This document shows positions 1 to 64,000 of a stretch of 64,000 nucleotides of DNA, piece after piece (the first letter of the stretch is position 1; every line of letters starts with the position of its first letter). The stretch is from NCBI RefSeq assembly GCF_001267925.1, contig NZ_CP011409.1, positions 4,712,001 to 4,776,000 of the forward strand, in the 5' to 3' direction. This DNA comes from Herbaspirillum hiltneri N3. Lineage in GTDB: Bacteria > Pseudomonadota > Gammaproteobacteria > Burkholderiales > Burkholderiaceae_D. The position numbers were made by a program, and so were the translations under genes. The notes beneath the pieces are model-generated. The model did not search any database, was not told where the DNA came from, and saw only the letters and a list, made by a program, of their open reading frames with translations.

Positions 1-41
1 TTCATTCGATTGCATTCAAGACTCCTGATGATGTACGTGAT

Positions 42-914
42 TTATTTCTCGATGAACTGCACGATGCGATTGAAATCTTCGCCGTCGGCGGTACCCGCTG
101 CTTCTGCGCTGGCGGCCCACAGGCGGCCGACTTCGCCCGACAGCGGTGCCGAGGTGCCGAGCTCGCCCAGCAGACCCATCGCCAGGCGCAGGTCCTTGCG
201 CATGAGCTTCATCGTGAATCCGGAGTCGAAGGCGTCGTTGAAAATCCAGGTGGGATAGTTGACTTGCGTGACGCCGCTGCGCCCCGAGCCGGCGTTGATG
301 CCTTCAAAGATCTGTTGCGCATCGAGGCCGGCGGCGGCAGCAATGCGCGCGGCCTCGCCTGCGACGATCAGGTGCGCACCACACATCAGGTTGTTGAGCA
401 ATTTGGTGACATGGCCGGCGCCGACCGGACCGACGTGCACGCGCTTGGCGCTCATCGCTTCCAGCACCGGCGTGACCGCCGCGACGTCTTCCGCCGCGCC
501 ACCCAGCACCATGGTCATGGTGCCGGTGGCCGCGCCCTTGGGGCCGCCGCTGACCGGCGCGTCGATGAAGCGCACGCCCTTTTCCGCCAGTGCGGCGGCG
601 ACCCTGCGCGTACTGTTGGGATCGGCCGTGGTGGTGTCGACCACCAGCAGGCCGGCTTTGGCGCCGGCCAGCACGCCGTCGGCGCCGAACACCACCGCCT
701 CCACCACGTCCGAGGTCGGCAGCGACAGGATCAATACATCGACTTCCGCCGCCAGCGCCGCCACCGACGCAAATGTCCGCACGCCTTCGCGCGCGATGCT
801 TTCGGCCGCCGCGGTCGCCGGATCGTAACCGGACACCGTAAAGCCGCCGCGTTGCAACGACAGCGCCATGCCGCGCCCCATATTGCCCAACCCTGCCACA
901 CCGATGTGTTTCAT
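42..914 (-). CDS. NAD(P)-dependent beta-hydroxyacid dehydrogenase (GarR/LtnD-like)
   Basis: A 290-residue member of the 3-hydroxyisobutyrate / tartronate-semialdehyde reductase / L-threonate dehydrogenase family, cytosolic. The Rossmann motif GLGNMG is at residues 8-13, the substrate-binding DAPVSGG at about 118-124, and the catalytic lysine is K171 in the VTKLLNN helix. Length is usual for the family. The ATG at 914 follows GAGGAG at the right distance; a GTG at 926 would cover that site and is less likely. It lies downstream of a LysR gene on the same strand. The substrate cannot be fixed from sequence; tartronate semialdehyde, L-threonate or 3-hydroxyisobutyrate are all possible. Confidence 0.85.
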   Translation of the reverse strand: MKHIGVAGLGNMGRGMALSLQRGGFTVSGYDPATAAAESIAREGVRTFASVAALAAEVDVLILSLPTSDVVEAVVFGADGVLAGAKAGLLVVDTTTADPNSTRRVAAALAEKGVRFIDAPVSGGPKGAATGTMTMVLGGAAEDVAAVTPVLEAMSAKRVHVGPVGAGHVTKLLNNLMCGAHLIVAGEAARIAAAAGLDAQQIFEGINAGSGRSGVTQVNYPTWIFNDAFDSGFTMKLMRKDLRLAMGLLGELGTSAPLSGEVGRLWAASAEAAGTADGEDFNRIVQFIEK

Positions 915-1049
915 GCCGCTCCTCACTGGATAAGTCGTACGTCAAATCAGACGGGTCCAGTGTGCAAGCAGGGGGAATAAGCGTCAATTACATCGAAAAG
1001 CCAATATTGTTCTACTTATGAGAACACATAAAACAGCACGCAACAGGCG

Positions 1050-1964
1050 TCAGCTGGTGACCTGGAACGCCTGCATCAGCGAACTCGAATACGACACGAA
1101 ACGATTGGCTGCTACCGACAGCTTGCGCCCTACGCGCGTGACCAGGTGCACCTCGGCCACCGCCAGCACGTCGTCTTCCAGCGGAATCGCAAACAATTCG
1201 CCCGCCGCCAGTTCGGTCGACACGGCGAAGCGCGGCAACAGCGTCACCCCAAGGTCGGACCTGACGAAATGCTTGAGCACATTGATGGAGTTGGTGGTGA
1301 GCGTAGGATTGAGCTTGATCTTGGCCGCGTATTCGGCCAGCGCCAGCAGCTGTCGCGTGCCGTAGGACGTATGCATCAGCCCGACCGGATATTCGCTGAG
1401 CTCCTGCAAGGTGCAGGATTTGCTGTTGCGCAGCGGCGAATTGGCGCTGACCACCGCCATCATCGGTTGCCGCTGCACCGAACGAGAGACGATCTTGGGA
1501 TCCGTGGGCGGGTTGTAGACCAGGCCGATTTCGGCGATGTCTTCGGCCACCATGCGCAGCACGTCGTTGGTGCCGGCGAGGTCGAGCGAGACTGAAATCT
1601 GTGGATGGCGTTCGCAGAAATAGGCCATCGGCCGGCTCATGAAATCGCTCACGAAACCTTCGCCGATGACGATGCTGACGTGTCCGCGCTTGAGTCCGCG
1701 CAGGCCTTGCAGCTTGGACAACAGGTCGGCCTGGTGAGCGCCTTGCTCACGGTAGTAATCGATCAGCAGTTGGCCCGCTTCGGTCGGCACCACGCCGCGG
1801 CGGTGCCGTTCCATCACGGGGATGGCGATTTCCTGTTCGAGCAGCGAGATCTGGCGACTCACCGCCGATGGCGCGATATCGAGCTTGTCGGCCGCCGCGC
1901 GCACGCTGCCGCACTGCACCGCTTCAAAGAAATAGACGAGCCTCTGCTCGCTGAGTTTTTTCAT
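1050..1964 (-). CDS. LysR-family transcriptional regulator
   Basis: A 304-residue regulator with an N-terminal winged helix-turn-helix (about residues 5-64, with the typical AADKLDIAPSAVSRQIS segment) and a LysR substrate-binding domain (about 90-295). It starts at an ATG behind a weak GGGA site. The dehydrogenase at 42-914 follows on the same strand after 135 bases, so this is not the usual divergent LysR-target pair, although it may still control that gene. The inducer is unknown. The next gene upstream closes the nitrate operon and looks unrelated. Confidence 0.9.
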   Translation of the reverse strand: MKKLSEQRLVYFFEAVQCGSVRAAADKLDIAPSAVSRQISLLEQEIAIPVMERHRRGVVPTEAGQLLIDYYREQGAHQADLLSKLQGLRGLKRGHVSIVIGEGFVSDFMSRPMAYFCERHPQISVSLDLAGTNDVLRMVAEDIAEIGLVYNPPTDPKIVSRSVQRQPMMAVVSANSPLRNSKSCTLQELSEYPVGLMHTSYGTRQLLALAEYAAKIKLNPTLTTNSINVLKHFVRSDLGVTLLPRFAVSTELAAGELFAIPLEDDVLAVAEVHLVTRVGRKLSVAANRFVSYSSSLMQAFQVTS

Positions 1965-2047
1965 TTCCCGTCCCTGCCTGTTCCGTCTTGAGTTGCCTCA
2001 ATTAGAACAGAATCAGGGAAACGATCTCAATAGGCCGAGAAAAACAC

Positions 2048-2758
2048 CTAAGCCGTCGCACCGGCGAGAGCTGCCCTGACGAGGTCGTCGATCTCGGTGG
2101 TGATGTTCGACAGCACACCGGCAACGACCGAAAATTCCTTGCCGGCCTGTCCCGCGCGCGCCGCCACGATGCGCGCATTGAAGGACACCATCTTGGCCTG
2201 TTTGGCGATGGTTTCGATGTCGGTCATGATGCCGCGCAGCTGCTTCTTCATCAGCACGGCGTGGCGCTTCGATTGTTCTTCGTAGACGGTGGTGATCTGG
2301 TTCAGCACGCTCAGCAGCGGCGTGGTAATGCGCACCAGTTCTTCCAGCAGCGCCGGCGCATCGCGCAGGCGGTCCTCGATGGCATTGAGCGTGCGCTCAG
2401 CCAGGTTCATGAAGTAAACAATTTGCGCGTCGCCGTCGAGCTTGCCGAAATAGGCTTCCCGCACTTCTTCGCAAAAAATTCCCGGCACCGTGTCGGAACC
2501 CTTGACCAGCGCCGTATGCGCCCCACGGAACAAGGCCAGCGCGTCGCGCGCCGTCTTCACCGCGCCATCGTGTCCCTGCGACGCCAGCACCGCATACAGC
2601 ACCAGGCGCTGCGAGGTGAAACGCCGGCGTCCCGACAGATTGATCAATGCGCCGAACACTTCACCCGACAATGGCTTGATGCCGCTGCCGCTTTTATCGC
2701 CGCCCTCCTCGCCGGTTTCGTTGTATGGCACCGGCCTGATTTGTACGGACGCCGTCAT
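2048..2758 (-). CDS. Soluble PilJ/NarX-like sensor with a shortened chemoreceptor tip
   Basis: 236 residues with no membrane segment or signal peptide. Residues 39-52 (INLSGRRRFTSQRL) resemble the P-box/PilJ-type signature of nitrate sensors and type IV pilus chemoreceptors. Residues about 188-218 (NARIVAARAG, then EFSVVA) resemble the hairpin tip of methyl-accepting chemotaxis proteins, but the long signalling coiled coil is missing. AAGGAG precedes the ATG, and nrtD ends 32 bases upstream, so it is very probably the last gene of the nitrate uptake operon. A cytosolic nitrate-sensing or adaptor role is inferred from motif and position only. Confidence 0.6.
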   Translation of the reverse strand: MTASVQIRPVPYNETGEEGGDKSGSGIKPLSGEVFGALINLSGRRRFTSQRLVLYAVLASQGHDGAVKTARDALALFRGAHTALVKGSDTVPGIFCEEVREAYFGKLDGDAQIVYFMNLAERTLNAIEDRLRDAPALLEELVRITTPLLSVLNQITTVYEEQSKRHAVLMKKQLRGIMTDIETIAKQAKMVSFNARIVAARAGQAGKEFSVVAGVLSNITTEIDDLVRAALAGATA

Positions 2759-2790
2759 GGCGCTCCTTTCGTATGAGTCCTGGAGATGGT

Positions 2791-3600
2791 TTATGCAGCT
2801 TCTCTGGCCGGATGCGCTTGCTTGCGATACAGGAATTCCAGCACCGCCGTGCGATATTCGGAATACCGTGCATCCTGCGCCAGCGCCACGCGTTCGCGCG
2901 GACGCGCCAGCTTGACTTCGAGGATTTCGCCGATGGTGGCGGCTGGGCCATTGGTCATCATGACGATGCGGTCCGACAGCAGCACCGCTTCATCGACATC
3001 GTGCGTGACCATGACGACGGTCGATTCGGTCTTGGCGACAATCTTCAGCAACTCGTCCTGCAGGTGTGCACGGGTCAGTGCATCCAGCGCGCCAAACGGC
3101 TCGTCCATCAGCAGGACTTTGGGCTCCATCGCCAGCGCGCGGGCGATGCCGACGCGCTGCTTCATGCCGCCGGAGATTTCATTGGGACGCTTGCTCTCCG
3201 CCGCCGTCAACCCCACCAGCGCCAGCGCCGCGCGCGTGCGGTCGCGCAGTTGGGTGCGATTTTCGGTGGCACCGAAGACGCGCTCGACGCCCAGGAAGAT
3301 ATTTTCGTAGCATGTCAGCCACGGCAACAGCGAGTGGTTCTGGAACACCACCGAGCGCTCCGGCGACGGGCCGGCGATCTCACGGTTGGCGCACAAGAGC
3401 AAGCCATCGCTGGGCTTGAGCAGGCCGGCGATCAGGTTCAGCAGCGTCGACTTGCCGCAGCCGGAATGGCCGATCAGCGTAATGAACTCACCCTTCTGCA
3501 CGGTCAGGTTGATGTCGCGCAGCGCGTGGAAGCTGCCCTTCTTGGTGTGGAACATCATCTCGACTTCGTTGATGTCGATAAACTTGTTATGCATGTCCAT
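2791..3600 (-). CDS. nrtD: Nitrate/nitrite ABC transporter ATP-binding protein
   Basis: A 269-residue ABC ATPase that powers nitrate import on the inner face of the membrane. Walker [10 protein letters not shown] is at residues 44-52, the signature ISGGMKQR at about 145, Walker B VLLMDEP just after, and the H-loop lies in VMVTHD. It matches the NrtD/NasD/TauB/SsuB class and lacks the fused binding domain of cyanobacterial NrtC. An AGGGGG site precedes the ATG. It sits between nrtB and the PilJ-like gene and is expected to share the nasT-controlled transcript. The nitrate assignment rests mainly on nasT and the NrtA-type binding protein. Confidence 0.9.
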
Positions 3601-3663
3601 CAGAACCCCCTGTTGCTTCGTTAAGCGTTAAGTCGTTGCATCGATATCGGGCGCAGCTCAGTC

Positions 3664-4587
3664 TCAGCTGCTGACTTCTTCATACGTGAAGGCCTTTGCC
3701 AGCGCCACCAGCAATTGTTCGAGGATCAGCCCCACCACACCGATCACGACGATGGCGATGATGATGTGCGGCACGTTCAGGTTGTTCCATTCATCCCAGA
3801 CCCAGAAGCCGATGCCGACGCCGCCGGTCAGCATTTCCGCCGCCACGATCACCAGCCAGGCGGTGCCGATGGCCAGGCGCACGCCGGTGAGCATGTACGG
3901 CAGCACCGACGGGAACAGGATCTTGGTGAGGATCTTCCACTCCGACAGGTTGAGCACGCGCGCCACGTTCATGTAATCCTGCGGCACGCGCTGAACGCCG
4001 ACGGCGGTGTTGATGATCATCGGCCAGATCGAGCAGATGAAGATCGACCAGATTGCAGCCGGATTGGCCGACTTGAACACGAGCAGGCCGATCGGCAGCC
4101 AGGCCAGCGGTGACACCGGTTTCAGCAAGCTGATGATGGGGCCGAACATGCCCGACAAAAAGCGCACGCGGCCAATCATGAAACCCAGCGGAATCCCTAC
4201 CAGCGCGGCCAGGCCGAAGCCGATCGCCACGCGCTGCAGCGATGCCAGCACGTTCCAGCCGATGCCCTGGTCATTGGGACCGGTGCGGTAGAACGGATCG
4301 GAAAACAGCTTGATCGCCTCCTGCAAGGTCACCAGCGGCGTCGGGAAATTGCCGGTCCTGGCGGCGATGATCTGCCACACCAGCACCAGGAAAGCCAGGC
4401 CGGTCACCGGTGGCAGCACCGTCATGAACCAGCCTGAAAACGGCAGATTTTTCTTCGCCGCTTTCATCTTCTTCGCCGCCGGAGCAGGCGTGGCAGCGGC
4501 AGCCGGCGCCGGTGCCACGCCTGCTCCGGCGGCCGGTGCGGCCGGCGCCGGTTTGTCGTTCATCATCGTTTCCATGACTGCGCTCAT
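3664..4587 (-). CDS. nrtB: Nitrate/nitrite ABC transporter permease
   Basis: A 307-residue inner-membrane permease of the BPD transporter family (NrtB/SsuC/TauC group) with about six hydrophobic segments. The EAA-type loop that contacts the ATPase lies around EWKILTKILFPSVLPY. Residues 12-45 form an unusual Ala/Pro/Lys-rich cytosolic extension ahead of the first membrane segment. GAAGGA precedes the start. The gene lies 63 bases from both nrtA and nrtD and belongs to the same operon. Confidence 0.9.
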   Translation of the reverse strand: MSAVMETMMNDKPAPAAPAAGAGVAPAPAAAATPAPAAKKMKAAKKNLPFSGWFMTVLPPVTGLAFLVLVWQIIAARTGNFPTPLVTLQEAIKLFSDPFYRTGPNDQGIGWNVLASLQRVAIGFGLAALVGIPLGFMIGRVRFLSGMFGPIISLLKPVSPLAWLPIGLLVFKSANPAAIWSIFICSIWPMIINTAVGVQRVPQDYMNVARVLNLSEWKILTKILFPSVLPYMLTGVRLAIGTAWLVIVAAEMLTGGVGIGFWVWDEWNNLNVPHIIIAIVVIGVVGLILEQLLVALAKAFTYEEVSS

Positions 4588-4650
4588 ATCGATTCCTTCA
4601 CTGGAGGCTGCTGCAAAATGTCCTGCGGTCCGGCTTGACTGGCGCCTTGA

Positions 4651-5940
4651 CTACGCCCTGACCTTGAACGAAGCCGCGTAGGCTTTCGGATTCTTGCCGT
4701 CCCATACGGTGCCGTCCATCAGCTTCGATGTGCGCATCACGTCCTTCGGAATGCTGGTCTTGGTCATGGTCGCGGCGTCCTTGAACAAGTCGATCTGGTT
4801 GACCGCCTTGGCCACGGCCAGGTAATCCGGATCGTCCTTGAGCAGGCCCCAGCGGCGATGCTGCGTCATGAACCACATGCCGTCCGACAGGTACGGGAAG
4901 TTGACCGCGCCGTCGTTGTAGAACTTCATGTAGTTCGGATCGTCCCAGGTCTTGCCCAGGCCGTTCTGGTAGCGGCCCATGATGCGCTGGTCGATGACAT
5001 CCTTGCTGGTGTTGACGTAGGACTTGTCGGCGATCACTTCGGCCATCTTGTTCTTGTTGGCCAGCGACGCATCGATCCATTTGCTGGCCTCAAGGACCGC
5101 CGCCATCATGGCGCGGCAGGTGTTCGGATATTTCTTGGCGAAATCGAGCGTGGTGCCGAGGACTTTTTCCGGATGATCTTTCCAGATATCTTGCGTCGTG
5201 GTCGCGGTAATGCCCACGCCGTCGACGATCGCGCGGTGGCCCCAGGGCTCGCCGACGCAGAAGCCGTCCATGTTGCCGACCCGCATGTTGGCCACCATCT
5301 GCGGCGGCGGCACGGTGATGACCTTGGCGTCCTTCATCGGATTGATGCCGTTGGCGGCCAGCCAGTAGTACAGCCACATCGCGTGGGTACCGGTCGGGAA
5401 AGTCTGCGCAAAGGTGTATTCGCGCTTGTCGGTTTGCATCAGCTTGGCCAGCGACTGGCCGTCGACGCCCCCCTTGTCGGCGATCTTTTTCGACAGCGTG
5501 ATGGCCTGGCCGTTATTGTTCAGGCTCATGAGCACGGCCATGTCTTTCTTCTGGCCGCCGATGCCCATTTGCACGCCATAGATGAGGCCGTACAGAACGT
5601 GCGCCGCATCCAGCTCGCCGTTGGTCAGCTTGTCGCGCACGCCGGCCCAGGAGGCTTCCTTGCTGAGCACGATCTTGATGCCGTATTTCTTGTCGAAGCC
5701 GAGCACCGAGGCCATCACGACGGAAGCGCAATCGGTCAGCGGAATGAAACCGATCTTCACTTCTTCCTTCTCAGGTTTGTCCGAGCCGGCCGCCCAGGCT
5801 CCTCCTGTTGCTAGTCCCAACATGCTCGCTCCCGTTGCCAGTCCTGCAGTCTGAATCAATTGACGACGCTTGAAATCCACTTCGTTCACAGCCTCCACGG
5901 CCTTGCTCGCTTGCTCTTTGAATTCCATCGCATTCCCCAT
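4651..5940 (-). CDS. nrtA: Periplasmic nitrate-binding protein (NrtA family, Tat signal)
   Basis: A 429-residue substrate-binding protein of the NrtA/NasF/CmpA family that delivers nitrate or nitrite to the NrtB-NrtD importer. A Tat-type signal is visible: KRRQL at residues 24-28, followed by a hydrophobic stretch ending in GGAWA near 51. The body contains family blocks such as DGFCVGEPWGH. Start choice is open: ATG 5940 has little ribosome-site sequence, while in-frame ATG 5928 follows GGGGAA. It is the first gene after the ANTAR-type leader at 5953-6039. The export signal makes it a transporter subunit and not the cytosolic sensor NasS. Confidence 0.9.
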   Translation of the reverse strand: MGNAMEFKEQASKAVEAVNEVDFKRRQLIQTAGLATGASMLGLATGGAWAAGSDKPEKEEVKIGFIPLTDCASVVMASVLGFDKKYGIKIVLSKEASWAGVRDKLTNGELDAAHVLYGLIYGVQMGIGGQKKDMAVLMSLNNNGQAITLSKKIADKGGVDGQSLAKLMQTDKREYTFAQTFPTGTHAMWLYYWLAANGINPMKDAKVITVPPPQMVANMRVGNMDGFCVGEPWGHRAIVDGVGITATTTQDIWKDHPEKVLGTTLDFAKKYPNTCRAMMAAVLEASKWIDASLANKNKMAEVIADKSYVNTSKDVIDQRIMGRYQNGLGKTWDDPNYMKFYNDGAVNFPYLSDGMWFMTQHRRWGLLKDDPDYLAVAKAVNQIDLFKDAATMTKTSIPKDVMRTSKLMDGTVWDGKNPKAYAASFKVRA

Positions 5941-5952
5941 TTTTTCGGCGGC

Positions 5953-6005
5953 AAAAAAAAAGGCGTCCCTCCGGCATGCACTGAGTCATGTCGAAAGACG
6001 CCTTT
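5953..6005 (-). terminator. Leader terminator of the nrt operon (attenuator)
   Basis: Read on the minus strand, AAAGGCGTC (6005-5997) pairs with GACGCCTTT (5967-5959), with extra pairs inside, and runs into nine U residues (5961-5953). It lies only a few bases before nrtA, so unless prevented it should stop transcription ahead of the transporter genes. Its 5' arm is the loop and 3' arm of the ANTAR hairpin at 5995-6010, so the two structures exclude each other. Confidence 0.88.
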
Positions 6006-6010
6006 GTCTT
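5995..6010 (-). promoter_or_regulatory. ANTAR target hairpin P2 (NasT antitermination site)
   Basis: On the minus strand a 5-bp stem AAGAC/GTCTT encloses the hexaloop AAAGGC. Loop position 1 is A and position 4 is G, as required for ANTAR-binding hairpins. It overlaps the 5' arm of the terminator at 5953-6005. NasT binding here would hold the RNA in the antiterminated form. It lies 5 bases downstream of hairpin P1. Confidence 0.82.
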
Positions 6011-6015
6011 GGATG

Positions 6016-6039
6016 GATCCGACCGCCATTGGCCGGATC
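6016..6039 (-). promoter_or_regulatory. ANTAR target hairpin P1 (NasT antitermination site)
   Basis: On the minus strand a 9-bp stem, GATCCGGCC with GGTCGGATC (one G-U pair), encloses the hexaloop AATGGC, again with A at position 1 and G at position 4. Together with P2 it gives the two-hairpin arrangement known for NasR/NasT-type antiterminators. The G-U wobble pairs only in minus-strand RNA, which supports an RNA role for this strand. Confidence 0.85.
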
Positions 6040-6076
6040 GTTCATTGCGCAAACCTTGCGCTAACGGAGACGATTC

Positions 6077-6092
6077 AGCAAAGAGCGTGCCA
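6077..6092 (-). promoter_or_regulatory. Sigma-54 (RpoN) promoter of the nrt operon
   Basis: The minus strand reads TGGCACGCTCTTTGCT, an exact fit to the RpoN consensus TGGCACG-N4-TTGCW. The transcript should start about 12 bases after the GC element (near 6066), giving a leader of about 125 bases that contains both ANTAR hairpins and the terminator before nrtA. RpoN control is usual for Ntr-regulated nitrate assimilation genes. Confidence 0.88.
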
Positions 6093-6196
6093 AGCAGATG
6101 GAAAATCGCGTGAAAGCCGCGCCGCCCATAGGCAAAGCGCCAATCCTGCGTGGCCCGATGGAAGCGAAAGCGAGGGGAATTTGCGAAGGCGGCGGC

Positions 6197-6232
6197 GCAC
6201 CGGCTTTGTGCTGCGCACCAATTTGGCGGTGC
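6197..6232. promoter_or_regulatory. Candidate NtrC enhancer sites
   Basis: GCAC-N7-GTGC at 6197-6211 fits the NtrC consensus GCACY-N5-RGTGC at all but one position. A second, less regular pair GCACC-N8-GGTGC follows at 6215-6232. They lie roughly 110-150 bases upstream of the RpoN promoter, a normal enhancer distance. The second site has the wrong internal spacing and is weaker evidence. Confidence 0.6.
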
Positions 6233-6261
6233 ATGCACACCGCCGCCCCAGGAAAAAAATG

Positions 6262-6885
6262 TCAGCCGAGCAAGTCCTCGACATCCAGCAAGCGCTGGGC
6301 GATTTCGGAAAGTTTGAGGTTCTTGTTCATGGCCATGCTGCGCAGCTTTTGATAGGCCTCGTCTTCCGACAGTTTGTGCCGGGACATCAGCAGGCCCTTG
6401 GCGCGCTCGATCACCTTGCGCTCGGCCAGCTTGTGCTTGGTGTCCGACAGCTCGGTCAGCAGCTTCTGCTCCTGGCGGAAACGCGCCAGCGCCACGTCGA
6501 GCACCGGCTTGATCCGTTCGGCTTGCAGCCCGGCCACGATATAGGCGGTGACGCCGGCTTCCATGGCGGCTTCCATGGTACTGGTGTTGTCGTCTTCAGT
6601 GAACATGACGATGGGACGGCGTTCGTCGCGCGTGGCGATGACGATATGCTCGAGTACGTCGCGCGCATCCGATTCGGCATCGATGATGATCATGTCGGGC
6701 TGGAGCTGGGCAATGCGTTCGGGCAGGTACTGGTCGGCCGGCAGCGAGGCGATGATGTTGTAACCCGCCTCCAGCAATCCAATGCGCAGAGCTTTGCCGC
6801 GCTCGGCCTGCTCCTGCAGGTCGGTGTCGGTCTCATCGGCATGGTCGATGATGGTATTGACAACGACAATGCGTAGATTGCGCAT
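6262..6885 (-). CDS. nasT: ANTAR-domain antitermination regulator NasT
   Basis: A 207-residue response-regulator-like protein: an N-terminal receiver-type domain (about 1-125), a short coiled coil, and a C-terminal ANTAR RNA-binding domain (about 140-205, with ERKVIERAKGLLM and the LSEIAQRLLD region). The N-terminal strand reads IVVVNT, without the acidic pair of normal receivers, as is usual for NasT. NasT binds paired hexaloop hairpins and blocks leader terminators; such a leader lies directly downstream. The ATG at 6885 aligns with other NasT proteins; an in-frame ATG at 6912 is possible. No nasS, its usual nitrate-sensing partner, is present in the window. Confidence 0.92.
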   Translation of the reverse strand: MRNLRIVVVNTIIDHADETDTDLQEQAERGKALRIGLLEAGYNIIASLPADQYLPERIAQLQPDMIIIDAESDARDVLEHIVIATRDERRPIVMFTEDDNTSTMEAAMEAGVTAYIVAGLQAERIKPVLDVALARFRQEQKLLTELSDTKHKLAERKVIERAKGLLMSRHKLSEDEAYQKLRSMAMNKNLKLSEIAQRLLDVEDLLG

Positions 6886-7352
6886 GTGAGGTTCCAATGT
6901 TCGCCTGGACATCGTAAATCGCTTCCGAACTCGTTACGGGTCTGGGTGGCTGTGGCACATCCGGTACCGGACTAATGCCGGCTTCATGTTGCCATACCTC
7001 CACGCTGCATGCCCTCCCGAATATCCCTGGCTGCAGCGGGCGAATAGTAACCCATTTGGAAAATGCGGCACACTTTCCATCATCTTGTGATGTACATTGG
7101 CTACATGCCGCGGCTGCACTTGCAGGCAACAATCAAGCAAAAATCAAACCAGAAAACCGCAACGCGGTCGCCTCGCCCATGCCGCATCCCCTACTCCGCC
7201 ACTCGCCTTTTCCTACAGGAAATTGAGGAAGACGCCTATCTACCGCAAGCAAAGCGGTTGTTAACATCCATCGCATCAACTGTCTTTGGCATGTTGTTTG
7301 GCACATTGAACGCCACCTTGGATTCGCACCACCCGCCTGGAGGAGATTACCC
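6886..7352. other. Gene-free region between nasT and the outer-membrane protein gene
   Basis: No convincing coding frame on either strand, and no strong hairpin or RNA gene. It must hold the nasT promoter (left part, minus strand) and the promoter of the outer-membrane protein (right part). A TGGCAC at about 7301 lacks a proper partner element for sigma-54, and no consensus sigma-70 pair was found by eye. Confidence 0.5.
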
Positions 7353-8195
7353 ATGTCACGTCGCATTCGTTGCCTGCCGGTTGTCGGCAAGTCCGTACAG
7401 CTCGCCACCTATTTTGCCGCCGGCAGTGCGCTTGCGCTGACGTCGGCCAGCGCGCTGGCCGACCCCTCGCCGGCGCTGGATCGCTTCAGCCTGTCGGCCG
7501 GCGCCTACTATGTCGATCCGACTTTCCGCGTCAACGCCAACTCGCAGTACGGCTCTTACCAGTCCGGCGACATCGACCGCGACCGCACTGCGTTGCCACG
7601 CGTACGCGCAGAACTGCTGCTGTTCGACAGCCAGGGCTTGTCGTTCGACTATTTCACGTACAAGAAGAATTACGCCGGCGCCATCAACCGCACCATTCCC
7701 CTCGGCAGCGGCTCCACCCTCAACGGCAACGGCAATGCCGACATCCAGGTCGACATGGCGTCGCTGGCCTACAAATGGTGGATCGGACAAGGCAATGACG
7801 TCTTCGGCATCGGCCTCGGCGCCGGCTACTATCGCGCCAAGCTCGACGTCAATGCCGCCGCCACGCTGAACGGCGCTTCCGGCACGTTCAGCGACAGCTA
7901 TTCAGAAAAAACCTGGGCGCCCTTGCTTGAACTCGGCTGGAAACACGCTTTCAGCAAGGACTTCCGTCTCTATGCCGAAGCCTCGGGCGTCAAAAAGAAC
8001 TGGGGCAAGGTCACCGGCCACATCTACGGCGCGGCCATCGGCGCAGAGTGGTATCCGCTGGCCAATCTCGGGATCGGCGCTGACTATGGAATTACCCGCA
8101 TCAAGATCAACCGCGACGGCGGCGGCGCCATCGACGACGCCAATCTGGACATCCGCCTGAAAGGCCCCTCGGCTTACGTGAAGGTGCGTTTCTGA
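7353..8195 (+). CDS. Outer-membrane beta-barrel protein, function unknown
   Basis: 280 residues with an N-terminal signal ending near ASALA (residue 36), then alternating aromatic/polar strands and a C-terminal YVKVRF ending in phenylalanine, as BAM-assembled barrels do. The pattern (SLSAGAYYVDPTFRV, GLGAGYYRAKLDV, GIGADYGITRIKI) is OmpW-like or of a generic small barrel class. A strong GGAGGAG precedes the ATG. No transported substrate can be named. It opens the stress-protein region but has no obvious operon partner. Confidence 0.75.
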   Translation: MSRRIRCLPVVGKSVQLATYFAAGSALALTSASALADPSPALDRFSLSAGAYYVDPTFRVNANSQYGSYQSGDIDRDRTALPRVRAELLLFDSQGLSFDYFTYKKNYAGAINRTIPLGSGSTLNGNGNADIQVDMASLAYKWWIGQGNDVFGIGLGAGYYRAKLDVNAAATLNGASGTFSDSYSEKTWAPLLELGWKHAFSKDFRLYAEASGVKKNWGKVTGHIYGAAIGAEWYPLANLGIGADYGITRIKINRDGGGAIDDANLDIRLKGPSAYVKVRF

Positions 8196-8268
8196 ACATG
8201 GATGCCGTGCGGTCCCCCACACGGCCACGATGAACGCTGCAACCCTGCAGTACAACAAGGAGAACAAC

Positions 8269-8427
8269 ATGACACTCGGCACCATACTTCTGATCGTCCT
8301 CATCCTGATCCTGATCGGCGCCCTGCCGACCTGGCCGCATAGCCGCTCATGGGGTTACGGCCCCAGCGGGATCGCCGGCACGATCGTTATCATCCTGCTG
8401 ATCCTGGTGTTGCTCGGACGACTATAG
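8269..8427 (+). CDS. DUF3309 small membrane protein
   Basis: A 52-residue protein with two hydrophobic segments (about 4-18 and 35-50) around a short TWPHSRSWGYGPSG loop, matching the DUF3309 pattern of a Leu/Ile-rich helix, a WPHSRSWGY-like motif and a second helix. The start at 8269 has AAGGAG just upstream, so longer frames are not needed. The function of the family is unknown; members are common near stress genes in proteobacteria. Confidence 0.85.
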   Translation: MTLGTILLIVLILILIGALPTWPHSRSWGYGPSGIAGTIVIILLILVLLGRL

Positions 8428-8532
8428 TCGGCGGGGTTTCCCTGTAGCCCTGGGCAAACAGGATATGATGGACGGCGTTGCATCTCGAGGATGCAGCGCC
8501 GTTCATCATTTCTACCGGAGGAGTCCGCAACG

Positions 8533-8853
8533 ATGAGAAAAAATCGCCGACCATATCTGCTTCTGCTGCCGGTGCTGCTGGCCGCCGTCACCCTGTCTGC
8601 ACCCGTGTTTGCCGCCGAAGAGGACGTTTCGCAGGAAGATCCTGCACGCTGGTATCAGGGCGACGACACCGCCCAACTGCATTACAAGACGCTGGTGAAA
8701 GAAGCCCGCGCAGCCGGCGCCCAAGCACTGCAGGAATGCAAGTCGCTCAAAGGGGCCGAAGCCAAGGGCTGCCGCAAGGAAGCCCGCGCCAACCAGAACA
8801 GCGATCTGGCGCGCGCCAAACGCATTCTGAAGGCACGCAGTGCTGCCGAATAA
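8533..8853 (+). CDS. Small exported protein with a C-x10-C motif
   Basis: 106 residues: signal peptide (about 1-27, ending VFAAE), then a Lys/Ala-rich helical body carrying CKSLKGAEAKGC followed by RKEARA. The same unit, Cys-x10-Cys with LKG inside and KEAKA after, occurs twice in the exported protein at 14261-14638, so the two look related. A GGAGGAG site precedes the ATG. No named family is recognised; it is probably a periplasmic stress protein. A strong terminator follows at once. Confidence 0.7.
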   Translation: MRKNRRPYLLLLPVLLAAVTLSAPVFAAEEDVSQEDPARWYQGDDTAQLHYKTLVKEARAAGAQALQECKSLKGAEAKGCRKEARANQNSDLARAKRILKARSAAE

Positions 8854-8871
8854 GCCGCAGCGCGCGACATG

Positions 8872-8899
8872 AAAAAGGGGACCTGCCGGTCCCCTTTTT
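8872..8899. terminator. Bidirectional intrinsic terminator
   Basis: A 12-bp stem AAAAAGGGGACC / GGTCCCCTTTTT with a 4-base loop TGCC. The T-run serves the plus-strand gene ending at 8853, and the mirrored A-run serves the minus-strand lipoprotein gene at 8946-9161. Confidence 0.9.
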
Positions 8900-8945
8900 C
8901 ATTGCAGCGGCGGCCTGTCCGCTACTGGTATCCCATATTAGTTGC

Positions 8946-9161
8946 CTACTTGCCGACCTGGTTGCCGATCACACCGCCAACCGCAGCACCACCCACAGTG
9001 CCCACTGCGCTACCGCCCGTCAGCACGGCGCCGCCGACTGCGCCGACACCGGCGCCAACGGCAGTATTCTTGTCTCGCTGCGACATGCCGCTGCAACCGC
9101 TCAGAACTGTCAGGGCACAGACGGTGATCGAAGTTACGGCGATTTTATGTGCTATTTTCAT
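8946..9161 (-). CDS. Glycine-zipper lipoprotein (OsmB-like)
   Basis: 71 residues. A lipoprotein signal ends in a lipobox LSGC at about residue 22, followed by a Gly/Ala/Val-rich glycine zipper (GAGVGAVGGAV ... GGAAVGGVIG). This fits OsmB/SlyB-type outer-membrane stress lipoproteins. The ATG at 9161 has GAGGTG at the proper distance; a GTG at 9167 is less likely. It is convergent with the gene at 8533-8853 and shares its terminator. Confidence 0.8.
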   Translation of the reverse strand: MKIAHKIAVTSITVCALTVLSGCSGMSQRDKNTAVGAGVGAVGGAVLTGGSAVGTVGGAAVGGVIGNQVGK

Positions 9162-9278
9162 GATCACACCTCTTCAAAAAATGGTTGTTGCTGCGGGATG
9201 CAGCAGTCGATTCTCGTGGCTTCTTGTTGACTCAAATGAAGAGCCGGTATTTTTTAGACCGCGTTCAACGTCCGAGTT

Positions 9279-9599
9279 TCATGTCGACGGACTACGCAAA
9301 CATTCGCTTACACTTTTCGCGTCGTTGACATCGCAGGCCTGTTTTTTCAGACCGGGATGCTCATAAACGATGACCGCATTGCGGATCGATTGAGGATGCT
9401 TGCGCTGGACCATGTCGAGGTAGAGGAATTTCTTCTTGCCCGCGCCGAGGGCGGCTTTGGACTTTGCAGCGCTTGCCTTGGCGAGCGTCACTGAACGCGA
9501 CGCATCGCCGCAGCCCGTTGTTCCATTGCCAGCGAAGGTGGGAGAACAGACCATTGCGCCGGTCAATACGAGCAAAGCCATTGCAGTTATTTTTTTCAT
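9279..9599 (-). CDS. Small exported protein of unknown function
   Basis: 106 residues with a clear signal peptide (about 1-23, ending TFA). The mature part contains a Lys/Ala stretch and four cysteines, two of them near the C terminus (QACDVNDAKSVSEC). GGAGGG precedes the ATG at 9599; a longer frame upstream lacks a ribosome site. No family is recognised. It lies among stress-type genes and probably acts in the periplasm. Confidence 0.6.
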   Translation of the reverse strand: MKKITAMALLVLTGAMVCSPTFAGNGTTGCGDASRSVTLAKASAAKSKAALGAGKKKFLYLDMVQRKHPQSIRNAVIVYEHPGLKKQACDVNDAKSVSECLRSPST

Positions 9600-9768
9600 A
9601 ATCCCTCCCTCGACAAATCGCCTACGTCGCGACGCGGGAATGTTTAATGGATGCACCAGCGATACCGGGCCATCATGACAAAATAGGATTGCGCTCAACA
9701 GCCGTGCTTCTCCGATTCTGCCGTAAGACGATTCCTACAAATCGTCGGACCGGCATGACCTGACATGA

Positions 9769-9793
9769 AAATGGGAGCTGGAAGCTCCCATTT
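9769..9793. terminator. Terminator hairpin after the CsbD-type gene
   Basis: Perfect 11-bp stem AAATGGGAGCT / AGCTCCCATTT with a 3-base loop, just beyond the stop of the CsbD-type gene on the minus strand. The short T-run makes it a weak intrinsic terminator. Confidence 0.65.
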
Positions 9794-9805
9794 CGGCAGG
9801 CCGGC

Positions 9806-9979
9806 TTAACGGTCCTTCAGCGCTTCCTTGGCGTCGCCGTAGCTCTTCTGAGCAGTACCGTCAATTTGCTTGGCGGCGCCCTTGACTTGCTGCTCCTTGC
9901 TATCGACCATTTCGCCTGCCTTTTGCTGGACCTTGCCTGCTACTTCTTTTGCCTTGCCTTGAACTTGATCTTTATTCAT
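9806..9979 (-). CDS. CsbD-family stress protein
   Basis: A 57-residue, highly charged protein beginning MNKDQVQGKAKEVAGKV and ending KEALKDR. The repeated Lys-Gly-Ala-x-Lys pattern and size fit CsbD (YjbJ) proteins, which accumulate under general stress; their molecular function is not established. It has no signal peptide, so it is cytosolic. The two-part motif TTGTCCTAC-N16-GTCTTAT at 10093-10124 lies about 115 bases upstream in the same orientation. Confidence 0.85.
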   Translation of the reverse strand: MNKDQVQGKAKEVAGKVQQKAGEMVDSKEQQVKGAAKQIDGTAQKSYGDAKEALKDR

Positions 9980-10092
9980 GATGGCTCCTGAAAGTGAAGG
10001 GACCAGTTACTGTCATCCAGCACAGTCAACTGCACACATCTCCTTGGTGGAAACGCGATGATTCATCTTAATCAGCCGCGCTTTTCGCGACC

Positions 10093-10124
10093 ATAAGACA
10101 GCCCCGCTTTGCAGCGTAGGACAA
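10093..10124 (-). promoter_or_regulatory. Two-part stress motif, copy A
   Basis: The minus strand reads TTGTCCTAC (10124-10116), 16 bases, then GTCTTAT (10099-10093). The same elements with identical spacing occur at 16277-16308 and 16832-16863. The position suits control of the CsbD-type gene at 9806-9979. It may be an alternative-sigma promoter or a regulator site; which is not known. Confidence 0.55.
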
Positions 10125-10162
10125 TGCGCAAAGAAAGATTCAGGAAGAGGAATTGACGCAAA

Positions 10163-10189
10163 CCGGCCTGCAGCAAGCGTGCAGGCCGG
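10163..10189. terminator. Hairpin after the sensor kinase gene
   Basis: 10-bp stem CCGGCCTGCA / TGCAGGCCGG with a 7-base loop, immediately beyond the kinase stop codon on the minus strand. Only a short T-run follows, so termination is likely but not certain. Confidence 0.6.
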
Positions 10190-10192
10190 GGT

Positions 10193-12208
10193 TCAGACGT
10201 CAGCAACGGGCGCCAGCGGGAGACGTATCGAGATGATGGAGCCATTGCCGGGAGTCGAACGGATGACGACGTTGCCCCCGAAGAAAGTGGCGCGCTCGCG
10301 CAAGCCGCGCAAACCGTAAGTCTTGTTGTTGTCCTGGCGTTCCTGCGGAATGCCGACGCCGTTGTCGCGCACCGTCAGCGAGACCTGCTCCTCATCGACG
10401 TCGAGGATGACGTCGACCTGGTTCGCCTTGGCGTGCTTGGTGACATTGTTGAGCATCTCCTGCAGCATGCGATAGATCGCGATTTCCATCTCATGGCCGA
10501 TGGTCACATCTTCATCGGGCAGGCTGGCCTTGCATGTCATGCCGGTGCGCTCGGCAAGGTCGTCGAGCTGTTCGGTGATGGCCGCCTTGAGGCCGAACAG
10601 ATCCAGCATGTTCGGCCGCAGCTCGGTCTGGATGCGCCGCGTGGTGCTCACCAGCGAACTCATCAGTCCCTGCATGCGCGGCTTGCGCTCCTGCCACTTC
10701 TCGTCTTCGGGCAGGATCTTGTAGACGCTCTCCAGGTGCATGCTCAGCGCCGTCAGCGACGCGCCCATGTTGTCGTGCAGCTCGCGGGCGATGGCGCGCT
10801 TCTCTTCTTCGCGCACGGTTTCCAGGTGGTTGGTCAGCTCGCGCAACAAGGCGGTTCGCTCGACCACGGTCTTCTCCAGCTGCGCTTCGCGTTCGCGCAA
10901 GGAATCCTCGGCGCGCTTGCGTTCGGAAATGTCGGTGCTGATGCCAATCACGCCGAGGACATTGCCGGCCTTGTCGAACCACGGCACGCGCGTGGACTGA
11001 TACGTGAAGACGCCGTGCTGCAGATGCAGCGTCTGCTCGATCGTCTCCGGCAAACCGTGCGCCATGACGCGCCTGTCATCTTCATCAATGCGGTCGGCTT
11101 CGTCGCGTTCGGCAAACAGCTCGCGGCTGGAGCGGTACATGGCTTCTTCCCAGCTCTTGCCAACCTGCTGCAATAGCGCCGGATTCGCAAACACCAGCAA
11201 TCCCTGGCGATTCTTCACGAAGATCGGTTCGCGAGTGCTGTCACTGACCGCGGTCAGCAAGGAGTTGGCCTCGGCCAGCTTGGCCGCGCTCTGCATGCGC
11301 GCGCCGTATTCGCGGTCCAGCTTGCCGGCGAAACGCCAGAATACGAACACCACCAGCGCGCCGTCGATCAGGGTCAGGAAAGGCAGCATCAGCTGATCGG
11401 AATACAGCCCGCGCTCCGCCCCCTTGGCGACCAGCAGGTTGAGCAGCAAGATCAGGAACAGCATCGACGGCAGCAGGCGCCGAAGCATATTGCCTCCCGG
11501 CGCATGGCCGATGATGATGGACATCAGGCGGTGCGAAGGCCGCGCCATCAGCAAGGCTGCACCGAGCACCAGGAAGCCCAGTGCCGTCAGCAAGGGAATG
11601 CCGGTCGAATAGCGCAGGAAGGTCAGTTTGCTGATGCCGTACAGATAACCGACCAGCGGAATGGCGCTCAGACCGATCAGGATGAACGCCAGATATTCAG
11701 CCGGATAGTGGCCGCCGCGAATGCGCAGCTCTTGCAGCAACAGGATCAGCGCCGTGAGCAGGAAACAGCCGGCCGCCAGCGGATGAATCTCCGCGCCGAA
11801 CGCGCTGCCCGCCATGGACAGTACCGGCAGCGCGGCATGCAGCAATTTCACGCCGAACAGATTTTGCAACAGGAAGCCCGCGCTCAACAGCAACAGCAAC
11901 GTGGCAAGTACACGGGCAGCCAGCGCCAGCTTGCGGCTGGTCTTGTCGACATTGAGGCATTGCAGGTAAAGAGCTACGCCGGAGAGAATGAAGCCGGCCG
12001 CCGAACTGCCCTGGACGGCGATCAGGTCGGCCAAGATCTTGCGATAGCCGTCTTCCGCGTAGCAACTGCTGAGAACCACCACGCCGAACAGCGCGATGAT
12101 CATCGCCAGACTCATGGCGGCGCTGATGATGCTGGCGAAATTGGCCTGGGTGGCGACGTAGTGCTCGAGCGAAGAACTCTCGCCGATATCGTTTCTGACT
12201 GACGTCAT
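10193..12208 (-). CDS. Membrane PAS-domain sensor histidine kinase (NarX/HisKA_3 type)
   Basis: 671 residues. The N-terminal half has about eight or nine hydrophobic segments forming an integral-membrane sensor of unrecognised type. A PAS domain follows (about 325-440, ending IGISTDISERKRAE), then a coiled coil, a HisKA_3 dimerisation helix with phospho-acceptor H478 in RELHDN, and an HATPase domain with N-box LNNVTKHAKA and G-boxes DNGVGIP and GLRGLRER. This class phosphorylates NarL/LuxR-type regulators, and one is encoded just upstream at 12946-13575. The ATG at 12208 follows AGGGG. The signal sensed is unknown. Confidence 0.88.
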   Translation of the reverse strand: MTSVRNDIGESSSLEHYVATQANFASIISAAMSLAMIIALFGVVVLSSCYAEDGYRKILADLIAVQGSSAAGFILSGVALYLQCLNVDKTSRKLALAARVLATLLLLLSAGFLLQNLFGVKLLHAALPVLSMAGSAFGAEIHPLAAGCFLLTALILLLQELRIRGGHYPAEYLAFILIGLSAIPLVGYLYGISKLTFLRYSTGIPLLTALGFLVLGAALLMARPSHRLMSIIIGHAPGGNMLRRLLPSMLFLILLLNLLVAKGAERGLYSDQLMLPFLTLIDGALVVFVFWRFAGKLDREYGARMQSAAKLAEANSLLTAVSDSTREPIFVKNRQGLLVFANPALLQQVGKSWEEAMYRSSRELFAERDEADRIDEDDRRVMAHGLPETIEQTLHLQHGVFTYQSTRVPWFDKAGNVLGVIGISTDISERKRAEDSLREREAQLEKTVVERTALLRELTNHLETVREEEKRAIARELHDNMGASLTALSMHLESVYKILPEDEKWQERKPRMQGLMSSLVSTTRRIQTELRPNMLDLFGLKAAITEQLDDLAERTGMTCKASLPDEDVTIGHEMEIAIYRMLQEMLNNVTKHAKANQVDVILDVDEEQVSLTVRDNGVGIPQERQDNNKTYGLRGLRERATFFGGNVVIRSTPGNGSIISIRLPLAPVADV

Positions 12209-12283
12209 GTGCTGAAGCCCCTGATTTTTTCGTGGGCCGCGCAGCGAGGCGCGGCGGCATGCAGTGACATTATATTGGGTTGC

Positions 12284-12307
12284 GGCATCGTGGCATCGCG
12301 GCATCAC
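12284..12307. repeat. Three tandem 8-bp repeats upstream of the kinase gene
   Basis: GGCATCGT, GGCATCGC and GGCATCAC follow one another without a gap, 76 bases upstream of the kinase start codon. A minus-strand TATAAT lies just downstream at about 12270. The repeats could be a regulator site or a chance short tandem repeat. Confidence 0.5.
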
Positions 12308-12363
12308 GTCTTGGCGATGTGAACGCGACCTGAACGGCGGGGACGATATCCCGGAGAGAGAAA

Positions 12364-12837
12364 CTAAGCTGGCGCGAATCCGCGCGATGGATTGTTTTTC
12401 CCCGACGCGCCACGTCCGCTGATGCGCTCGATCAGATTGCGCAGTTTGGTGAACTCCGACGATTTGTCAAAGAAGAACTGTACGCCGTATTGAACGCCAA
12501 CGCGGCGATAGGTCGAGCTGACATGGTTGCTGAAGATGATCTTGAGTTCATCATGGCGGCGCTGGCCCGTGCGCGCCAGCGATTGCAGCAAGTGCATGCC
12601 GTTGCCCTGCTTGAGCTGGATGTCGAGGATGAGCACGTCATAGTTCTCGTTTTCCAGACGCGTCATCGCATCCTGTTCCGTCTCGGAATAGCCGGCCAGC
12701 ATCACGCCGGGGATTTCGGCGAGACTCTCGATGATGAGGTCGCGCACGTCCGCCGAATCTTCAACCAGGAAGATCTTGAGCGGCGTATCCGGTGCATGCC
12801 CCTTCCTTGTCGCCAGTTCTTGCAGTGCATCTTCCAT
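12364..12837 (-). CDS. Stand-alone receiver-domain response regulator
   Basis: 157 residues with a single receiver domain (about 20-142) and no output domain. Acidic pocket E26/D27 lies in FLVEDS, the phospho-acceptor is D72 in LILDIQ, and the conserved lysine lies in FFDKSSEF. A 19-residue N-terminal extension and a basic C-terminal tail flank the domain. It sits between the LuxR-type regulator and the sensor kinase on the same strand, so it probably acts as a competing acceptor, phosphate sink or protein-interaction switch for that kinase. Confidence 0.85.
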   Translation of the reverse strand: MEDALQELATRKGHAPDTPLKIFLVEDSADVRDLIIESLAEIPGVMLAGYSETEQDAMTRLENENYDVLILDIQLKQGNGMHLLQSLARTGQRRHDELKIIFSNHVSSTYRRVGVQYGVQFFFDKSSEFTKLRNLIERISGRGASGKNNPSRGFAPA

Positions 12838-12945
12838 GATAACTATCCAAAAACGTCTAACAATCCACCATCAATGCGGCACACTGCCGCTCGTCTCCCG
12901 CCTCGCAATGCCTCGTCATGCCCCTTCCGGCCGGCAAGTCCGCCA

Positions 12946-13575
12946 TCAGTCAATCAGGTTGTTCTTGATTGCGTAATAAATAATGTCGGCGTTGTTCGCC
13001 ATGTTCATCTTTTGCAGCACACGTGAGCGATAGGTGCTCACGGTCTTGACGCTCAGGCAGAGTTCATCGGCGATTTGCGTCACGCCCTGCCCCTGCCCCA
13101 GCTTGTAGAAAATTTCGTATTCACGCTGCGACAAAGTCTCATGCAGCGGTTTTTCCGAATCAACCGGATCGGTGGTCAGCAGCTCGGCCACGCCGTAGCT
13201 GATGTATTTATGGCCGCGCAAAATCGTGTTGATGGCGCTGACCAGATCGGTCGCGAGCGCTTCTTTCTGTACGTAACCGCTGGCGCCGCTGCGCAATACC
13301 TGGACCGCATAGCGGCTTTCGGGATGCATGCTGAGCATCAGGACCGGCAGGTTAGGCTTTTCGCGCTTGATCTGTTTCAACACTTCAACACCGCTCTTGT
13401 CGGGCATGGCGATATCGAGCAGGACGATGTCCCACTCCTGGGTGCGCACCAGGCGAATCGCTTCTTCGGCCGTGCTGGCTTCGCCGCCGACTTCCATGTT
13501 CGGGATGTCGGCAATGAAATGCTGAACACCGGCGCGCACTACTGCGTGATCATCGACTACCAATATTTTTGTCAT
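12946..13575 (-). CDS. LuxR/NarL-family response regulator
   Basis: 209 residues: an N-terminal receiver (D8/D9 pocket, phospho-acceptor D54 in LLDIAMPD, lysine in GYVQKEA) and a C-terminal LuxR-type helix-turn-helix (about 143-205, LSQREYEIFYKL ... SVKTVSTYRSRVLQKM). It resembles UvrY/GacA and NarL regulators. The ATG at 13575 gives the conserved MTKILVVDDH start; in-frame starts at 13590 and 13593 also lack a good ribosome site. It is probably the partner of the kinase at 10193-12208. It is a candidate, unproven, for controlling the surrounding stress genes. Confidence 0.9.
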   Translation of the reverse strand: MTKILVVDDHAVVRAGVQHFIADIPNMEVGGEASTAEEAIRLVRTQEWDIVLLDIAMPDKSGVEVLKQIKREKPNLPVLMLSMHPESRYAVQVLRSGASGYVQKEALATDLVSAINTILRGHKYISYGVAELLTTDPVDSEKPLHETLSQREYEIFYKLGQGQGVTQIADELCLSVKTVSTYRSRVLQKMNMANNADIIYYAIKNNLID

Positions 13576-13772
13576 AGTTTTTACCAGCATCAAGGCAATG
13601 CTGCATATCTCTCATTGATCAGGCAAATGTGGTCAAACTGCCTGCGGTGCATGCACACCTGATGATTCTGCAGCCCGCCCGCCATTTGTTCAGAGTGATC
13701 CGGGAATCCGGACATCTTCCGCGGCTAACTATACCTCAACGATTGCAAATTTCGTACCATTTGAATGCACCT

Positions 13773-13806
13773 CAGGGAGGCGACCGCGTTCGCGGCAGCC
13801 TCCCTG
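13773..13806. terminator. Hairpin after the BON-domain gene
   Basis: CAGGGAGGC (13773-13781) pairs with GCCTCCCTG (13798-13806), with an inner CCGCG-CGCGG stem. It sits directly past the stop codon of the BON-domain gene. No T-run follows, so it may be an RNA 3'-end stabiliser and not a classical terminator. Confidence 0.55.
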
Positions 13807-13818
13807 CGGACGGACTAC

Positions 13819-14136
13819 TTATTTCAGGCGCAGATCATTCTTGACCGAGGTCACGCCCTTGACGCCGCGAGCCAGTTCAGTTGCGCGGCTCGCCGCTGTT
13901 GCCGAACTGACAAAACCGCTCAGCTGGACCACGCCCTTATAAGTTTCGACGTTGATTTCAGTCGCCTTCAGGTTCGGTTCCTGCAGGATGGCAGTCTTCA
14001 CCTTGGTTGTGATGACAGCGTCATCGACGTATTCGCCGGTGCCTTCCTTGTTCGGTCCGGAGGCGCAACCGACCAGCGACACCATCATCAGTGCGAGGAA
14101 AAAGCCTGTAATGCGTTTGGTCAAAGATAAAGTCAT
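13819..14136 (-). CDS. BON-domain lipoprotein (OsmY-like)
   Basis: 105 residues. A lipoprotein signal ends in a lipobox VGCAS at about residue 24, followed by one BON domain (about 38-103, DDAVITTKVKTAIL ... VQLSGFVSS ... VKNDLRLK). BON domains bind phospholipid or anchor envelope proteins; OsmY-type members are induced by osmotic stress. The ATG at 14136 follows AAGGAG. It is convergent with nothing nearby and lies among other stress genes. Confidence 0.88.
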   Translation of the reverse strand: MTLSLTKRITGFFLALMMVSLVGCASGPNKEGTGEYVDDAVITTKVKTAILQEPNLKATEINVETYKGVVQLSGFVSSATAASRATELARGVKGVTSVKNDLRLK

Positions 14137-14260
14137 GATGGATCTCCTTGTTGGTAAATTCAATTCGTGTTGCCTGCGATTGTTTTATGGAGAAGCATCG
14201 CTACCTCTCCATGACCTTACTGTGATACTGGGTTGCTCAAATGCATCCGGGGGATACAGA

Positions 14261-14638
14261 TTACTTGGCGTACTTGACCTTGGCGTCGGCCTGGCACTTG
14301 TCCTTGGCAGCACCGCTCATGGCGTCGCATTTTTCCTTGGCGGCGCTGTAGTTGGCGTCATTGCTGGTTTCTTTTGCGTCCTTCTTGGCGTCGGTCGACT
14401 TGCGCTTGGCCTTGGCGTCGGCTACGGCCGTTTCATGGGCAGCCTTGGCTTCCTTCTGGCAGACATCCTGTTCATTGCCCTTGAGCGGTTTGCACTTGGC
14501 CTTGGCGGTCTTGTAGTCCGCATCGGCGGCAGCAACGTCAGCCTTGTATTGCGATTTGACGGCATCTGCCGCGCTGGCCAGGCCATGGGCGCCCAATGCG
14601 GCGGAAGTCAGGATACAAGCGGCGATAATTTTTTTCAT
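14261..14638 (-). CDS. Small exported Lys/Ala-rich protein with two C-x10-C units
   Basis: 125 residues: signal peptide (about 1-24, ending LASAA) and a very Lys/Ala-rich, probably helical body. It carries two repeat units, CKPLKGNEQDVC with QKEAKA after it, and CDAMSGAAKDKC with QADAKV after it. The first unit closely matches one in the exported protein at 8533-8853. The regular cysteine pairs suggest intrahelical or helix-hairpin disulfides in the periplasm. No named family is recognised. Part of a minus-strand run of stress genes. Confidence 0.7.
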   Translation of the reverse strand: MKKIIAACILTSAALGAHGLASAADAVKSQYKADVAAADADYKTAKAKCKPLKGNEQDVCQKEAKAAHETAVADAKAKRKSTDAKKDAKETSNDANYSAAKEKCDAMSGAAKDKCQADAKVKYAK

Positions 14639-14719
14639 GAGTAACTCCTCTGGTTTTATTGAACGTTGGTTTTTTGCGCCGTCGTGCGGCAGGCAAGCGA
14701 CTTCAGACTGCGGGAAGGA

Positions 14720-14932
14720 TCAGTGACGCCAATCCTTGTGGCTCTCTTCGAAAGCCTTGATCTGCTTCTCGGTTTCGTCCTTGTTGATGCCGTAGACTTC
14801 CTGGATGCGGCCGGCCAGTTGTTCGCGCTTGCCGTTGATGGTGTCGAGCTGGTCGTCGGTCAGCTTGCCCCATTGTTCCTTGGCCTTGCCTTTGAACTGT
14901 TTCCAGTTGCCTTCGATGATGTCCCAATTCAT
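14720..14932 (-). CDS. CsbD-family protein (YjbJ-type)
   Basis: 70 residues beginning MNWDIIEGNWKQFKGKAKE, the diagnostic start of YjbJ-type CsbD proteins, followed by QWGKLTDDQL and a conserved charged C-terminal helix. Cytosolic and abundant under stress in relatives; no enzymatic role is known. AAGGAG lies at the right distance from the ATG at 14932. It lies downstream of the ferritin-like gene and may share its transcript. Confidence 0.93.
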   Translation of the reverse strand: MNWDIIEGNWKQFKGKAKEQWGKLTDDQLDTINGKREQLAGRIQEVYGINKDETEKQIKAFEESHKDWRH

Positions 14933-15008
14933 GTTTCGCTCCTTTGTGGTGATGGCACGAATGCCGTGTTGATGGTGCACGCCCGGCTCACAGGCCGGAC
15001 AGGCGCAG

Positions 15009-15563
15009 TCAATCGAGCAGGTCGCTCATGTCGTCGGCGTGTTCTTCTTCCTTCGCCATGATGGAAATGAGCAAATGCTTGGTGGTTGGATCGTCGTCGC
15101 CGATGCGTTCGATCATCTGGCGATACGTTTCGATGGCGATGCGCTCGGCGATCAGGTTGGCGCGGATCATCGACTTGATATCGCTGGAATCGTCGTAGTC
15201 CGCATGGCTGCGCTCGGACAGCTTGCTCGGATTGAAATCCGGTTCGCCGTTCAATTGCACGATGCGCTCGGCGATCTGGTTGGCATGCGCTTCTTCTTCC
15301 GCCGCGTGCTCCAGGAACTCGGCCTTGATCGGCTCGTTCTCCAGGCCGCTGGCGGTGAAATAGTGGCGCTTGTAGCGCAATACACAGACCAGTTCGGTCG
15401 CCAGCGCATCGTTGAGCATCGCCACGACTTCTTCGCGATTGCCCTTGTAACCCTGGGTCACCGCGCCGTCGCCGATTTTCTTCGCGGCTTCGCGCACTTT
15501 GTCGCGATCGATGTGAAACGGCTCACCTGAAATATGGCTGACCGTCGATGGTTTGCTTGACAT
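15009..15563 (-). CDS. Ferritin-like di-iron protein (bacterioferritin-type)
   Basis: 184 residues forming a four-helix ferritin-like bundle. Di-iron ligand motifs are visible: E57 in ATELVCVLRYKRHYF, EHAAEEEAHA on the second helix, ERIAIETYRQ on the third and KEEEHADD on the fourth. This fits bacterioferritin/Dps-like proteins of stress regions, which store iron or remove peroxide. No haem-binding methionine can be assigned with confidence. A basic 40-residue N-terminal tail precedes the bundle. Cytosolic; neighbours are CsbD and DUF883 genes. Confidence 0.85.
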   Translation of the reverse strand: MSSKPSTVSHISGEPFHIDRDKVREAAKKIGDGAVTQGYKGNREEVVAMLNDALATELVCVLRYKRHYFTASGLENEPIKAEFLEHAAEEEAHANQIAERIVQLNGEPDFNPSKLSERSHADYDDSSDIKSMIRANLIAERIAIETYRQMIERIGDDDPTTKHLLISIMAKEEEHADDMSDLLD

Positions 15564-15652
15564 GATGATGTCCTCTTATCCGGTTGGCTGGCTACAAGCA
15601 GCTATTGCTATTGCGCATGGTGCGCGGCTGTGGACCGTGAACAGGCGAACGC

Positions 15653-15964
15653 TCAGCGTTCACCGGTGCGCGACACGCACAGGCCGAGCAGCAAGCCGAG
15701 GCCGGTCGAGATCGCGATGGCGCGCCACGGGTTCGATTGCACGTAGTCGTCGGTCGTGGAGACGATCTCCTTGCCGGTCTGGACCACATAGGATTGAATG
15801 CCTTGCGCCTTGATGAAGGCGCGATCCAGGATTTCTTCACCCTTGGCGCGCAGGTCCTCGGCTTTCTTGCCTGTGGTTGCGGCAGCTTCGGTGAACAGCT
15901 CCTGCGCTTCCTGCAGCAGGACCTGGACGTCGCTACGGACGGTTCGCAATTTATCTTCGCGCAT
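15653..15964 (-). CDS. DUF883 (ElaB/YqjD-type) membrane-anchored protein
   Basis: 103 residues: an amphipathic, coiled-coil-like N-terminal part (about 1-72) and one C-terminal membrane helix (about 80-97, NPWRAIAISTGLGLLLGL), ending in a short basic tail. The NPWRAI motif before the helix is characteristic of ElaB/YqjD/YgaM proteins, which tether ribosomes or other partners to the inner membrane in stationary phase. GAGAGG precedes the ATG at 15964; an ATG at 15982 has no ribosome site. Confidence 0.92.
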   Translation of the reverse strand: MREDKLRTVRSDVQVLLQEAQELFTEAAATTGKKAEDLRAKGEEILDRAFIKAQGIQSYVVQTGKEIVSTTDDYVQSNPWRAIAISTGLGLLLGLCVSRTGER

Positions 15965-16030
15965 TTCTTGCCTCTCTTTCATGTTGGTTGTCAGCTTCAG
16001 CAGCGAGCGGCATTTTCTTGATGCCGGCGC

Positions 16031-16114
16031 TCAATCCATGAAGTACTGAAGGATGAGCAGCATCAGCAGAGGCATGCCCAATAACCAGCAAATCACCAGT
16101 TTTTCTTTTTCCAT
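16031..16114 (-). CDS. 27-residue membrane peptide
   Basis: The frame encodes MEKEKLVICWLLG followed by MPLLMLLILQYFMD: a charged start, one membrane helix and a short tail. It shares the pattern W-x-L-G-x-P, hydrophobic run, F-x-x with the 25-residue peptide at 17096-17173, and both lie in the same gene cluster. The ribosome site is weak. Copy B of the stress motif (16277-16308) lies about 165 bases upstream in the same orientation. Function unknown; the match to a second copy is the main support. Confidence 0.6.
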   Translation of the reverse strand: MEKEKLVICWLLGMPLLMLLILQYFMD

Positions 16115-16276
16115 GGTTGCACCCGTTTCGATCGTTCTTGTGTATTGAAACGAACAGCTTGTCTCTTCCTTGCAATTCCCTTTGCTTCACTGCTGCGGTT
16201 ACTACCTCGTTCCTTGCTTGCTGCCGATGCCGATAAGTCGGTAACTCAACGATACTGACGGTGGTGTGCAGCGGCG

Positions 16277-16308
16277 ATAGGACTGCGGCTGATTACCTTG
16301 TAGGACAA
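16277..16308 (-). promoter_or_regulatory. Two-part stress motif, copy B
   Basis: The minus strand reads TTGTCCTAC (16308-16300), 16 bases, then GTCCTAT (16283-16277), identical in spacing to copies A and C. The left element also forms a CCTTGT-AGG-ACAAGG inverted repeat. It points toward the 27-residue peptide and the DUF883/ferritin-like/CsbD genes. Confidence 0.55.
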
Positions 16309-16326
16309 GGCCGCAATCGGCTGTCG

Positions 16327-16533
16327 TCAAGGTGTTGCGTCCTGCGACAGGTCGTCCTTGACGGGCATGGCCGGCGTAACGACGTTGCCGCCTTCGCCTT
16401 CCCAGCGCTGCAATGCCTTGCGATGCAACCGCGCATCGCGGCTCGACAAGCGGTTGGCGCAGACATTCAGGACCGCGACGACAGCGGCGCCGGTCAGCCC
16501 CAGCGTGAGCAAAAGATTTCGTGTATTCAGCAT
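16327..16533 (-). CDS. Small membrane-anchored protein of unknown function
   Basis: 68 residues: one N-terminal hydrophobic helix (about 6-26) and a polar tail with RKALQRWEGEGGNVV. Similar RWEGEGG-containing small proteins are known in related betaproteobacteria, but no function is established. A GGGAGCC site precedes the ATG. It lies between two copies of the stress motif on the same strand as the genes to its left. Confidence 0.65.
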   Translation of the reverse strand: MLNTRNLLLTLGLTGAAVVAVLNVCANRLSSRDARLHRKALQRWEGEGGNVVTPAMPVKDDLSQDATP

Positions 16534-16566
16534 GTCGGCTCCCTGTTCGTCATACGGTGGCGCGGC

Positions 16567-16761
16567 TCAGGCGGACATGTGCTGTTTGAGCGAACGCTTG
16601 ATAAGCTGCCGCGCTTCACCCATCGTGCGCTGCACCTTGCCGGCTTGCTGCAATTGCGCGGCGTGGCGGAGGTGCGCCTTATCGTGCATCAGGGTCGCCA
16701 GGTTTTCTTCCAGGCGGGCCACGACGATTTTCATGTTGCCAAGCAGTTGATCCTTGTTCAT
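16567..16761 (-). CDS. Small CsbD-like helical protein
   Basis: 64 residues beginning MNKDQLLGNMKIVVARLEE and ending in GKVQRTMGEARQLIKRS. The start and the GKVQ-x-x-x-G-x-A-x-x-L segment recall CsbD proteins, but the middle is more hydrophobic and basic, so the family assignment is tentative. GAGGAG precedes the ATG at 16761. Copy C of the stress motif lies about 70 bases upstream in the same orientation. Confidence 0.7.
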   Translation of the reverse strand: MNKDQLLGNMKIVVARLEENLATLMHDKAHLRHAAQLQQAGKVQRTMGEARQLIKRSLKQHMSA

Positions 16762-16831
16762 GACGCGCTCCTCGGTGATTGGATGGATGAAGCAGTGGAA
16801 CAGATCGTAGCAATGCCCCCTGGCAAGAGGT

Positions 16832-16863
16832 ATAGGACGCCCGCCCATTGTCTTGTAGGACAA
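16832..16863 (-). promoter_or_regulatory. Two-part stress motif, copy C
   Basis: The minus strand reads TTGTCCTAC (16863-16855), 16 bases, then GTCCTAT (16838-16832). It lies about 70 bases upstream of the CsbD-like start codon at 16761, the closest of the copies to its gene. Confidence 0.58.
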
Positions 16864-16935
16864 GATGAGAACCCTTTATGGACAAGGGTTTCAGCCGATC
16901 TGGCAGGAATATTTACCGGCATTCTCCCCTTGTCT

Positions 16936-16963
16936 CCTACAACAGATTGCGCAGGCGTCTGAT
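16936..16963 (+). promoter_or_regulatory. Two-part stress motif, degenerate copy D
   Basis: The plus strand reads CCTAC, 16 bases, then GTCTGAT. It keeps the core and the exact spacing of copies A-C but differs in the outer bases of the left element and at one base of the right. It points toward the genes at 17096 and 17258. Confidence 0.35.
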
Positions 16964-17095
16964 GGCGGCTGCGCATCGTGGCGACTACGATGCATAGACG
17001 GATTTGCACGACGCTTGTGTTGCGTTTGTGTTGAATGCAACGGCTGTGCGCATCATCCCGGTCACCTGACCTCACTCTTGAACAAGGAACAAGCC

Positions 17096-17173
17096 ATGGG
17101 TAAGTATTTCCTCGCCTGGATACTCGGCGTCCCTGCCTTCGTACTGGTGCTGATTTACTTTTTCCTGCACTGA
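17096..17173 (+). CDS. 25-residue membrane peptide
   Basis: Encodes MGKYFLAWILGV followed by PAFVLVLIYFFLH: a single membrane helix with W-x-L-G-x-P near its start. AAGGA lies 7 bases before the ATG, a good site for so short a frame. It resembles the 27-residue peptide at 16031-16114. The PA2169-type gene follows 84 bases downstream and may be cotranscribed. Function unknown. Confidence 0.7.
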   Translation: MGKYFLAWILGVPAFVLVLIYFFLH

Positions 17174-17257
17174 TTGCACTGATGCATCGGCACATACCAG
17201 CAGAAACACCAGAAAAAGAATATTTCTTTTCCACGCTTCGACTGAAAGGCACACATC

Positions 17258-17722
17258 ATGAAAAACGACCGACTGATTGACACCCTGAACGACCTGATCC
17301 AGATCTCCAAGGATGGTGAAGAAGGTTTCCGGACCTGCGCCGAAGATGCCTCGGAACGTCAGGCCTATTACAAGACCCAGTTCCTGGAACGCTCGCAGGC
17401 CTGCGGCCAGACCGTGCTGGAATTGCAAAACCTGGTGCGCGCGCTGGGCGGCGATCCGGCCACGCACAGCAGCGTGAGCGGCACCCTGCACCGCCAATGG
17501 GTGAACATCAAGAGCGTCATCATGGGCAAGGACGATGAAGCCATCCTGAACGAGTGCGAACGCGGCGAAGATGCTGCCGTCAATGCCTATCGCAAGGCGC
17601 TGTCGGAGGACCTGCCGAGCGATGTCCGCCTGATCGTCGAACGCCAGTACCAAGGCGTGCTGGCCAACCATGACCGTGTGAAGGCATTGCGCGATCAGGT
17701 GCGCGCCAAGAAAGCGGCTTGA
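17258..17722 (+). CDS. PA2169-family four-helix-bundle protein (DUF2383)
   Basis: 154 residues of helical sequence: LNDLIQISKDGEEGFRTCAED near the start, then ALGGDPATHSSVSGTLHRQWVNIK in the middle and ECERGEDAAVNAYRKAL in the third helix. This is the conserved arrangement of DUF2383/PA2169 proteins, ferritin-like bundles without an obvious complete metal site, often found with CsbD and DUF883 genes. Cytosolic, of unknown function, probably stress-related. An intrinsic terminator follows the stop codon. Confidence 0.9.
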   Translation: MKNDRLIDTLNDLIQISKDGEEGFRTCAEDASERQAYYKTQFLERSQACGQTVLELQNLVRALGGDPATHSSVSGTLHRQWVNIKSVIMGKDDEAILNECERGEDAAVNAYRKALSEDLPSDVRLIVERQYQGVLANHDRVKALRDQVRAKKAA

Positions 17723-17737
17723 GCCTCTTGTTCTGCA

Positions 17738-17777
17738 TGCAATAAAAAAGCGGCCTGCGGGCCGCTTTTTTATTGCA
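17738..17777. terminator. Bidirectional intrinsic terminator
   Basis: An 18-bp perfect inverted repeat around the loop TGCG, with A6 and T6 tracts inside the arms (TGCAATAAAAAAGCGGC and its complement). It ends the plus-strand PA2169-type gene and the minus-strand flavoprotein gene that converge here. Confidence 0.93.
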
Positions 17778-17797
17778 TGAGCCGAACGTCCGAACGT

Positions 17798-18364
17798 CTA
17801 TTTCTTGTGCTGCTTCAGCTGCAGCGCGAGGTCGTTCAGCGCGGTCAACAGCGTCCGGATGAATTCGCGGGTCGGTTCGTGCGTGAGCTTGCCGTCGGCG
17901 AAACGATCACCCGCGCCGCCGATCATGACTTCCGGCTTGTTCAGGAATTTGAGGTCGAGGAACACGCCGATCTGGCGCAGGTGATATTGCGCACGCGCGG
18001 TGCCGACGGCGCCGGGACTGGCGCCCATGATTGCCGCGGCCTTGCCGGCAAATGGTTGCTCCGGCGGACGCGAGGCCCAGTCGATGGCGTTTTTCAACAA
18101 GCCGGGAATGGAATAGTTATATTCCGGCGTGGAGAACAAGATCGCATCGGCTTCGGCGATCTGCTTGCGAAAACGCTCGACCGAAGCCGGCAATCCCTTG
18201 GCGCGCACATCGTCGTTGTACAGCGGAATATCTGAAATGTCGGCCTGGATCAGGCGCACGCCGGGCGGCAGCAATTCTGCTGCGGCATGCAATGCCGCCG
18301 TGTTGTACGAGCCCGCGCGCAAGCTGCCGGAAATGCCGAGGATGGTGATCGGGGTATCGCTCAT
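17798..18364 (-). CDS. NADPH-dependent FMN reductase (ChrR/YieF-like)
   Basis: A 188-residue flavodoxin-fold quinone/chromate/azo reductase. The FMN phosphate loop GISGSLRAGSYN is at residues 9-20, the TPEYNYSIPGLLKNAIDW signature of the ChrR family at about 79-96, and the GASPGAVGTARAQ loop after it. The enzyme uses NAD(P)H for two-electron reduction of quinones and similar acceptors and so limits oxidative stress. The ATG at 18364 is taken from the family start. It converges with the stress gene at 17258. Confidence 0.9.
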   Translation of the reverse strand: MSDTPITILGISGSLRAGSYNTAALHAAAELLPPGVRLIQADISDIPLYNDDVRAKGLPASVERFRKQIAEADAILFSTPEYNYSIPGLLKNAIDWASRPPEQPFAGKAAAIMGASPGAVGTARAQYHLRQIGVFLDLKFLNKPEVMIGGAGDRFADGKLTHEPTREFIRTLLTALNDLALQLKQHKK

Positions 18365-18448
18365 GTCAGTGCCTTTTACGAAATGGAGGAAGGAAGGTAA
18401 ACGCGGAAACACCGGACTATGCTACACCACGAGCCCGGGTTCCTTGTC

Positions 18449-19174
18449 CTACCCTTCCCCCAAATAAGCCGCCTTCACGCGCGGATCATTGAGCATCTCG
18501 CTGGCATTGCCACTCATGGTAATGAGTCCCGACTCCATCACATACCCGCGATGCGCCGCCTCCAGCGCCAGCTTGGCGTTCTGCTCCACCAGCAGGATCG
18601 TGATGCCCTGCGCCGACACATTGCGGATCACCTCGAAGATCTTCTCCACCATGATCGGCGACAAGCCCATCGACGGTTCGTCCAGCAACAGCAGTTTCGG
18701 ATGGCTCATCAGCGCGCGCGCCATCGCCAGCATCTGCTGTTCACCGCCCGACAGCGTGCCGGCCATCTGGCTCGCCCGCTCCTTCAACCGCGGGAAGACG
18801 CTGAACCAGTGTTCGATGTCGCGGGCGATCTGCTGCTTGTCGTCGCTGGTGTAGGCGCCCATGAGGAGGTTCTCGTGGATGCTCATGCGCGTAAAGACGC
18901 CCCGGCCTTCCGGCACCATCGCCAGCTTTTGCTGCACCAGGTTGAAGGAGCTTTGCCCCTTCAGCGGCTGGCCGAGGTAGCTGATGTGGCCGCCCACTTT
19001 CGAGTCCGGCAGCGTGCCGGTGACGGCCTTGAGGGTGGTGGTCTTGCCTGCGCCATTGGCCCCGATCAGGGTCACCAGTTCGCCTTCGTTGACTTCCAGG
19101 CTCGCGCCCTTGACGGCCTTGATGCCGCCGTAGGCCACGCTCAGGTCTTCGATTTTCAGGATGTTCGTTGTCAT
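18449..19174 (-). CDS. livF: Branched-chain/amino-acid ABC transporter ATP-binding protein LivF
   Basis: A 241-residue cytoplasmic ATPase of the HAAT importer family. Walker A GANGAGKTT is at about residues 37-45, the signature LSGGEQQM at about 140, Walker B LLLLDEP after it, and the switch histidine is replaced in VEQNAK, as is normal for LivF. It is the last gene of the leftward operon lhpH-lhpI-livHMGF, 24 bases after livG. Given the operon, hydroxyproline or a related imino/amino acid is a likelier substrate than leucine. Confidence 0.93.
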   Translation of the reverse strand: MTTNILKIEDLSVAYGGIKAVKGASLEVNEGELVTLIGANGAGKTTTLKAVTGTLPDSKVGGHISYLGQPLKGQSSFNLVQQKLAMVPEGRGVFTRMSIHENLLMGAYTSDDKQQIARDIEHWFSVFPRLKERASQMAGTLSGGEQQMLAMARALMSHPKLLLLDEPSMGLSPIMVEKIFEVIRNVSAQGITILLVEQNAKLALEAAHRGYVMESGLITMSGNASEMLNDPRVKAAYLGEG

Positions 19175-19198
19175 TGTGATCTTTCCGTTTTCCGTCTC

Positions 19199-19969
19199 TT
19201 AATGACTGGCGCCGAGGTAGGCTTCAATCACGGCGGGGTTCTTCTGCACGTCGGCCGGCACCCCTTCGGCAATCGGCTTGCCGTAGTCCAGCACCGTCAA
19301 CCGGTTGCACAGGCCCATCATCAGTTTGACGTCGTGTTCGATCAGCAGGATCGTCTTGCCTTCGGCCTGGATCTTGACCAGCAGTTCGCGCAGGCCGATC
19401 TTCTCGGTGGCGTTCATGCCGGCAGCCGGTTCGTCCAGTGCCAGCAGTTGCGGTTCGGTGGCCAGCGCGCGGGCGATTTCCAGTCTTCTCTGGTCGCCGT
19501 ACGACAGGTGCCGTGCCGTTCTGGAGGCGAATTTGCCGATGCCGACGAAGTCGAGCAGCTTCTGCGATTTGTCCTTGATCGCCGCTTCTTCGTCGCGGGC
19601 GGCCTTGTGCCGGAACACGGCGCCGAAGACGTTCTGTTTCGTTCTGACATGGCAGCCGACCATGACGTTTTCCAGGACGGTCATGTCGCCGAAGAGGCGG
19701 ATGTTCTGGAAGGTGCGGGCAATGCCGGCCTTGGCCACTTCGTGCGGGGCGCTGGGGCTGTAGGGCTTGCCGGCCAGCTCGAAACTGCCGGTGTCGGGCT
19801 GGTACAGGCCGGTGATGACGTTGAAGAAGGTGGTCTTGCCGGCGCCGTTGGGGCCGATCAGGCCGTAGATCTGGCCTTGTTCAATGGTCAGGCTTACGCC
19901 CGAGAGGGCTTGCAGGCCGCCGAAGCGTTTGCTGACGTCGGCGATTTTTAACAGGGTGCTGGTGCTCAT
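19199..19969 (-). CDS. livG: Branched-chain/amino-acid ABC transporter ATP-binding protein LivG
   Basis: A 256-residue LivG-type ATPase, partner of LivF in the heterodimeric motor. Walker [10 protein letters not shown] is at about 38-46, the signature LSYGDQRRL at about 157, Walker B LLALDEPAAG after it and H-loop in LIEHDVK. AGGACGA precedes the ATG. It follows livM after 39 bases in the same operon. Length and motifs are typical. Confidence 0.94.
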   Translation of the reverse strand: MSTSTLLKIADVSKRFGGLQALSGVSLTIEQGQIYGLIGPNGAGKTTFFNVITGLYQPDTGSFELAGKPYSPSAPHEVAKAGIARTFQNIRLFGDMTVLENVMVGCHVRTKQNVFGAVFRHKAARDEEAAIKDKSQKLLDFVGIGKFASRTARHLSYGDQRRLEIARALATEPQLLALDEPAAGMNATEKIGLRELLVKIQAEGKTILLIEHDVKLMMGLCNRLTVLDYGKPIAEGVPADVQKNPAVIEAYLGASH

Positions 19970-20008
19970 GGATTCGTCCTCTGCTGTCTTTTCTATGCGC
20001 GTCGATGG

Positions 20009-21226
20009 TTATGCTTTGACGACACCGACGGCATCACTGCCATGCGGGTGGTCGGCTTCGGGCCGGTCTTCGTGGCGCGGCGAGGGCCACAGGCCGGCAG
20101 GACGGTTGAGCATGATGACCACCATGGCCAGTCCGTAGAGCAGCTGGCGCAGCACTTCGGCGTCGATCCAGACTTTACCGAACAGGCTCATCTGCACCGG
20201 CTCCACCACGTGGCGCAGGACTTCCGGCAAGGCGGCCAGGATGACGCCGCCGAGCACCACGCCGGGGATGTGGCCGATGCCGCCCAGCACGACCATGGCC
20301 AGCACCGCAATCGATTCGGTCAGGGAGAAGGATTCCGGCGAGACGAATCCCTGGAAGGAGGCGAACATGGCGCCGGCCACGCCGCCGAAGGAGGCGCCCA
20401 TGGCAAACGCCAGCAGTTTCACGTTGCGGGTGTTGATGCCCATGGCCTTGGCGGCGATCTCGTCTTCGCGGATGGCGACCCAGGCGCGGCCCAGGCGCGA
20501 GTCTTGCAGCCGGATCGAGAAGAAGATCACGCCGATGCACAGCAGCAGGAAGAGGAAGTAGTAGGCGTTCACCGAGGGCATTGAGAAGCCGAGAAACTTG
20601 ACGATCGAGCCGGAGCCGGGTTCGCCGGCCAGCGAGACGCCGAAGACGCGGATCGGGTCGATCAGGTTGATCCCTTGCGGGCCGTTGGTGATGTTGACCG
20701 GCGCATTGAGGTTGTTCATGAAGATGCGGATGATTTCACCGAAGCCCAGGGTCACGATGGCGAGGTAGTCGCCGCGCAGCTTCAGGGTCGGGGCGCCCAG
20801 CAAGGCGCCGAACAAGGCGGCAATCAATGCCGACAGCGGTACGATGATCCACAGCGACAGGTGGATGCCGGTCTGCACGATCTGCGGGCCGCACACCATC
20901 ACGAGGAAGTTGCCCACCGCAGGGTAGGTGTTGACGAAGGATTGCAGCACGTCGGCGAACTGCGGCGAGGCCAGCAAACCGGCGGTATACGCGCCGATGG
21001 CGTAGAACGCGATGTAGCCCAGGTCGAGCAGGCCGGCAAAGCCCACCACCACGTTCAGGCCCAGGGCCAGCATGATGTACAGCAGGGCGATGTCCATGAT
21101 GCGTACCCAGGAATTGCCGAACTGGCTGGCAATGAAGGGGAAGATGATCATGAGGATCAACAGCGCCACCAGGCTGATATTGGCCTGGCGCGGGTTGCGT
21201 TTCTTGTCGAAGCTGAGGAAGGCCAT
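20009..21226 (-). CDS. livM: Branched-chain/amino-acid ABC transporter permease LivM
   Basis: A 405-residue inner-membrane permease with about nine or ten hydrophobic segments. The LivM signatures APTLKLRGDYLAIVTLGFGEI (here starting near residue 148) and GRAWVAIREDEIAAKAMGIN are present. The C-terminal 30 residues after the last membrane segment are polar and specific to this protein. It follows livH by 31 bases. Forms the translocation channel with LivH. Confidence 0.94.
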   Translation of the reverse strand: MAFLSFDKKRNPRQANISLVALLILMIIFPFIASQFGNSWVRIMDIALLYIMLALGLNVVVGFAGLLDLGYIAFYAIGAYTAGLLASPQFADVLQSFVNTYPAVGNFLVMVCGPQIVQTGIHLSLWIIVPLSALIAALFGALLGAPTLKLRGDYLAIVTLGFGEIIRIFMNNLNAPVNITNGPQGINLIDPIRVFGVSLAGEPGSGSIVKFLGFSMPSVNAYYFLFLLLCIGVIFFSIRLQDSRLGRAWVAIREDEIAAKAMGINTRNVKLLAFAMGASFGGVAGAMFASFQGFVSPESFSLTESIAVLAMVVLGGIGHIPGVVLGGVILAALPEVLRHVVEPVQMSLFGKVWIDAEVLRQLLYGLAMVVIMLNRPAGLWPSPRHEDRPEADHPHGSDAVGVVKA

Positions 21227-21257
21227 GTCGGTCTCTCTTTTTTAGTATCGGTTTGAC

Positions 21258-22187
21258 TTAAGCGCGGTCGGCCACGCGTTCACCCATGATCCCGGACGGA
21301 CGCAGTGTGAGCACGATGATGAGCACGATGAAGGCGAAGATGTCCTGGTAGTTGCTGCCCAGGAAGTCGCCCGTGAGGTCGCCGATGTAGCCGGCGCCGA
21401 GGCTTTCGATCAGGCCCAGCAGGATGCCGCCGAGCATGGCGCCGTAGATGTTGCCGATGCCGCCCAGCACCGCTGCCGAGAAGGCTTTCAGGCCGGGGAC
21501 GAAGCCCATGGCGAATTGCGCGGTGGAGTAATTCGCGGCCCACATGACGCCGGCGATGGCCGCCAGCGCGGCGCCGATGATGAAGGTGACGACGATGACG
21601 CGGTTCGAATCCACACCCATCAAGCCGGCAATGCGCGGGTTCTCGGCGGTGGCGCGCATGGCGCGGCCCATCTTGGTCTTCTCGACGATGAGGACCAGGC
21701 CGATCATGGCGGCCAACGCCAGCAGCAACAGCATGATCTGGGTCGGCGAGATCAGCGCGCCGGCGATGTGCACCGGGTCCGAGGGCATGATTTGCGGGAA
21801 CGGCAGCGGGCTGCGGCCCCAGATCATCATGGCCAGCGTCTGCAGCAGGATCGACACGCCGATGGCGGTGATCAGCGGCGCCAGGCGCGGGGCGTTGCGC
21901 AGCGGACGATACGCCACGCGTTCGATGATCATGCTGACGATCACGCACACCGGGATCGCACCAATGATGGCGATGATGAGCTTGACGATGCCCGGCAGGT
22001 CCGGCGCCACGTGCTGCACCAGCTTCAAAATGCTCAAGCCGGCCATCGCGCCGATCATGAGCACGTCACCGTGCGCAAAATTGATCAGGTTCAAGACCCC
22101 GTACACCATCGTGTAACCCAGGGCGATCAGGGCGTACATGCTCCCCAGAACCAGGCCGTTGATGATTTGCTGGATGAATATGTCCAT
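21258..22187 (-). CDS. livH: Branched-chain/amino-acid ABC transporter permease LivH
   Basis: A 309-residue permease with about eight membrane segments. The N-terminal LVLGSMYALIALGYTMVYGVL and the GRAMRATAENPRIAGLMGVDSNRVI loop are LivH hallmarks. AGGAGA precedes the ATG. It follows the reductase gene after 99 bases, the longest gap in the operon; no terminator-like structure was seen in that gap, so cotranscription is likely. Confidence 0.94.
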   Translation of the reverse strand: MDIFIQQIINGLVLGSMYALIALGYTMVYGVLNLINFAHGDVLMIGAMAGLSILKLVQHVAPDLPGIVKLIIAIIGAIPVCVIVSMIIERVAYRPLRNAPRLAPLITAIGVSILLQTLAMMIWGRSPLPFPQIMPSDPVHIAGALISPTQIMLLLLALAAMIGLVLIVEKTKMGRAMRATAENPRIAGLMGVDSNRVIVVTFIIGAALAAIAGVMWAANYSTAQFAMGFVPGLKAFSAAVLGGIGNIYGAMLGGILLGLIESLGAGYIGDLTGDFLGSNYQDIFAFIVLIIVLTLRPSGIMGERVADRA

Positions 22188-22286
22188 ATGTCTCCTAAGC
22201 TCCCTTTTTTCCGCCCTGCTTGTTGCGGAGCGGTTCTGTGTAAATTTGTGGATTGAATCTTTGCTTGATCGGTCTTCAGAACCTGT

Positions 22287-23225
22287 TCAGGATCTGCCTT
22301 GAAGCGTGTCTCGCGCCACGCGCGCCGCCGCCAGATCCCATGAAGCCTGGCCTACGGTCTTGAAGACCGGCAAACCCTGCGAAGGCTGAAGCTTTTCACC
22401 GCGACCAGCCAGGATGTCGCCGATGGCGCGTACGCGGCTCCAGTCGACGCCAGCCTGGATCAGGTCGCCGGCTTCATGCTTGGCGCCGCCGAGATCGTCG
22501 ACGACGATGGTGCGTTCAGCCAGCAGCGCTGCCGGGAATTCCACCATGTCAGGCTTGAAGGCGCCGACGCCGATCGCCAATGTCTGTGGTGCAAGTCTGG
22601 CCGGAATCACCGCGGTGCGCGAGGTGGTCAGTGCGATCAGCACGTCGGTCGCGGGCACGTCTTTTTGCATGGCGTCAGCCGCCAGCGGACTGGCGACGAT
22701 ACCGTCATGACGCGTGCTGAGCTCGCTGCAGAACGCCTGCATGCGGGAAACGTCGCGCGCCACGATCCAGAATTGCGTGACGCCGAAGAACTCCACCAGT
22801 GCATCCGCATGCGCGGCGGCCTGCACGCCGGTGCCGATCAGCAGCGCCGATTTCGGCTTGGCCGGCGCCAGCGTCTGGATGCCGAGCAGCGTCATCGCGG
22901 CGGTGCGACGCGCGGTAACGGTCGGGCCGTGCAGCAAGGCGATGCGGCGACCGGTCTGGGTCTCGAAGACGATGACTTCGCCCTGGATCGCCGGCAGGCC
23001 GTGCTGGGCATTGTTTCCATGGACGGTGATCAGCTTGGTGACGCTGAGGTCGGCGCTGACGGCAGGCATGCTGAGCAGCACGCTGTTGGCGTCAATCGGC
23101 ACCACCTGGCGTTCAGGCGCAGTGATGCGGCCATCGGCGAACTCTTGCGCGGCTTGCGCCAGCGCCGGCACCAGACGGTCGTACGGCAACGCGTCGGCGG
23201 TTTGTTGGGCGTCGAGAATATGCAT
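22287..23225 (-). CDS. lhpI: Delta1-pyrroline-2-carboxylate reductase (ornithine cyclodeaminase family)
   Basis: A 312-residue NAD(P)H enzyme of the ornithine cyclodeaminase / mu-crystallin superfamily. The Rossmann segment ALLIGTGVQAAAHADAL starts near residue 126; GPTVTARRTAAMT just before it is the family's substrate-site block. In this position, 4 bases after a trans-3-hydroxy-L-proline dehydratase gene, the expected reaction is reduction of delta1-pyrroline-2-carboxylate to L-proline. A true ornithine cyclodeaminase is the alternative, but the operon partner argues against it. GAGG precedes the ATG. Confidence 0.85.
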   Translation of the reverse strand: MHILDAQQTADALPYDRLVPALAQAAQEFADGRITAPERQVVPIDANSVLLSMPAVSADLSVTKLITVHGNNAQHGLPAIQGEVIVFETQTGRRIALLHGPTVTARRTAAMTLLGIQTLAPAKPKSALLIGTGVQAAAHADALVEFFGVTQFWIVARDVSRMQAFCSELSTRHDGIVASPLAADAMQKDVPATDVLIALTTSRTAVIPARLAPQTLAIGVGAFKPDMVEFPAALLAERTIVVDDLGGAKHEAGDLIQAGVDWSRVRAIGDILAGRGEKLQPSQGLPVFKTVGQASWDLAAARVARDTLQGRS

Positions 23226-23229
23226 CGAT

Positions 23230-24240
23230 TTACCTCAGGAAGAAGCCGGTCGGGAACGGGTCGGACTCTTCCAGCACCCACTGGTTGGTGCTCATGATGT
23301 GCGCCGAACCGGTGACTTCGGTAAAGGCCGCATCGAGCTCGCCGACCTTGGTCGTGCCGGTAACGCGCACGCTGAAGTTGCTGCCGACGATGCTGCCGTT
23401 GACGTAGTCCTGGTTGAGGTCCAGCTTGCCGCGCAGGAACAGCTGCGCCGCGCGGCCGGAGGTGCCGGTGCCGGTCGGCGAGCGGTCGACTTCGCGGTCG
23501 GCGAAGATGCAGACATTGGACTGATCGGCGCCGGGGAAATTGGGCGCGCTGTCGATGATGGTGCCGTACAGCGTATTCAAACCCGGCTCGAGCGGATGCC
23601 GGATCTGCACCTTGGCTTTGACTGCGGCCTTGGTTTCGGCACCGAGCTGGATCAGTTGACGCACCAGTTCCGGCTTGACGGTCAGCCCGGCCTGGTCGGC
23701 GTTGATGTAATAGTAGAAGGCGCCGCCGAAGACGATGTCGCCGGTGATCTTGCCGAAGCTCGGCGTATCGACTTCGACGTCGCGTTGATAGATGAAGGAA
23801 GGCACGTTCTTGAAGGTGACCTTGCCGGCGCGCTGGCCGTCCCATTCCACACTGGCGTCGATGAAGCCGGCCGGCGCGTCGAAGCAGATGCGCGTCACCG
23901 GTGAAGTGCGCTCAACGTAGCCCATTTCGACCAGCACTTTGCCGAGCGCGATGATGCCGTGGCCGCACATGTCGCTGTAGCCTTCGTTGTGGATAAAAAT
24001 AACGCCGAAATCGGCATTCGGCGTCAGTGGCGGAAACAGGTAGGCACCGTACATGTCGGCGTGACCGCGCGGCTCGTTCATGAGGAACTGGCGCAGGTCG
24101 TCGCGGTTTTCTTTCAGCCAGGTGCGCTTCTCAAGGATCGTGGCGCCGGGCACTTGCGGCAGGCCGGACACCAGGATGCGCAGGGGTTCGCCGCCGGTGT
24201 GGGCGTCAATGGTCTGGACGGTGCGGGTGTAACTGAGCAT
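23230..24240 (-). CDS. lhpH: trans-3-hydroxy-L-proline dehydratase (proline racemase family)
   Basis: A 336-residue proline-racemase-fold enzyme. The first catalytic cysteine is present (C92 in DMCGHG), but the second is replaced by threonine (T256 in DRSPTGTGTS). That Cys/Thr pair marks trans-3-hydroxy-L-proline dehydratases, whereas proline racemase and 4-hydroxyproline epimerase have Cys/Cys. The enzyme removes water to give delta1-pyrroline-2-carboxylate, the substrate of the adjacent reductase. AGAAGGAAG precedes the ATG at 24240; longer frames have no such site. First gene of the operon that continues into livHMGF. Confidence 0.88.
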   Translation of the reverse strand: MLSYTRTVQTIDAHTGGEPLRILVSGLPQVPGATILEKRTWLKENRDDLRQFLMNEPRGHADMYGAYLFPPLTPNADFGVIFIHNEGYSDMCGHGIIALGKVLVEMGYVERTSPVTRICFDAPAGFIDASVEWDGQRAGKVTFKNVPSFIYQRDVEVDTPSFGKITGDIVFGGAFYYYINADQAGLTVKPELVRQLIQLGAETKAAVKAKVQIRHPLEPGLNTLYGTIIDSAPNFPGADQSNVCIFADREVDRSPTGTGTSGRAAQLFLRGKLDLNQDYVNGSIVGSNFSVRVTGTTKVGELDAAFTEVTGSAHIMSTNQWVLEESDPFPTGFFLR

Positions 24241-24370
24241 GAAACTTCCTTCTGCGAAATACAGGAAACCAGTGCAAGGGGCAGTGTATTGCATTTCCCG
24301 TTGCGTGCGCCGTATTGGTGATACGGATGCATCAATGCCTTGCCCGGTCGACAAGACGGGGCTATGACCA

Positions 24371-24404
24371 TCTCCGGCCCTGCTGCACTGCAGAGGGCCG
24401 GAGA
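24371..24404. other. Strong inverted repeat between livK-type gene and lhpH
   Basis: 11-bp stem TCTCCGGCCCT / AGGGCCGGAGA around a 12-base loop that itself contains CTGCA-TGCAG. No T-run on either strand. It may end the upstream binding-protein transcript or limit read-through into lhpH. Confidence 0.55.
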
Positions 24405-24434
24405 TAAATTACCGAAACTGCCAGGGGATCATTT

Positions 24435-24468
24435 CAGGGAACAATCACAAGGCTGCGATTGTTCCCTG
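24435..24468. terminator. Hairpin after the Liv-type binding-protein gene
   Basis: Perfect 12-bp stem CAGGGAACAATC / GATTGTTCCCTG with a 10-base loop, 27 bases beyond the stop codon of the binding-protein gene on the minus strand. No T-run, so it could act as a stabilising 3' end that leaves partial read-through to lhpH. Confidence 0.55.
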
Positions 24469-24495
24469 GCAGAAATGAAACGCGGGAATGGACGA

Positions 24496-25623
24496 TCAGT
24501 AGCTGGTCAGAGCAACCGGCACGCCGTCCTTGAAGCGGAAGATCGTCACTGGCGATTGCTTCAGGTCATGCTTGTCGTCGAACTCGTACTGGCCTGCCAC
24601 GCCTTTGTATTTGATTTTAGCCAGCGCAGGGCCATAGACCTTTGGTTCGACGGAGTTGGCTGCCTTCATTGCCTGGGCGATGACCATCATGCCGTCATAG
24701 AACGAGACTGCATAGACTTCCGCAGGACGACCGAACTTCTTTTGATAGTCGTCGGCGAACGCCTTGCCTTCCTTTGCCTTCTCGAGGATCGTGCCGCCTT
24801 GGGTACAGTAGACGCTTTCACCGATGGCGTCGCCACCCAGACGGCCCATCTCAGGCGAGCAGATGCCGTCGCCGCCCATCAACAGCGCGTCGATGCCCAG
24901 TTGCTTCATCTGGCGCTTGATCGGACCGCCTTGTGGCGCGTAACCACCGATGAATACGGCTTGCGGCTTCTTGCCCTTGATCGAGGTCAGGATGGCGGTG
25001 AAGTCGGTCGCCTTGTCGTTGGTGAAGTCCTTGCTGACGATTTTGATGCCGTTGGCTTGAGCGATCTTGATGAACTCTTCCGCCAGGCCTTGGCCATAAG
25101 CGGTGCGGTCATCGATCACGGACACGGTCTTGATCTTCAGTTCCTTGGCTGCGTACAGCGCCATCTTGCCGCCCAGCTGGCTGTCGCTTGCCGCCACGCG
25201 GTACAGCGTGGCAAAACCTTGCTGGGTGATCTTCGGATTGGAAGCCACGGTTGCAGTCACGATGCCAGCGTCGTTGTAGACGCGCGAAGCAGGAATGGTC
25301 ACGCCCGAGTTGTACGGACCGACGATGGCCTTGACGCCCTGGTCAACCAGCTTCTGGGCCACACCCACGCCCGATTTCGGATCGGCCTGGTCGTCTTCCG
25401 CCACGATTTCGAATTTGATCTTTTTGCCGCCGATGACGAGACCTTGCGTATTCAGACGCTCGACCGCCATTTGCAAACCGCCTTGGTTATCCTTGCCGGC
25501 CGAAGCTTGTGGCCCGGTCAGCGGACTGCTGAAACCGATCTTCACTGTTTGCACTTCCTGAGCAGATGCGAATGCCGGGATGATGGCAAGTGAAGCGGCG
25601 ATGATATGCATGCGGTTATACAT
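24496..25623 (-). CDS. Periplasmic amino-acid-binding protein (LivK family)
   Basis: A 375-residue HAAT-family binding protein with a signal peptide (about 1-21, ending FASAQ). The type I periplasmic-binding fold is seen in KIGFSSPLTGPQASAGKD near the start, AIVGPYNSGVT near residue 100 and GGYAPQGGPI in the second lobe. GAGG precedes the ATG. It lies directly upstream of the lhpHI-livHMGF operon on the same strand and probably delivers the imported amino or imino acid to LivHM. A close paralog lies at 26375-27499 beyond the Lrp gene. Confidence 0.9.
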   Translation of the reverse strand: MYNRMHIIAASLAIIPAFASAQEVQTVKIGFSSPLTGPQASAGKDNQGGLQMAVERLNTQGLVIGGKKIKFEIVAEDDQADPKSGVGVAQKLVDQGVKAIVGPYNSGVTIPASRVYNDAGIVTATVASNPKITQQGFATLYRVAASDSQLGGKMALYAAKELKIKTVSVIDDRTAYGQGLAEEFIKIAQANGIKIVSKDFTNDKATDFTAILTSIKGKKPQAVFIGGYAPQGGPIKRQMKQLGIDALLMGGDGICSPEMGRLGGDAIGESVYCTQGGTILEKAKEGKAFADDYQKKFGRPAEVYAVSFYDGMMVIAQAMKAANSVEPKVYGPALAKIKYKGVAGQYEFDDKHDLKQSPVTIFRFKDGVPVALTSY

Positions 25624-25906
25624 GTTGTTTCCTCTCTTGGTTGAAGGTCAGGCTTGCGTTAAAACACTGAATTCAAGCCGCGGCGGCAAAAAGGCAAGAC
25701 GGTCGCAAGCGCAACTGCAGATAGGCATGGCGGGTGGGTCTCTCTTCTGTGCTTTGGTCGGCCTGTTGCGTCCGGTGGTCCGGCGCAACTACTTTTTATG
25801 GTGCTCGATTCTATTTACTCTTTGATGATATTAGTCCCGATAATTGCCCTTATAATCAGAATTTAATTCAGCATTACTAAATTAGACAGAAGAAAATTCA
25901 GATTCC
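25624..25906. promoter_or_regulatory. Divergent promoter region of the binding-protein and Lrp genes
   Basis: 283 bases without a gene. The right half is AT-rich (about 25795-25905), unlike its surroundings and as expected for Lrp-type binding. A plus-strand TATAAT at 25851-25856 could be the -10 element of the Lrp gene; no good -35 partner was seen. The left half must carry the promoter for the leftward binding protein. Confidence 0.5.
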
Positions 25907-26371
25907 ATGGCTACGCTTGATAAAATCAGCAAAAAAATTCTGTCCGAACTGCAAAACGATGGCCGCATCAGCAATGTCGATCTGGCCGCGCGCGTGAACC
26001 TGTCGCCGGCGGCCTGCCTTGAGCGGGTGCGCAAGCTGCAGGACGCCGGCTACATCCTCGGCTACGCGGCTCAGCTCAATCCCGAATTGCTGGACGTATC
26101 GCTGCTGGTGTTCATCGAGGTAGTGCTGGACCGCACCACGGCCGACGTCTTCGAAGCCTTCAAGAAAAGCGTGCAGAGCATCCCTGAAATCATGGAATGC
26201 CACATGGTTGCGGGCGGCTTCGATTACCTGGTCAAGTCGCGCGTGAAGGACATGAACGCCTACCGTGAATTCCTCGGCAAGTCGCTGCTGCAGCTCAAGG
26301 GCGTACGCGAAACGCATACTTATGCGGTGATGGAAGAGGTCAAGAATACGATCCGGCTGCCGATCAAGTAG
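25907..26371 (+). CDS. Lrp/AsnC-family transcriptional regulator
   Basis: 154 residues: an N-terminal helix-turn-helix (about 5-55, DKISKKILSELQNDGRISNVDLA ... SPAACLERVRKL) and a C-terminal RAM ligand-binding domain (about 65-145, with ECHMVAGGFDYLVKSRVKDM). Lrp-type proteins respond to amino acids. It sits between two Liv-type binding-protein genes and divergent from the hydroxyproline operon, so control of uptake and breakdown of that substrate is the natural guess. Start ATG has only a weak purine-rich site. Confidence 0.92.
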   Translation: MATLDKISKKILSELQNDGRISNVDLAARVNLSPAACLERVRKLQDAGYILGYAAQLNPELLDVSLLVFIEVVLDRTTADVFEAFKKSVQSIPEIMECHMVAGGFDYLVKSRVKDMNAYREFLGKSLLQLKGVRETHTYAVMEEVKNTIRLPIK

Positions 26372-26374
26372 CTC

Positions 26375-27499
26375 TCAAAAGCTGGACAATGGCGTCAGCT
26401 TGCCATCCTTGAAACGCAGGATGGTCACGGTCGATTCGGTCATGTCGTGGCGCGGATTGAACTCGTAGGTCGCGGTCACGCCCTTGTAGCGCATGCGCGC
26501 CAGCACCGGCGCAAAGACGCGCGGGTCGGGCGAATTGGCGGATTTCATCGCTTGCCACAACAGCAGCACGCCGTCGTAGAAGGTCGGCGCATAGACATCC
26601 GGCGCGCTGCCGTATTTGCCTTGATAGGCGGAGGCGAAGACGGCGCCGTCGGAGACCCTGGTCAGCCATACGCCTCCTTGCACGCAATAAGTACGATTGC
26701 CCAACGCGCTGCCGGCTTGCGCCAGCATGGCCGACGAACACAAGGCGTCGCCGCCGAGCAAGGCGATCGGCATGCCGTGCTGCTGCATCTGCCGCAACAG
26801 CGCGCTGCCCTGCGGTGCATAGCCGCCGAAGAAGATGGCGTCGGCTTTGGCGGCAACGACGGCGCCCAGCGCGGCGCCGAATTCTTCCAGCTTGTCGCCG
26901 ACCGCTTCCTTGTACACCAGCTGGACGCCGTTCATTTTGGCGACCCGCTCGAACTCGTCTGTCAGTCCGCGCGCGTAGGGCGAGCCATCCTCGATAATCG
27001 CCACTCTTTTGAGTTTGAGATGGCGTGCGGCATAGAAGGCCATCTTGCCACCCATGTCGGTGTCGCTGGCGGCAATACGGAACACCTGCGGTAGCGAAGT
27101 TTGAGTGACCTTCGGGTTGGAAGCCACCGTCAGCGCCACCACGCCCGCATCGTTGTAAATCTTCGCGGCGCTCAGCGCCACCCCGGAATTGAACGGTCCC
27201 AGCACCGCTCTGACTCCCGCCGCTACCAGTTCACGCGCGACCGCTGCGCCCTCTTGCGCGCTCGCCTTGTCGTCCCGCACCAGCAGCTCGAAACGAATCG
27301 CCTTGCCGTCCAATTGCAGGTTTTGCTGGTTGAGGCGTTCGATGCCCATCTGCACGCCGTTCAGCGCATCCTTGCCGGCAGCGGCCTGCGGCCCCGACAA
27401 CGGGCTGCTGAACCCGAGTTTGACCACCTGCCGCTCTTGCGCAAAAGCGCAGGCGGACAGCAGGGACAGGGCTGTTGCAATGATGCGGACGAGTGACAT
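26375..27499 (-). CDS. Second LivK-family amino-acid-binding protein
   Basis: 374 residues, a paralog of 24496-25623: signal peptide (about 1-20, ending CAFAQ), KLGFSSPLSGPQAAAGKD at the start of the mature protein, AVLGPFNSGVA, GGYAPQG and the same C-terminal ending pattern (TVTILRFKDGK). GAGGAGCGC precedes the ATG. It is convergent with the Lrp gene, whose stop codon is 3 bases away. No permease lies beside it, so it probably shares LivHMGF with different substrate preference. Confidence 0.9.
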   Translation of the reverse strand: MSLVRIIATALSLLSACAFAQERQVVKLGFSSPLSGPQAAAGKDALNGVQMGIERLNQQNLQLDGKAIRFELLVRDDKASAQEGAAVARELVAAGVRAVLGPFNSGVALSAAKIYNDAGVVALTVASNPKVTQTSLPQVFRIAASDTDMGGKMAFYAARHLKLKRVAIIEDGSPYARGLTDEFERVAKMNGVQLVYKEAVGDKLEEFGAALGAVVAAKADAIFFGGYAPQGSALLRQMQQHGMPIALLGGDALCSSAMLAQAGSALGNRTYCVQGGVWLTRVSDGAVFASAYQGKYGSAPDVYAPTFYDGVLLLWQAMKSANSPDPRVFAPVLARMRYKGVTATYEFNPRHDMTESTVTILRFKDGKLTPLSSF

Positions 27500-27590
27500 G
27501 CGCTCCTCGGTGCCGGGACAGGCTGCGCCGGCGGCATTGCCGGCGAGTCTTTCCAGAATAGCCCAATATGCCGCCGTTCATTGGTGGAAC

Positions 27591-27619
27591 ACCGGCAAAA
27601 GGCATGCTCTTTTGCCGGT
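27591..27619. terminator. Terminator-like hairpin after the TonB receptor gene
   Basis: Perfect 11-bp stem ACCGGCAAAAG / CTTTTGCCGGT around a 7-base loop, in the gap between the receptor stop and the start of the binding-protein gene. On the minus strand it would end the receptor transcript; the T-run is short. Confidence 0.65.
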
Positions 27620-27656
27620 TTTGGCTGGCTCAGACGACCAGCGTCGCGAGAACCCG

Positions 27657-29681
27657 TCAAAACTGCGTGCGCACCCCGACGATCAGGTTGCGGCCGGCCT
27701 GCGGCACGGTGTCCTTGAGCACGGCGGTGGAATAGCGGATGTCCTGGTTGAGCAAGTTCTTTACCAGCGCAAACCAGGTCACGCGCATCGTCTGCAGCTT
27801 CTGCGTGTACGACAGGTTGGCGTCGAGCTGGGTGTAAGACGGCGTCTGGCTGGATTCGAAGGACGCCAGGCGATCCTGTTTGAGCGCGCGCAGCACGCGT
27901 ACGCCGCTGGCCCACGGCCCTTGGCGCCAGCCGAGGTCGACGCCGTAGCGGGTGGCCGGCTGCAACGGCAGGTTGCCCTGGTTGTCCAGCTTCCCGCGCG
28001 AGGTGTCGGCAAAGCCGCGCACCGAGAAGCCCTCGTTGTTCAGGTTGTAGCTGACTTCGACTTCAGCGCCATGGATGGTGGCGTCGCCCTGCGACCAGAA
28101 GCGCTGCAGGAATTCGCCGGCCGGATCGGCATTGCCGGCGTCGTCGACCTGGCCGTTGGTGCGGCCGTAGACGTAGTTCTTCACCTTGTTCTGGAACAGA
28201 TTGCCCTTCCAGCGCACCAGGCCTTCGGTCTTTTGCAGGCTCAGTTCGATATTGTGCGAGGTTTCCTTTTGCAAGCTGCTGTTGCCGATATCGAAGGTCG
28301 ACGTCGATTCATGCGGACCGTTGGAGTACAGCTCCTCGACGGTCGGCGCGCGCTGCGCCACCGAATAGGTCGCGCCCAGGCCGTAGCCGGGAACGAAGCT
28401 CCAAAGCGCGCCGGTGGACCAGGAGAACAGGTTGAAGTCGCGGTCCTGCAGACCTTCCGGACGGCGCTTGACCGACTCCAGGCGCAAGCCGGCGCTGGCC
28501 AGCACCGAACCGAACTTGCGCTCCTCGACGAGGAAGCCGGCGAAGGTGCTCGACTTGGTCCTGGGCGTCAGTTGCGGCGAACCGTCGACTGCCGACAAGG
28601 CCGAGTAATTATTTTGATCGGTCTGGATGCCGAAGTTGCCGCGCCAGCCGGCCAGCGGTTTGTGCGCCAGCTCCCAGCGCGTCTGCAGCGAGCGGTTGGA
28701 AAAAACCGTGTCGGCGGTGCCGTCCTTCTTCTTTTCGGTGTGAGTGTAGTCGGTGTAACCGAGCTTGAACTTGAAGGACTCGATGCCGGCAAACGGCTCC
28801 TTGACCAGGCTGTCGATGTCGTAACGGGTCTGGTGCAGGTCGATGAAGGATTTTTCCGCGGTCGGGATGCCGTAGTGATCGTCCAGCGACGACACCGACG
28901 CGCCGATGTGGCCCCAGTCCGCGATGTAGGAGCCGCCGACGCCGACGCTGCTTTCGTGCGTGAAGGAATTCGGCAGGCGGCCGGAAGCGCTGGTGGCGTC
29001 GCCTTGCCGGGCGTTGCCGGGGATTTTGTAGTTATCGGTGTCGCGGTAGTTGCCGTCGACATGCAGGCCGATCTGGCCGGCTGAACCGTCGACCGAGAAC
29101 GAGGTGTTTTTCTGGCCGTCGGCGGTGCCGTAGCGCGCCTCGACCTGGCCGGTCGGCTTGCCCACCAGTTCGGTCGGGATACGGTCATTGACCACGTTGA
29201 CCAGGCCGCCGATGGCGCCCGAGCCGTACAGCAGCGCCGCCGGACCGCGCAGGATTTCGATCTGGCGTGCGGTGGCGGCTTCGGTGGCGACGGCGTGGTC
29301 GTTGGAGACGGTCGACACGTCGGCTGTCGGCATGCCGTTTTGCAGCATCAGGACGCGCGGACCTTCCATGCCGCGGATGATGGGACGCGAGGCGCCGGCG
29401 CCGAAGGCGGACGCCGACACGCCGAGTTCCTGCGACAAGGTGTCGCCGAGCGAATTGCCGAGCTTGTTACGCAGCTCGTCGCCGGCCAGCACTTTGGCGG
29501 GGGTGAGGATCTGGGCGTTTTCTTCGTTGGCGAAGGGGCTGGCGGTGACGACGACTTCCTGCAACTGCTGTGATTGTTGCGGCGGCGCGGTTTGCACCGT
29601 GGTCTGTGCGGAGGCGGCGGTGGACATGACGGCAAGCGCGGACAGGACGGCGCTGGCCAGCAGATTGGGCTGGGCTTGCAT
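27657..29681 (-). CDS. TonB-dependent outer-membrane receptor (ZnuD-like)
   Basis: 674 residues: signal peptide (about 1-25, ending ASAQ), a TonB box region near QLQEVVVTAS (about 41-50), a plug domain (about 60-175, with SRPIIRGMEGPRVLMLQNG and QIEILRGPAALLYGSGAIGGLVNVV) and a 22-strand barrel ending VGVRTQF. The plug blocks and size fit the zinc receptor ZnuD better than siderophore receptors. The ATG at 29681 follows AAGGA. The small histidine-containing gene upstream and a Fur-type palindrome ahead of both support metal-starvation control. Substrate not proven. Confidence 0.82.
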   Translation of the reverse strand: MQAQPNLLASAVLSALAVMSTAASAQTTVQTAPPQQSQQLQEVVVTASPFANEENAQILTPAKVLAGDELRNKLGNSLGDTLSQELGVSASAFGAGASRPIIRGMEGPRVLMLQNGMPTADVSTVSNDHAVATEAATARQIEILRGPAALLYGSGAIGGLVNVVNDRIPTELVGKPTGQVEARYGTADGQKNTSFSVDGSAGQIGLHVDGNYRDTDNYKIPGNARQGDATSASGRLPNSFTHESSVGVGGSYIADWGHIGASVSSLDDHYGIPTAEKSFIDLHQTRYDIDSLVKEPFAGIESFKFKLGYTDYTHTEKKKDGTADTVFSNRSLQTRWELAHKPLAGWRGNFGIQTDQNNYSALSAVDGSPQLTPRTKSSTFAGFLVEERKFGSVLASAGLRLESVKRRPEGLQDRDFNLFSWSTGALWSFVPGYGLGATYSVAQRAPTVEELYSNGPHESTSTFDIGNSSLQKETSHNIELSLQKTEGLVRWKGNLFQNKVKNYVYGRTNGQVDDAGNADPAGEFLQRFWSQGDATIHGAEVEVSYNLNNEGFSVRGFADTSRGKLDNQGNLPLQPATRYGVDLGWRQGPWASGVRVLRALKQDRLASFESSQTPSYTQLDANLSYTQKLQTMRVTWFALVKNLLNQDIRYSTAVLKDTVPQAGRNLIVGVRTQF

Positions 29682-29773
29682 GGTGTTCCTTGACTGACAA
29701 ATGAAAGGATGGCGTGCGTGCGGACGCGGATCCGCGCGAGGCGGTCCGGCCGGAAAATCGTTGCGTTCAGATG

Positions 29774-30226
29774 TCAGCGCGGCGGTGCGCGCGAGGAAAA
29801 ATGGCAGACGGCCGGCGCATCCCAGGAAGCGAAGGCCTGCCACAGCGCCAGCACTTGCGTACCGGGAATCAGCGGAGGGGAAAAGAAGCGGGCGTGAATA
29901 CCGGCCGCCCCGGCGGCGGCGTCATATTCGGCGCAGGAATGATGCGGCTTTCCATGTGCGGCGGGGAGCTTGCCGTCGTCAGCATTAACGTCAGCATCAT
30001 CGTCGACATAATTGAACAGCGCGGCATTGAAGGAAGCAACCGGGGAGGCAGACGCCTGCTCCGGCCAGCCGGCGTGAGCGATACCGTGCAGCAAGCCGAG
30101 CCACTGCGAAAACAGCAGCATCACCGCCAATGCCAACGCCAAACCCATGTGGCCGCTGCGCCTGCGCCGGGCAAGGATGCCGGCAGGACGGACGATACGC
30201 AGCAATGTGGCGGTGGCAACGGCCAT
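29774..30226 (-). CDS. DUF2946-like small membrane/exported protein
   Basis: 150 residues: a basic N-terminus, one membrane or signal segment (about 27-50, MGLALALAVMLLFSQWLGLLHGIAHA) and a tail with HGKPHHSCAEYDAAA. The single helix, conserved HxxxH-like segment and small size recall DUF2946 proteins found beside metal-related TonB receptors. It lies 92 bases upstream of the receptor gene on the same strand. The start is uncertain: no clear ribosome site at 30226, and a later ATG (codon 27) is possible. Confidence 0.6.
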   Translation of the reverse strand: MAVATATLLRIVRPAGILARRRRSGHMGLALALAVMLLFSQWLGLLHGIAHAGWPEQASASPVASFNAALFNYVDDDADVNADDGKLPAAHGKPHHSCAEYDAAAGAAGIHARFFSPPLIPGTQVLALWQAFASWDAPAVCHFSSRAPPR

Positions 30227-30289
30227 GGTGTCAGGTGGATTCAGCGGTGGTTCGGCATGAGCCGGAGAGCGCGAATTATAGCACCTAAT

Positions 30290-30304
30290 TGCAACACTGT
30301 TGCA
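30290..30304. promoter_or_regulatory. 7-1-7 palindrome, candidate Zur/Fur-family operator
   Basis: TGCAACACTGTTGCA is a perfect inverted repeat around one central base and extends to 21 bp with one mismatch. It lies 64 bases upstream of the DUF2946-like gene that precedes the ZnuD-like receptor. The 7-1-7 layout is typical of Fur-family repressors, and zinc context makes Zur the first candidate. Confidence 0.6.
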
Positions 30305-30370
30305 TTTACAAGCTCATCATCATCCGCGTGGCGGAAGCATGAAAAATGAAAGACCTGGAGAACAAAAGCG

Positions 30371-30395
30371 AATGGCGCCGACTCGCGGCGCCATT
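30371..30395. terminator. Terminator of the DksA-family gene
   Basis: 10-bp stem AATGGCGCCG / CGGCGCCATT with a 5-base loop, 22 bases past the stop codon on the minus strand. A short T-run follows after three bases. Confidence 0.7.
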
Positions 30396-30416
30396 GCTTG
30401 TAATCACGGAAGAAAC

Positions 30417-31382
30417 TCAGTCGCCGTACAGCTTTTGCTTGAGTTCGCGGCGTTGTTGCGCTTCCAGCGACAGCGTCGCGGTAGGACGCGCCAACAGGCG
30501 CGGGATGCCGATCGGTTCTCCGGTTTCTTCGCACCAGCCGTATTCGCCGCTATCGATGGAGACGATGGATTGCTGCACCTTCTTGAGCAGCTTGCGTTCG
30601 CGGTCGCGGGTACGCAATTCCAGCGCGTGTTCTTCTTCGATCGTGGCGCGATCGGCAGGATCAGGCACCAGCACGGTTTCGCGCAGATGCTCGGTGGTCT
30701 CGCCGGCGTTCTTGAGCAGATCTCGTTCCAGCTGTTGCAAACGGGCCTTGAAGAAAGCAAGTTGCGCTTCGTTCATGTAGTCCTTCTCGCCCATCTTGAG
30801 GATTTGTTCCTCGGTGAGCAAGGTTTGCGTATCAGGGGTAGTTTTGGGAGTTTTAGTTGCCACTTCGCTTACTTTCAATACTACGGGTTTTTCAATTTTA
30901 TCCTTTAATCCGGTGCTTGCATCCTGCTTTTCTGCCTTGCTGCTGCCGGCTTTGCCGCCGCCAGCCTGACCGGATTTGGTCGCTTTTGAATCCACTTCCC
31001 TTGCTGCCGGTGTTACCGCTGTTTTGGGCGCTTTTTGAGACGCCGCTCCGGCTGTCTTGCCGGTGCCCTTCCCTGTACCGGACCCGGCGGTCGCTGATGC
31101 CGTTTTTTTAACGGTCAGGGATTTTACTACAACAACATTGGCTGCCGATGAAGTTGTTGCCTTCTTCGGCGCCGCCGCGCCGGCCTTGGGCTGCGCGGCC
31201 GGTGCAGTTTTCACTGCAGCGGTTTTGCGAGCCGGCGCCGCCGCCCGGCTGGCCGGTTTCGGCTTCAGCTTTTCGGCCGCCGCCTTTGGCGTTTTGACCG
31301 CTGCGGCAGTGGCGCCAGCCTTCTTGGCTGCACTTTTGGCCGCGGTGGCTTTGGAACTGTCCTTCTTTGCGGTGACGCCCAT
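30417..31382 (-). CDS. dksA: DksA-family RNA polymerase-binding protein with long Lys/Ala/Pro extension
   Basis: 321 residues, about twice the 150 of typical DksA. Residues 1 to about 195 are low-complexity and rich in Lys, Ala, Pro and Thr, like histone-H1-type tails. Residues about 195-321 are the DksA domain: coiled coil EAQLAFFKARLQQLERDLLKNA with the tip region PADRATIEEEHALELR, then the globular end GIPRLLARPTATLSLEAQQRRE. The zinc-finger region keeps only one cysteine (C284 in GWCEETG); the other three zinc positions are T, S and A-type residues. Expected to act in the RNA polymerase secondary channel with ppGpp. GGAAGGA precedes the ATG. Confidence 0.88.
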   Translation of the reverse strand: MGVTAKKDSSKATAAKSAAKKAGATAAAVKTPKAAAEKLKPKPASRAAAPARKTAAVKTAPAAQPKAGAAAPKKATTSSAANVVVVKSLTVKKTASATAGSGTGKGTGKTAGAASQKAPKTAVTPAAREVDSKATKSGQAGGGKAGSSKAEKQDASTGLKDKIEKPVVLKVSEVATKTPKTTPDTQTLLTEEQILKMGEKDYMNEAQLAFFKARLQQLERDLLKNAGETTEHLRETVLVPDPADRATIEEEHALELRTRDRERKLLKKVQQSIVSIDSGEYGWCEETGEPIGIPRLLARPTATLSLEAQQRRELKQKLYGD

Positions 31383-31576
31383 GAGTCCTTCCCCCGAAAC
31401 TTCCGGTTATCTGGTCAATCGACGATCGTGCCTGGCTCACGCCATGACACGCAGATGGGAAGCGTGTCATCCGGCACGCAAATCCAATACAGTGTATACC
31501 AGAACTTGGCGCATAAATAGCACTTCACACACTGCGCCGTACCCGCCGGTGCCCGCCTGGGGCCTGCCCGACGCGG

Positions 31577-32335
31577 TCAGGCCGGATGTGCAGCGCCGCA
31601 CACCGGGCAAGCCGGGTTGCGCGCCAGCCGAATGGTGGTCCATTCCATGTTGCGGGCGTCGAGGATCTGCAGCCGTCCGGCCAGCGATTCGCCGATCCCG
31701 GCCGTCAGCTTGAGCGCTTCGGCCGCCTGCATGGTGCCGATGATGCCCACCAGCGGCGAAAATACGCCCATGGTCGAGCATTGCACCTCATCGAACTTCT
31801 GATCAGGTGGAAACAGGCAGGCGTAGCACGGCGCCGCTCCCGAACGCGGATCGAACACGCTGATCTGGCCGTCGAAGCGGATCGCCGCGCCCGATACCAG
31901 CGGCACCTTGTGGGCGACGCAGGCGCGGTTGACGGCGTGGCGGGTGTCGAAATTATCGCTGCAGTCGAGCACCACGGTGGCGCTGCGCACCAGCTCGCCG
32001 AGACGGGCGTCGCTGACGCGCTCGGCAATGGCGACGATGTCGATCTCGGGATTGATTTCTTGGAGCGCCTGTTGTCCCGACCGCACCTTGAGCTGACCGA
32101 CGCGACCGGTGGTGTGCATGATCTGCCGCTGCAGATTGGTCAGGTCGACGGTATCGTCATCCACCAGCGTGATCCTGCCCATGCCGGCCGATGCCAGATA
32201 CATCGCCGCCGGCGACCCCAGACCGCCGGCGCCGATGACGAGCGCATGGCCGGCCAGCAGTTTTTCCTGTCCGGCAATGTCGATCTCGTCGAGGAGAATG
32301 TGGCGCGAGTAGCGCAGCAGCTGCTGGTCGTTCAT
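31577..32335 (-). CDS. ThiF/MoeB/HesA-family adenylyltransferase
   Basis: A 252-residue E1-like enzyme that adenylates the C-terminal glycine of a ubiquitin-like sulfur carrier (MoaD or ThiS). The nucleotide loop GAGGLGS is at residues 35-41, catalytic C186 lies in EVQCSTMG, and the structural zinc is held by C170/C173 (CYAC) and C243/C246 (CPVC). No rhodanese domain follows, as in MoeB and ThiF. Which carrier it serves cannot be told here because no moa or thi genes are adjacent. The start ATG has no obvious ribosome site. Confidence 0.9.
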   Translation of the reverse strand: MNDQQLLRYSRHILLDEIDIAGQEKLLAGHALVIGAGGLGSPAAMYLASAGMGRITLVDDDTVDLTNLQRQIMHTTGRVGQLKVRSGQQALQEINPEIDIVAIAERVSDARLGELVRSATVVLDCSDNFDTRHAVNRACVAHKVPLVSGAAIRFDGQISVFDPRSGAAPCYACLFPPDQKFDEVQCSTMGVFSPLVGIIGTMQAAEALKLTAGIGESLAGRLQILDARNMEWTTIRLARNPACPVCGAAHPA

Positions 32336-32351
32336 GGTGGCGATGAAATGA

Positions 32352-32379
32352 AAGAGGGCTGCATGTTTGCAGCCCTCTT
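32352..32379. terminator. Hairpin between ctpA and the ThiF/MoeB gene
   Basis: Perfect 11-bp stem AAGAGGGCTGC / GCAGCCCTCTT around the loop ATGTTT, 21 bases past the ctpA stop on the minus strand. A T-rich stretch follows, so it most likely ends the gpmA-envC-ctpA transcript. Confidence 0.78.
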
Positions 32380-32400
32380 AATGTAACGCAATTTACGATC

Positions 32401-33897
32401 TTATTTTTTCTCGATCTTTTCCGGCGGCGCCTTGTTGTCCTTGCGGATGTCCTTGACCGGTTTGTCGTCCTTGCTGGACTCGTCGCGGATTTCAGGCTTG
32501 ACCTTGGACACCTGGACCGGCTGGCCCTTCAGGTGGTTGAGCGCCTGCGCCAGCTGGAAGTCGTCCTTGCTGCCGAACTCGAGCGGCTTGCGCTTCTTTT
32601 CCTGGGCGATCAGGCGTTCTTCTTCCTTCTCGTCGACCGTGGATGCCTTCACTTCCTTGGCGTCCTTGTCCTTGTCGTTGGTCAGATGCTTGGTCAGGTC
32701 GGCTTCGCGCAGGCGCAGGCCGTTAAGGCCGTCGCCGTCGGCGTATTCATCCACCATGATGTCCGGCACGATGCCGCGCGCCTGGATCGAGCGGCCGTTC
32801 GGCGTGTAGTAGCGCGCCGTGGTCAGCTTGACCGCCGTCAGCTTGTCCGGTGGCAGCGAGATCACCGACTGCACCGAGCCTTTGCCAAACGACTGCGTGC
32901 CCATGATGGTGGCGCGTTTGTAATCCTGCAGCGCGCCGGCCACGATTTCGGAAGCCGAAGCGGAACCGGAGTTGATCAGCACCACCAGCGGCACCTTCTT
33001 GATCGCGTCAGGCAGCCTGGACAGCGGATCGTTGAGCGGGTTGGAGGCGTAGAACTCACGCTTGGCCAGGAAGCTCGACTTGGAGCTCGGCAGCTGGCCG
33101 TTGGTGGTCACCACCACTGCATCCTTGGGCAGGAAGGTGGCCGACACGCCGATCGCGCCCGGCAACACGCCGCCCGGATCGTTGCGCAGGTCGAGCACGA
33201 GGCCCTTGAGGTTCGGTTCCTGGGCGTAGATCGCCAGGATCTTCTTGGCCATGTCGTCAACCGTCGGTTCCTGGAATTGCGTCACGCGCAGCCAGGCGTA
33301 GCCGGGTTCGACCACTTTCGACTTGACGCTTTGCACGCGGATTTCCTGACGGGTGATGCTCAGGATGATCGGCTTGTCCTCGTCCTTGCGGGCGATGGTC
33401 AGCGTGATCTTGGTGTTCGGTTCGCCACGCATCTTCTTGACGGCTTCATCGAGCGTCAGTCCCTTGACGGGCGTGGCGTCGAGACGCGTGATCAGGTCGC
33501 CCGCCTTGATGCCGGCACGGTAGGCCGGCGAATCCTCGATCGGCGAGATTACCTTGACGTAGCCGTCTTCCATGCCGACTTCGATGCCGAGGCCGACGAA
33601 CTTGCCCATGGTGCCTTCGCGCAGCTCCTTGTAGGCCTTCTTGTCGAGGTAGGCGGAATGCGGATCGAGCGAAGCAACCATGCCGGAAATCGCTTCGGTG
33701 AGCAGTTTCTTGTCTTCGACCGGCTCAACGTAATCGGACTTGATCAGACCGAACACGTCGGTCAGTTGCCGCAATTCTTCCAACGGCAACGGCGCCGTCG
33801 CATTCTTTTGCGCGATGGCGTCGAATTGCATCGAAGCAGCCACACCTGCAATCATGCCCAAACTGATAAGTCCAACGTTCTTGAGTTTGCTGCCCAT
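32401..33897 (-). CDS. ctpA: Carboxy-terminal processing protease (S41 family)
   Basis: A 498-residue periplasmic serine protease with an N-terminal signal/anchor (about 8-26), a PDZ domain (about 95-175, GLGIEVGMEDGYVKVISPIEDSPAYRAGI) and the S41 catalytic core with nucleophile in NSGSASASEI and lysine in TQSFGKGSVQ. A charged Lys/Asp-rich tail of about 100 residues follows. CtpA-type enzymes trim envelope and cell-wall hydrolase partners. It starts 3 bases after the envC stop, so the two are tightly coupled, behind AGGTGA. Confidence 0.92.
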   Translation of the reverse strand: MGSKLKNVGLISLGMIAGVAASMQFDAIAQKNATAPLPLEELRQLTDVFGLIKSDYVEPVEDKKLLTEAISGMVASLDPHSAYLDKKAYKELREGTMGKFVGLGIEVGMEDGYVKVISPIEDSPAYRAGIKAGDLITRLDATPVKGLTLDEAVKKMRGEPNTKITLTIARKDEDKPIILSITRQEIRVQSVKSKVVEPGYAWLRVTQFQEPTVDDMAKKILAIYAQEPNLKGLVLDLRNDPGGVLPGAIGVSATFLPKDAVVVTTNGQLPSSKSSFLAKREFYASNPLNDPLSRLPDAIKKVPLVVLINSGSASASEIVAGALQDYKRATIMGTQSFGKGSVQSVISLPPDKLTAVKLTTARYYTPNGRSIQARGIVPDIMVDEYADGDGLNGLRLREADLTKHLTNDKDKDAKEVKASTVDEKEEERLIAQEKKRKPLEFGSKDDFQLAQALNHLKGQPVQVSKVKPEIRDESSKDDKPVKDIRKDNKAPPEKIEKK

Positions 33898-33900
33898 TTT

Positions 33901-35292
33901 TCACCTAGTAGTTACCCAGCCCAGTGGGTCGAAAGCGCGGCCCTGATGCCGCATTTCAAAGTATAAACCCGATTGCTCATTGCCGCCGCTATTGCCTGCG
34001 CTGGCGATGACATCTCCGGTTTTGACGAGATCCCCCGCCCGCTTCAGAACGGACTGATTATTGCCATAAATCGTCATGTACTGGTTGCCGTGATCAATGA
34101 TCAGCAGGTTGCCGAAACCGCGCAGCCAGTCCGCATACACCACCCGCCCAGCCGCCACGGCCCTGACTTCCGAGCCTTCCGGCGTGCGGATGAACAGGCC
34201 CTTCCAGCTCGGTCCGTCGCCGCGCTTGCCGCCGAACTTGGCGATCAGGTCGCCGCGCACCGGCAGGCGCAACTGGCCGCGCAGGCTGGCGAACGGTTTG
34301 CCGAAATTTTCTTCCGGCGACGGCGTGGCCTCGTTGCGGCCCAGCGATTGCGGCGCTTCGTCGTCGTCGATGGTGTCCGACGGCGCCGGCTTGACCTTGG
34401 TTCCCGGTGCGGCCTTGGCTTGCTGGGCCGCGGCTGCGCGCCGTTCGTGTTCAGCCTTGGCTTTGGCCAATTGTTCCTGACGTCGTTTTTCGCGCGCCGC
34501 GGCTTCGGCCTTTTTCTGGTCTTCGATCAATTGCGCCAGTTTGTCGACCAGGCCGGACAGGCGCTGCTCGTCGCGCTGCAGGTTGCCGACTTCCTTGCGC
34601 TGCGAGTTCAGCTTGGTCGACAGCTGCGCCAGCAGCGTGCCGCGCTTGGCCTTTTCCTTCTCCAGCAGTTTCTTTTGCTCGTTCTCTTCCTGGGCGATTT
34701 CTTCCAGTTCGAACTTGGCGTTCTGGGTCGCGGCCTTGTTGTCCTTGATGGCCTGCAGGTTCACGCGCAGCGTCTCGATCAGTTTCGCCTGCGCCTGCGA
34801 CACGTAGCCCATGTATTGCAGCTCGCGGTTGATGCGGTTGGGATTGTCGCCCGACAGCAGCAGCTTGATGCGATCCTCGTTGCCGGCCACGTACTGGTCG
34901 CGCAGCAGTTTCGACAATTGCGCCTGCTGGCTGTTAACCACGCCGGACAGTTCGGCCTGCTGCTTCACCAGCACATTGAGCTTGGCTTCGGTGCCGGCCT
35001 GCTCCTGGCTGAGTTCGCGCAGCGAGCGGTTGGCCTTGGAAATCGCCTGCTCCGACTCGGCCAGCGCATCGGCGGCATTGCCCTTGGCGGTCTCGGTCTT
35101 GTCGATATCGCGCTTGAGGTTGGCCAGCTTTTGCTGCAGGTCGGCGCGTTCCTTCTCGGCCACCTGCTTTTGTTTGGCGCGTTCGGTAATCTGGGCGGCG
35201 GCCGGCAGCGGCAGGCACAAGGCCGCGGCCAAGGCCGCAGCGCCGAGAACTGCCGGGCTGCCGGCGCGCCGGCGCCACAGTACGTTAGTCAT
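33901..35292 (-). CDS. envC: Murein hydrolase activator EnvC
   Basis: 463 residues: signal peptide (about 1-34), a long coiled coil (about 36-270, typical heptads of Gln, Lys, Leu) and a C-terminal LytM/M23 domain (about 345-455). The metal-binding positions of active M23 peptidases are lost (WKGLFI in place of HxGxD, and IYGNN in place of the YxH motif), as in EnvC, which activates amidases at the septum and does not cleave murein itself. It lies 14 bases after gpmA and 3 before ctpA. Confidence 0.9.
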   Translation of the reverse strand: MTNVLWRRRAGSPAVLGAAALAAALCLPLPAAAQITERAKQKQVAEKERADLQQKLANLKRDIDKTETAKGNAADALAESEQAISKANRSLRELSQEQAGTEAKLNVLVKQQAELSGVVNSQQAQLSKLLRDQYVAGNEDRIKLLLSGDNPNRINRELQYMGYVSQAQAKLIETLRVNLQAIKDNKAATQNAKFELEEIAQEENEQKKLLEKEKAKRGTLLAQLSTKLNSQRKEVGNLQRDEQRLSGLVDKLAQLIEDQKKAEAAAREKRRQEQLAKAKAEHERRAAAAQQAKAAPGTKVKPAPSDTIDDDEAPQSLGRNEATPSPEENFGKPFASLRGQLRLPVRGDLIAKFGGKRGDGPSWKGLFIRTPEGSEVRAVAAGRVVYADWLRGFGNLLIIDHGNQYMTIYGNNQSVLKRAGDLVKTGDVIASAGNSGGNEQSGLYFEMRHQGRAFDPLGWVTTR

Positions 35293-35306
35293 GCAAAAAA
35301 GCTTAG

Positions 35307-36053
35307 TTATTTCGATTTCCCTTGATTTGCCACGGCCTTGAGCGCCGCATCGATGGCCGACTGGTCGCCCAGATAGTAACTCTTGATCGGCTTGAGGTCG
35401 GCGTCGAGTTCATACACCAGCGGCTGACCGTTGGGGATGTTGAGACCGACGATGTCGTTGTCGCTGATGCCGTCCAGGTACTTGATCAGCGCGCGCAGGC
35501 TGTTGCCGTGGGCCGAAATGATGATCTTCTTGCCGGCGCGGATGGCCGGTGCAATGGTGTCGTTCCAGGCCGGCAGCACGCGCGCCACCGTGTCCTTGAG
35601 GCATTCGGTCAGCGGGATGTCTTCGCGCCTCAGGTTGGCATAGCGCGGATCGTTGTAGGACGCGCGCGGATCGCTAGGCTCCAGCGGCAGCGGCGGCGTG
35701 TCGTAGCTGCGGCGCCATACCAGCACCTGCTCATCGCCGTACTGGGCGGCGGTTTCCGCCTTGTTCAGGCCTTGCAGCGCGCCGTAGTGGCGCTCGTTAA
35801 GACGCCAGTCGTGCTGCACCGGCAGATACATCAGGTCCATTTCGTCGAGCGTGGTCCACAACGTGCGGATGGCGCGCTTCAACACCGAGGTGTAGGCCTG
35901 GTCGAAAGTGAAACCGGCTTCCTTGAGCAGCTTGCCGGCCTGCCTGGCTTCGGCCACGCCTTTTTCGGTCAGATCGACGTCAACCCAGCCGGTGAAACGG
36001 TTGGCGAGGTTCCAGGTCGACTCGCCGTGGCGCATGAAAACGATTTTGTACAT
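35307..36053 (-). CDS. gpmA: 2,3-bisphosphoglycerate-dependent phosphoglycerate mutase
   Basis: A 248-residue glycolytic enzyme interconverting 3- and 2-phosphoglycerate. The phosphohistidine motif [10 protein letters not shown] is at residues 6-15 and the second catalytic histidine in [12 protein letters not shown] at about 180-191. Length is standard for the dPGM form. It opens the leftward operon gpmA-envC-ctpA, an arrangement seen in related betaproteobacteria, and is divergent from the rhodanese gene with 122 bases between. Confidence 0.96.
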
Positions 36054-36139
36054 AGTGTGGATTCGTGAGAAATAGGAAGAAACGGGAAGAGATCAGAAAA
36101 TAGCAATGGAAGAATCAAATAGCGTGTCAGCTTCTATTT

Positions 36140-36145
36140 TATAAT
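36140..36145 (+). promoter_or_regulatory. Candidate -10 element of the rhodanese-grxC-secB genes
   Basis: TATAAT on the plus strand, with the GTG start of the rhodanese gene 31 bases downstream. No good -35 hexamer at normal spacing was found, so the call rests on the -10 sequence and position. Confidence 0.5.
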
Positions 36146-36175
36146 GCCGGGATTCAGTAAACCCATTGAGATCCC

Positions 36176-36592
36176 GTGAAATTCATCGTAGACAATATTT
36201 TCCTGATCGGCCTGGTCATCATTTCCGGTGGCGCGCTGCTCATTCCCTTCCTGCAACAGCGCGGCAGCAAGCTGACATTGCTGCAAGCCACCCAACTGAT
36301 CAACACCGGCAAGACGCTGGTCCTGGACGTGCGCGACGTGGAGCAATTCAATGCCGCCCACCTGCGCGACGCCCGCAACATCCCGCTCAAGGACCTGTCG
36401 CAACGCATCGCCGAACTCGACAAGTTCAAAGGCAAGAACGTCATCGTGGTGTGCCAGTCCGGCACCCAGACCGCCAAGGCTGAAGGCATCCTCAAGAAGG
36501 CCGGCTTCACCGAAGTGCACGGCCTGACCGGCGGCATTGCGGCCTGGCAGGCGCAAGGCTTGCCGACCGCCAGCCAGAAGGCGGCAAAATGA
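36176..36592 (+). CDS. Membrane-anchored rhodanese-domain protein
   Basis: 138 residues: an N-terminal membrane helix (about 5-25) and one rhodanese domain (about 35-130) with catalytic C93 in VVCQSGTQ. Sulfurtransferases of this YibN type sit beside grxC and secB in many proteobacteria. The start is GTG, giving MKFIVDN; an ATG-started alternative of sensible length is not present. Its last four bases overlap the grxC start (ATGA), so the two are translationally coupled. Confidence 0.9.
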   Translation: MKFIVDNIFLIGLVIISGGALLIPFLQQRGSKLTLLQATQLINTGKTLVLDVRDVEQFNAAHLRDARNIPLKDLSQRIAELDKFKGKNVIVVCQSGTQTAKAEGILKKAGFTEVHGLTGGIAAWQAQGLPTASQKAAK

Positions 36593-36849
36593 CAGCGCGC
36601 GTCCTCATGTACAGCACCGGCGTGTGCCCCTATTGCATGATGGCCGAGCGTCTGCTCAAGAGCAAGGGCGTCGATGACATCGAAAAGATCCGTGTCGACC
36701 TCGATCCGCAGCAGAAGGACATCATGATGGAGAAGACCGGCCGCCGCACGGTGCCGCAAATCTACATCGGCGATACCCACGTCGGCGGTTTCGACGACCT
36801 CAGCGCATTGGACCGCGCCGGCGGTCTTGATCCGCTGCTGCAGGGCTGA
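36589..36849 (+). CDS. grxC: Glutaredoxin 3
   Basis: An 86-residue glutaredoxin with the dithiol active site C13-P-Y-C16, the TVPQIYIG cis-proline segment at about 58-65 and GGFDDL glutathione-binding end near 69-74. It reduces disulfides with glutathione in the cytosol. It overlaps the rhodanese gene by four bases and precedes secB by 77, the conserved yibN-grxC-secB-gpsA neighbourhood. Confidence 0.96.
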
Positions 36850-36926
36850 GCCGTTCCGAACTGATTTATCCGTATCAATCCAACGATCCAACGATCAAAC
36901 AATCCAACCTGAAACGAGAGCATTCC

Positions 36927-37421
36927 ATGGCGGAAGAGAACCAACAAGCTGAACAGCAACCCGTATTCCAGATCCAGCGCGTCTACCTGAAGGACCTGTC
37001 GCTGGAGCAACCGAACTCCCCGGCGATCTTCCTTGAACAGGATGCGCCTGCGATCGAAGTGGCAGTCGACGTCGGCGCCGAAGCGCTGGCCGACGGCATC
37101 TTCGAATCCACCGTCACCATCACCGTGACCGCCAAGGTCAAGGACAAGGTCGCGTTCCTGGTTGAAGGCAAGCAAGCCGGCATCTTCGAAGTGCGCAACA
37201 TTCCTGCCGAGCAACTGGATCCGCTGCTGGGCATCGGTTGCCCGAACATCATCTATCCTTACCTGCGCGCCAACATTGCCGATGTGATCACCCGCGCCGG
37301 TTTCCCGCCGATCCACCTGGCCGAAATCAATTTCGAAGTGTTCTACCAGCAACGCCTGCAGGCGCTGGCCGAACAACAGACCGACGGCACGCTGGTCAAC
37401 GGCACCACCACCGTCAACTGA
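36927..37421 (+). CDS. secB: Protein-export chaperone SecB
   Basis: A 164-residue cytosolic chaperone that keeps preproteins unfolded and hands them to SecA. The [17 protein letters not shown] start, IFEVRNI and [37 protein letters not shown] blocks are classic SecB. Glu/Gln-rich N-terminal tail and normal length. Lies in the grxC-secB-gpsA context, here with an SH3-domain gene inserted before gpsA. Confidence 0.97.
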
Positions 37422-37570
37422 TCTCGTTCCATCCGCCGCACGCTGCTCCGCTCCGCGCGGAGCGCGCTGCGGCCGGCGCTTCACCAGCTATTGTCACCCT
37501 GCTATCCGATGCCGTACACGGCGACCAACCGCGCCATGTACGGCCTCAACCTCTCCAGCGGAGCAAGTCC

Positions 37571-38026
37571 ATGAAATTTTCCCCTCTCATCCTTTCCGCC
37601 CTGATCCTCGGCTCGGCCGTAGCAGCGCCCGCCTTGGCGCTCGACTTCAAGTCGGTCGGCGCGGCGCCGGCCGTGCTGTACGACGCCCCTTCCGAAAAAG
37701 GCCGCCGCGTCTTCGTGGCGCCGCGCGGCATGCCGGTCGAAGTGGTCCTGACCTATGGCGAGTGGAGCAAGGTGCGCGATGCGGCGGGTACGCTGTCGTG
37801 GGTCATGTCCAAATCGTTGACTGCCAAGCGCAACGTCGTGGTCAATGTCGCCAACGCCAGGATCCATGCGGCGGCGGACGACAACAGCCCCACCGTGTTC
37901 AGCGCTGATAAGAACGTATTGCTGGAACTGACCGATGCGACGCCGGTGTCCGGCGGCTGGGTCAAAGTCAAGCACCGCGACGGCCAGAGCGGCTTCGTCA
38001 AGACCTCCGAGGTCTGGGGCGATTAA
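37571..38026 (+). CDS. Exported SH3-domain protein
   Basis: 151 residues: signal peptide (about 1-23, ending PALA) followed by two bacterial SH3-like repeats (about 25-80, with VFVAPRGMPVEVVLTYGEWSKVRD, and 88-150, with GGWVKVKHRDGQSGFVKTSEVWG). Such domains bind peptidoglycan or act as periplasmic adaptors. GGAG precedes the ATG. It lies between secB and gpsA on the same strand; its exact role is unknown. Confidence 0.85.
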   Translation: MKFSPLILSALILGSAVAAPALALDFKSVGAAPAVLYDAPSEKGRRVFVAPRGMPVEVVLTYGEWSKVRDAAGTLSWVMSKSLTAKRNVVVNVANARIHAAADDNSPTVFSADKNVLLELTDATPVSGGWVKVKHRDGQSGFVKTSEVWGD

Positions 38027-38080
38027 GCCGGGCGAGCTGGTGCATACTCCCCCCATTCCGGCCTCTACAAGCGAATCTTC

Positions 38081-39079
38081 ATGAATATTTCCATACTCGG
38101 CGCCGGCGCCTGGGGCACCGCGCTCGCCATCGTGCTGGCGCAGCGGCATCAGGTCGTGCTGTGGGGCCGTGACAGCCAGGCCATGCAGACAGCCTCCCTG
38201 CAACGTGAAAACATGGCCTACCTGCGCGGCTTCCATCTGCCGGAGTCGCTGGTTGTGACGGCCGACTTCGCGCGCACGGTCGATCACGTCACGTCCTGCC
38301 AGGACAGCCTGCTGATCGTCGCCTCGTCGGTATCCGGCCTGCGCGCCTTGGCCGAGATGCTGCGCGATCATCCGATCCCCAACATCGTCTGGCTGTGCAA
38401 GGGGCTGGAAGAGCAAACCCGCCTGCTGCCGCACCAGATCGTGCGTGAAGTGCTGGGCGACAAGATTCCGGCCAGCGCTCTTTCGGGCCCGTCCTTCGCT
38501 CAGGAAGTAGCGCGCGGCCTGCCCTGCGCCCTGACCATCGCCAGCCACGACAAAGCCCTGTGCGAGCGTGTGGTCGGCGCGGTGCACGGCGGCAACCTGC
38601 GAGTCTATTCGAGCGACGATCTGATCGGGGTGGAAATCGGCGGCGCCGTAAAGAACATCCTGGCCATCGCCACCGGCGCAGCCGACGGCCTGCAACTGGG
38701 ATTGAATGCGCGCGCCGCGCTAATCACGCGCGGCCTGGCGGAAATCAGCCGGCTCGGCATTGCGCTGGGCGGCCGCGCCGAGACCTTCATGGGCCTGTCC
38801 GGTGTCGGCGATTTGATTCTGACCTGCACCGGCGACCTGTCGCGCAATCGCCGTGTCGGTCTCGGCCTGGCGCAGGGAAAGAAACTCGACGCCATCGTGA
38901 CCGAACTCGGCCATGTTGCCGAAGGCGTGCGCTGCGCGCAGGCGGTGCGCTCGCTGGCGCAGGAGCTGGGCATCGACATGCCGATCACCGATGCCGTGGC
39001 CGGCGCCTTGTTCGATGGCGTTTCGGTACAGGAAATGGTGGCGCAGCTGCTGTCGCGCGATCCGCGCGAAGAAAACTGA
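38081..39079 (+). CDS. gpsA: Glycerol-3-phosphate dehydrogenase (NAD(P)+)
   Basis: A 332-residue cytosolic enzyme reducing dihydroxyacetone phosphate to sn-glycerol-3-phosphate for phospholipid synthesis. The nucleotide loop GAGAWGTA is at residues 7-14; SGPSFAQEVARGLP, the catalytic-lysine region GGAVKNILAIATG, and GDLILTC with SRNRRVG are all present. Standard length. It closes the rhodanese-grxC-secB-SH3-gpsA series. Confidence 0.97.
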   Translation: MNISILGAGAWGTALAIVLAQRHQVVLWGRDSQAMQTASLQRENMAYLRGFHLPESLVVTADFARTVDHVTSCQDSLLIVASSVSGLRALAEMLRDHPIPNIVWLCKGLEEQTRLLPHQIVREVLGDKIPASALSGPSFAQEVARGLPCALTIASHDKALCERVVGAVHGGNLRVYSSDDLIGVEIGGAVKNILAIATGAADGLQLGLNARAALITRGLAEISRLGIALGGRAETFMGLSGVGDLILTCTGDLSRNRRVGLGLAQGKKLDAIVTELGHVAEGVRCAQAVRSLAQELGIDMPITDAVAGALFDGVSVQEMVAQLLSRDPREEN

Positions 39080-39124
39080 ACGACCCGGTATTGACGCCGG
39101 GCAAAACTGCCCGCTGAAGAAAAA

Positions 39125-39152
39125 CGGGACTGGCGCCTGGCGCTCAGTCCCG
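39125..39152 (-). terminator. Terminator of the small gene at 39172-39420
   Basis: 8-bp stem CGGGACTG / CAGTCCCG, followed on the minus strand by five T residues, 20 bases past the stop codon. It may also catch read-through from gpsA on the other strand, but no T-run exists there. Confidence 0.75.
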
Positions 39153-39171
39153 CTGCTGCAACCCGAAAAAC

Positions 39172-39420
39172 TTAACGTGCGACGATGTCGCTCTCCATTT
39201 TAGGGCGCTTGAAACGCTTGGGCGATTCGCCCTCGACGATGTCGTCGATCTGCTTCGGCAACTTGTCGTATACCGAGCAATCGTCTTCGCGCTCTTTCGC
39301 GCGGAACGATTTTCCTGTCTTGCTGAAACGGCCTTCCTTGGCCGAGAGCGCATATTGCTGGTGATGAGCGACGCCGCCCTTTGCATTCTTGACTGCGATA
39401 TCGCGTTCGATTGCTTGCAT
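39172..39420 (-). CDS. Small basic cytosolic protein of unknown function
   Basis: 82 residues beginning MQAIERDIAV, strongly charged (many Lys, Arg, Glu, Asp), without a signal or membrane segment. AAGGA lies at a normal distance before the ATG at 39420, and a terminator follows, which together support a real gene. No domain is recognised. It is convergent with gpsA. Confidence 0.6.
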   Translation of the reverse strand: MQAIERDIAVKNAKGGVAHHQQYALSAKEGRFSKTGKSFRAKEREDDCSVYDKLPKQIDDIVEGESPKRFKRPKMESDIVAR

Positions 39421-39654
39421 GACCCTGTCCTTACACGTCTTCTGACGTTCCCGTTCGTGGCGTTCTGCGACGATCAACACCTTGCGGCGCCATCGCAGTT
39501 GCGCGTTTTTGGCGCGCTGTAAGTCAACTAACGCACCAAATTCGATTTGGAATACGCAAAATCCGATTTTTTGTCAGGGAGTAGCAAGAAAAAATAAAAT
39601 AGCACCGTTTTTGCTGCAAAGCAGCAATACGAAAAATATTTTATTTACAATGAC

Positions 39655-40278
39655 TTATGATGCTTTCTTCGATTGAAATCTAAAAAACATACGCAGTAGC
39701 AGCAGAGTCGAAACAATTGTTGCAAAAAGTATCGGCTGCGCCAGCAGGTTCTTGCCCGCCTTCATCCACCAGAAGTGCAAGATGCCCAGCGGCAAGATCA
39801 GGTACATCAGCCGATGCAGCCACAGCCAGCGTTTCGCGCCCAGCCGGCGCACCATCGCGTTGGTGCTGGTGGCCGCCAGCGGGATCAGCAGCACGAAGGC
39901 AATGAAGCCAACCGTGATGAACGGCCGCTTGAGGACGTCGCGCCACATTTCCCCGACGTCGAAAAAGTGGTCGAACCACAAGAACGTCATGAAGTGCAGC
40001 ACCACGTAAAAGAACGAGAACAACCCCAGCATGCGGCGCAGCCGGATCAGCCAGTTCCACCCGGTCAGGCGCCGCAGCGGCGTGACCGCCAGCGTGATGC
40101 AGAGGAAATACAGCGTCCAGTCGCCGGTGTTGCGCGTAATGAACTCGATGGGGTTGGCGCCGAGCCGGTCGAGGAAGCCGAAGGCAATCAGGCGCACGAA
40201 CGGCAACAGCGCCAATACGAACAGTACGCCCTTGAGGATGCCGACCTGGCGCGGCTTGAGGTTGCGCAGCGCATTCAT
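39655..40278 (-). CDS. msrQ: Haem-binding membrane subunit of methionine sulfoxide reductase
   Basis: A 207-residue inner-membrane cytochrome b-type protein (YedZ/MsrQ) with about six helices and conserved haem-ligand histidines in FFYVVLHFMTFLWFDH and WLWLHRLMYL. It passes electrons from the quinone pool or a flavin reductase to MsrP. The ATG at 40278 follows the msrP stop codon region closely; a TTG at 40290 overlapping msrP is also possible. Encoded directly downstream of msrP, as usual. Confidence 0.92.
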   Translation of the reverse strand: MNALRNLKPRQVGILKGVLFVLALLPFVRLIAFGFLDRLGANPIEFITRNTGDWTLYFLCITLAVTPLRRLTGWNWLIRLRRMLGLFSFFYVVLHFMTFLWFDHFFDVGEMWRDVLKRPFITVGFIAFVLLIPLAATSTNAMVRRLGAKRWLWLHRLMYLILPLGILHFWWMKAGKNLLAQPILFATIVSTLLLLRMFFRFQSKKAS

Positions 40279-40286
40279 GGGCGCAC

Positions 40287-41267
40287 TCAAAAGAATTTTT
40301 TCAGGTCCATGCCCGCGTACAGCGGCGCGACTTCGCTATAGCCGTTGAACATCAGCGTCTTGCGCTTGCGGGCCAGGAAGCCGTCTTCGCCGATGCGGCG
40401 CTCCGAGGCCTGCGACCAGCGCGGGTGGTCGACGGCCGGGTTGACGTTGGAATAGAAGCCGTATTCGTGCGGCGCAGACACGTTCCACGCGGTCTTGGGC
40501 TGTTCCTTGAGGAAACGGATCCTGACGATGGACTTGGCCGACTTGAAACCATATTTCCACGGCACCACCACGCGCACCGGTGCGCCGTTCTGGTTCGGCA
40601 GCACTTCGCCGTACATGCCCACCGTCAGCAACGTCAGCGGGTGGTTGGCCTCGTCCAGGCGCAAGCCTTCGGTATAGGGCCATTGCAGCACGCGCTCGTA
40701 GACGCCGGGCATCTGCTTCTTGTCGTCGAGAGTGACGAACTCAATGTATTTGGCGCTGCCGGTGGGCTCGGCCTTTTTGATCAGCTCGGACAGCGAATAG
40801 CCGATCCACGGAATCACCATGGACCAGCCCTCGACGCAGCGTAGCCGGTAGATCCGCTCTTCCAGCGGCGCCAGCTTGAGCAGTGCATCGATGTCGAGCG
40901 TCAGCGGCTTCTTCACCTCGCCCTCGATGGCAATCGTCCACGGCCGGGTCTTCAGCGTACCGGCGTTTTGCGCAGGATCGCTCTTGTCGGTGCCGAATTC
41001 ATAGAAGTTGTTGTAGGTGCTGGCGTCCTTGAAGCTGGTCTGCTTGTCCATCACGACATAAGCGGCATTGGCCTTGGCGGCCAGCTTCTGCGCTCCCGGC
41101 GTCTGCGCCAAGGCGGTTTGCGTCAGGGTTTCCAGAAGGGCGCCGCCGGCGATCGACCCGACCGCGACGTGGCGCATGAAATCGCGGCGCGATTCGAACA
41201 GCGCACGCGGCGTGATCTCGGAAGACAGCGGAACCTCGATGTTGCGGATCTGGCGCTTGATGAACAT
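40287..41267 (-). CDS. msrP: Periplasmic methionine sulfoxide reductase catalytic subunit
   Basis: A 326-residue molybdopterin enzyme that repairs oxidised methionines in periplasmic proteins. It has a Tat signal (R27-R28 in [10 protein letters not shown], then a hydrophobic run ending TALAQ near 55) and the molybdenum-ligating cysteine C144 in RLRCVEGWS. The SUOX-type fold continues to the C-terminal DLKKFF. AGGAGA precedes the ATG at 41267. Pairs with MsrQ encoded next. Confidence 0.94.
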
Positions 41268-41375
41268 GGAATCTCCTGTGGCGGACAATGGCAATCGCGG
41301 ACGACCATTGGTCGCGTTGATCCGCACCATCTTACAGAAGTTCGCCGATTTGATCGTGCCGGAGGAACCTGAGGT

Positions 41376-42041
41376 TCAGGAGAAACTGGCGACCGGCGCC
41401 AGGCGGCCCGGCAATTCCGCCAGTTCGCGAATCACGTGCACGCCGTCGGGCAGCGTCAGCACATGATCTTCCGACTGCAGCGCAAACACCGTCATGCCCG
41501 CCGCCAGACCGGCCTTGACGCCGGGCAGGCTGTCTTCGACCACGGCGCAGCGTGCCGGCGCGACAGCCATGGCGCTCGCGGCATGCAGGAACAAGGCCGG
41601 ATCCGGCTTCCATTTCTGCACGTCGTAGGCGCTGTAGATGCGGCCTTCAAAATACGGCAGCATGCCCGTCACGCGCAAGCACAGCTCGATCTTGTCGCGC
41701 GGCGCATTCGACGCCAGGCAAAACGGTACGGCCAGCGACTGCACCAGCTCAAGCGCGCCGGCGATCGGCTGAAGGCGGGCGCGGAACATGATCGCCATCA
41801 GGTCGCGCAGCTCGGCCACGAAGCTGGTCGGCAAGGGGCTGCCGGCAAGGCGTTCGATCTCGGCCACGCAGTCGGCCATGTTGACGCCTTTGAATTTTTC
41901 CAGCGCCTCGGTGGCGGTGATGCTGACGCCGAAGCGCGCGCTGTGCTCGACCCAGGCGTCGGCAGCGACGATTTCGCTGTCGACCAGGGTACCGTCGCAG
42001 TCGAACAGGATCAGGTCAATGCCGGGCAACGCTGTCGTCAT
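41376..42041 (-). CDS. HAD-superfamily phosphatase
   Basis: 221 residues. HAD motif I DCDGTLVDSE is at residues 14-23 (nucleophile D14), motif II in CLASNAPRDKIE at about 113-124, and motifs III/IV in KPDPALFLHAA and VVEDSLPGVKAGLAAG. The cap type and sequence fit YieH/Gph-like phosphosugar or 6-phosphogluconate phosphatases. The substrate cannot be fixed. It lies 12 bases after ccsB and may share its transcript. Confidence 0.88.
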   Translation of the reverse strand: MTTALPGIDLILFDCDGTLVDSEIVAADAWVEHSARFGVSITATEALEKFKGVNMADCVAEIERLAGSPLPTSFVAELRDLMAIMFRARLQPIAGALELVQSLAVPFCLASNAPRDKIELCLRVTGMLPYFEGRIYSAYDVQKWKPDPALFLHAASAMAVAPARCAVVEDSLPGVKAGLAAGMTVFALQSEDHVLTLPDGVHVIRELAELPGRLAPVASFS

Positions 42042-42053
42042 GGTGCGGTTCGC

Positions 42054-43205
42054 CTACAGTTCGCCGTAGGAATGCAGGCCGGACAGGAACATGTTCACGC
42101 CGAGGAAGGCGAAGGTCGTGACCAGCAGGCCGACCAGCGCCCACCAGGCCGCGACCTGGCCGCGCAGTCCCTTCATCAGGCGCATGTGCAGCCACGCCGC
42201 GTAGTTGAGCCAGACGATCAGCGCCCAGGTTTCCTTCGGATCCCAGGACCAGTAGCCGCCCCAGGCTTCGGCAGCCCACAGCGCGCCGAGGATGGTGGCA
42301 ATGGTGAAGAAGGCGAAACCGACCGCAATGGCCTTGTACATGACGTCGTCGAGCACTTCCAGCGACGGCAGGCGGTCTTCCAGGTAACCCTTGGACTTGA
42401 GCAGATAGGCCACCGCCACCATCGCCGCCAGCGCGAAGGTGCCGTAACCGATGAAGTTGGCGGGCACGTGGATTTTCATCCACCAGCTCTGCAGCGCAGG
42501 CACCAGCGGCTGGATCTCGGCGGCGTCGCGCGAGACCGTATACCACAGCAAGAAACCGACCGCGGCCGAAATCACCAGCAGCACGAAGGCACCCAACTGG
42601 CGCGTGGCGTAACGTTCTTCGTAGTAGAGGTAGAACAGCGCCGTAATCATGCAGAACAGGATGAACACTTCATACAGGTTGGAAATCGGAATGTGGCCGA
42701 TGTCCGGACCGATCAGGTAGGACTCGTACCAGCGCACCAGCATGCCGGTGAAGCCCAGCACCACCGCCGCCCAGCACAGCTTGGAACCGAGCGCGGCGCC
42801 GGTGCCGGAGCGCGCCACCAGGCCGACCCAGTAGAACAGCGTAGACAGCACGAACAGCGCGCTCATCCACAGGATCGCGGATTGGCTGGAGAGCAGGTAT
42901 TTGAGGAAGAATTTCTTGTCGGCCATGTCCAGCGCGCCGCCGTACATGGCGATCGCCGACAGCGCCAGCACCGCCAGCAAGGCCATCAGCCAGCGCACCG
43001 ATTTCCAGTGCCAGCCGAGCCAGGCGAAGGTCGGCGCCGCCAGCAGCAGCACCGCCTTTTCGTAGTAATCCATGTGGCTGCCGTAGCGGCTCAGCGCAAA
43101 CAGCGACGCCACCACCAGTGCAGCCGCGTAAATCCAGTCGAGCACGCTCAGGCGCCTGAAAAAGCCGATATCCTGCGAGTAAGCGTGGGTTTGGCTCAAT
43201 TCCAT
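42054..43205 (-). CDS. ccsB: System II cytochrome c biogenesis protein CcsB/CcsA (haem handling subunit)
   Basis: A 383-residue membrane protein with about eight helices and the tryptophan-rich WWD haem-binding motif WGGYWSWDPKETWALI near the C-terminal third, plus flanking histidines. It exports haem and, with ResB, attaches it to apocytochrome c outside the membrane. GGAGA precedes the ATG at 43205. In naming schemes it is called CcsB, CcsA or ResC. It follows resB after 144 bases. Confidence 0.93.
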   Translation of the reverse strand: MELSQTHAYSQDIGFFRRLSVLDWIYAAALVVASLFALSRYGSHMDYYEKAVLLLAAPTFAWLGWHWKSVRWLMALLAVLALSAIAMYGGALDMADKKFFLKYLLSSQSAILWMSALFVLSTLFYWVGLVARSGTGAALGSKLCWAAVVLGFTGMLVRWYESYLIGPDIGHIPISNLYEVFILFCMITALFYLYYEERYATRQLGAFVLLVISAAVGFLLWYTVSRDAAEIQPLVPALQSWWMKIHVPANFIGYGTFALAAMVAVAYLLKSKGYLEDRLPSLEVLDDVMYKAIAVGFAFFTIATILGALWAAEAWGGYWSWDPKETWALIVWLNYAAWLHMRLMKGLRGQVAAWWALVGLLVTTFAFLGVNMFLSGLHSYGEL

Positions 43206-43349
43206 TTCGATCTCCAGTTCAATTCCCGGGCCCGCCGCGCATCCTCGCGGCATCAGGCCCTCCGACATCCTACCCGTGCGGCAAGCGGGAGATATGTCGT
43301 TGCAGGCATAAGCGATACCACCGATGCCTATATGTTGTCCGACGCTAGC

Positions 43350-45461
43350 TTACGCCGTTTGCGTCAGCTTCGTCTTGAGTAATTCGAATTCCTTATCGAA
43401 ATCCATCGTCTTGCGCTGGGTGCTCATGGCCATCAGCGAATGCGATCCGCCGTCATCTTGGGGGCGGATCCAGACCCACAGGCGACGCTCGCGGATGTAC
43501 AGCATCGAAAACACCCCCAGCACCAGGAACAGGCAACCCAGGTAGACCACTTTCTTGCCCGGCGAGCGCGTGACCTGGAACACCGAAGCCTTGATTTCGT
43601 CGAAACCGCTCAGCTTGAGGTACACCGGCGCATGGTAGAAGCCGGCGTCGGCCATCGCATTGATCGCCAGTTGCAGGAAGCGCGCATGCTTTTCGTCGGC
43701 GCCGATCGCGTTGAGGCCGGCCTTCGCGCGCGCGGCCTGCCACAGTTCCCACATGCTGCCGTTGAGGATCTTCATGAAAATATCGGCGGCCTTTTCTTGC
43801 TCGGCGGCCGGGATCTTCTCGATGAAGCGCGACACCGCGATGTAGCCCGACTCCTTTCCGTCGCCGGCGAAAATGGTGAGGCCGCGCAACGCCGATTGCT
43901 CCACCTGTGCGCGCAACTGCTGAGCATTGGCGCCCTCGCCTTTCATGGCCTGGCGCGCATACCGCGCTGCGGCTTCCGCGCGCAATCCCGGATTGGCCAG
44001 CGCGGCGCGCAGGCGCATCCACTCGTCGACGCTGTCTTCGTCATCGGCCGGAATGCGCAGGTAACGGAATTGCTCATCCGGCATATCGCGCACGCCCGCC
44101 AGGAAGACATAGGCGCCGTCGACCAGCACCGGCTGCATGTAATTGAGGAACTCGCGCGCCTGGCCGGTCTTGTCGCGCAGTTTGTATTGCACGCTCGGAC
44201 CGACGTTCTTGAGGTCTTTGCTGTTGGCGTTCTTGGCGCCCGAACCGAGATGCTTGTCGAGGCCTTCGGCGAACGACTTGTTGATGCTCTTGTTGACGCT
44301 GCGGACATCGTTGCCGCTGTTACCGCTGTTGTTCATGTTTTCCACGTTGAACGGCCGGAAGCCGCTCCACTCCACCGTGTATTCATTGTCCTTGGCAGCC
44401 GACAAGGGCGTGCTGCCGTTGACTTCGCCGGCGATCTCGAAACGCTTGTCGGCGGCGCCGGTCATTGCATGGCCGGTCAGGCGCAGCTTGCTGCCGCCGT
44501 CCTCGAAGCTCGACTGGTACACCGCGATGCCGTTGTAGATCAGCGGTTCATTGACCTTGATGGTGGCGGCGAAATCCTTGCCGGTGGCGTTGTCGCGCAC
44601 GATCACATCGCTCGCGAACAGCTTCGGCATGCCGGTCGAGTAGTAGTCGATGACGAAGCGCTTCAACTGAATCGTGAACGGCAGGTCCTGGATCATCACG
44701 CCGTTCTGCTGCGGGATGATCGCGGTGCTGCTGCTGGCGCCTTCGGGAATCAGCGTATTGCCGCGGAAGGTCGGATTGCCCAGGCCCAGCCGGTGCTCGG
44801 CCGGGATCTGCGAGATCACGCCGTTGCCGGCGAACGGCGTCTTGCCGTAGAACCATTGCTGGAAGCGGATCGGCAGGTCGGAGTCGAGCAGCCCGCCCAA
44901 GCAGATGATGACGATGGCCGAGTGGGCGAAGATGTAGCCCCACTTGTTGGCGGCGCCCTTCTTGGCGGCGATCAGCGTGGCGCCGTCCTTTTCCACCAGT
45001 TTCACCTTGTAGCCGTTGGCGCCGATGCGCTGCGCCAGTTGCTGCGCCAGCCCGGCGGCCGGCACGGCGGCGGTCCATTCGACCTTGTGGTGGAAATTGC
45101 GCAGCGATTGCTCGCGCACGTTTTCACGCCAGCTGCTGATGTCCTTGAGCATCTTGGGACCGTTGCGGGCGATGCACAGCGAGGTCGACAGCACCAGGAA
45201 CCCCATGATCAGCAAGAACCACCAGGCCGAATAAACGGCGTACAGCCCGAGCTTGCCGAACACCTCGAACCAGAACGGCCCGAACTGATTGACGTAGTTC
45301 GGCATCGGCTGGTTTTGCTGCAGCACGGTACCAATGATGGAGGCGATGGCGATCAGCGTCAGCAGGCTGATGGCAAAGCGCATCGAGGAAAACAGTTCGA
45401 CGACTTCGGCCACCCAGCGTTGGCGGGTCTTCAGTTGGATGCCTGCGGTACTGCCTGTCAT
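43350..45461 (-). CDS. resB: System II cytochrome c biogenesis protein ResB (Ccs1)
   Basis: A 703-residue protein with three N-terminal membrane helices (about 20-45, 70-100 and 165-195), a large periplasmic domain (about 210-640) and a final helix near 650-670 (KKVVYLGCLFLVLGVFSMLYI). This is the ResB/Ccs1 layout; the protein presents apocytochrome for haem attachment by CcsB. AAAGG precedes the ATG. The cytochrome c4 gene just upstream on the same strand is a likely client. Confidence 0.93.
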   Translation of the reverse strand: MTGSTAGIQLKTRQRWVAEVVELFSSMRFAISLLTLIAIASIIGTVLQQNQPMPNYVNQFGPFWFEVFGKLGLYAVYSAWWFLLIMGFLVLSTSLCIARNGPKMLKDISSWRENVREQSLRNFHHKVEWTAAVPAAGLAQQLAQRIGANGYKVKLVEKDGATLIAAKKGAANKWGYIFAHSAIVIICLGGLLDSDLPIRFQQWFYGKTPFAGNGVISQIPAEHRLGLGNPTFRGNTLIPEGASSSTAIIPQQNGVMIQDLPFTIQLKRFVIDYYSTGMPKLFASDVIVRDNATGKDFAATIKVNEPLIYNGIAVYQSSFEDGGSKLRLTGHAMTGAADKRFEIAGEVNGSTPLSAAKDNEYTVEWSGFRPFNVENMNNSGNSGNDVRSVNKSINKSFAEGLDKHLGSGAKNANSKDLKNVGPSVQYKLRDKTGQAREFLNYMQPVLVDGAYVFLAGVRDMPDEQFRYLRIPADDEDSVDEWMRLRAALANPGLRAEAAARYARQAMKGEGANAQQLRAQVEQSALRGLTIFAGDGKESGYIAVSRFIEKIPAAEQEKAADIFMKILNGSMWELWQAARAKAGLNAIGADEKHARFLQLAINAMADAGFYHAPVYLKLSGFDEIKASVFQVTRSPGKKVVYLGCLFLVLGVFSMLYIRERRLWVWIRPQDDGGSHSLMAMSTQRKTMDFDKEFELLKTKLTQTA

Positions 45462-45552
45462 AAGTGCTACCTTTATCGATGCCCGATGCTGCTTGCGATG
45501 CAGTTTTCAGCGGCTGCCCCGCCGGCCGGGGCGGCATGGCGGAAATGCAAAA

Positions 45553-45574
45553 GGGGCGGCTTCGCAGCCACCCC
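45553..45574 (-). terminator. Terminator of the cytochrome c4 gene
   Basis: The minus strand reads GGGGTGGCT, GCGA, AGCCGCCCC, then TTTT: a 9-bp stem with one G-U pair that forms only in minus-strand RNA, 52 bases past the cytochrome stop codon. Confidence 0.78.
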
Positions 45575-45625
45575 CTCCAATTTGTTGCTACCCGATTTTT
45601 TACATCTGATGTTTACATCTGGTTC

Positions 45626-46294
45626 TTACTTCAGGCCGGCGATATAGTCTGCCACTGCCTTGATTTCCTTGTCCGACAAGCGGTCCGCGATGGTGCTCAT
45701 CTGCGGGCTGTTGCTGCGTGTGCCGCCGCGGAAGGCTGTCAGTTCGGTCACCGTGTAATCCTGATGCTGGCCGGCCAGGCGCGGATACTGTGCCGGGATG
45801 CCGGCGCCGTTCGGGCTGTGGCAGCCGGCGCAGGCCGGAACGTTCTTGGAGGCGATGCCGCCGCGCCAGATCTGCTTGCCGAGTTCAAGGGTGTCCTTGC
45901 TCTTGGCGGCGCCCGGCTTCGGCGCCTGGGCGTTGAGATACGCGGCGATGTTCTTCACGTCTTCATCCGACAAGGCCTTGGCCAGCGGCGACATGATGGG
46001 GTTGCTGCGGCCGGCCGCGCGGAAATCGGTCAATTGCTTGACGATGTAGGCGGTATGCTGGCCCGCCAGGCGCGGATTGGCGGTAATGGTCGAATTGCCC
46101 GCGGCGCCATGACAGGAAACGCAGGCGGTAATGTTGCGCGCTGCGTCGCCGTTGGTATATAGCGCTTCGCCTTTGGCCGGATCAACCTTGGCGACGGGCT
46201 CGGGCTTTTTTTCTTCGGCTGCAAATGCTGCGGAAGATACCGCCAGCATTGCAATGAACAAGGATTTCAACAACGGCGAAAAGGCACGATTCAT
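45626..46294 (-). CDS. Diheme cytochrome c4
   Basis: 222 residues: signal peptide (about 1-26, ending AFAAE) and two homologous cytochrome c domains with haem sites C58-x-x-C61-H62 and C155-x-x-C158-H159, each followed by an axial methionine region ([16 protein letters not shown]). This is the cytochrome c4 arrangement, an electron carrier to terminal oxidases in the periplasm. AGGGTG precedes the ATG. It lies just ahead of the resB-ccsB maturation genes. Confidence 0.93.
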
Positions 46295-46492
46295 TCAAAC
46301 ACCCTGAGACTTGATTGTGATAATAAATTGCCAGGTTGGCGACGCGATTCCTCTTTCCCTAACTTTTCAGGTGCGCTGGAAAATGCACATCTGAAAAGTG
46401 TTTCCCCCAGTACAACACAACAAGAGATAACCCCTTATTGTACAATAGCTTTTCGGCATTTTTGCCCACTTTCAATGCATTTTCCTCCTACT

Positions 46493-47221
46493 ATGTCCCA
46501 ACTTTGGCAAGCCCGCTTCTTCACCACGGTGAATCATCTCCGTGATTTGCCAAACACCCAGGTACCCGAGATCGCCTTCGCCGGCCGCTCCAATGCCGGC
46601 AAATCCACGGCCATCAACGTACTGTGCAATCAAAAAAAGTTGGCGTTTGCGTCAAAAACGCCAGGACGCACACAGCATATCAACTATTTCTCCATCGGCG
46701 GCGCGCATGTGGCGCAGCATCGCAAAGATGAGACAAAAGTGGATGAGATCCGCGCCCTGCTGGTCGATTTGCCCGGTTACGGCTACGCGCAGGTGTCCGG
46801 CTCGGCCAAGCTGCACTGGCAGGAGCTGCTGGGCGACTACGTGCGCCGCCGCGACCAGCTCGCCGCGCTGGTGATGATCGTCGACTCGCGCCGGCCGTTT
46901 ACCGACCTGGATATCCAGATGGTGGAGTGGTTTGCACCCACCGGCAAGCCGCTGCACTGCATCCTCAGCAAAGCCGACAAGCTCAACCGCAACGAAGCGA
47001 CCAATGCGTTGCGCCAGGCGCGCACCTTCCTGGCCAGCTACGTCGATGAAAAGGGCGAACCGTTTCCGTTCACGGCGCAATTGTTTTCGGCGCTCAACCG
47101 CACCGGCCTCGATGAAGCCAACGACAAGATTCTGGAACTGGCGGGTTTGTCGGATGATGAAGATACCGACGAGGATGAAGTGGATGGCGCCGCCGGTGAC
47201 GCCGGCCCTGAAGTAAAGTGA
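46493..47221 (+). CDS. engB: Ribosome-biogenesis GTPase EngB (YsxC/YihA)
   Basis: 242 residues from ATG 46493. GTPase motifs: G1 GRSNAGKST at residues 31-39, G2 in [12 protein letters not shown]3 DLPGYGYA at 92-99 and G4 LSKADKLN at about 162. The protein helps assemble the large ribosomal subunit. A charged acidic tail ([12 protein letters not shown]) ends it. No clear ribosome site supports any start; ATG 46475 (six residues longer) is possible, while the far upstream in-frame ATG at 46328 lies too close to the cytochrome promoter region. Confidence 0.93.
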
Positions 47222-48574
<1,353 letters not shown>

Positions 48575-48594
48575 ACCTGAAACAGCAATCCCGC

Positions 48595-48619
48595 CGGCGT
48601 CGCCTTCAGCGCGACGCCG
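48595..48619 (+). terminator. Hairpin after hemB
   Basis: 9-bp stem CGGCGTCGC / GCGACGCCG with a 7-base loop, 20 bases past the hemB stop. The A/T tract lies further on, so it is a weak terminator by sequence. Confidence 0.55.
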
Positions 48620-48634
48620 CTCAGAGCGCCGCAT

Positions 48635-48670
48635 AAAAAAAGCGCACCCCGACGTGAGTCGAGATGCGCT
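48635..48670 (-). terminator. Terminator of the Liv-type binding-protein gene
   Basis: Minus-strand stem AGCGCATCTCGAC / GTCGGGGTGCGCT, 13 bp with two U-G pairs that exist only in minus-strand RNA, followed by a run of T residues. It lies past the stop codon at 48746. Confidence 0.85.
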
Positions 48671-48745
48671 GAAATGCATCGGCTTGCGCCGACTTCTGCT
48701 CAGAAACGTTACTGCTTCAAATCTGTCCTTGCTGTTCTTTTCGGA

Positions 48746-49948
48746 TCACTTCCACAGCGCGCACTTCGACTCGGCCTTGGTCATGTACGCCTGGTCGCCC
48801 GGAATCGTCTGCACCAGTTTGTAGTAATCCCATGGACGCTTGGATTCCGACGGCTTTTTCACTTCCATCAGGTACATGTCATGCACCATGCGGCCATCCG
48901 GACGGACCACGCCGTTGGAGGTGAAGAAGTCGTTGATCTTGTTCTTGCGCAGGTAATCCATGACCTTGTCGGCGTCGGTGCTGCCGACCGCCTTGACCGC
49001 CTTCAGGTACTGGCCCACTGCCGATGCATCGCCGGCCTGGAACATGGTCGGCATCTTCTTCATCTTGCTGAAGTAGCGATTGCCCCATGCGCGCGCCTGG
49101 TCGTTCATGTCCCAGTACCAGCCGTCGGTCAGGTACATGCCCTGGGTGACTTGCAGGCCCAGCGAGTGCGTATCGGTGATGAAGATCAGCAGACCCGCCA
49201 GCTTCATCGTCTTGTTCACGCCAAATTCATTGGCCGCCTTGATGGCGTTGATGACGTCGCCGCCGGCAACCGCCAGGCCCAGGATCTGTGCCTTGGAGGA
49301 TTGCGCCTGCAGCAGGAAGGACGAGAAGTCCGAGGTCGCCAGCGGTGCGCGGACCTGCCCCACGACGGTGCCGCCGCCGGCCTTCACCACTTCGCTGGTG
49401 TCTTTCTCGAGCGATGTGCCGAACGCGTAATCGGCCGTCACGAAGTACCACGACTTGCCGCCCTGCTTGGTGATGGCCGCACCCGTGCCGCGCGCCAGCG
49501 CGGTGGTGTCATAGGCGTACTGGATGGTGTAGGCGTTGCATTCCTCGTTGGTCTGGCGCGTGGTGCCGGCGCCGATGGACATGAAGACCTTTTTCTTTTC
49601 GCCGGCGACTTTGCCCATGGCCAGGCTGGCTGCTGAGTTCACGCCGCCGACGAGCATGTCGACGCCGTCGCGGTCGAACCATTCGCGTGCCTTGTTGGCA
49701 GCGATGTCGGCCTTGTTCTGGTGATCGGCAAAAACGAACTCGACCTTCTTGCCATTGATGGTGCCGCCGGCATCGGCGATCGCCATCTTGATGGCTTCGA
49801 TGCCGCCCTGGCCGTCCATGTCGGCATAGGTGCCCGACAGATCGGTGATGAAACCGATCTTGATGGTGTCGCCGGCTGCGTTGGCGTTACCGCTGAATGC
49901 TGCGCACATTGCAGCGGACATTGCCGCCAGTTTCAGAAATTTCTTCAA
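48746..49948 (-). CDS. Liv-type ABC transporter substrate-binding protein
   Basis: A 400-residue periplasmic binding protein: signal peptide (about 1-24, ending ANAAG), IKIGFITDLSGTYADMDGQGG at the start of the mature part, then MLVGGVNSAASLAMGKVAGEKK and a two-lobed type I fold. It belongs to the branched HAAT/urea/aromatic-compound group. The start codon is TTG with GAGGAG correctly spaced before it. It follows the aldehyde dehydrogenase gene on the same strand with a hairpin between; no permease genes are nearby. Substrate unknown. Confidence 0.88.
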   Translation of the reverse strand: MKKFLKLAAMSAAMCAAFSGNANAAGDTIKIGFITDLSGTYADMDGQGGIEAIKMAIADAGGTINGKKVEFVFADHQNKADIAANKAREWFDRDGVDMLVGGVNSAASLAMGKVAGEKKKVFMSIGAGTTRQTNEECNAYTIQYAYDTTALARGTGAAITKQGGKSWYFVTADYAFGTSLEKDTSEVVKAGGGTVVGQVRAPLATSDFSSFLLQAQSSKAQILGLAVAGGDVINAIKAANEFGVNKTMKLAGLLIFITDTHSLGLQVTQGMYLTDGWYWDMNDQARAWGNRYFSKMKKMPTMFQAGDASAVGQYLKAVKAVGSTDADKVMDYLRKNKINDFFTSNGVVRPDGRMVHDMYLMEVKKPSESKRPWDYYKLVQTIPGDQAYMTKAESKCALWK

Positions 49949-49980
49949 ACCCGTCTCCTCTGTTGTTATGGTCCTGCCAC

Positions 49981-50005
49981 GGTGCGGAATCCGCGATTCC
50001 GCACC
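49981..50005. terminator. Hairpin between the aldehyde dehydrogenase and binding-protein genes
   Basis: Perfect 11-bp stem GGTGCGGAATC / GATTCCGCACC around the loop CGC, 34 bases past the dehydrogenase stop. No T-run on the minus strand, so partial termination or mRNA processing is possible. Confidence 0.6.
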
Positions 50006-50039
50006 GCCTCCCTGTTCAGCTCACTGTTTCTTCAATACC

Positions 50040-51635
50040 TTACACAGCACGCGGATCGTTCACGGCCGCCTTGGTCGGTTCACCGTCGACCAGACGCAGC
50101 AGGCCGAGCGGATTGGCGTTTTGCAGCGCTGCCGGCAGCAATTCGTCCGGATAGTTCTGGTAGCAGATCGGGCGCAGGAAGCGATCGATCGCCAGCGTGC
50201 CCACCGAAGTGCCGCGCGCGTCGGATGTGGCCGGATACGGACCGCCGTGCACCATCGCGTCGCTGACTTCGACACCGGTGGGGAAGCCGTTGACCAGCAA
50301 GCGGCCGGCCTTTTGTTCCAACAGCGCGATCAGGTCCTGGTGGCCGCGCAGGTCTTCCGGTTGCGCCTGCAAGGTCGCGGTCAGCTGACCGTGCATGTTG
50401 CGGGCGAAATCGATCAGCTGTTCGCGGCTTTCCAGCTCGACGATCACGGTCGCGGGGCCGAAGACTTCTTCTTCCAGCGGCGCGTCCTTGGTGAACAGCA
50501 CCGAAGCCTCCGCCTTGAACAGGTGCGGCACGGCTTGGGTATCGCTGCTGCCGCCGGCGGCAACGGCGACCACGCCGGGGACCTTGCTCAGGCGTTCCAC
50601 GCCGCCGCCGTAGGTCTTGAGACCGGCGCTGTTGAGCATGGTCTGAGGCGTTTGCGCAGCCATCGCTTCGCGCAGATGCTCGATGAATTTCGTCAGTTCC
50701 GGCGAACGAACGCCGAGCACCAGGCCTGGGCTGGTGCACAACTGGCCGACGCCGACCACGACCGAGCCGATCAGGTCGCGGGCAATCGCTTCACCGCGTG
50801 TCGCCAATGCTTGCGGCAACACGATGATCGGGTTGATGCTCGACATTTCGGCGAACACCGGGATCGGTTGCGGACGTGCTGCCGCCATGTCGCACAGCGC
50901 ACGGCCGCCGCGCAGCGAACCGGTGAAGCCGACCGCCTGGATGCCGGCGCTCTTGACCAGTTGCGCACCGACGCGATCGCCGTAGATCATGTTGAAGGTG
51001 CCGGCCGGCACGCCGCTGCGCTTGACGGCGCGTTCGATGGCGTCAGCCACCAGTTCGGAAGTGATCAGATGGCCGCTGTGCGCCTTGAACACGACCGGGC
51101 AACCGGCCGCGAGTGCCGCGGCAGTGTCACCGCCTGCTACCGAAAACGCCAACGGGAAATTGCTGGCGCCGAACACAGCCACCGGACCGACGCCGATGCG
51201 ATATTGACGCAGGTCGGGACGCGGCAGCGGCTGGCGTTGCGGCAAAGCGGTATCGATGCGTGCGCCATAGAAATCGCCGCGGCGCAGGACCTTGGCGAAC
51301 AGGCGCATCTGGTTGCTGGTGCGGCTGCGCTCGCCTTGCAGGCGACCTGCAGGCAAGGCGGTTTCACGCGACACTTCAGCGATGAAGTCGTCGCCGAGGG
51401 CGTCGATTTCTTCCGCGATGGCGTCGAGGAATTTGGCGCGCGCTTCGGCCGGCAAAGCGCGGTAAGCCGGATAAGCCGCGCTGGCGGCATCGACCGCAGC
51501 ACTGACTTCGGATTCCGTTGCAGTCACGAATTGGACGGCATGCGCTTCGCCAGTCGCCGCTGCGATGCTGAGCAACTTGACGTCGCCTTCGCCGCTGCGT
51601 CCGCCGCCGATATAGTTATGTCCGAGCAGAGTCAT
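50040..51635 (-). CDS. Alpha-ketoglutaric semialdehyde (2,5-dioxopentanoate) dehydrogenase
   Basis: A 531-residue aldehyde dehydrogenase. Catalytic C300 lies in GVGQLCTSPG and the general base E263 in VFAEMSSINP; the FGASNFPLAFSVAGGD cofactor segment begins near residue 155. These blocks match the KGSA dehydrogenase subfamily, which oxidises 2,5-dioxopentanoate to 2-oxoglutarate in sugar-acid and hydroxyproline breakdown. AGGAGA precedes the ATG. It follows the iron-type alcohol dehydrogenase by 18 bases, so the two form an operon. Confidence 0.85.
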   Translation of the reverse strand: MTLLGHNYIGGGRSGEGDVKLLSIAAATGEAHAVQFVTATESEVSAAVDAASAAYPAYRALPAEARAKFLDAIAEEIDALGDDFIAEVSRETALPAGRLQGERSRTSNQMRLFAKVLRRGDFYGARIDTALPQRQPLPRPDLRQYRIGVGPVAVFGASNFPLAFSVAGGDTAAALAAGCPVVFKAHSGHLITSELVADAIERAVKRSGVPAGTFNMIYGDRVGAQLVKSAGIQAVGFTGSLRGGRALCDMAAARPQPIPVFAEMSSINPIIVLPQALATRGEAIARDLIGSVVVGVGQLCTSPGLVLGVRSPELTKFIEHLREAMAAQTPQTMLNSAGLKTYGGGVERLSKVPGVVAVAAGGSSDTQAVPHLFKAEASVLFTKDAPLEEEVFGPATVIVELESREQLIDFARNMHGQLTATLQAQPEDLRGHQDLIALLEQKAGRLLVNGFPTGVEVSDAMVHGGPYPATSDARGTSVGTLAIDRFLRPICYQNYPDELLPAALQNANPLGLLRLVDGEPTKAAVNDPRAV

Positions 51636-51653
51636 TTTTATCGTTCTCCTGAT

Positions 51654-52793
51654 TTACATCGATTGGGTGAGCATACGAGCGTAGTCGTCTTCCGACGCCA
51701 CGCGCGGATTGGTTTTGTGGCTGTGGTCAGCCAGCGCGCCCTGGATGATCTTCGGATACATGTCTTCGGTCACGCCGAGTTCGGCCAGGCCGGTCGGCAG
51801 GCCGAGGCGCTTGCTCATGTCCTTGATTGCAGGGCCGATGTCGGCTTCGCCGGCCAGTCCCATGGCGTGCGCGATGCGCGCCAGTTTCTTTTCCTTGATG
51901 ACCGATTCCGAATCCTTGTTGAACTCGATGATGGCCGGCAGGAAGATGGCGTTCAGGGTGCCGTGGTGCAGGCGCGGATTGATGCCGCCCAGGGAATGGC
52001 TGAGGCTGTGCACGCAGCCGAGCCCCTTCTGGAATGCCATGGCGCCTTGCATCGATGCGCTCATCATGTTCAGGCGCGCTTCGCGGTCGTGCGGCTCCTT
52101 GGTGGCGCGTTCGATGTGCGCCCAGGCGCGCCACAGACCATCCAGCGCGATGCCATCGGCCGGCGGATTGAAAGACGGCGCCATGAAGGTTTCCAGGCAG
52201 TGGGCGATGGCGTCCATGCCGGTGGCGGCGGTCATCATGGCCGGCAGATTCAATGTCAGCTCGGGGTCGCAGATCGCCAGGCGCGGCACCAGATACGGCG
52301 ACAGCACGCCGACCTTGCGGCCGTCATCAAGGATCAGGATGGCGCCGCGGCCGACTTCGCTACCGGTGCCGGCGGTGGTCGGGATGGCGATCACGGGCGC
52401 GGTCTTGGCGGTGATGTTGGCGAGGCCGCCTTCGATCAGTGCGAAGGACTTGAGCGGGCCTTCGTGCGTACCGCAGACGGCCACGCCCTTGGCAAGGTCG
52501 ATCGAGGAACCGCCGCCGACGGCGATGATGCCGTCGCAGGCGCCGTCGCGGAACATCTTGACGGCGGCACGCACGGCGTTTTCATTCGGATTCGGCGGAG
52601 TCTGGTCGAATACGGCGACCTGGGCGCCGTCTTTCAGCTGGGCGACCACCTTGTCGAGGATGCCGGCATTGCGGATGCCCATGTCGGTGACGATCAGGGG
52701 CTTGCGGATGCCGATGCGGTCGCATTCCTGCTGCAGCAGAGCGAGCGCGCCGAAGTCGAACTGGACTTGGGTGATGTAATTGATCAATGCCAT
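51654..52793 (-). CDS. Iron-containing alcohol dehydrogenase
   Basis: A 379-residue group III alcohol dehydrogenase. The NAD-binding GGGSSIDLAKG is at about residues 93-103 and metal-ligand blocks are GMDAIAHCLETFM and HSLSHSLGGINPRLHHGTLNAIFLP. The ATG at 52793 gives the family-like start; the ribosome site is weak. Encoded ahead of the aldehyde dehydrogenase and divergent from a LysR regulator. Candidate reactions are oxidation of an omega-hydroxyacid or reduction of an aldehyde; the true substrate is unknown. Confidence 0.88.
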   Translation of the reverse strand: MALINYITQVQFDFGALALLQQECDRIGIRKPLIVTDMGIRNAGILDKVVAQLKDGAQVAVFDQTPPNPNENAVRAAVKMFRDGACDGIIAVGGGSSIDLAKGVAVCGTHEGPLKSFALIEGGLANITAKTAPVIAIPTTAGTGSEVGRGAILILDDGRKVGVLSPYLVPRLAICDPELTLNLPAMMTAATGMDAIAHCLETFMAPSFNPPADGIALDGLWRAWAHIERATKEPHDREARLNMMSASMQGAMAFQKGLGCVHSLSHSLGGINPRLHHGTLNAIFLPAIIEFNKDSESVIKEKKLARIAHAMGLAGEADIGPAIKDMSKRLGLPTGLAELGVTEDMYPKIIQGALADHSHKTNPRVASEDDYARMLTQSM

Positions 52794-52975
52794 CGGGCTT
52801 AGCCTTAAAGTTATAGATATACTTGCAGCGTGTGGCGAAGCCGGTAGCTTCCGAAACACGGCGCATCAGGCGGTTTCCCTGTGCGATTCAAGCTTTAGAG
52901 GCAAAACTGTATGCCAATCGGCAGGCTTTGCCTAATGAGAACTGCTGATACAGCTATAACTACTATTCATATCCA
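52794..52975. promoter_or_regulatory. Divergent promoter region of the alcohol dehydrogenase and LysR genes
   Basis: About 180 bases between oppositely read genes, AT-richer toward the LysR gene. An AGGC-TTT-GCCT inverted repeat sits at about 52923-52933. The LysR protein would be expected to bind here; no firm T-N11-A site could be picked by eye. Confidence 0.45.
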
Positions 52976-53919
52976 TGACGCAAGAAATCCCTTCGCTGAG
53001 CTCCATCACTTCCCGCCTCCACCTGAAGCAGCTGCGCCTGCTCATTGCGCTGGCCGACCACGGCTCGCTGCTCAAGGCTGCGGAACAGGTCGCGCTGACA
53101 CAACCGGGCGCCAGCAAGGCTTTGCAGGAGATCGAAACCACCCTGGGCGCGCAGTTGTTCGTGCGCACCAACCGCGGCCTGGAAGCCACCGACCTCGGCC
53201 ATTGCGTGATCCGCTACGCGCGCCTGATCCAGACCGACCTGGCGCATCTGCGCGAAGACATGATCGGCATCCTGCAGGGCCACGGCGGCCGGCTGGCGCT
53301 CGGGGTCATCATGGGGGCAGTGCCGCTGCTGACCGATGCGCTGACGCGGCTGCTGGAAAAGCGTCCGGCGCTGTCGGTGGAAATCGTCGAGGACACCAGC
53401 GCGCGGCTGCTGCGCCTGCTCGACCAGGGCCGGCTGGACATGGCGATTTGCCGCACCAGCATCAGCCAGCAGCCGCACTTGTACGACAGCATCGACATCC
53501 ACAATGAAAAACTGGCGGTGGTGGCCAACATTCACCATCCGCTCGCGCGGCGCGAGACGCTGCAGCTGACCGACCTGGCCGATTCACGCTGGGTGGTGTA
53601 TTCGGCCAACATGCCGATGCGCCTGCTGCTGGAGCGCGAATTCCACGAAGCCAACCTGCGCTTCCCGCTGCACTTGCTGGAAACCACGTCGGCCTTCACC
53701 ACCTTATCGCTATTGCAAAGGAACCCGTCCTTCGTCGCGCTGATGTCGGTCGATGTGGCGCAATTCTGCACGCGCTTCGGCATGACCACGATCCTGCCGC
53801 TGCCGCTGCATTCGCGCAGCGAGCCTTACCAACTGGTGACGCGCCACGGCGGCATGCGTTCATCGGTGGCGCAGTTGTTCATCGACGAGTTCACCGAGAC
53901 GCCGAAGGAAGAGGCATAA
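52975..53919 (+). CDS. LysR-family transcriptional regulator
   Basis: 314 residues: N-terminal helix-turn-helix (about 15-72, LKQLRLLIALADHGSLLKAAEQVALTQPGASKALQEIE) and a substrate-binding domain. The LTQPGASKAL wording and GalR/GbpR-like C-terminal half suggest a regulator of sugar-acid or aromatic catabolism. It is divergent from the alcohol dehydrogenase-aldehyde dehydrogenase operon, its probable target. Inducer unknown. Confidence 0.92.
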   Translation: MTQEIPSLSSITSRLHLKQLRLLIALADHGSLLKAAEQVALTQPGASKALQEIETTLGAQLFVRTNRGLEATDLGHCVIRYARLIQTDLAHLREDMIGILQGHGGRLALGVIMGAVPLLTDALTRLLEKRPALSVEIVEDTSARLLRLLDQGRLDMAICRTSISQQPHLYDSIDIHNEKLAVVANIHHPLARRETLQLTDLADSRWVVYSANMPMRLLLEREFHEANLRFPLHLLETTSAFTTLSLLQRNPSFVALMSVDVAQFCTRFGMTTILPLPLHSRSEPYQLVTRHGGMRSSVAQLFIDEFTETPKEEA

Positions 53920-53945
53920 AAAAAGCGCTCCATGAAGGAGCGCTT
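53917..53945. terminator. Bidirectional terminator between LysR and peroxiredoxin genes
   Basis: 9-bp stem AAGCGCTCC / GGAGCGCTT with loop ATGAA. The minus strand ends in seven T residues, making it a strong terminator for the peroxiredoxin gene; on the plus strand it closes the LysR gene. Confidence 0.88.
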
Positions 53946-53974
53946 CTCTGGCCTTGCCCGAACCCGTTGCCCGG

Positions 53975-54613
53975 TTACTTGTTCGGCTGCGGCGTGATAC
54001 GCAGGTAAGGACGCGGCGAGGTGTAACCCTTCGGGTACTTTTGCTTGATGACTTCTTCGTCCTTGACCGACAACGGGATAATGACGTCGTCGCCGTCTTT
54101 CCAGTTGCCCGGTGTAGCCACGGTGTAGCCGTCGGTCAGTTGCAGCGCATCCAGCACGCGCAGCACTTCGTCGAAGTTGCGGCCGGTGCTCATCGGGTAA
54201 GTGATGATCAGGCGCACCTTCTTCTTCGGATCGATGATGAACAGCGAACGCACGGTGGCGGTTTCGGATTGGTTCGGATGGATCATGTCGTACAGGCCGG
54301 CGACTTTCTTGTCGACGTCGGCGACGATAGGGAAACCGACCACGGTCTTCTGCGTGTCTTCGATATCCTTGATCCACTGGGTATGCGCTTCGGCGCCGTC
54401 GACCGACAGCGCGATGGCCTTGACGTTGCGCTTGTCGAATTCAGGTTTCAGCTTGGCGGTCAGGCCGAGTTCGGTGGTGCAGACCGGCGTGAAGTCGGCC
54501 GGGTGCGAAAACAGGACCACCCAGGAGTCGCCTGCCCATTCGTGGAACTTGATTTTGCCGATGGAGGAATCTTGCTCGAAATCCGGCGCGGTATCGCCCA
54601 AACGTAGTGTCAT
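53975..54613 (-). CDS. 1-Cys peroxiredoxin (Prx6 type)
   Basis: 212 residues with the peroxidatic C45 in PADFTPVCTTELG and no second cysteine, so a 1-Cys enzyme needing an external thiol. The long C-terminal dimerisation arm (from about 150, GYTVATPGNWKDGDDVIIP) is typical of Prx6. It reduces hydrogen peroxide and organic peroxides in the cytosol. AAGGAG precedes the ATG at 54613. Single-gene unit by context. Confidence 0.94.
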   Translation of the reverse strand: MTLRLGDTAPDFEQDSSIGKIKFHEWAGDSWVVLFSHPADFTPVCTTELGLTAKLKPEFDKRNVKAIALSVDGAEAHTQWIKDIEDTQKTVVGFPIVADVDKKVAGLYDMIHPNQSETATVRSLFIIDPKKKVRLIITYPMSTGRNFDEVLRVLDALQLTDGYTVATPGNWKDGDDVIIPLSVKDEEVIKQKYPKGYTSPRPYLRITPQPNK

Positions 54614-54736
54614 GTCAGTCTCCTTGGTAACAAAATTCAGGACGTCCACTATAACGTCAGTGACGTCCCGGCCCAACAATTATTAACGATTAACCAAATA
54701 ACGCGGCGCTATGAAAATCGCCCGCTGCGACCGGTC

Positions 54737-56518
54737 TCAAGGCAAAGAAGCTTGCAGGCTTTGCAAGAATTGGTCGGCGTTCTGATAGCCGATCACGCGC
54801 TTGCCGGCCAGTTCGCGGCCCTGGCTGTCGAACAGGATGATGCCGGGCGGCCCGAACAGCTGGAAGCGCTTGAGCATGGCCTTGTCGTCGGCGTTGTTGG
54901 CGGTGACGTCGATCTGCAGCAAGACCATGCGAGCGAATTTCTCACGCACGCGCGGATCGGTGAAGGTGAATTTTTCCATCTCCTTGCACGACACGCACCA
55001 GTCGGCATAGAAGTCGAGCAGGGCCGGTTTGCCGCCGGTCTGCGCGAGTGCGGCATCGAGTTCGGCGACCGAGCGCACACGCACGAAATCGGTGTGCGCC
55101 GCCGGCTTGCCGCCGCGCAGATGCGACAACGGCGCCAACGGATCGCGGCCGCCGGTGGCGACGCTAACCAGTTGCAGCACACCCAGCGCGGCGAACGCCA
55201 GGCCGCAGGCGCGCGCGGCCCAATGCCCCGGCTTGCTCCATAGCAAGTAAGCGCCGTAGGCGATGCCCAGCACCGCCCAGCCTGCGACGAAGGCCCAGTC
55301 CGGGATCACCGGGGACACCATCCACAAGGCGGTGGCCAGCATCAGTACGCCGAAGAAGCGCTTGACCGACTCCATCCAGCCACCGGCGCGCGGCAGCAAG
55401 GCGCCGGCGGAGGCGCCGATGGCCAGCAGCGGCACGCCCATGCCGAGCGCCATCGCGAACAAGGCGCTGCCGCCGAGCACGACGTCGCGCGTCTGGCTGA
55501 TGTAGAGCAGTGCGCCGGCCAGCGGCGCGGCGACGCAGGGGCCGACGATCAGAGCCGAAATCGCGCCCATCGCAAATACGCCGGCCAGCTTGCCCCCGCC
55601 CTGCCCGGATGCCTCGGTCAGTCTGGATTGCCATGCCGCCGGCACCTGCAGTTGATAGTAGTCGAACATCGACAGCGACAGGCCGACCATCAGCAGCGCG
55701 AATGCCGACAGCACCCACGGGTTCTGCAGCGCCGCCGACAGGCCTTCGCCGATCAGGCCGGCCGCGATGCCGAGCGCGGTGTAGACCAGCGCCATGCCGA
55801 GCACGTAATCGGCCGAGAGCAACAGGCCGCGGCCGCGTTTGGCTTGCGCGCCTTCCCCGACGATGATGGACGACAGGATAGGCACCATCGGCAGCACGCA
55901 GGGCGTGAACGAGAGGCCGACGCCCAGCAGGAAGAACAGCGACAGCACGGTCAGCAACTTGCCGCTCCTGAGCGCGGCGGCGATCCTGTCCATGTCAGAG
56001 CCGCCGGAAGGGATGGCGTTGCCGGATGCGTCCGACGGACCGACGACCTTGCCGACGGTGCTCGCCGACATTTCCGCCACGGTATCCATCGGCGGATAGC
56101 ACAGGCCCTTGTCGGCGCAGCCCTGCGCGGTCGAGGTCAGCCTGAATGCACCTGCAGATGCCCCCGCCTCGACCGGAATCCGGATGCTGACGCTGTTGCG
56201 ATAGGTCTCGACTTCCTTCTGGAAATTCTCGTCGTACTTGACTTTACCGTGCGGAAAATCGGGCTGGCCCAGCGTGGCGTCGTCGGCCTTGAAATGGAAA
56301 CGATCGCGATACATGTAGTAGCCGTCGGCGATCGCATACGTGATCTGCAGCGTGCCGGCATCGACCATCACGGCGGAAAAACGGAACGCCGCTTCCGGGG
56401 CAAGATACTCTTCCGACGACGCCGTCGCTGGCATCAGCGAAGCGGCCAGCAGCAACGCCGCCAACCACTGTTTCATCAAGGAGCCGCCCCATGCGGCGAC
56501 CAGCAAACGCTTAAACAT
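54737..56518 (-). CDS. dsbD: Thiol:disulfide interchange protein DsbD
   Basis: 593 residues with the three DsbD modules: N-terminal periplasmic immunoglobulin-like domain (about 35-160, cysteines in GCADKGLCYPP), eight-helix membrane core (about 190-460, cysteine in SFTPCVLPMVP) and a C-terminal thioredoxin domain with C-V-S-C in YADWCVSCKEME. It carries electrons from cytosolic thioredoxin to periplasmic partners, including cytochrome maturation. The ATG at 56518 overlaps the cutA stop codon, implying translational coupling; an internal ATG at 56476 would also leave a signal peptide. Confidence 0.94.
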   Translation of the reverse strand: MFKRLLVAAWGGSLMKQWLAALLLAASLMPATASSEEYLAPEAAFRFSAVMVDAGTLQITYAIADGYYMYRDRFHFKADDATLGQPDFPHGKVKYDENFQKEVETYRNSVSIRIPVEAGASAGAFRLTSTAQGCADKGLCYPPMDTVAEMSASTVGKVVGPSDASGNAIPSGGSDMDRIAAALRSGKLLTVLSLFFLLGVGLSFTPCVLPMVPILSSIIVGEGAQAKRGRGLLLSADYVLGMALVYTALGIAAGLIGEGLSAALQNPWVLSAFALLMVGLSLSMFDYYQLQVPAAWQSRLTEASGQGGGKLAGVFAMGAISALIVGPCVAAPLAGALLYISQTRDVVLGGSALFAMALGMGVPLLAIGASAGALLPRAGGWMESVKRFFGVLMLATALWMVSPVIPDWAFVAGWAVLGIAYGAYLLWSKPGHWAARACGLAFAALGVLQLVSVATGGRDPLAPLSHLRGGKPAAHTDFVRVRSVAELDAALAQTGGKPALLDFYADWCVSCKEMEKFTFTDPRVREKFARMVLLQIDVTANNADDKAMLKRFQLFGPPGIILFDSQGRELAGKRVIGYQNADQFLQSLQASLP

Positions 56519-56843
56519 TCATCTCTTTCCCGGTTTCTGCAACGATCCAATTCAGGTAGGCAGGCAAGCCGGCGGCAATCGGCAGCGCGATGACTTCCGG
56601 CACATCGTAGGGATGCAAAGCGACGATCACCGCTTCGAGTTCCGCATAGCGCGCCTGCGTGCTCTTGATCATCAAGCTTACTTCGCTGGCGTGCTCGACG
56701 GCGCCTTGCCACCGATATATCGACTGTACCGCAGGCATGATATTCACGCAGGCCGCCAGACGGCGCTCCACCAGTGTGTGCGCCAGCGATTTCGCCAGCT
56801 CGGCGTCAGGCACGTTGGTCACTACGATCAGCGCTTGTTCCAT
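56511..56843 (-). CDS. cutA: Divalent-cation tolerance protein CutA
   Basis: A 110-residue trimeric PII-like protein. Family blocks: LIVVTNVPDAELAKSLAHTLVE at the start, AACVNIMPAVQSIYRWQG in the middle, and HPYDVPEVIALPIAAG near the end. It binds divalent cations in vitro; its main role is unsettled. GGAGAAAA precedes the ATG at 56843. Its stop codon overlaps the dsbD start, the usual cutA-dsbD pair. Confidence 0.95.
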   Translation of the reverse strand: MEQALIVVTNVPDAELAKSLAHTLVERRLAACVNIMPAVQSIYRWQGAVEHASEVSLMIKSTQARYAELEAVIVALHPYDVPEVIALPIAAGLPAYLNWIVAETGKEMNV

Positions 56844-56860
56844 GATTTTCTCCGTTTGCG

Positions 56861-57637
56861 TCAGAAGCGTCGGCGCGTGAAGATCACCGCGGCGTAGAAT
56901 CCCGCGCAGCAATAAAACGCCAGCACCGCCAGATCCAGCAGCGGCGCCTGCGGCCAGCCGCCCAGCACGAGCGGACGCACCAGGTTCACGGCGGCGCTCA
57001 GCGGCAGGAATTGCGACACCGTTTGCAGCCATGACGGCAACTGCGCAACCGGATAATACACGCCCGACAGGAAGGTCATCGGCGTGAGCACCAGCGTGAA
57101 GTAATACGTGAAGAAATCGTATCCCTTGGCGAGCGCATTCGTGATCAGCCCGAGCGCACCGAATGTCATGCCGGCCAGGAACAGCACCGGCGGCACCAGC
57201 AACACCTGGGGGTGCAGGCCGATGCCGAGCGCGAACATCACGCACAGGATGGCGACGCCGCTGAACAGCGATTTGGTGGCGCTCCACAGCAGTTCGGCGA
57301 GCACGATGTCGTCGAGCGCCAGCGGCGCGTTCATCAGCGCGTCCCAGGTACGCTGCACGCTCATGCGCGAATAGGCCGAATACAGCGCCTCGAACGACGC
57401 CGCCGTCATCACCGACATGCAGATCGAGCCTGAGGCGAGATAGTGGATGTAGGGAATCCCGTCGATTTCCTTGAGGATGCTGCCGAGACCGTAGCCGAAG
57501 GCGATCAGCGTGATCAGCGGCTCGGCGATGTTGCCGATGATGCTGGCGGCCATGAGCTTTCGCCAGACCAGGAAATTGCGGCGCCAGATCGGATAGAAGC
57601 GCAGCGAGAATACCGGTGGTGCGTAGATTGTCGTCAT
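56861..57637 (-). CDS. nodJ: ABC-2 exporter permease (NodJ family)
   Basis: A 258-residue inner-membrane permease with six hydrophobic segments. Family wording is clear: WRRNFLVWRKLMAASIIGNIAEPLITLIAFGYGLG near the start and FFTYYFTLVLTPMTFLSGVYYPV in the second half. It pairs with the NodI-type ATPase encoded 15 bases upstream. In rhizobia NodIJ exports Nod factors; betaproteobacterial relatives without nod genes export an unidentified lipid or saccharide. Confidence 0.9.
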   Translation of the reverse strand: MTTIYAPPVFSLRFYPIWRRNFLVWRKLMAASIIGNIAEPLITLIAFGYGLGSILKEIDGIPYIHYLASGSICMSVMTAASFEALYSAYSRMSVQRTWDALMNAPLALDDIVLAELLWSATKSLFSGVAILCVMFALGIGLHPQVLLVPPVLFLAGMTFGALGLITNALAKGYDFFTYYFTLVLTPMTFLSGVYYPVAQLPSWLQTVSQFLPLSAAVNLVRPLVLGGWPQAPLLDLAVLAFYCCAGFYAAVIFTRRRF

Positions 57638-57652
57638 ATCGGTTCCTGGCGC

Positions 57653-58585
57653 CTAGTCGCGCATCTCGCGGCCGGTGAGTTTGAGGAAGAGGTCTTCGAG
57701 GTTGGCCGGACGGTGCATGTAGCGCACGCCCTGCACGTGCTGCAGCGTGGCCAGCAGTGCCTGCGCATCGTTGGTGTAGCAGAACACGGTCTCGCCGCTG
57801 TATTCGACGCGCGAGGCATGGCTGCGGCCGTGCTGCTCTGCCCACGATCTGGCGTTCTCGCCGTAGATCTCGAGCACTTCTGCTTCGATATGTTGCGCGA
57901 TCAGATCCTGCGGCGAGCCTTCGGCGATCATCTTGCCGTGATCGATCACCGCGAGACGATCGCACAGCCGTTCGGCTTCGTCCATGAAGTGAGTGGTGAG
58001 CAAGATGGTCTTGCCGCGCGCCAGCAAGTTCTTGAGGCGCTCCCAGATCATGTGGCGCGCCTGCGGATCGAGTCCGGTGGTCGGCTCATCCATGAAAATC
58101 AGGTCGGGATCGTTGACCAGCGCACGCGCCAGCGTCAGCCGCCGCTTCATGCCGCCGGAGAGTTCGGCGATGCGCGCATCCTTCTTGGCGGTCAGGTTGG
58201 CGAACTCGAGCAGCTCGGGAATGCGCTGCGCCATGGTCGCATCGCTGATGCCGAAGTAGCGCGCGAACACCAGCAGGTTTTCCTGCACGGTGAAATCGGG
58301 ATCGAGGTTGTCGGCCTGCGGCACCACGCCGACACGCATGCGCGCGGCCCGTGCGTGATCGGGGATGGCCTTGCCGCCGAGCCGGATCTCGCCGCTGTCG
58401 GCCGTGGCCAGTCCGAGGCAAAGGCGCAGCGTCGTGGTCTTGCCGGCGCCGTTGGGGCCAAGCAGGCCGTAGCACTCGCCGGGACGCAGGGCGAAGCTCA
58501 GGTCGTTGATGATCGCCACGCGTTGCGCGCCGGCGCCGAATGCCTTGTGCAGCTTGCTGACCGACAGTATCGATGGTTCCGTCAT
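57653..58585 (-). CDS. nodI: ABC-2 exporter ATP-binding protein (NodI family)
   Basis: A 310-residue ATPase. Walker [11 protein letters not shown] is at about residues 44-53, the signature [15 protein letters not shown] at about 141-155, Walker [14 protein letters not shown] after it. A C-terminal extension of about 80 residues (from [13 protein letters not shown]) is characteristic of NodI. The start at 58585 gives MTEPSIL with GGGAA upstream; longer frames are possible. Forms an exporter with the NodJ-type permease. No nod genes are visible here. Confidence 0.9.
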
Positions 58586-58758
58586 ATCATTCCCGGCGCC
58601 GCGCGGGCGCTCCATGGTTGGCTTGCTGGTTTGTCGCGTCGGGCTTGCCCCATGCAATCACAATCGCTCGCCCGATGCAGGCGAGGATCGAATTGCGATT
58701 CGACCATGTTCGCACAGGCTTGTTGCAGCCGCTCCGCATTCCATCCGTCGGAAATGCA

Positions 58759-58783
58759 AAAAGCCAGGCATAGCCTGGCTTTT
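58759..58783 (-). terminator. Terminator of the alpha ribosomal operon
   Basis: 11-bp stem AAAAGCCAGGC / GCCTGGCTTTT with a 3-base loop, 45 bases past the rplQ stop, with a T-run on the minus strand. It closes the ribosomal-protein transcript. Confidence 0.9.
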
Positions 58784-58827
58784 CTCTTTCATCGTGCTTG
58801 ACGCGATGTCAGCATGCAGCAGCGTGA

Positions 58828-59217
58828 TTACTCGACGCTTGGCGCTTCTTCCGAGACTTCCGGACGATCGACCAGTTCAACGAAAGCCATAGGAGCATTG
58901 TCGCCGACGCGGAAACCCATTTTCAGGATGCGCAGGTAGCCGCCGTTACGTGCTGCGTAACGTGGACCCAGTTCGGAGAACAGCTTGCCGACGATTTCGC
59001 GGTCGCGCAGGCGGGAGAATGCCAGGCGCTTGTTGGCCAGTGTGTCGGTCTTGCCCAGAGTCAGGATAGGCTCGACGACGCGGCGCAGTTCCTTGGCTTT
59101 TGGCAGGGTTGTCTTGATGGCTTCGTGGCGCAGCAGGGAGACTGTCATGTTGCGCAGCATCGCCAGGCGATGCGAGGAAGTACGATTCAGCTTACGGAGA
59201 CCGTGACGGTGACGCAT
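58828..59217 (-). CDS. rplQ: Ribosomal protein bL17
   Basis: 129 residues beginning [20 protein letters not shown], the universal bL17 start, with the [20 protein letters not shown] middle segment and a family-typical glycine-rich [19 protein letters not shown] end. A short acidic tail ([10 protein letters not shown]) is added. AAAGGA precedes the ATG. Last gene of the alpha operon, separated from rpoA by 189 bases that carry a strong hairpin. Confidence 0.98.
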
Positions 59218-59364
59218 GATATTTCCTTTCAGATTACAGTTTTAATCCAGTTCTTCTATCGGCAGTGTCTAGTTGCCGCGGACCGGTATCGATTGGGTTA
59301 TTGCCTGTCGCCAGGACTTGGTGCTGCCGGTACTGCTGGTGCTGCTTCTACTGTTTCGCTTTGC

Positions 59365-59396
59365 ATGGCGGACGGCTGAAACCAGCCGCCCGCCAT
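59365..59396 (-). other. Hairpin in the rpoA-rplQ gap
   Basis: 14-position stem ATGGCGGACGGCTG / CAGCCGCCCGCCAT with one mismatch around the loop AAAC, 11 bases past the rpoA stop. No T-run follows at once. It may be an RNA-processing or partial-termination signal between rpoA and rplQ. Confidence 0.6.
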
Positions 59397-59406
59397 CATT
59401 GCAAGA

Positions 59407-60384
59407 TTACTTTTCCAGGCCGGCCGGCGGCCAGTTTTCCAGCTTCATGCCCAGGGTCAGACCGCGGGATGCCAGAACTTCCTTGATTTCGTTCAGGGAC
59501 TTGCGGCCCAGGTTCGGCGTCTTCAGCAGTTCATTCTCGCTACGCTGGATCAGATCGCCAATGTAGTAGATGTTTTCGGCCTTCAGGCAGTTTGCCGAAC
59601 GGACAGTCAGTTCCAGATCGTCGACCGGACGCAGCAGGATAGGATCGACTTGCGGTGCGCGCGATGGAGCTTCGGCAGTCGCTTCGGTGCCTTCCAGGGC
59701 TGCGAACACGTTCAGTTGATCAACCAGGACGCGAGCCGATTGACGGATCGCTTCTTCCGGTGTGATCACACCGTTGGTTTCGATGTTGATGACCAGCTTG
59801 TCCAGGTCGGTGCGTTGTTCCACACGTGCCGATTCGACAGCGTAGGAAACACGGCGCACTGGCGAGAACGACGCGTCCAGGATGATGCGACCGATGGTCT
59901 TGTTGGCATCTTCGGACAAACGGCGAACGTTACCCGGCACATAGCCACGGCCCTTTTCGACCTTGATCTGCATGTCCAGCTTGCCGCCTGCGGTCAGGTT
60001 GGCAATCACGTGATCCGGATTGATCAGCTCGACATCGTGCGGCAGATCGATATCCGATGCCAGCACCACGCCTTCGCCTTCTTTCTTCAGGGTCAGTGTG
60101 ACTTCGTCGCGGTTATGCAACTTGAACACGACGCCCTTCAGGTTCAACAGGATGTCAACGACGTCTTCCTGCACGCCGTCGAGGGAGGAATACTCATGTA
60201 CGACGCCGGCGATGGTGACTTCGGTCGGGGCGTAACCGATCATCGACGACAGCAGAACGCGACGCAGCGCGTTGCCCAGGGTGTGGCCATAGCCACGCTC
60301 GAACGGCTCCATCACGACCTTCGCGTGACCGGCGCCCAGTGCTTCAACTTCGATGATACGTGGCTTCAACAAACTATTTTGCAT
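59407..60384 (-). CDS. rpoA: RNA polymerase alpha subunit
   Basis: 325 residues: N-terminal dimerisation domain (about 1-230, with [20 protein letters not shown] near residue 28) that nucleates polymerase assembly, a linker, and the C-terminal DNA- and activator-binding domain (about 245-320, [22 protein letters not shown] ... [12 protein letters not shown]). AGAGGA precedes the ATG. Part of the alpha operon; a terminator-like hairpin lies upstream in the rpsD-rpoA gap. Confidence 0.98.
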
Positions 60385-60447
60385 GAAATGTCCTCTTCAA
60401 TACCCTCGGTTCGTTACACCGATAAGGCTGATGGCATGTCGGAAAAA

Positions 60448-60467
60448 TGCCCACCGAAAGGTGGGCA
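60448..60467 (-). terminator. Terminator-like hairpin between rpsD and rpoA
   Basis: Minus-strand stem TGCCCACC / GGTGGGCA with the tetraloop TTTC, followed by TTTTT: a canonical intrinsic terminator inside the alpha operon, 22 bases past the rpsD stop. It would lower or regulate rpoA expression relative to upstream genes. Confidence 0.8.
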
Positions 60468-60489
60468 CAGGGAAAACTCAGGGTACGGA

Positions 60490-61113
60490 TTAACGCGAAT
60501 ACAGTTCGACGATCAGCGATTCGTTGACGTCGTTGGCGATTTCGTTACGGTCCGGGGAAGCCTTGTAAGTGCCTTCCAGCTTCTTGGCATCGACGGAAAC
60601 CCACGATGGGAAACCGGATTGCTCAGCCAGCGACAGGGCTTCGGCGATACGCACTTGCTTCTTGGCCTTTTCGCGGACGGCGACGACGTCACCAGCCTTG
60701 ACTTGGTACGAAGCGATGTTCACGACGATACCGTTGACGGTCAGCGCCTTGTGCGAAACCAGCTGACGCGCTTCAGCACGGGTCGAACCGAAACCCATAC
60801 GATAAACGACGTTGTCCAGACGGGCTTCCAGCAGCTTCAGCAGCGTTTCGCCGGTATTGCCCTTGCGGCGGTCGGCTTCTGCGAAGTAACGGCGGAATTG
60901 GCGCTCGAGCACGCCGTAGATACGCTTGACCTTTTGCTTTTCGCGCAATTGGTTGCCGTAATCCGAAGTGCGAGCACCGGAAGTGCGACCGTGTTGACCT
61001 GGCTTGGAATCCAGTTTGCACTTGGAATCCAGCGAGCGGCGTGCGCTCTTCAGGAACAGGTCGGTGCCTTCACGGCGGGAAAGTTTTGCTTTAGGTCCGA
61101 TATAACGTGCCAC
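60490..61113 (-). CDS. rpsD: Ribosomal protein uS4
   Basis: 207 residues. The start is GTG at 61113, giving (M)[15 protein letters not shown], the conserved uS4 N-terminus, behind AAAGGAAA; a longer ATG frame at 61206 would add about 31 unrelated residues. The S4 RNA-binding domain is seen in [31 protein letters not shown]. uS4 starts 30S assembly and in other bacteria represses its own operon. Confidence 0.97.
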
Positions 61114-61207
61114 GGTATTTCCTTTAATTAAATGACGTCCCAAGGCCGTCGCCGACCTGAACGCTAGTTTGATCTGCCTGCTATCAAACAGTGGGCTTAA
61201 GAACAAA

Positions 61208-61230
61208 ACCCGCCAAGGTCATTGGCGGGT
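61208..61230 (-). terminator. Terminator-like hairpin between rpsK and rpsD
   Basis: Minus-strand stem ACCCGCCAA / TTGGCGGGT with a 5-base loop, followed by TTTTG. A second 9-bp hairpin CGCTTTCGC / GCGAAAGCG lies just upstream at 61240-61264. Both fall in the rpsD leader. Confidence 0.7.
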
Positions 61231-61239
61231 GATTTCCAA

Positions 61240-61264
61240 CGCTTTCGCATGTTCTGCGAAAGCG
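61240..61264 (-). other. Leader hairpin upstream of rpsD
   Basis: 9-bp stem CGCTTTCGC / GCGAAAGCG around a 7-base loop. Together with the hairpin at 61208-61230 it could form the binding site of an autoregulating ribosomal protein such as S4, but no comparison was possible. Confidence 0.5.
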
Positions 61265-61268
61265 CAAG

Positions 61269-61274
61269 ATTATA
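61269..61274 (-). promoter_or_regulatory. Candidate -10 element for an internal rpsD promoter
   Basis: TATAAT on the minus strand within TAGTATAAT, 13 bases beyond the rpsK stop codon region. No -35 match at normal spacing was found. If used, the RNA would begin just before the leader hairpins. Confidence 0.4.
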
Positions 61275-61281
61275 CTACAGA

Positions 61282-61686
61282 TTAGATACGACGACGCTTT
61301 GGTGGGCGGCAGCCGTTGTGCGGGACCGGAGTCACGTCCTGGATCTGGGTGATCTTGATGCCCAGGTTGTTCAGTGCGCGCACAGCCGATTCACGGCCTG
61401 GGCCTGGGCCCTTGATACGCACTTCCAGATTCTTGATGCCGCATTCGATTGCAACCTTGCCGGCAGCTTCAGCAGCGACCTGGGCAGCAAACGGAGTCGA
61501 TTTACGCGAACCCTTGAAACCGGCACCACCCGAAGTCGCCCAAGACAAAGCATTACCTTGGCGATCGGTGATCGTGATGATGGTATTGTTGAACGAAGCG
61601 TGAACGTGAGCGATACCTTCTGCAACGTTCTTCTTAACTTTCTTGCGCACGCGTGCTGCTGCGGCGTTATTTGGGCTTTTTGCCAT
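61282..61686 (-). CDS. rpsK: Ribosomal protein uS11
   Basis: 134 residues with the uS11 signature blocks [46 protein letters not shown] and the basic end [12 protein letters not shown] (quoted blocks are partial). A Lys/Ala/Arg-rich N-terminal tail precedes them. AAGGAAA precedes the ATG. Lies 43 bases after rpsM; the next gene, rpsD, is 168 bases away. Confidence 0.98.
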
Positions 61687-61729
61687 AATTATTTCCTTGA
61701 ATCCGGTAATCGACTAGCGGGTGCCGGGA

Positions 61730-62095
61730 TTATTTCTTCAACGATTGTGCGGCTTTACGTGGACCCTTACGAGTACGCGCATTGGTGCGGGTACGTTGGC
61801 CACGGCAAGGCAAGCCCTTGCGGTGACGCATACCACGGTAGCAGCCCAGGTCCATCAAACGCTTGATGTTCATCGACAGTTCGCGACGCAGGTCACCCTC
61901 GACGACGAATTTTGCAATTTCGTCACGGAGCTTTTCCAGTTCGTTATCGTCCAGATCCTTGACCTTTTTATTGGTCGGGACACCGGTGGCGACGCAAATA
62001 TCTTGCGCGCGTGGACGGCCAATACCGTAGATGGCTGTCAAGCCGATTACAGTGTGCTGATGGTTGGGGATGTTGACCCCTGCAATACGTGCCAT
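61730..62095 (-). CDS. rpsM: Ribosomal protein uS13
   Basis: 121 residues: [19 protein letters not shown] at the start, the helix-turn-helix-like [16 protein letters not shown] and the basic [25 protein letters not shown]-terminal tail that reaches the tRNA sites. GAGGAA precedes the ATG. It follows rpmJ with 28 bases between, the standard order. Confidence 0.98.
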
Positions 62096-62123
62096 GCGTT
62101 ATTCCTCGATCAATAACGTTAAA

Positions 62124-62237
62124 TTAACCTTGGCGCTGTTTATGACGCGGTTCTGTGCAGATAACACGAACTACGCCTTTGCGCTTGATGATTTTGCAGT
62201 TGCGGCAGATCCGCTTGACTGATGCGAGCACTTTCAT
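62124..62237 (-). CDS. rpmJ: Ribosomal protein bL36
   Basis: 37 residues beginning [20 protein letters not shown] and ending RHKQRQG. Two cysteines (CRNC) and C27 with H32 give the C+ zinc-binding form. Its place between infA and rpsM is canonical, and the short frame is complete from ATG 62237 to the stop at 62124. The zinc-free paralog is not in the window. Confidence 0.97.
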
Positions 62238-62275
62238 TGTGGCCCTCTTTCTTTCGATACTAGGTTCGTTTCACA

Positions 62276-62494
62276 CTACTTGGTACGGAACACGATACGT
62301 GCCCGGCTCAAATCATAAGGAGTCAGTTCCACCGTGACCTTATCTCCTGGGAGGATGCGAATATAGTTCATCCGCATTTTCCCGGAAATATGGCCGAGTA
62401 CAACATGTCCGTTTTCCAACTTAACTCTGAATGTCGCATTAGGCAGATTCTCCAGAATCTCGCCTTGCATCTGAATAACGTCGTCTTTTGCCAT
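62276..62494 (-). CDS. infA: Translation initiation factor IF-1
   Basis: 72 residues forming an S1/OB-fold: [20 protein letters not shown], then [20 protein letters not shown] and [26 protein letters not shown]-1 binds the 30S A site and assists IF-2 and IF-3. It lies between secY and rpmJ, 34 bases after secY. Confidence 0.98.
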
Positions 62495-62528
62495 TCGATC
62501 GTCTGTTCCTTTGGGCGCTACCCTTCAC

Positions 62529-63860
62529 CTATCGTGAAGTCATACCGCCCTTGAAATTTGCCTTGCGAAGCAACGATTCATACTGCTGAGACATTACATA
62601 ATTCTGGACCTGCGCCATGAAATCCATGGTGACGACCACAATAATCAGAAGAGAGGTTCCACCGAAGTAGAAAGGCACCTTCCAACGTGCGATCAAAAAT
62701 TCAGGCAACAAGCAAACCAATGTGATGTACACCGCACCGGCCAACGTCAAGCGCATCAAGATCTTGTCGATGTAACGGGCCGTCTGGTCGCCAGGACGAA
62801 TACCAGGAACAAACGCACCGCTCTTTTTCAGGTTATCTGCAGTTTCTTTGCTGTTGAAAACCAACGCAGTGTAGAAAAAACAGAAGAAAACAATTGCAAT
62901 CGCATACAGCAGCGCATGAATCGGTTCGCCCGGCGCCATCGATGCAGCCAAATCCTTCAAGAAACGAATGAAAGGATTCGATGTATCGCCGGAAGTGAAC
63001 CAGCTCGTGATCGTCGCCGGGAACAGGATGATCGACGAAGCGAAGATGGGAGGAATCACACCCGCCATATTCAGCTTCAGCGGCAAATGACTGCTTTGCC
63101 CGCCGTAGATCTTGTTACCGACCTGGCGCTTCGCATAGTTCACCAGGATCTTGCGTTGGCCGCGTTCAATGAACACCACCAGGAACGTCACCAGCGCGAC
63201 AATCACGCAGATCAGGATCGCCGACAATGCGCTCATCGAACCTGTACGAACCAGTTCAAACAAGCCACCCAATGCGTTCGGCAAACCAGCTGCGATACCG
63301 GCGAAGATAATGATCGAAATGCCATTACCCAAGCCGCGCTCTGTAATTTGCTCGCCCAGCCACATCAGGAACATCGTACCGGTCACCAGCGTCACGACCG
63401 TCGTCAGGCGAAACGCCAGACCCGGATCCAACACAAGACCGGCTTGCGACTCCAGTGCAACAGCAATACCCAGCGCCTGAAACGTTGCCAGCACCAGGGT
63501 GCCGTAGCGGGTGTACTGGGTAATCTTGCGACGCCCGGCTTCACCTTCTTTTTTCAACGCTTCGAGCTGCGGCGATACCACCGACAGCAACTGCATGATG
63601 ATCGACGCCGAGATGTACGGCATGATCCCAAGAGCGAAAATTGTGAAACGCGACAGGGCGCCGCCGGAGAACATGTTGAACATGCCCAAGATGCCGCCCT
63701 GGTTTTGTTTGAACAATTGCGCCAACTGCGTCGGGTCAATTCCTGGAACAGGAATGTGAGCACCGATGCGATATACAACTAATGCCGCCAGCAAAAACCA
63801 CAAACGGTTCCAAGGGAAACCTTTTGCAGCGCCTTTAGCAAGTTGAGGTGTAGTCGCCAA
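62529..63860 (-). CDS. secY: Protein translocase channel subunit SecY
   Basis: A 443-residue inner-membrane protein with ten helices forming the Sec channel. Recognisable blocks are [15 protein letters not shown] near residue 80, plug and lateral-gate regions, and the FLDGSTYA-like loop region replaced by [18 protein letters not shown] before helix 9. The start codon is TTG (MATTPQLAK) with GGAG correctly spaced. It follows rplO by 25 bases, the usual rplO-secY pair. Confidence 0.97.
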
Positions 63861-63885
63861 TTAATGCTCCGCGTCAAACGTCAGA

Positions 63886-64000
63886 TTAAGCTACCGAACC
63901 GCCGGCAGCTTCAATAGCTGCTTTTGCGCCCTTGGTAGCAATCAAACCTTTGACTGTTACTTTCTTGGTCAGCTCACCCGACAGAATGATGCGGACGACC
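63886..64000 (-). CDS. rplO: Ribosomal protein uL15, C-terminal part
   Basis: Partial gene cut by the window edge; about 37 residues are present, reading [18 protein letters not shown] and ending [11 protein letters not shown] before TAA. This is the conserved C-terminal end of uL15 ([19 protein letters not shown]). The rest of the gene and the spc operon lie beyond 64000. Confidence 0.96.

Follow-up and report, generated by a model that had tools for sequence, protein, structure and literature searches.

The two-part motif that recurs four times in the window (the whole stretch of DNA analysed, 64,000 nucleotides) is very probably, from its sequence context, where a two-component response regulator binds to activate ordinary promoters of small stress genes in one bacterial family, and not the promoter of a special sigma factor. 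The best-supported candidate for its binder is RR-A, a response regulator encoded between the motif copies, or its counterpart RR-B of other genera. The motif, TTGTCCTAC-N16-GTCYTAT, occurs in exactly three copies in the window and in none elsewhere in the 4.97-Mb genome; these are the copies with identical left elements recorded in the initial annotation, found exactly at 10093-10124, 16277-16308 and 16832-16863, all on the minus strand. The fourth copy of that annotation also exists, with three mismatches, but the start given for it (16936) trims the copy, which spans 16932-16963. All four copies are intergenic and aimed at small genes, as had been claimed, namely a CsbD gene and open reading frames of 27, 64 and 25 residues. 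The operator sites and the -10 hexamers predicted from the sequence are:

10093..10124, minus strand: operator site 1, TTGTCCTAC-N16-GTCTTAT, exact match, upstream of csbD
10065..10070, minus strand: predicted -10 TAAGAT of site 1, 22 nt past the operator, position conserved in the family
16277..16308, minus strand: operator site 2, TTGTCCTAC-N16-GTCCTAT, exact match, upstream of the 27-aa ORF and the DUF883/ferritin-like/CsbD run
16249..16254, minus strand: predicted -10 TATCGT of site 2, 22 nt past the operator
16832..16863, minus strand: operator site 3, TTGTCCTAC-N16-GTCCTAT, exact match, upstream of the 64-aa and 68-aa ORFs
16804..16809, minus strand: predicted -10 TACGAT of site 3, 22 nt past the operator
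16932..16963, plus strand: operator site 4, weaker and divergent, GTCTCCTAC-N16-GTCTGAT, three mismatches, relaxed genome match
16986..16991, plus strand: predicted -10 TACGAT of site 4, 22 nt past the operator

Both the genome-wide pattern scan and the comparison within Oxalobacteraceae that had been proposed as checks came out in favour. When up to three mismatches are allowed the window holds five matches, whereas 100 shuffled versions average 0.16 and all stay below five. The relaxed pattern TNTCCTAY-N16-GTCYNAT has six matches genome-wide and the same pattern read backwards has none; window sites 1-4 make up four of the six, the fourth copy included, which is weaker than the other three yet looks genuine. 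The fifth window match at up to three mismatches lies at 7208-7239, away from the stress-gene sites.

The motif is a direct repeat of TGTCCTA, the two copies 23 bp apart (right element TGTCYTA). With the gap left free between 6 and 30 nt in 195 family genomes, it is exactly 16 in 43 of 46 exact matches, while the backwards pattern, counted by hand, yields 53 across these 25 possible gaps, about two for each. A TA...T hexamer follows 21-23 nt downstream at 61 of 65 non-redundant sites (22 nt in 49, 21 or 23 nt in 12 more), compared with at most three of the 65 in each of nine other 3-nt windows tested. A sigma70-like -10 (TAnnnT) is present at this distance at 67/67 exact Oxalobacteraceae-type sites versus 4/56 exact matches elsewhere, in a count that leaves out sites less than 70 nt from a stretch end, and at 31/31 versus 2/37 once near-copies are removed. 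In the home genome it lies exactly 22 nt past the motif at all six relaxed-pattern sites. The weakest-looking sites are those of genus g40, the single inspected example of which (L220) has no -10. A -35 matching TTGACA at four or more positions is found at 0/61 sites with a spacer of 17, at 4/61 with 16 and at 2/61 with 18. Since the -10 lies at 21-23 nt and a usable -35 is absent, the repeats would form a direct-repeat activator operator at about -65 and -42, as predicted positions relative to +1.

This downstream hexamer bears directly on the initial suggestion that the two elements are themselves the -35/-10 pair of an alternative sigma factor. On such a reading, with a factor of ECF type, transcription would start just past GTCYTAT. 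Two fixed elements and a 16-nt gap do resemble the layout of an ECF promoter, and the targets are stress genes. However, such a pair leaves unexplained the conserved -10 found 21-23 nt further downstream, without exception among exact family sites, and we reject it for that reason; moreover the elements mirror each other (TGTCCTA/TGTCYTA), unexpected for a -35 and a -10, and none of 19 scanned window proteins carries a sigma-factor domain above cut-off. We consider this assignment very improbable. RR-A gives a sub-threshold Sigma70_r4_2 match, such as HTH proteins give. The motif might alternatively be a repressor operator, the regulator blocking the promoter until stress lifts the block, as a site at about -42 could obstruct polymerase too and the sign of regulation is unreadable from sequence. 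Yet the whole of each site precedes the predicted -10, a -35 is lacking and the spacing to the -10 hardly varies, all of which fits contact with polymerase, and repression seems to us very unlikely.

The genes behind the four sites, together with the proposed regulatory cluster, are:

9806..9979, minus strand: csbD (57 aa), target of site 1 (PF05532, E 6.8e-14)
16031..16114, minus strand: 27-aa ORF, first gene after site 2 (translation)
15653..15982, minus strand: DUF883 / ElaB-type protein (PF19029, E 2.2e-11; PF05957, E 1.9e-06)
15009..15563, minus strand: ferritin-like protein (PF00210, E 2.7e-23)
14720..14932, minus strand: second CsbD (70 aa; PF05532, E 3.7e-20)
16567..16761, minus strand: 64-aa ORF, target of site 3; relatives also have it behind the motif
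16327..16533, minus strand: 68-aa ORF, second gene after site 3; relatives also have it beside the motif
17096..17173, plus strand: 25-aa ORF, first gene after site 4 (translation)
17258..17722, plus strand: DUF2383 protein, annotated initially as PA2169-type, after the 25-aa ORF (PF09537, E 2.7e-36)
12946..13575, minus strand: RR-A, NarL/FixJ-type response regulator, proposed activator (PF00072 and PF00196; co-occurrence, synteny)
12364..12837, minus strand: stand-alone receiver-domain protein of the RR-A cluster (PF00072, E 1.7e-13)
10193..12229, minus strand: sensor histidine kinase, presumed partner of RR-A (PF08448, PF07730, PF02518)

The two CsbD genes are the only PF05532 genes found by a search of the home genome, and the second is probably co-transcribed from site 2 with the DUF883 and ferritin-like genes. 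The 64-aa protein, described initially as CsbD-like, has no significant Pfam match; match regions of its reading frame in some relatives show a weak 27-35% similarity to the 57-aa CsbD. Similarity of relatives to the 27-aa and 25-aa ORFs is at the DNA level at best, the wrong frame having been compared. The sensor kinase has an N-terminal part without Pfam match followed by PAS, HisKA_3 and HATPase_c domains.

RR-A comprises a receiver followed by a GerE/LuxR-type HTH (PF00072, E 2.9e-28; PF00196, E 1e-15; both above cut-off), an architecture shared with EvgA, RcsB and GacA (UvrY), regulators whose half-sites are TCCTA-like. It matches their NCBIfam models (E 7.2e-28, 1.3e-23 and 1.5e-50, respectively) but stays far below every curated cut-off, scoring 97.6 bits against 251 for EvgA, 83.7 against 235 for RcsB and 171.9 against 280 for GacA/UvrY. 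The other initial proposal, a direct-repeat operator for this LuxR-type protein, is favoured by the neighbourhood, the fixed spacing and co-occurrence across 195 genomes, as well as by sites that precede regulator or receiver genes in two genera. Among these family genomes 58 carry RR-A, 56 carry RR-B and 81 neither; the two regulators are never found together. Sites at up to one mismatch are present in 51/58 RR-A genomes, 34/56 RR-B genomes and 3/81 of those with neither (Fisher 8e-26), and for RR-A alone in 51/58 versus 37/137 (p 1e-15). This association is confounded by descent, which a test by genus (16/23 versus 1/21, p 8e-6) lessens and does not remove. Exact gap-16 sites occur in 27 RR-A genomes, 11 RR-B genomes and none of the 81 others, while the three exact matches with a different gap come from genomes that lack both regulators. 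The backwards control is found in 9 RR-A, 1 RR-B and 10 other genomes, 20 of the 195, so some of the matches at up to one mismatch must be chance; 7/58 RR-A and 22/56 RR-B genomes lack a site at this threshold. The per-genome lists and match lengths were transcribed by hand, and the set sizes agree with the tallies (88 and 56).

RR-A is carried by Herbaspirillum, Collimonas, Herminiimonas and others, whereas RR-B lies near ihfA in Massilia-type genera. Among the genome groups, g28 is assigned to Collimonas and g4, g12 and g19 to Massilia through site strings identical to those of named records, and Massilia-type is a loose label for g6 and g40. A tree groups RR-A and RR-B with support of 95/92, albeit with a long-branch warning and with 34 of 63 sequences kept after near-copies were dropped. 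RR-A (82-100% identical) and an exact site share one stretch of at most 8 kb in 17/27 Herbaspirillum-titled and 6/8 Collimonas-titled loci, the kinase and receiver ranging over 45-98% and 57-91%. RR-B was rejected as a neighbour of stress genes or sites, none being found in the six stretches (3.6 kb) checked. In 5 of 30 loci a site bearing a -10 is situated roughly 0.3 kb away from the gene for RR-A, one such site facing it and four facing away. In the home genome and the 11 others of its genus no site at up to three mismatches is present within 1.5 kb either side of RR-A, so autoregulation is not general and is discounted for the home genome.

The motif could instead be bound by some other DNA-binding protein, such as a further NarL/FixJ regulator of the family, with RR-A and RR-B riding along by descent. 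Three genomes (G025, G062 and G084) have a one-mismatch site and neither regulator, in G062 a further NarL-type regulator is encoded some 3 kb away from the site, and recognition helices are similar among paralogues. Yet one or other of RR-A and RR-B is present in 85 of the 88 genomes whose site has at most one mismatch and in all 38 that have an exact site, a physical linkage ties RR-A to sites, and the paralogue group, at about 45-52% identity, is also found in many motif-free genomes. We regard a different binder as unlikely.

For RR-A acting at the motif we infer binding, phosphorylation, a dimer geometry and activation as the sign of regulation. The neighbouring sensor kinase would phosphorylate RR-A, which would then bind both TGTCCTA repeats cooperatively, one dimer per repeat and both on roughly one helix face. 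The dimer nearer the promoter would contact RNA polymerase in place of a -35 (class II activation), with CsbD, DUF883 and further small stress genes switched on as a result, and in Massilia-type genera the related RR-B may fill the same role. BvgA is a NarL/FixJ-family protein, and the proposed promoter mechanism resembles that of BvgA-activated promoters. At these Bordetella promoters several BvgA dimers bind in helical phase with centres 22 bp apart, the last abutting the -35, the strong Pfha site TAAGAAATTTCCTA has a TCCTA end, and the promoters combine a poor -35 with a good -10, TAAAAT at Pptx (PMC7250471). With these promoters the repeat described here shares the TCCTA end, the proposed activation by a response regulator, a predicted proximal site abutting the -35, and the good -10 (61/65) with a poor -35. 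It differs in its spacing of 23 bp, close to 22 and not equal, in the TGTCCTA heptad, in having only two visible repeats and in its general stress targets. The inverted partner heptad of the strong BvgA site is barely visible here (mean identity 1.68 and 2.20 of 7), although one conserved G (position 20) fits.

Within the searched genomes the operator is restricted to the family. The exact matches outside it (56 of 116 stretches, sorted by their titles, two of which, L084 and L119, read only beta proteobacterium and Pseudomonadota) were taken as unrelated; those in Rhodobacteraceae look by eye like a def-type coding frame and those in Bacteroidales UBA5219 like a repeat of that genome. Kin of RR-A outside the family were likewise set aside; a search of 290 genomes of the order showed them in five, with 53-59% identity and E values no higher than 1e-70, and the one stretch inspected (L275) has a receiver gene behind the regulator and a single weak three-mismatch site. 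Neither motif nor regulon is described among the literature matches listed (titles and abstract starts, with no bioRxiv and few subscription papers), and the stress regulon reads as undescribed. The analysis offers a defined operator, a candidate for its regulator and a list of targets of a seemingly undescribed regulon in a family of soil, plant and cold-habitat bacteria. RR-A and RR-B, which exclude each other, apparently share a single operator.

Across the family the motif precedes CsbD, DUF883, GlsB/YeaQ-type, KGG, Mn-catalase and MscS genes and, in Collimonas, also the regulator itself. Domains among 118 ORFs behind sites are CsbD (9), Transgly_assoc (8), DUF883_C (7), KGG (6), Mn catalase (2) and MscS (2), with response-regulator domains in five and GerE in three. 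False frames are among the output of the ORF picker used on inspected loci. The RpoS, SigB and EcfG stress regulons have overlapping kinds of target (CsbD, GlsB/YeaQ-type, KGG, DUF883/ElaB, catalase); unlike these, the switch here resembles a two-component activator acting on a promoter of sigma70 type. Tentatively, Oxalobacteraceae might run a general stress response through such an activator, the regulator having been swapped between RR-A and RR-B while the operator and its distance to the -10 were kept. A second Massilia-type site stands in front of a recQ-like gene.

All four copies of the two-part motif, three exact and one weaker, were recovered by a pattern search at the positions assigned to them by the initial annotation. 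With up to three mismatches allowed the window holds five matches against 0.16 expected, the fifth lying away from the stress genes. The window elements concerned, other than the exact copies, are:

6262-6912, minus strand, gene of an ANTAR-domain (RNA-binding antiterminator type) regulator near the stress-gene cluster
7208-7239, plus strand, fifth motif match, at three mismatches
12946-13575, minus strand, gene of RR-A, the NarL/FixJ-type response regulator of the cluster
16932-16963, plus strand, weaker fourth motif copy

The ANTAR-domain gene adjoins the cluster at three other loci too (L010, L112 and L121). Searched whole (4,965,474 bases, one contig), the home genome has five motif matches at up to one mismatch against none for the motif read in reverse, used as a chance control, and five against five at up to two. 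The relaxed motif matches six times, the backwards pattern never; four of the six lie within this cluster and, given one site there, the chance of at least three of the other five sharing the same 6.9 kb is about 3e-8. Another home-genome element with a -10 hexamer, outside these six, precedes a predicted membrane protein gene (G000:C1:4515058-4515114, L252).

When Oxalobacteraceae sites are aligned on the motif, a second conserved block appears downstream. Its columns correspond to a -10 hexamer (T 78%, A 86%, T 83%), most often spelled TAAGAT or TACGAT. The window and the fetched loci together supplied 122 sites with no more than one mismatch, which reduce to 65 non-redundant ones; in 61 of these the hexamer lies 21-23 nt past GTCYTAT, at 22 nt in 49, with four exceptions. 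No -35 element stands at the proper distance: TTGACA is matched at four or more positions in none of the 61 sites with a 17-bp spacer, in four with 16 bp and in two with 18 bp. Taking the first T of the hexamer as -12, transcripts in the window are predicted to start near 10058, 16242, 16797 and 16998. The left motif element (TGTCCTA) is repeated in the right one (TGTCYTA) at a distance of 23 bp, the two sitting near -65 and -42. Activator operators of class II promoters look like paired repeated elements at such positions, and because of this repetition and placement we infer from established promoter architecture that the motif is an operator of this kind. The 16-nt gap is strict: when it is freed to 6-30 nt in the 195 family genomes, 43 of 46 exact matches keep 16 nt, with one each at 19, 22 and 25; the backwards pattern gives 53 matches over all 25 gap lengths (hand count).

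Scanning one genome per species (84,980 species) located the exact motif in 116 stretches, sorted by record title into 60 from Oxalobacteraceae or near, including two contigs from a Betaproteobacteria MAG, and 56 others. The -10 hexamer, absent from the search patterns, is present at 67 of 67 family exact sites but only four of 56 other exact matches, and with near-copies removed at 31 of 31 against two of 37. The strict motif with a -10 was found in none of 290 genomes of the order outside the family, and in six of ten family genomes of the same order-level draw. Sequences of the TTGTCCTAC type recur on six or more contigs of the Bacteroidales MAG UBA5219 (L006, L016, L031, L033, L066, L099) and look like an unrelated repeat. 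In three genomes of the Massilia genus g19 a TCCTAC-N16-GTCCTAT element with a -10 precedes a recQ-like helicase gene (L254, L255, L260).

Targets were surveyed by scanning against Pfam up to two of the longest ORFs downstream of each of the 65 sites, 118 ORFs in all, some of them false. Counted as ORFs and not as independent events, the matches are CsbD (9), Transgly_assoc (GlsB/YeaQ-type, 8), DUF883_C (7), KGG (6), Response_reg (5), GerE (3), Mn catalase (2) and MscS (2), with single matches that include PGI, an S33 hydrolase, DUF4142, BON and a Crp-type regulator. Both CsbD genes of the home genome lie inside this cluster. The 12 genomes of genus g1 have 49 sites at up to one mismatch against none for the backwards pattern; examples of the targets are a phosphoglucose isomerase gene, a lipase/S33-type gene and genes that we named GlsB-type on sequence grounds.

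Profile search shows that the cluster encodes a HisKA_3 kinase and a stand-alone receiver in addition to RR-A. RR-A of the home genome is identical to that at other Herbaspirillum loci, including L036, L042, L047 and L111, and RR-A shares its fetched stretch with an exact site at 17 of 27 Herbaspirillum and six of eight Collimonas loci; as the stretches are at most 8 kb, some of the misses are edge effects. Identity at loci with both RR-A and a site is 82-100% for RR-A, 45-98% for the kinase and 57-91% for the receiver. Across the 195 genomes RR-A orthologues, with identities of 75% or more, are distinct from the listed paralogues, none of which exceeds 52%, and the nearest kin outside the family, 53-59% identical, occur in five of 290 genomes of the order. 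Against the EvgA, RcsB and GacA models RR-A stays under the cut-off, and its closest solved structures by sequence include VraR, DevR, NarL and EvgA. Five of 30 RR-A loci have a site with a -10 at roughly 0.3 kb from the regulator gene: one, in Collimonas, faces RR-A and the other four, in genus g16, point away from it, the G015 site being directed at the receiver gene. The home genome and the other 11 of its genus have no such RR-A-adjacent site.

Massilia-type genera are without RR-A, yet have the site; the gene behind it is of KGG type, except in genus g6, where it is a DUF4142 gene. They carry RR-B, a regulator near ihfA with a recognition helix similar to that of RR-A (ihfA and the merR-like neighbour were identified by eye from ORFs in L231). 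RR-B proteins of genera g4, g6, g12, g19 and g40 match L231 (G018:C1:4280768-4281397) at 91-100% identity, those of four other genomes at 69-80%. RR-A is present in 58 of the 195 family genomes, RR-B in 56 and both in none; a tree built from 34 regulators groups the two (95/92), with a long-branch warning.

Sites at up to one mismatch occur in 51 of 58 RR-A genomes, 34 of 56 RR-B genomes and three of 81 with neither (Fisher 8e-26); by genus, in 16 of 23 with a regulator and one of 21 without (p 8e-6). RR-A alone, with sites in 51 of 58 genomes against 37 of 137, explains the distribution less than RR-A and RR-B together. The 38 genomes with exact gap-16 sites comprise 27 with RR-A, 11 with RR-B and none with neither. 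Against control by these regulators stand the three genomes with a site and neither regulator, the 29 of 114 regulator-bearing genomes without a site, and the absence of linkage between RR-B and sites in the six 3.6-kb stretches examined. It also counts against it that descent explains part of the co-occurrence and that chance matches are expected at one mismatch, the backwards pattern occurring in 20 of the 195 genomes. One genome without RR-A or RR-B, G062, has a different NarL-type regulator (G062:C9:5400-6026, L236) about 3 kb from a GlsB-type operator site (9048-9079, L187), possibly a third regulator.

Beyond the anatomy, spacing, targets and co-occurrence documented here, the most likely mechanism is one in which the kinase would sense stress and RR-A would be phosphorylated, its dimers binding both repeats on about one helix face and the proximal dimer presumably recruiting RNA polymerase to the -10 as an activator. 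We found no description of this operator or regulon in the literature, covered in part and judged by titles and abstract openings; both appear new, while the kind of system is already known. The best described parallel is the BvgA promoters, where head-to-head dimers are spaced by 22 bp and the last of them borders a poor -35 (PMC7250471). Since the repeats here are spaced by 23 bp and their inverted partner heptad shows hardly any conservation, we call the operator BvgA-like in its putative mechanism and not a BvgA member.
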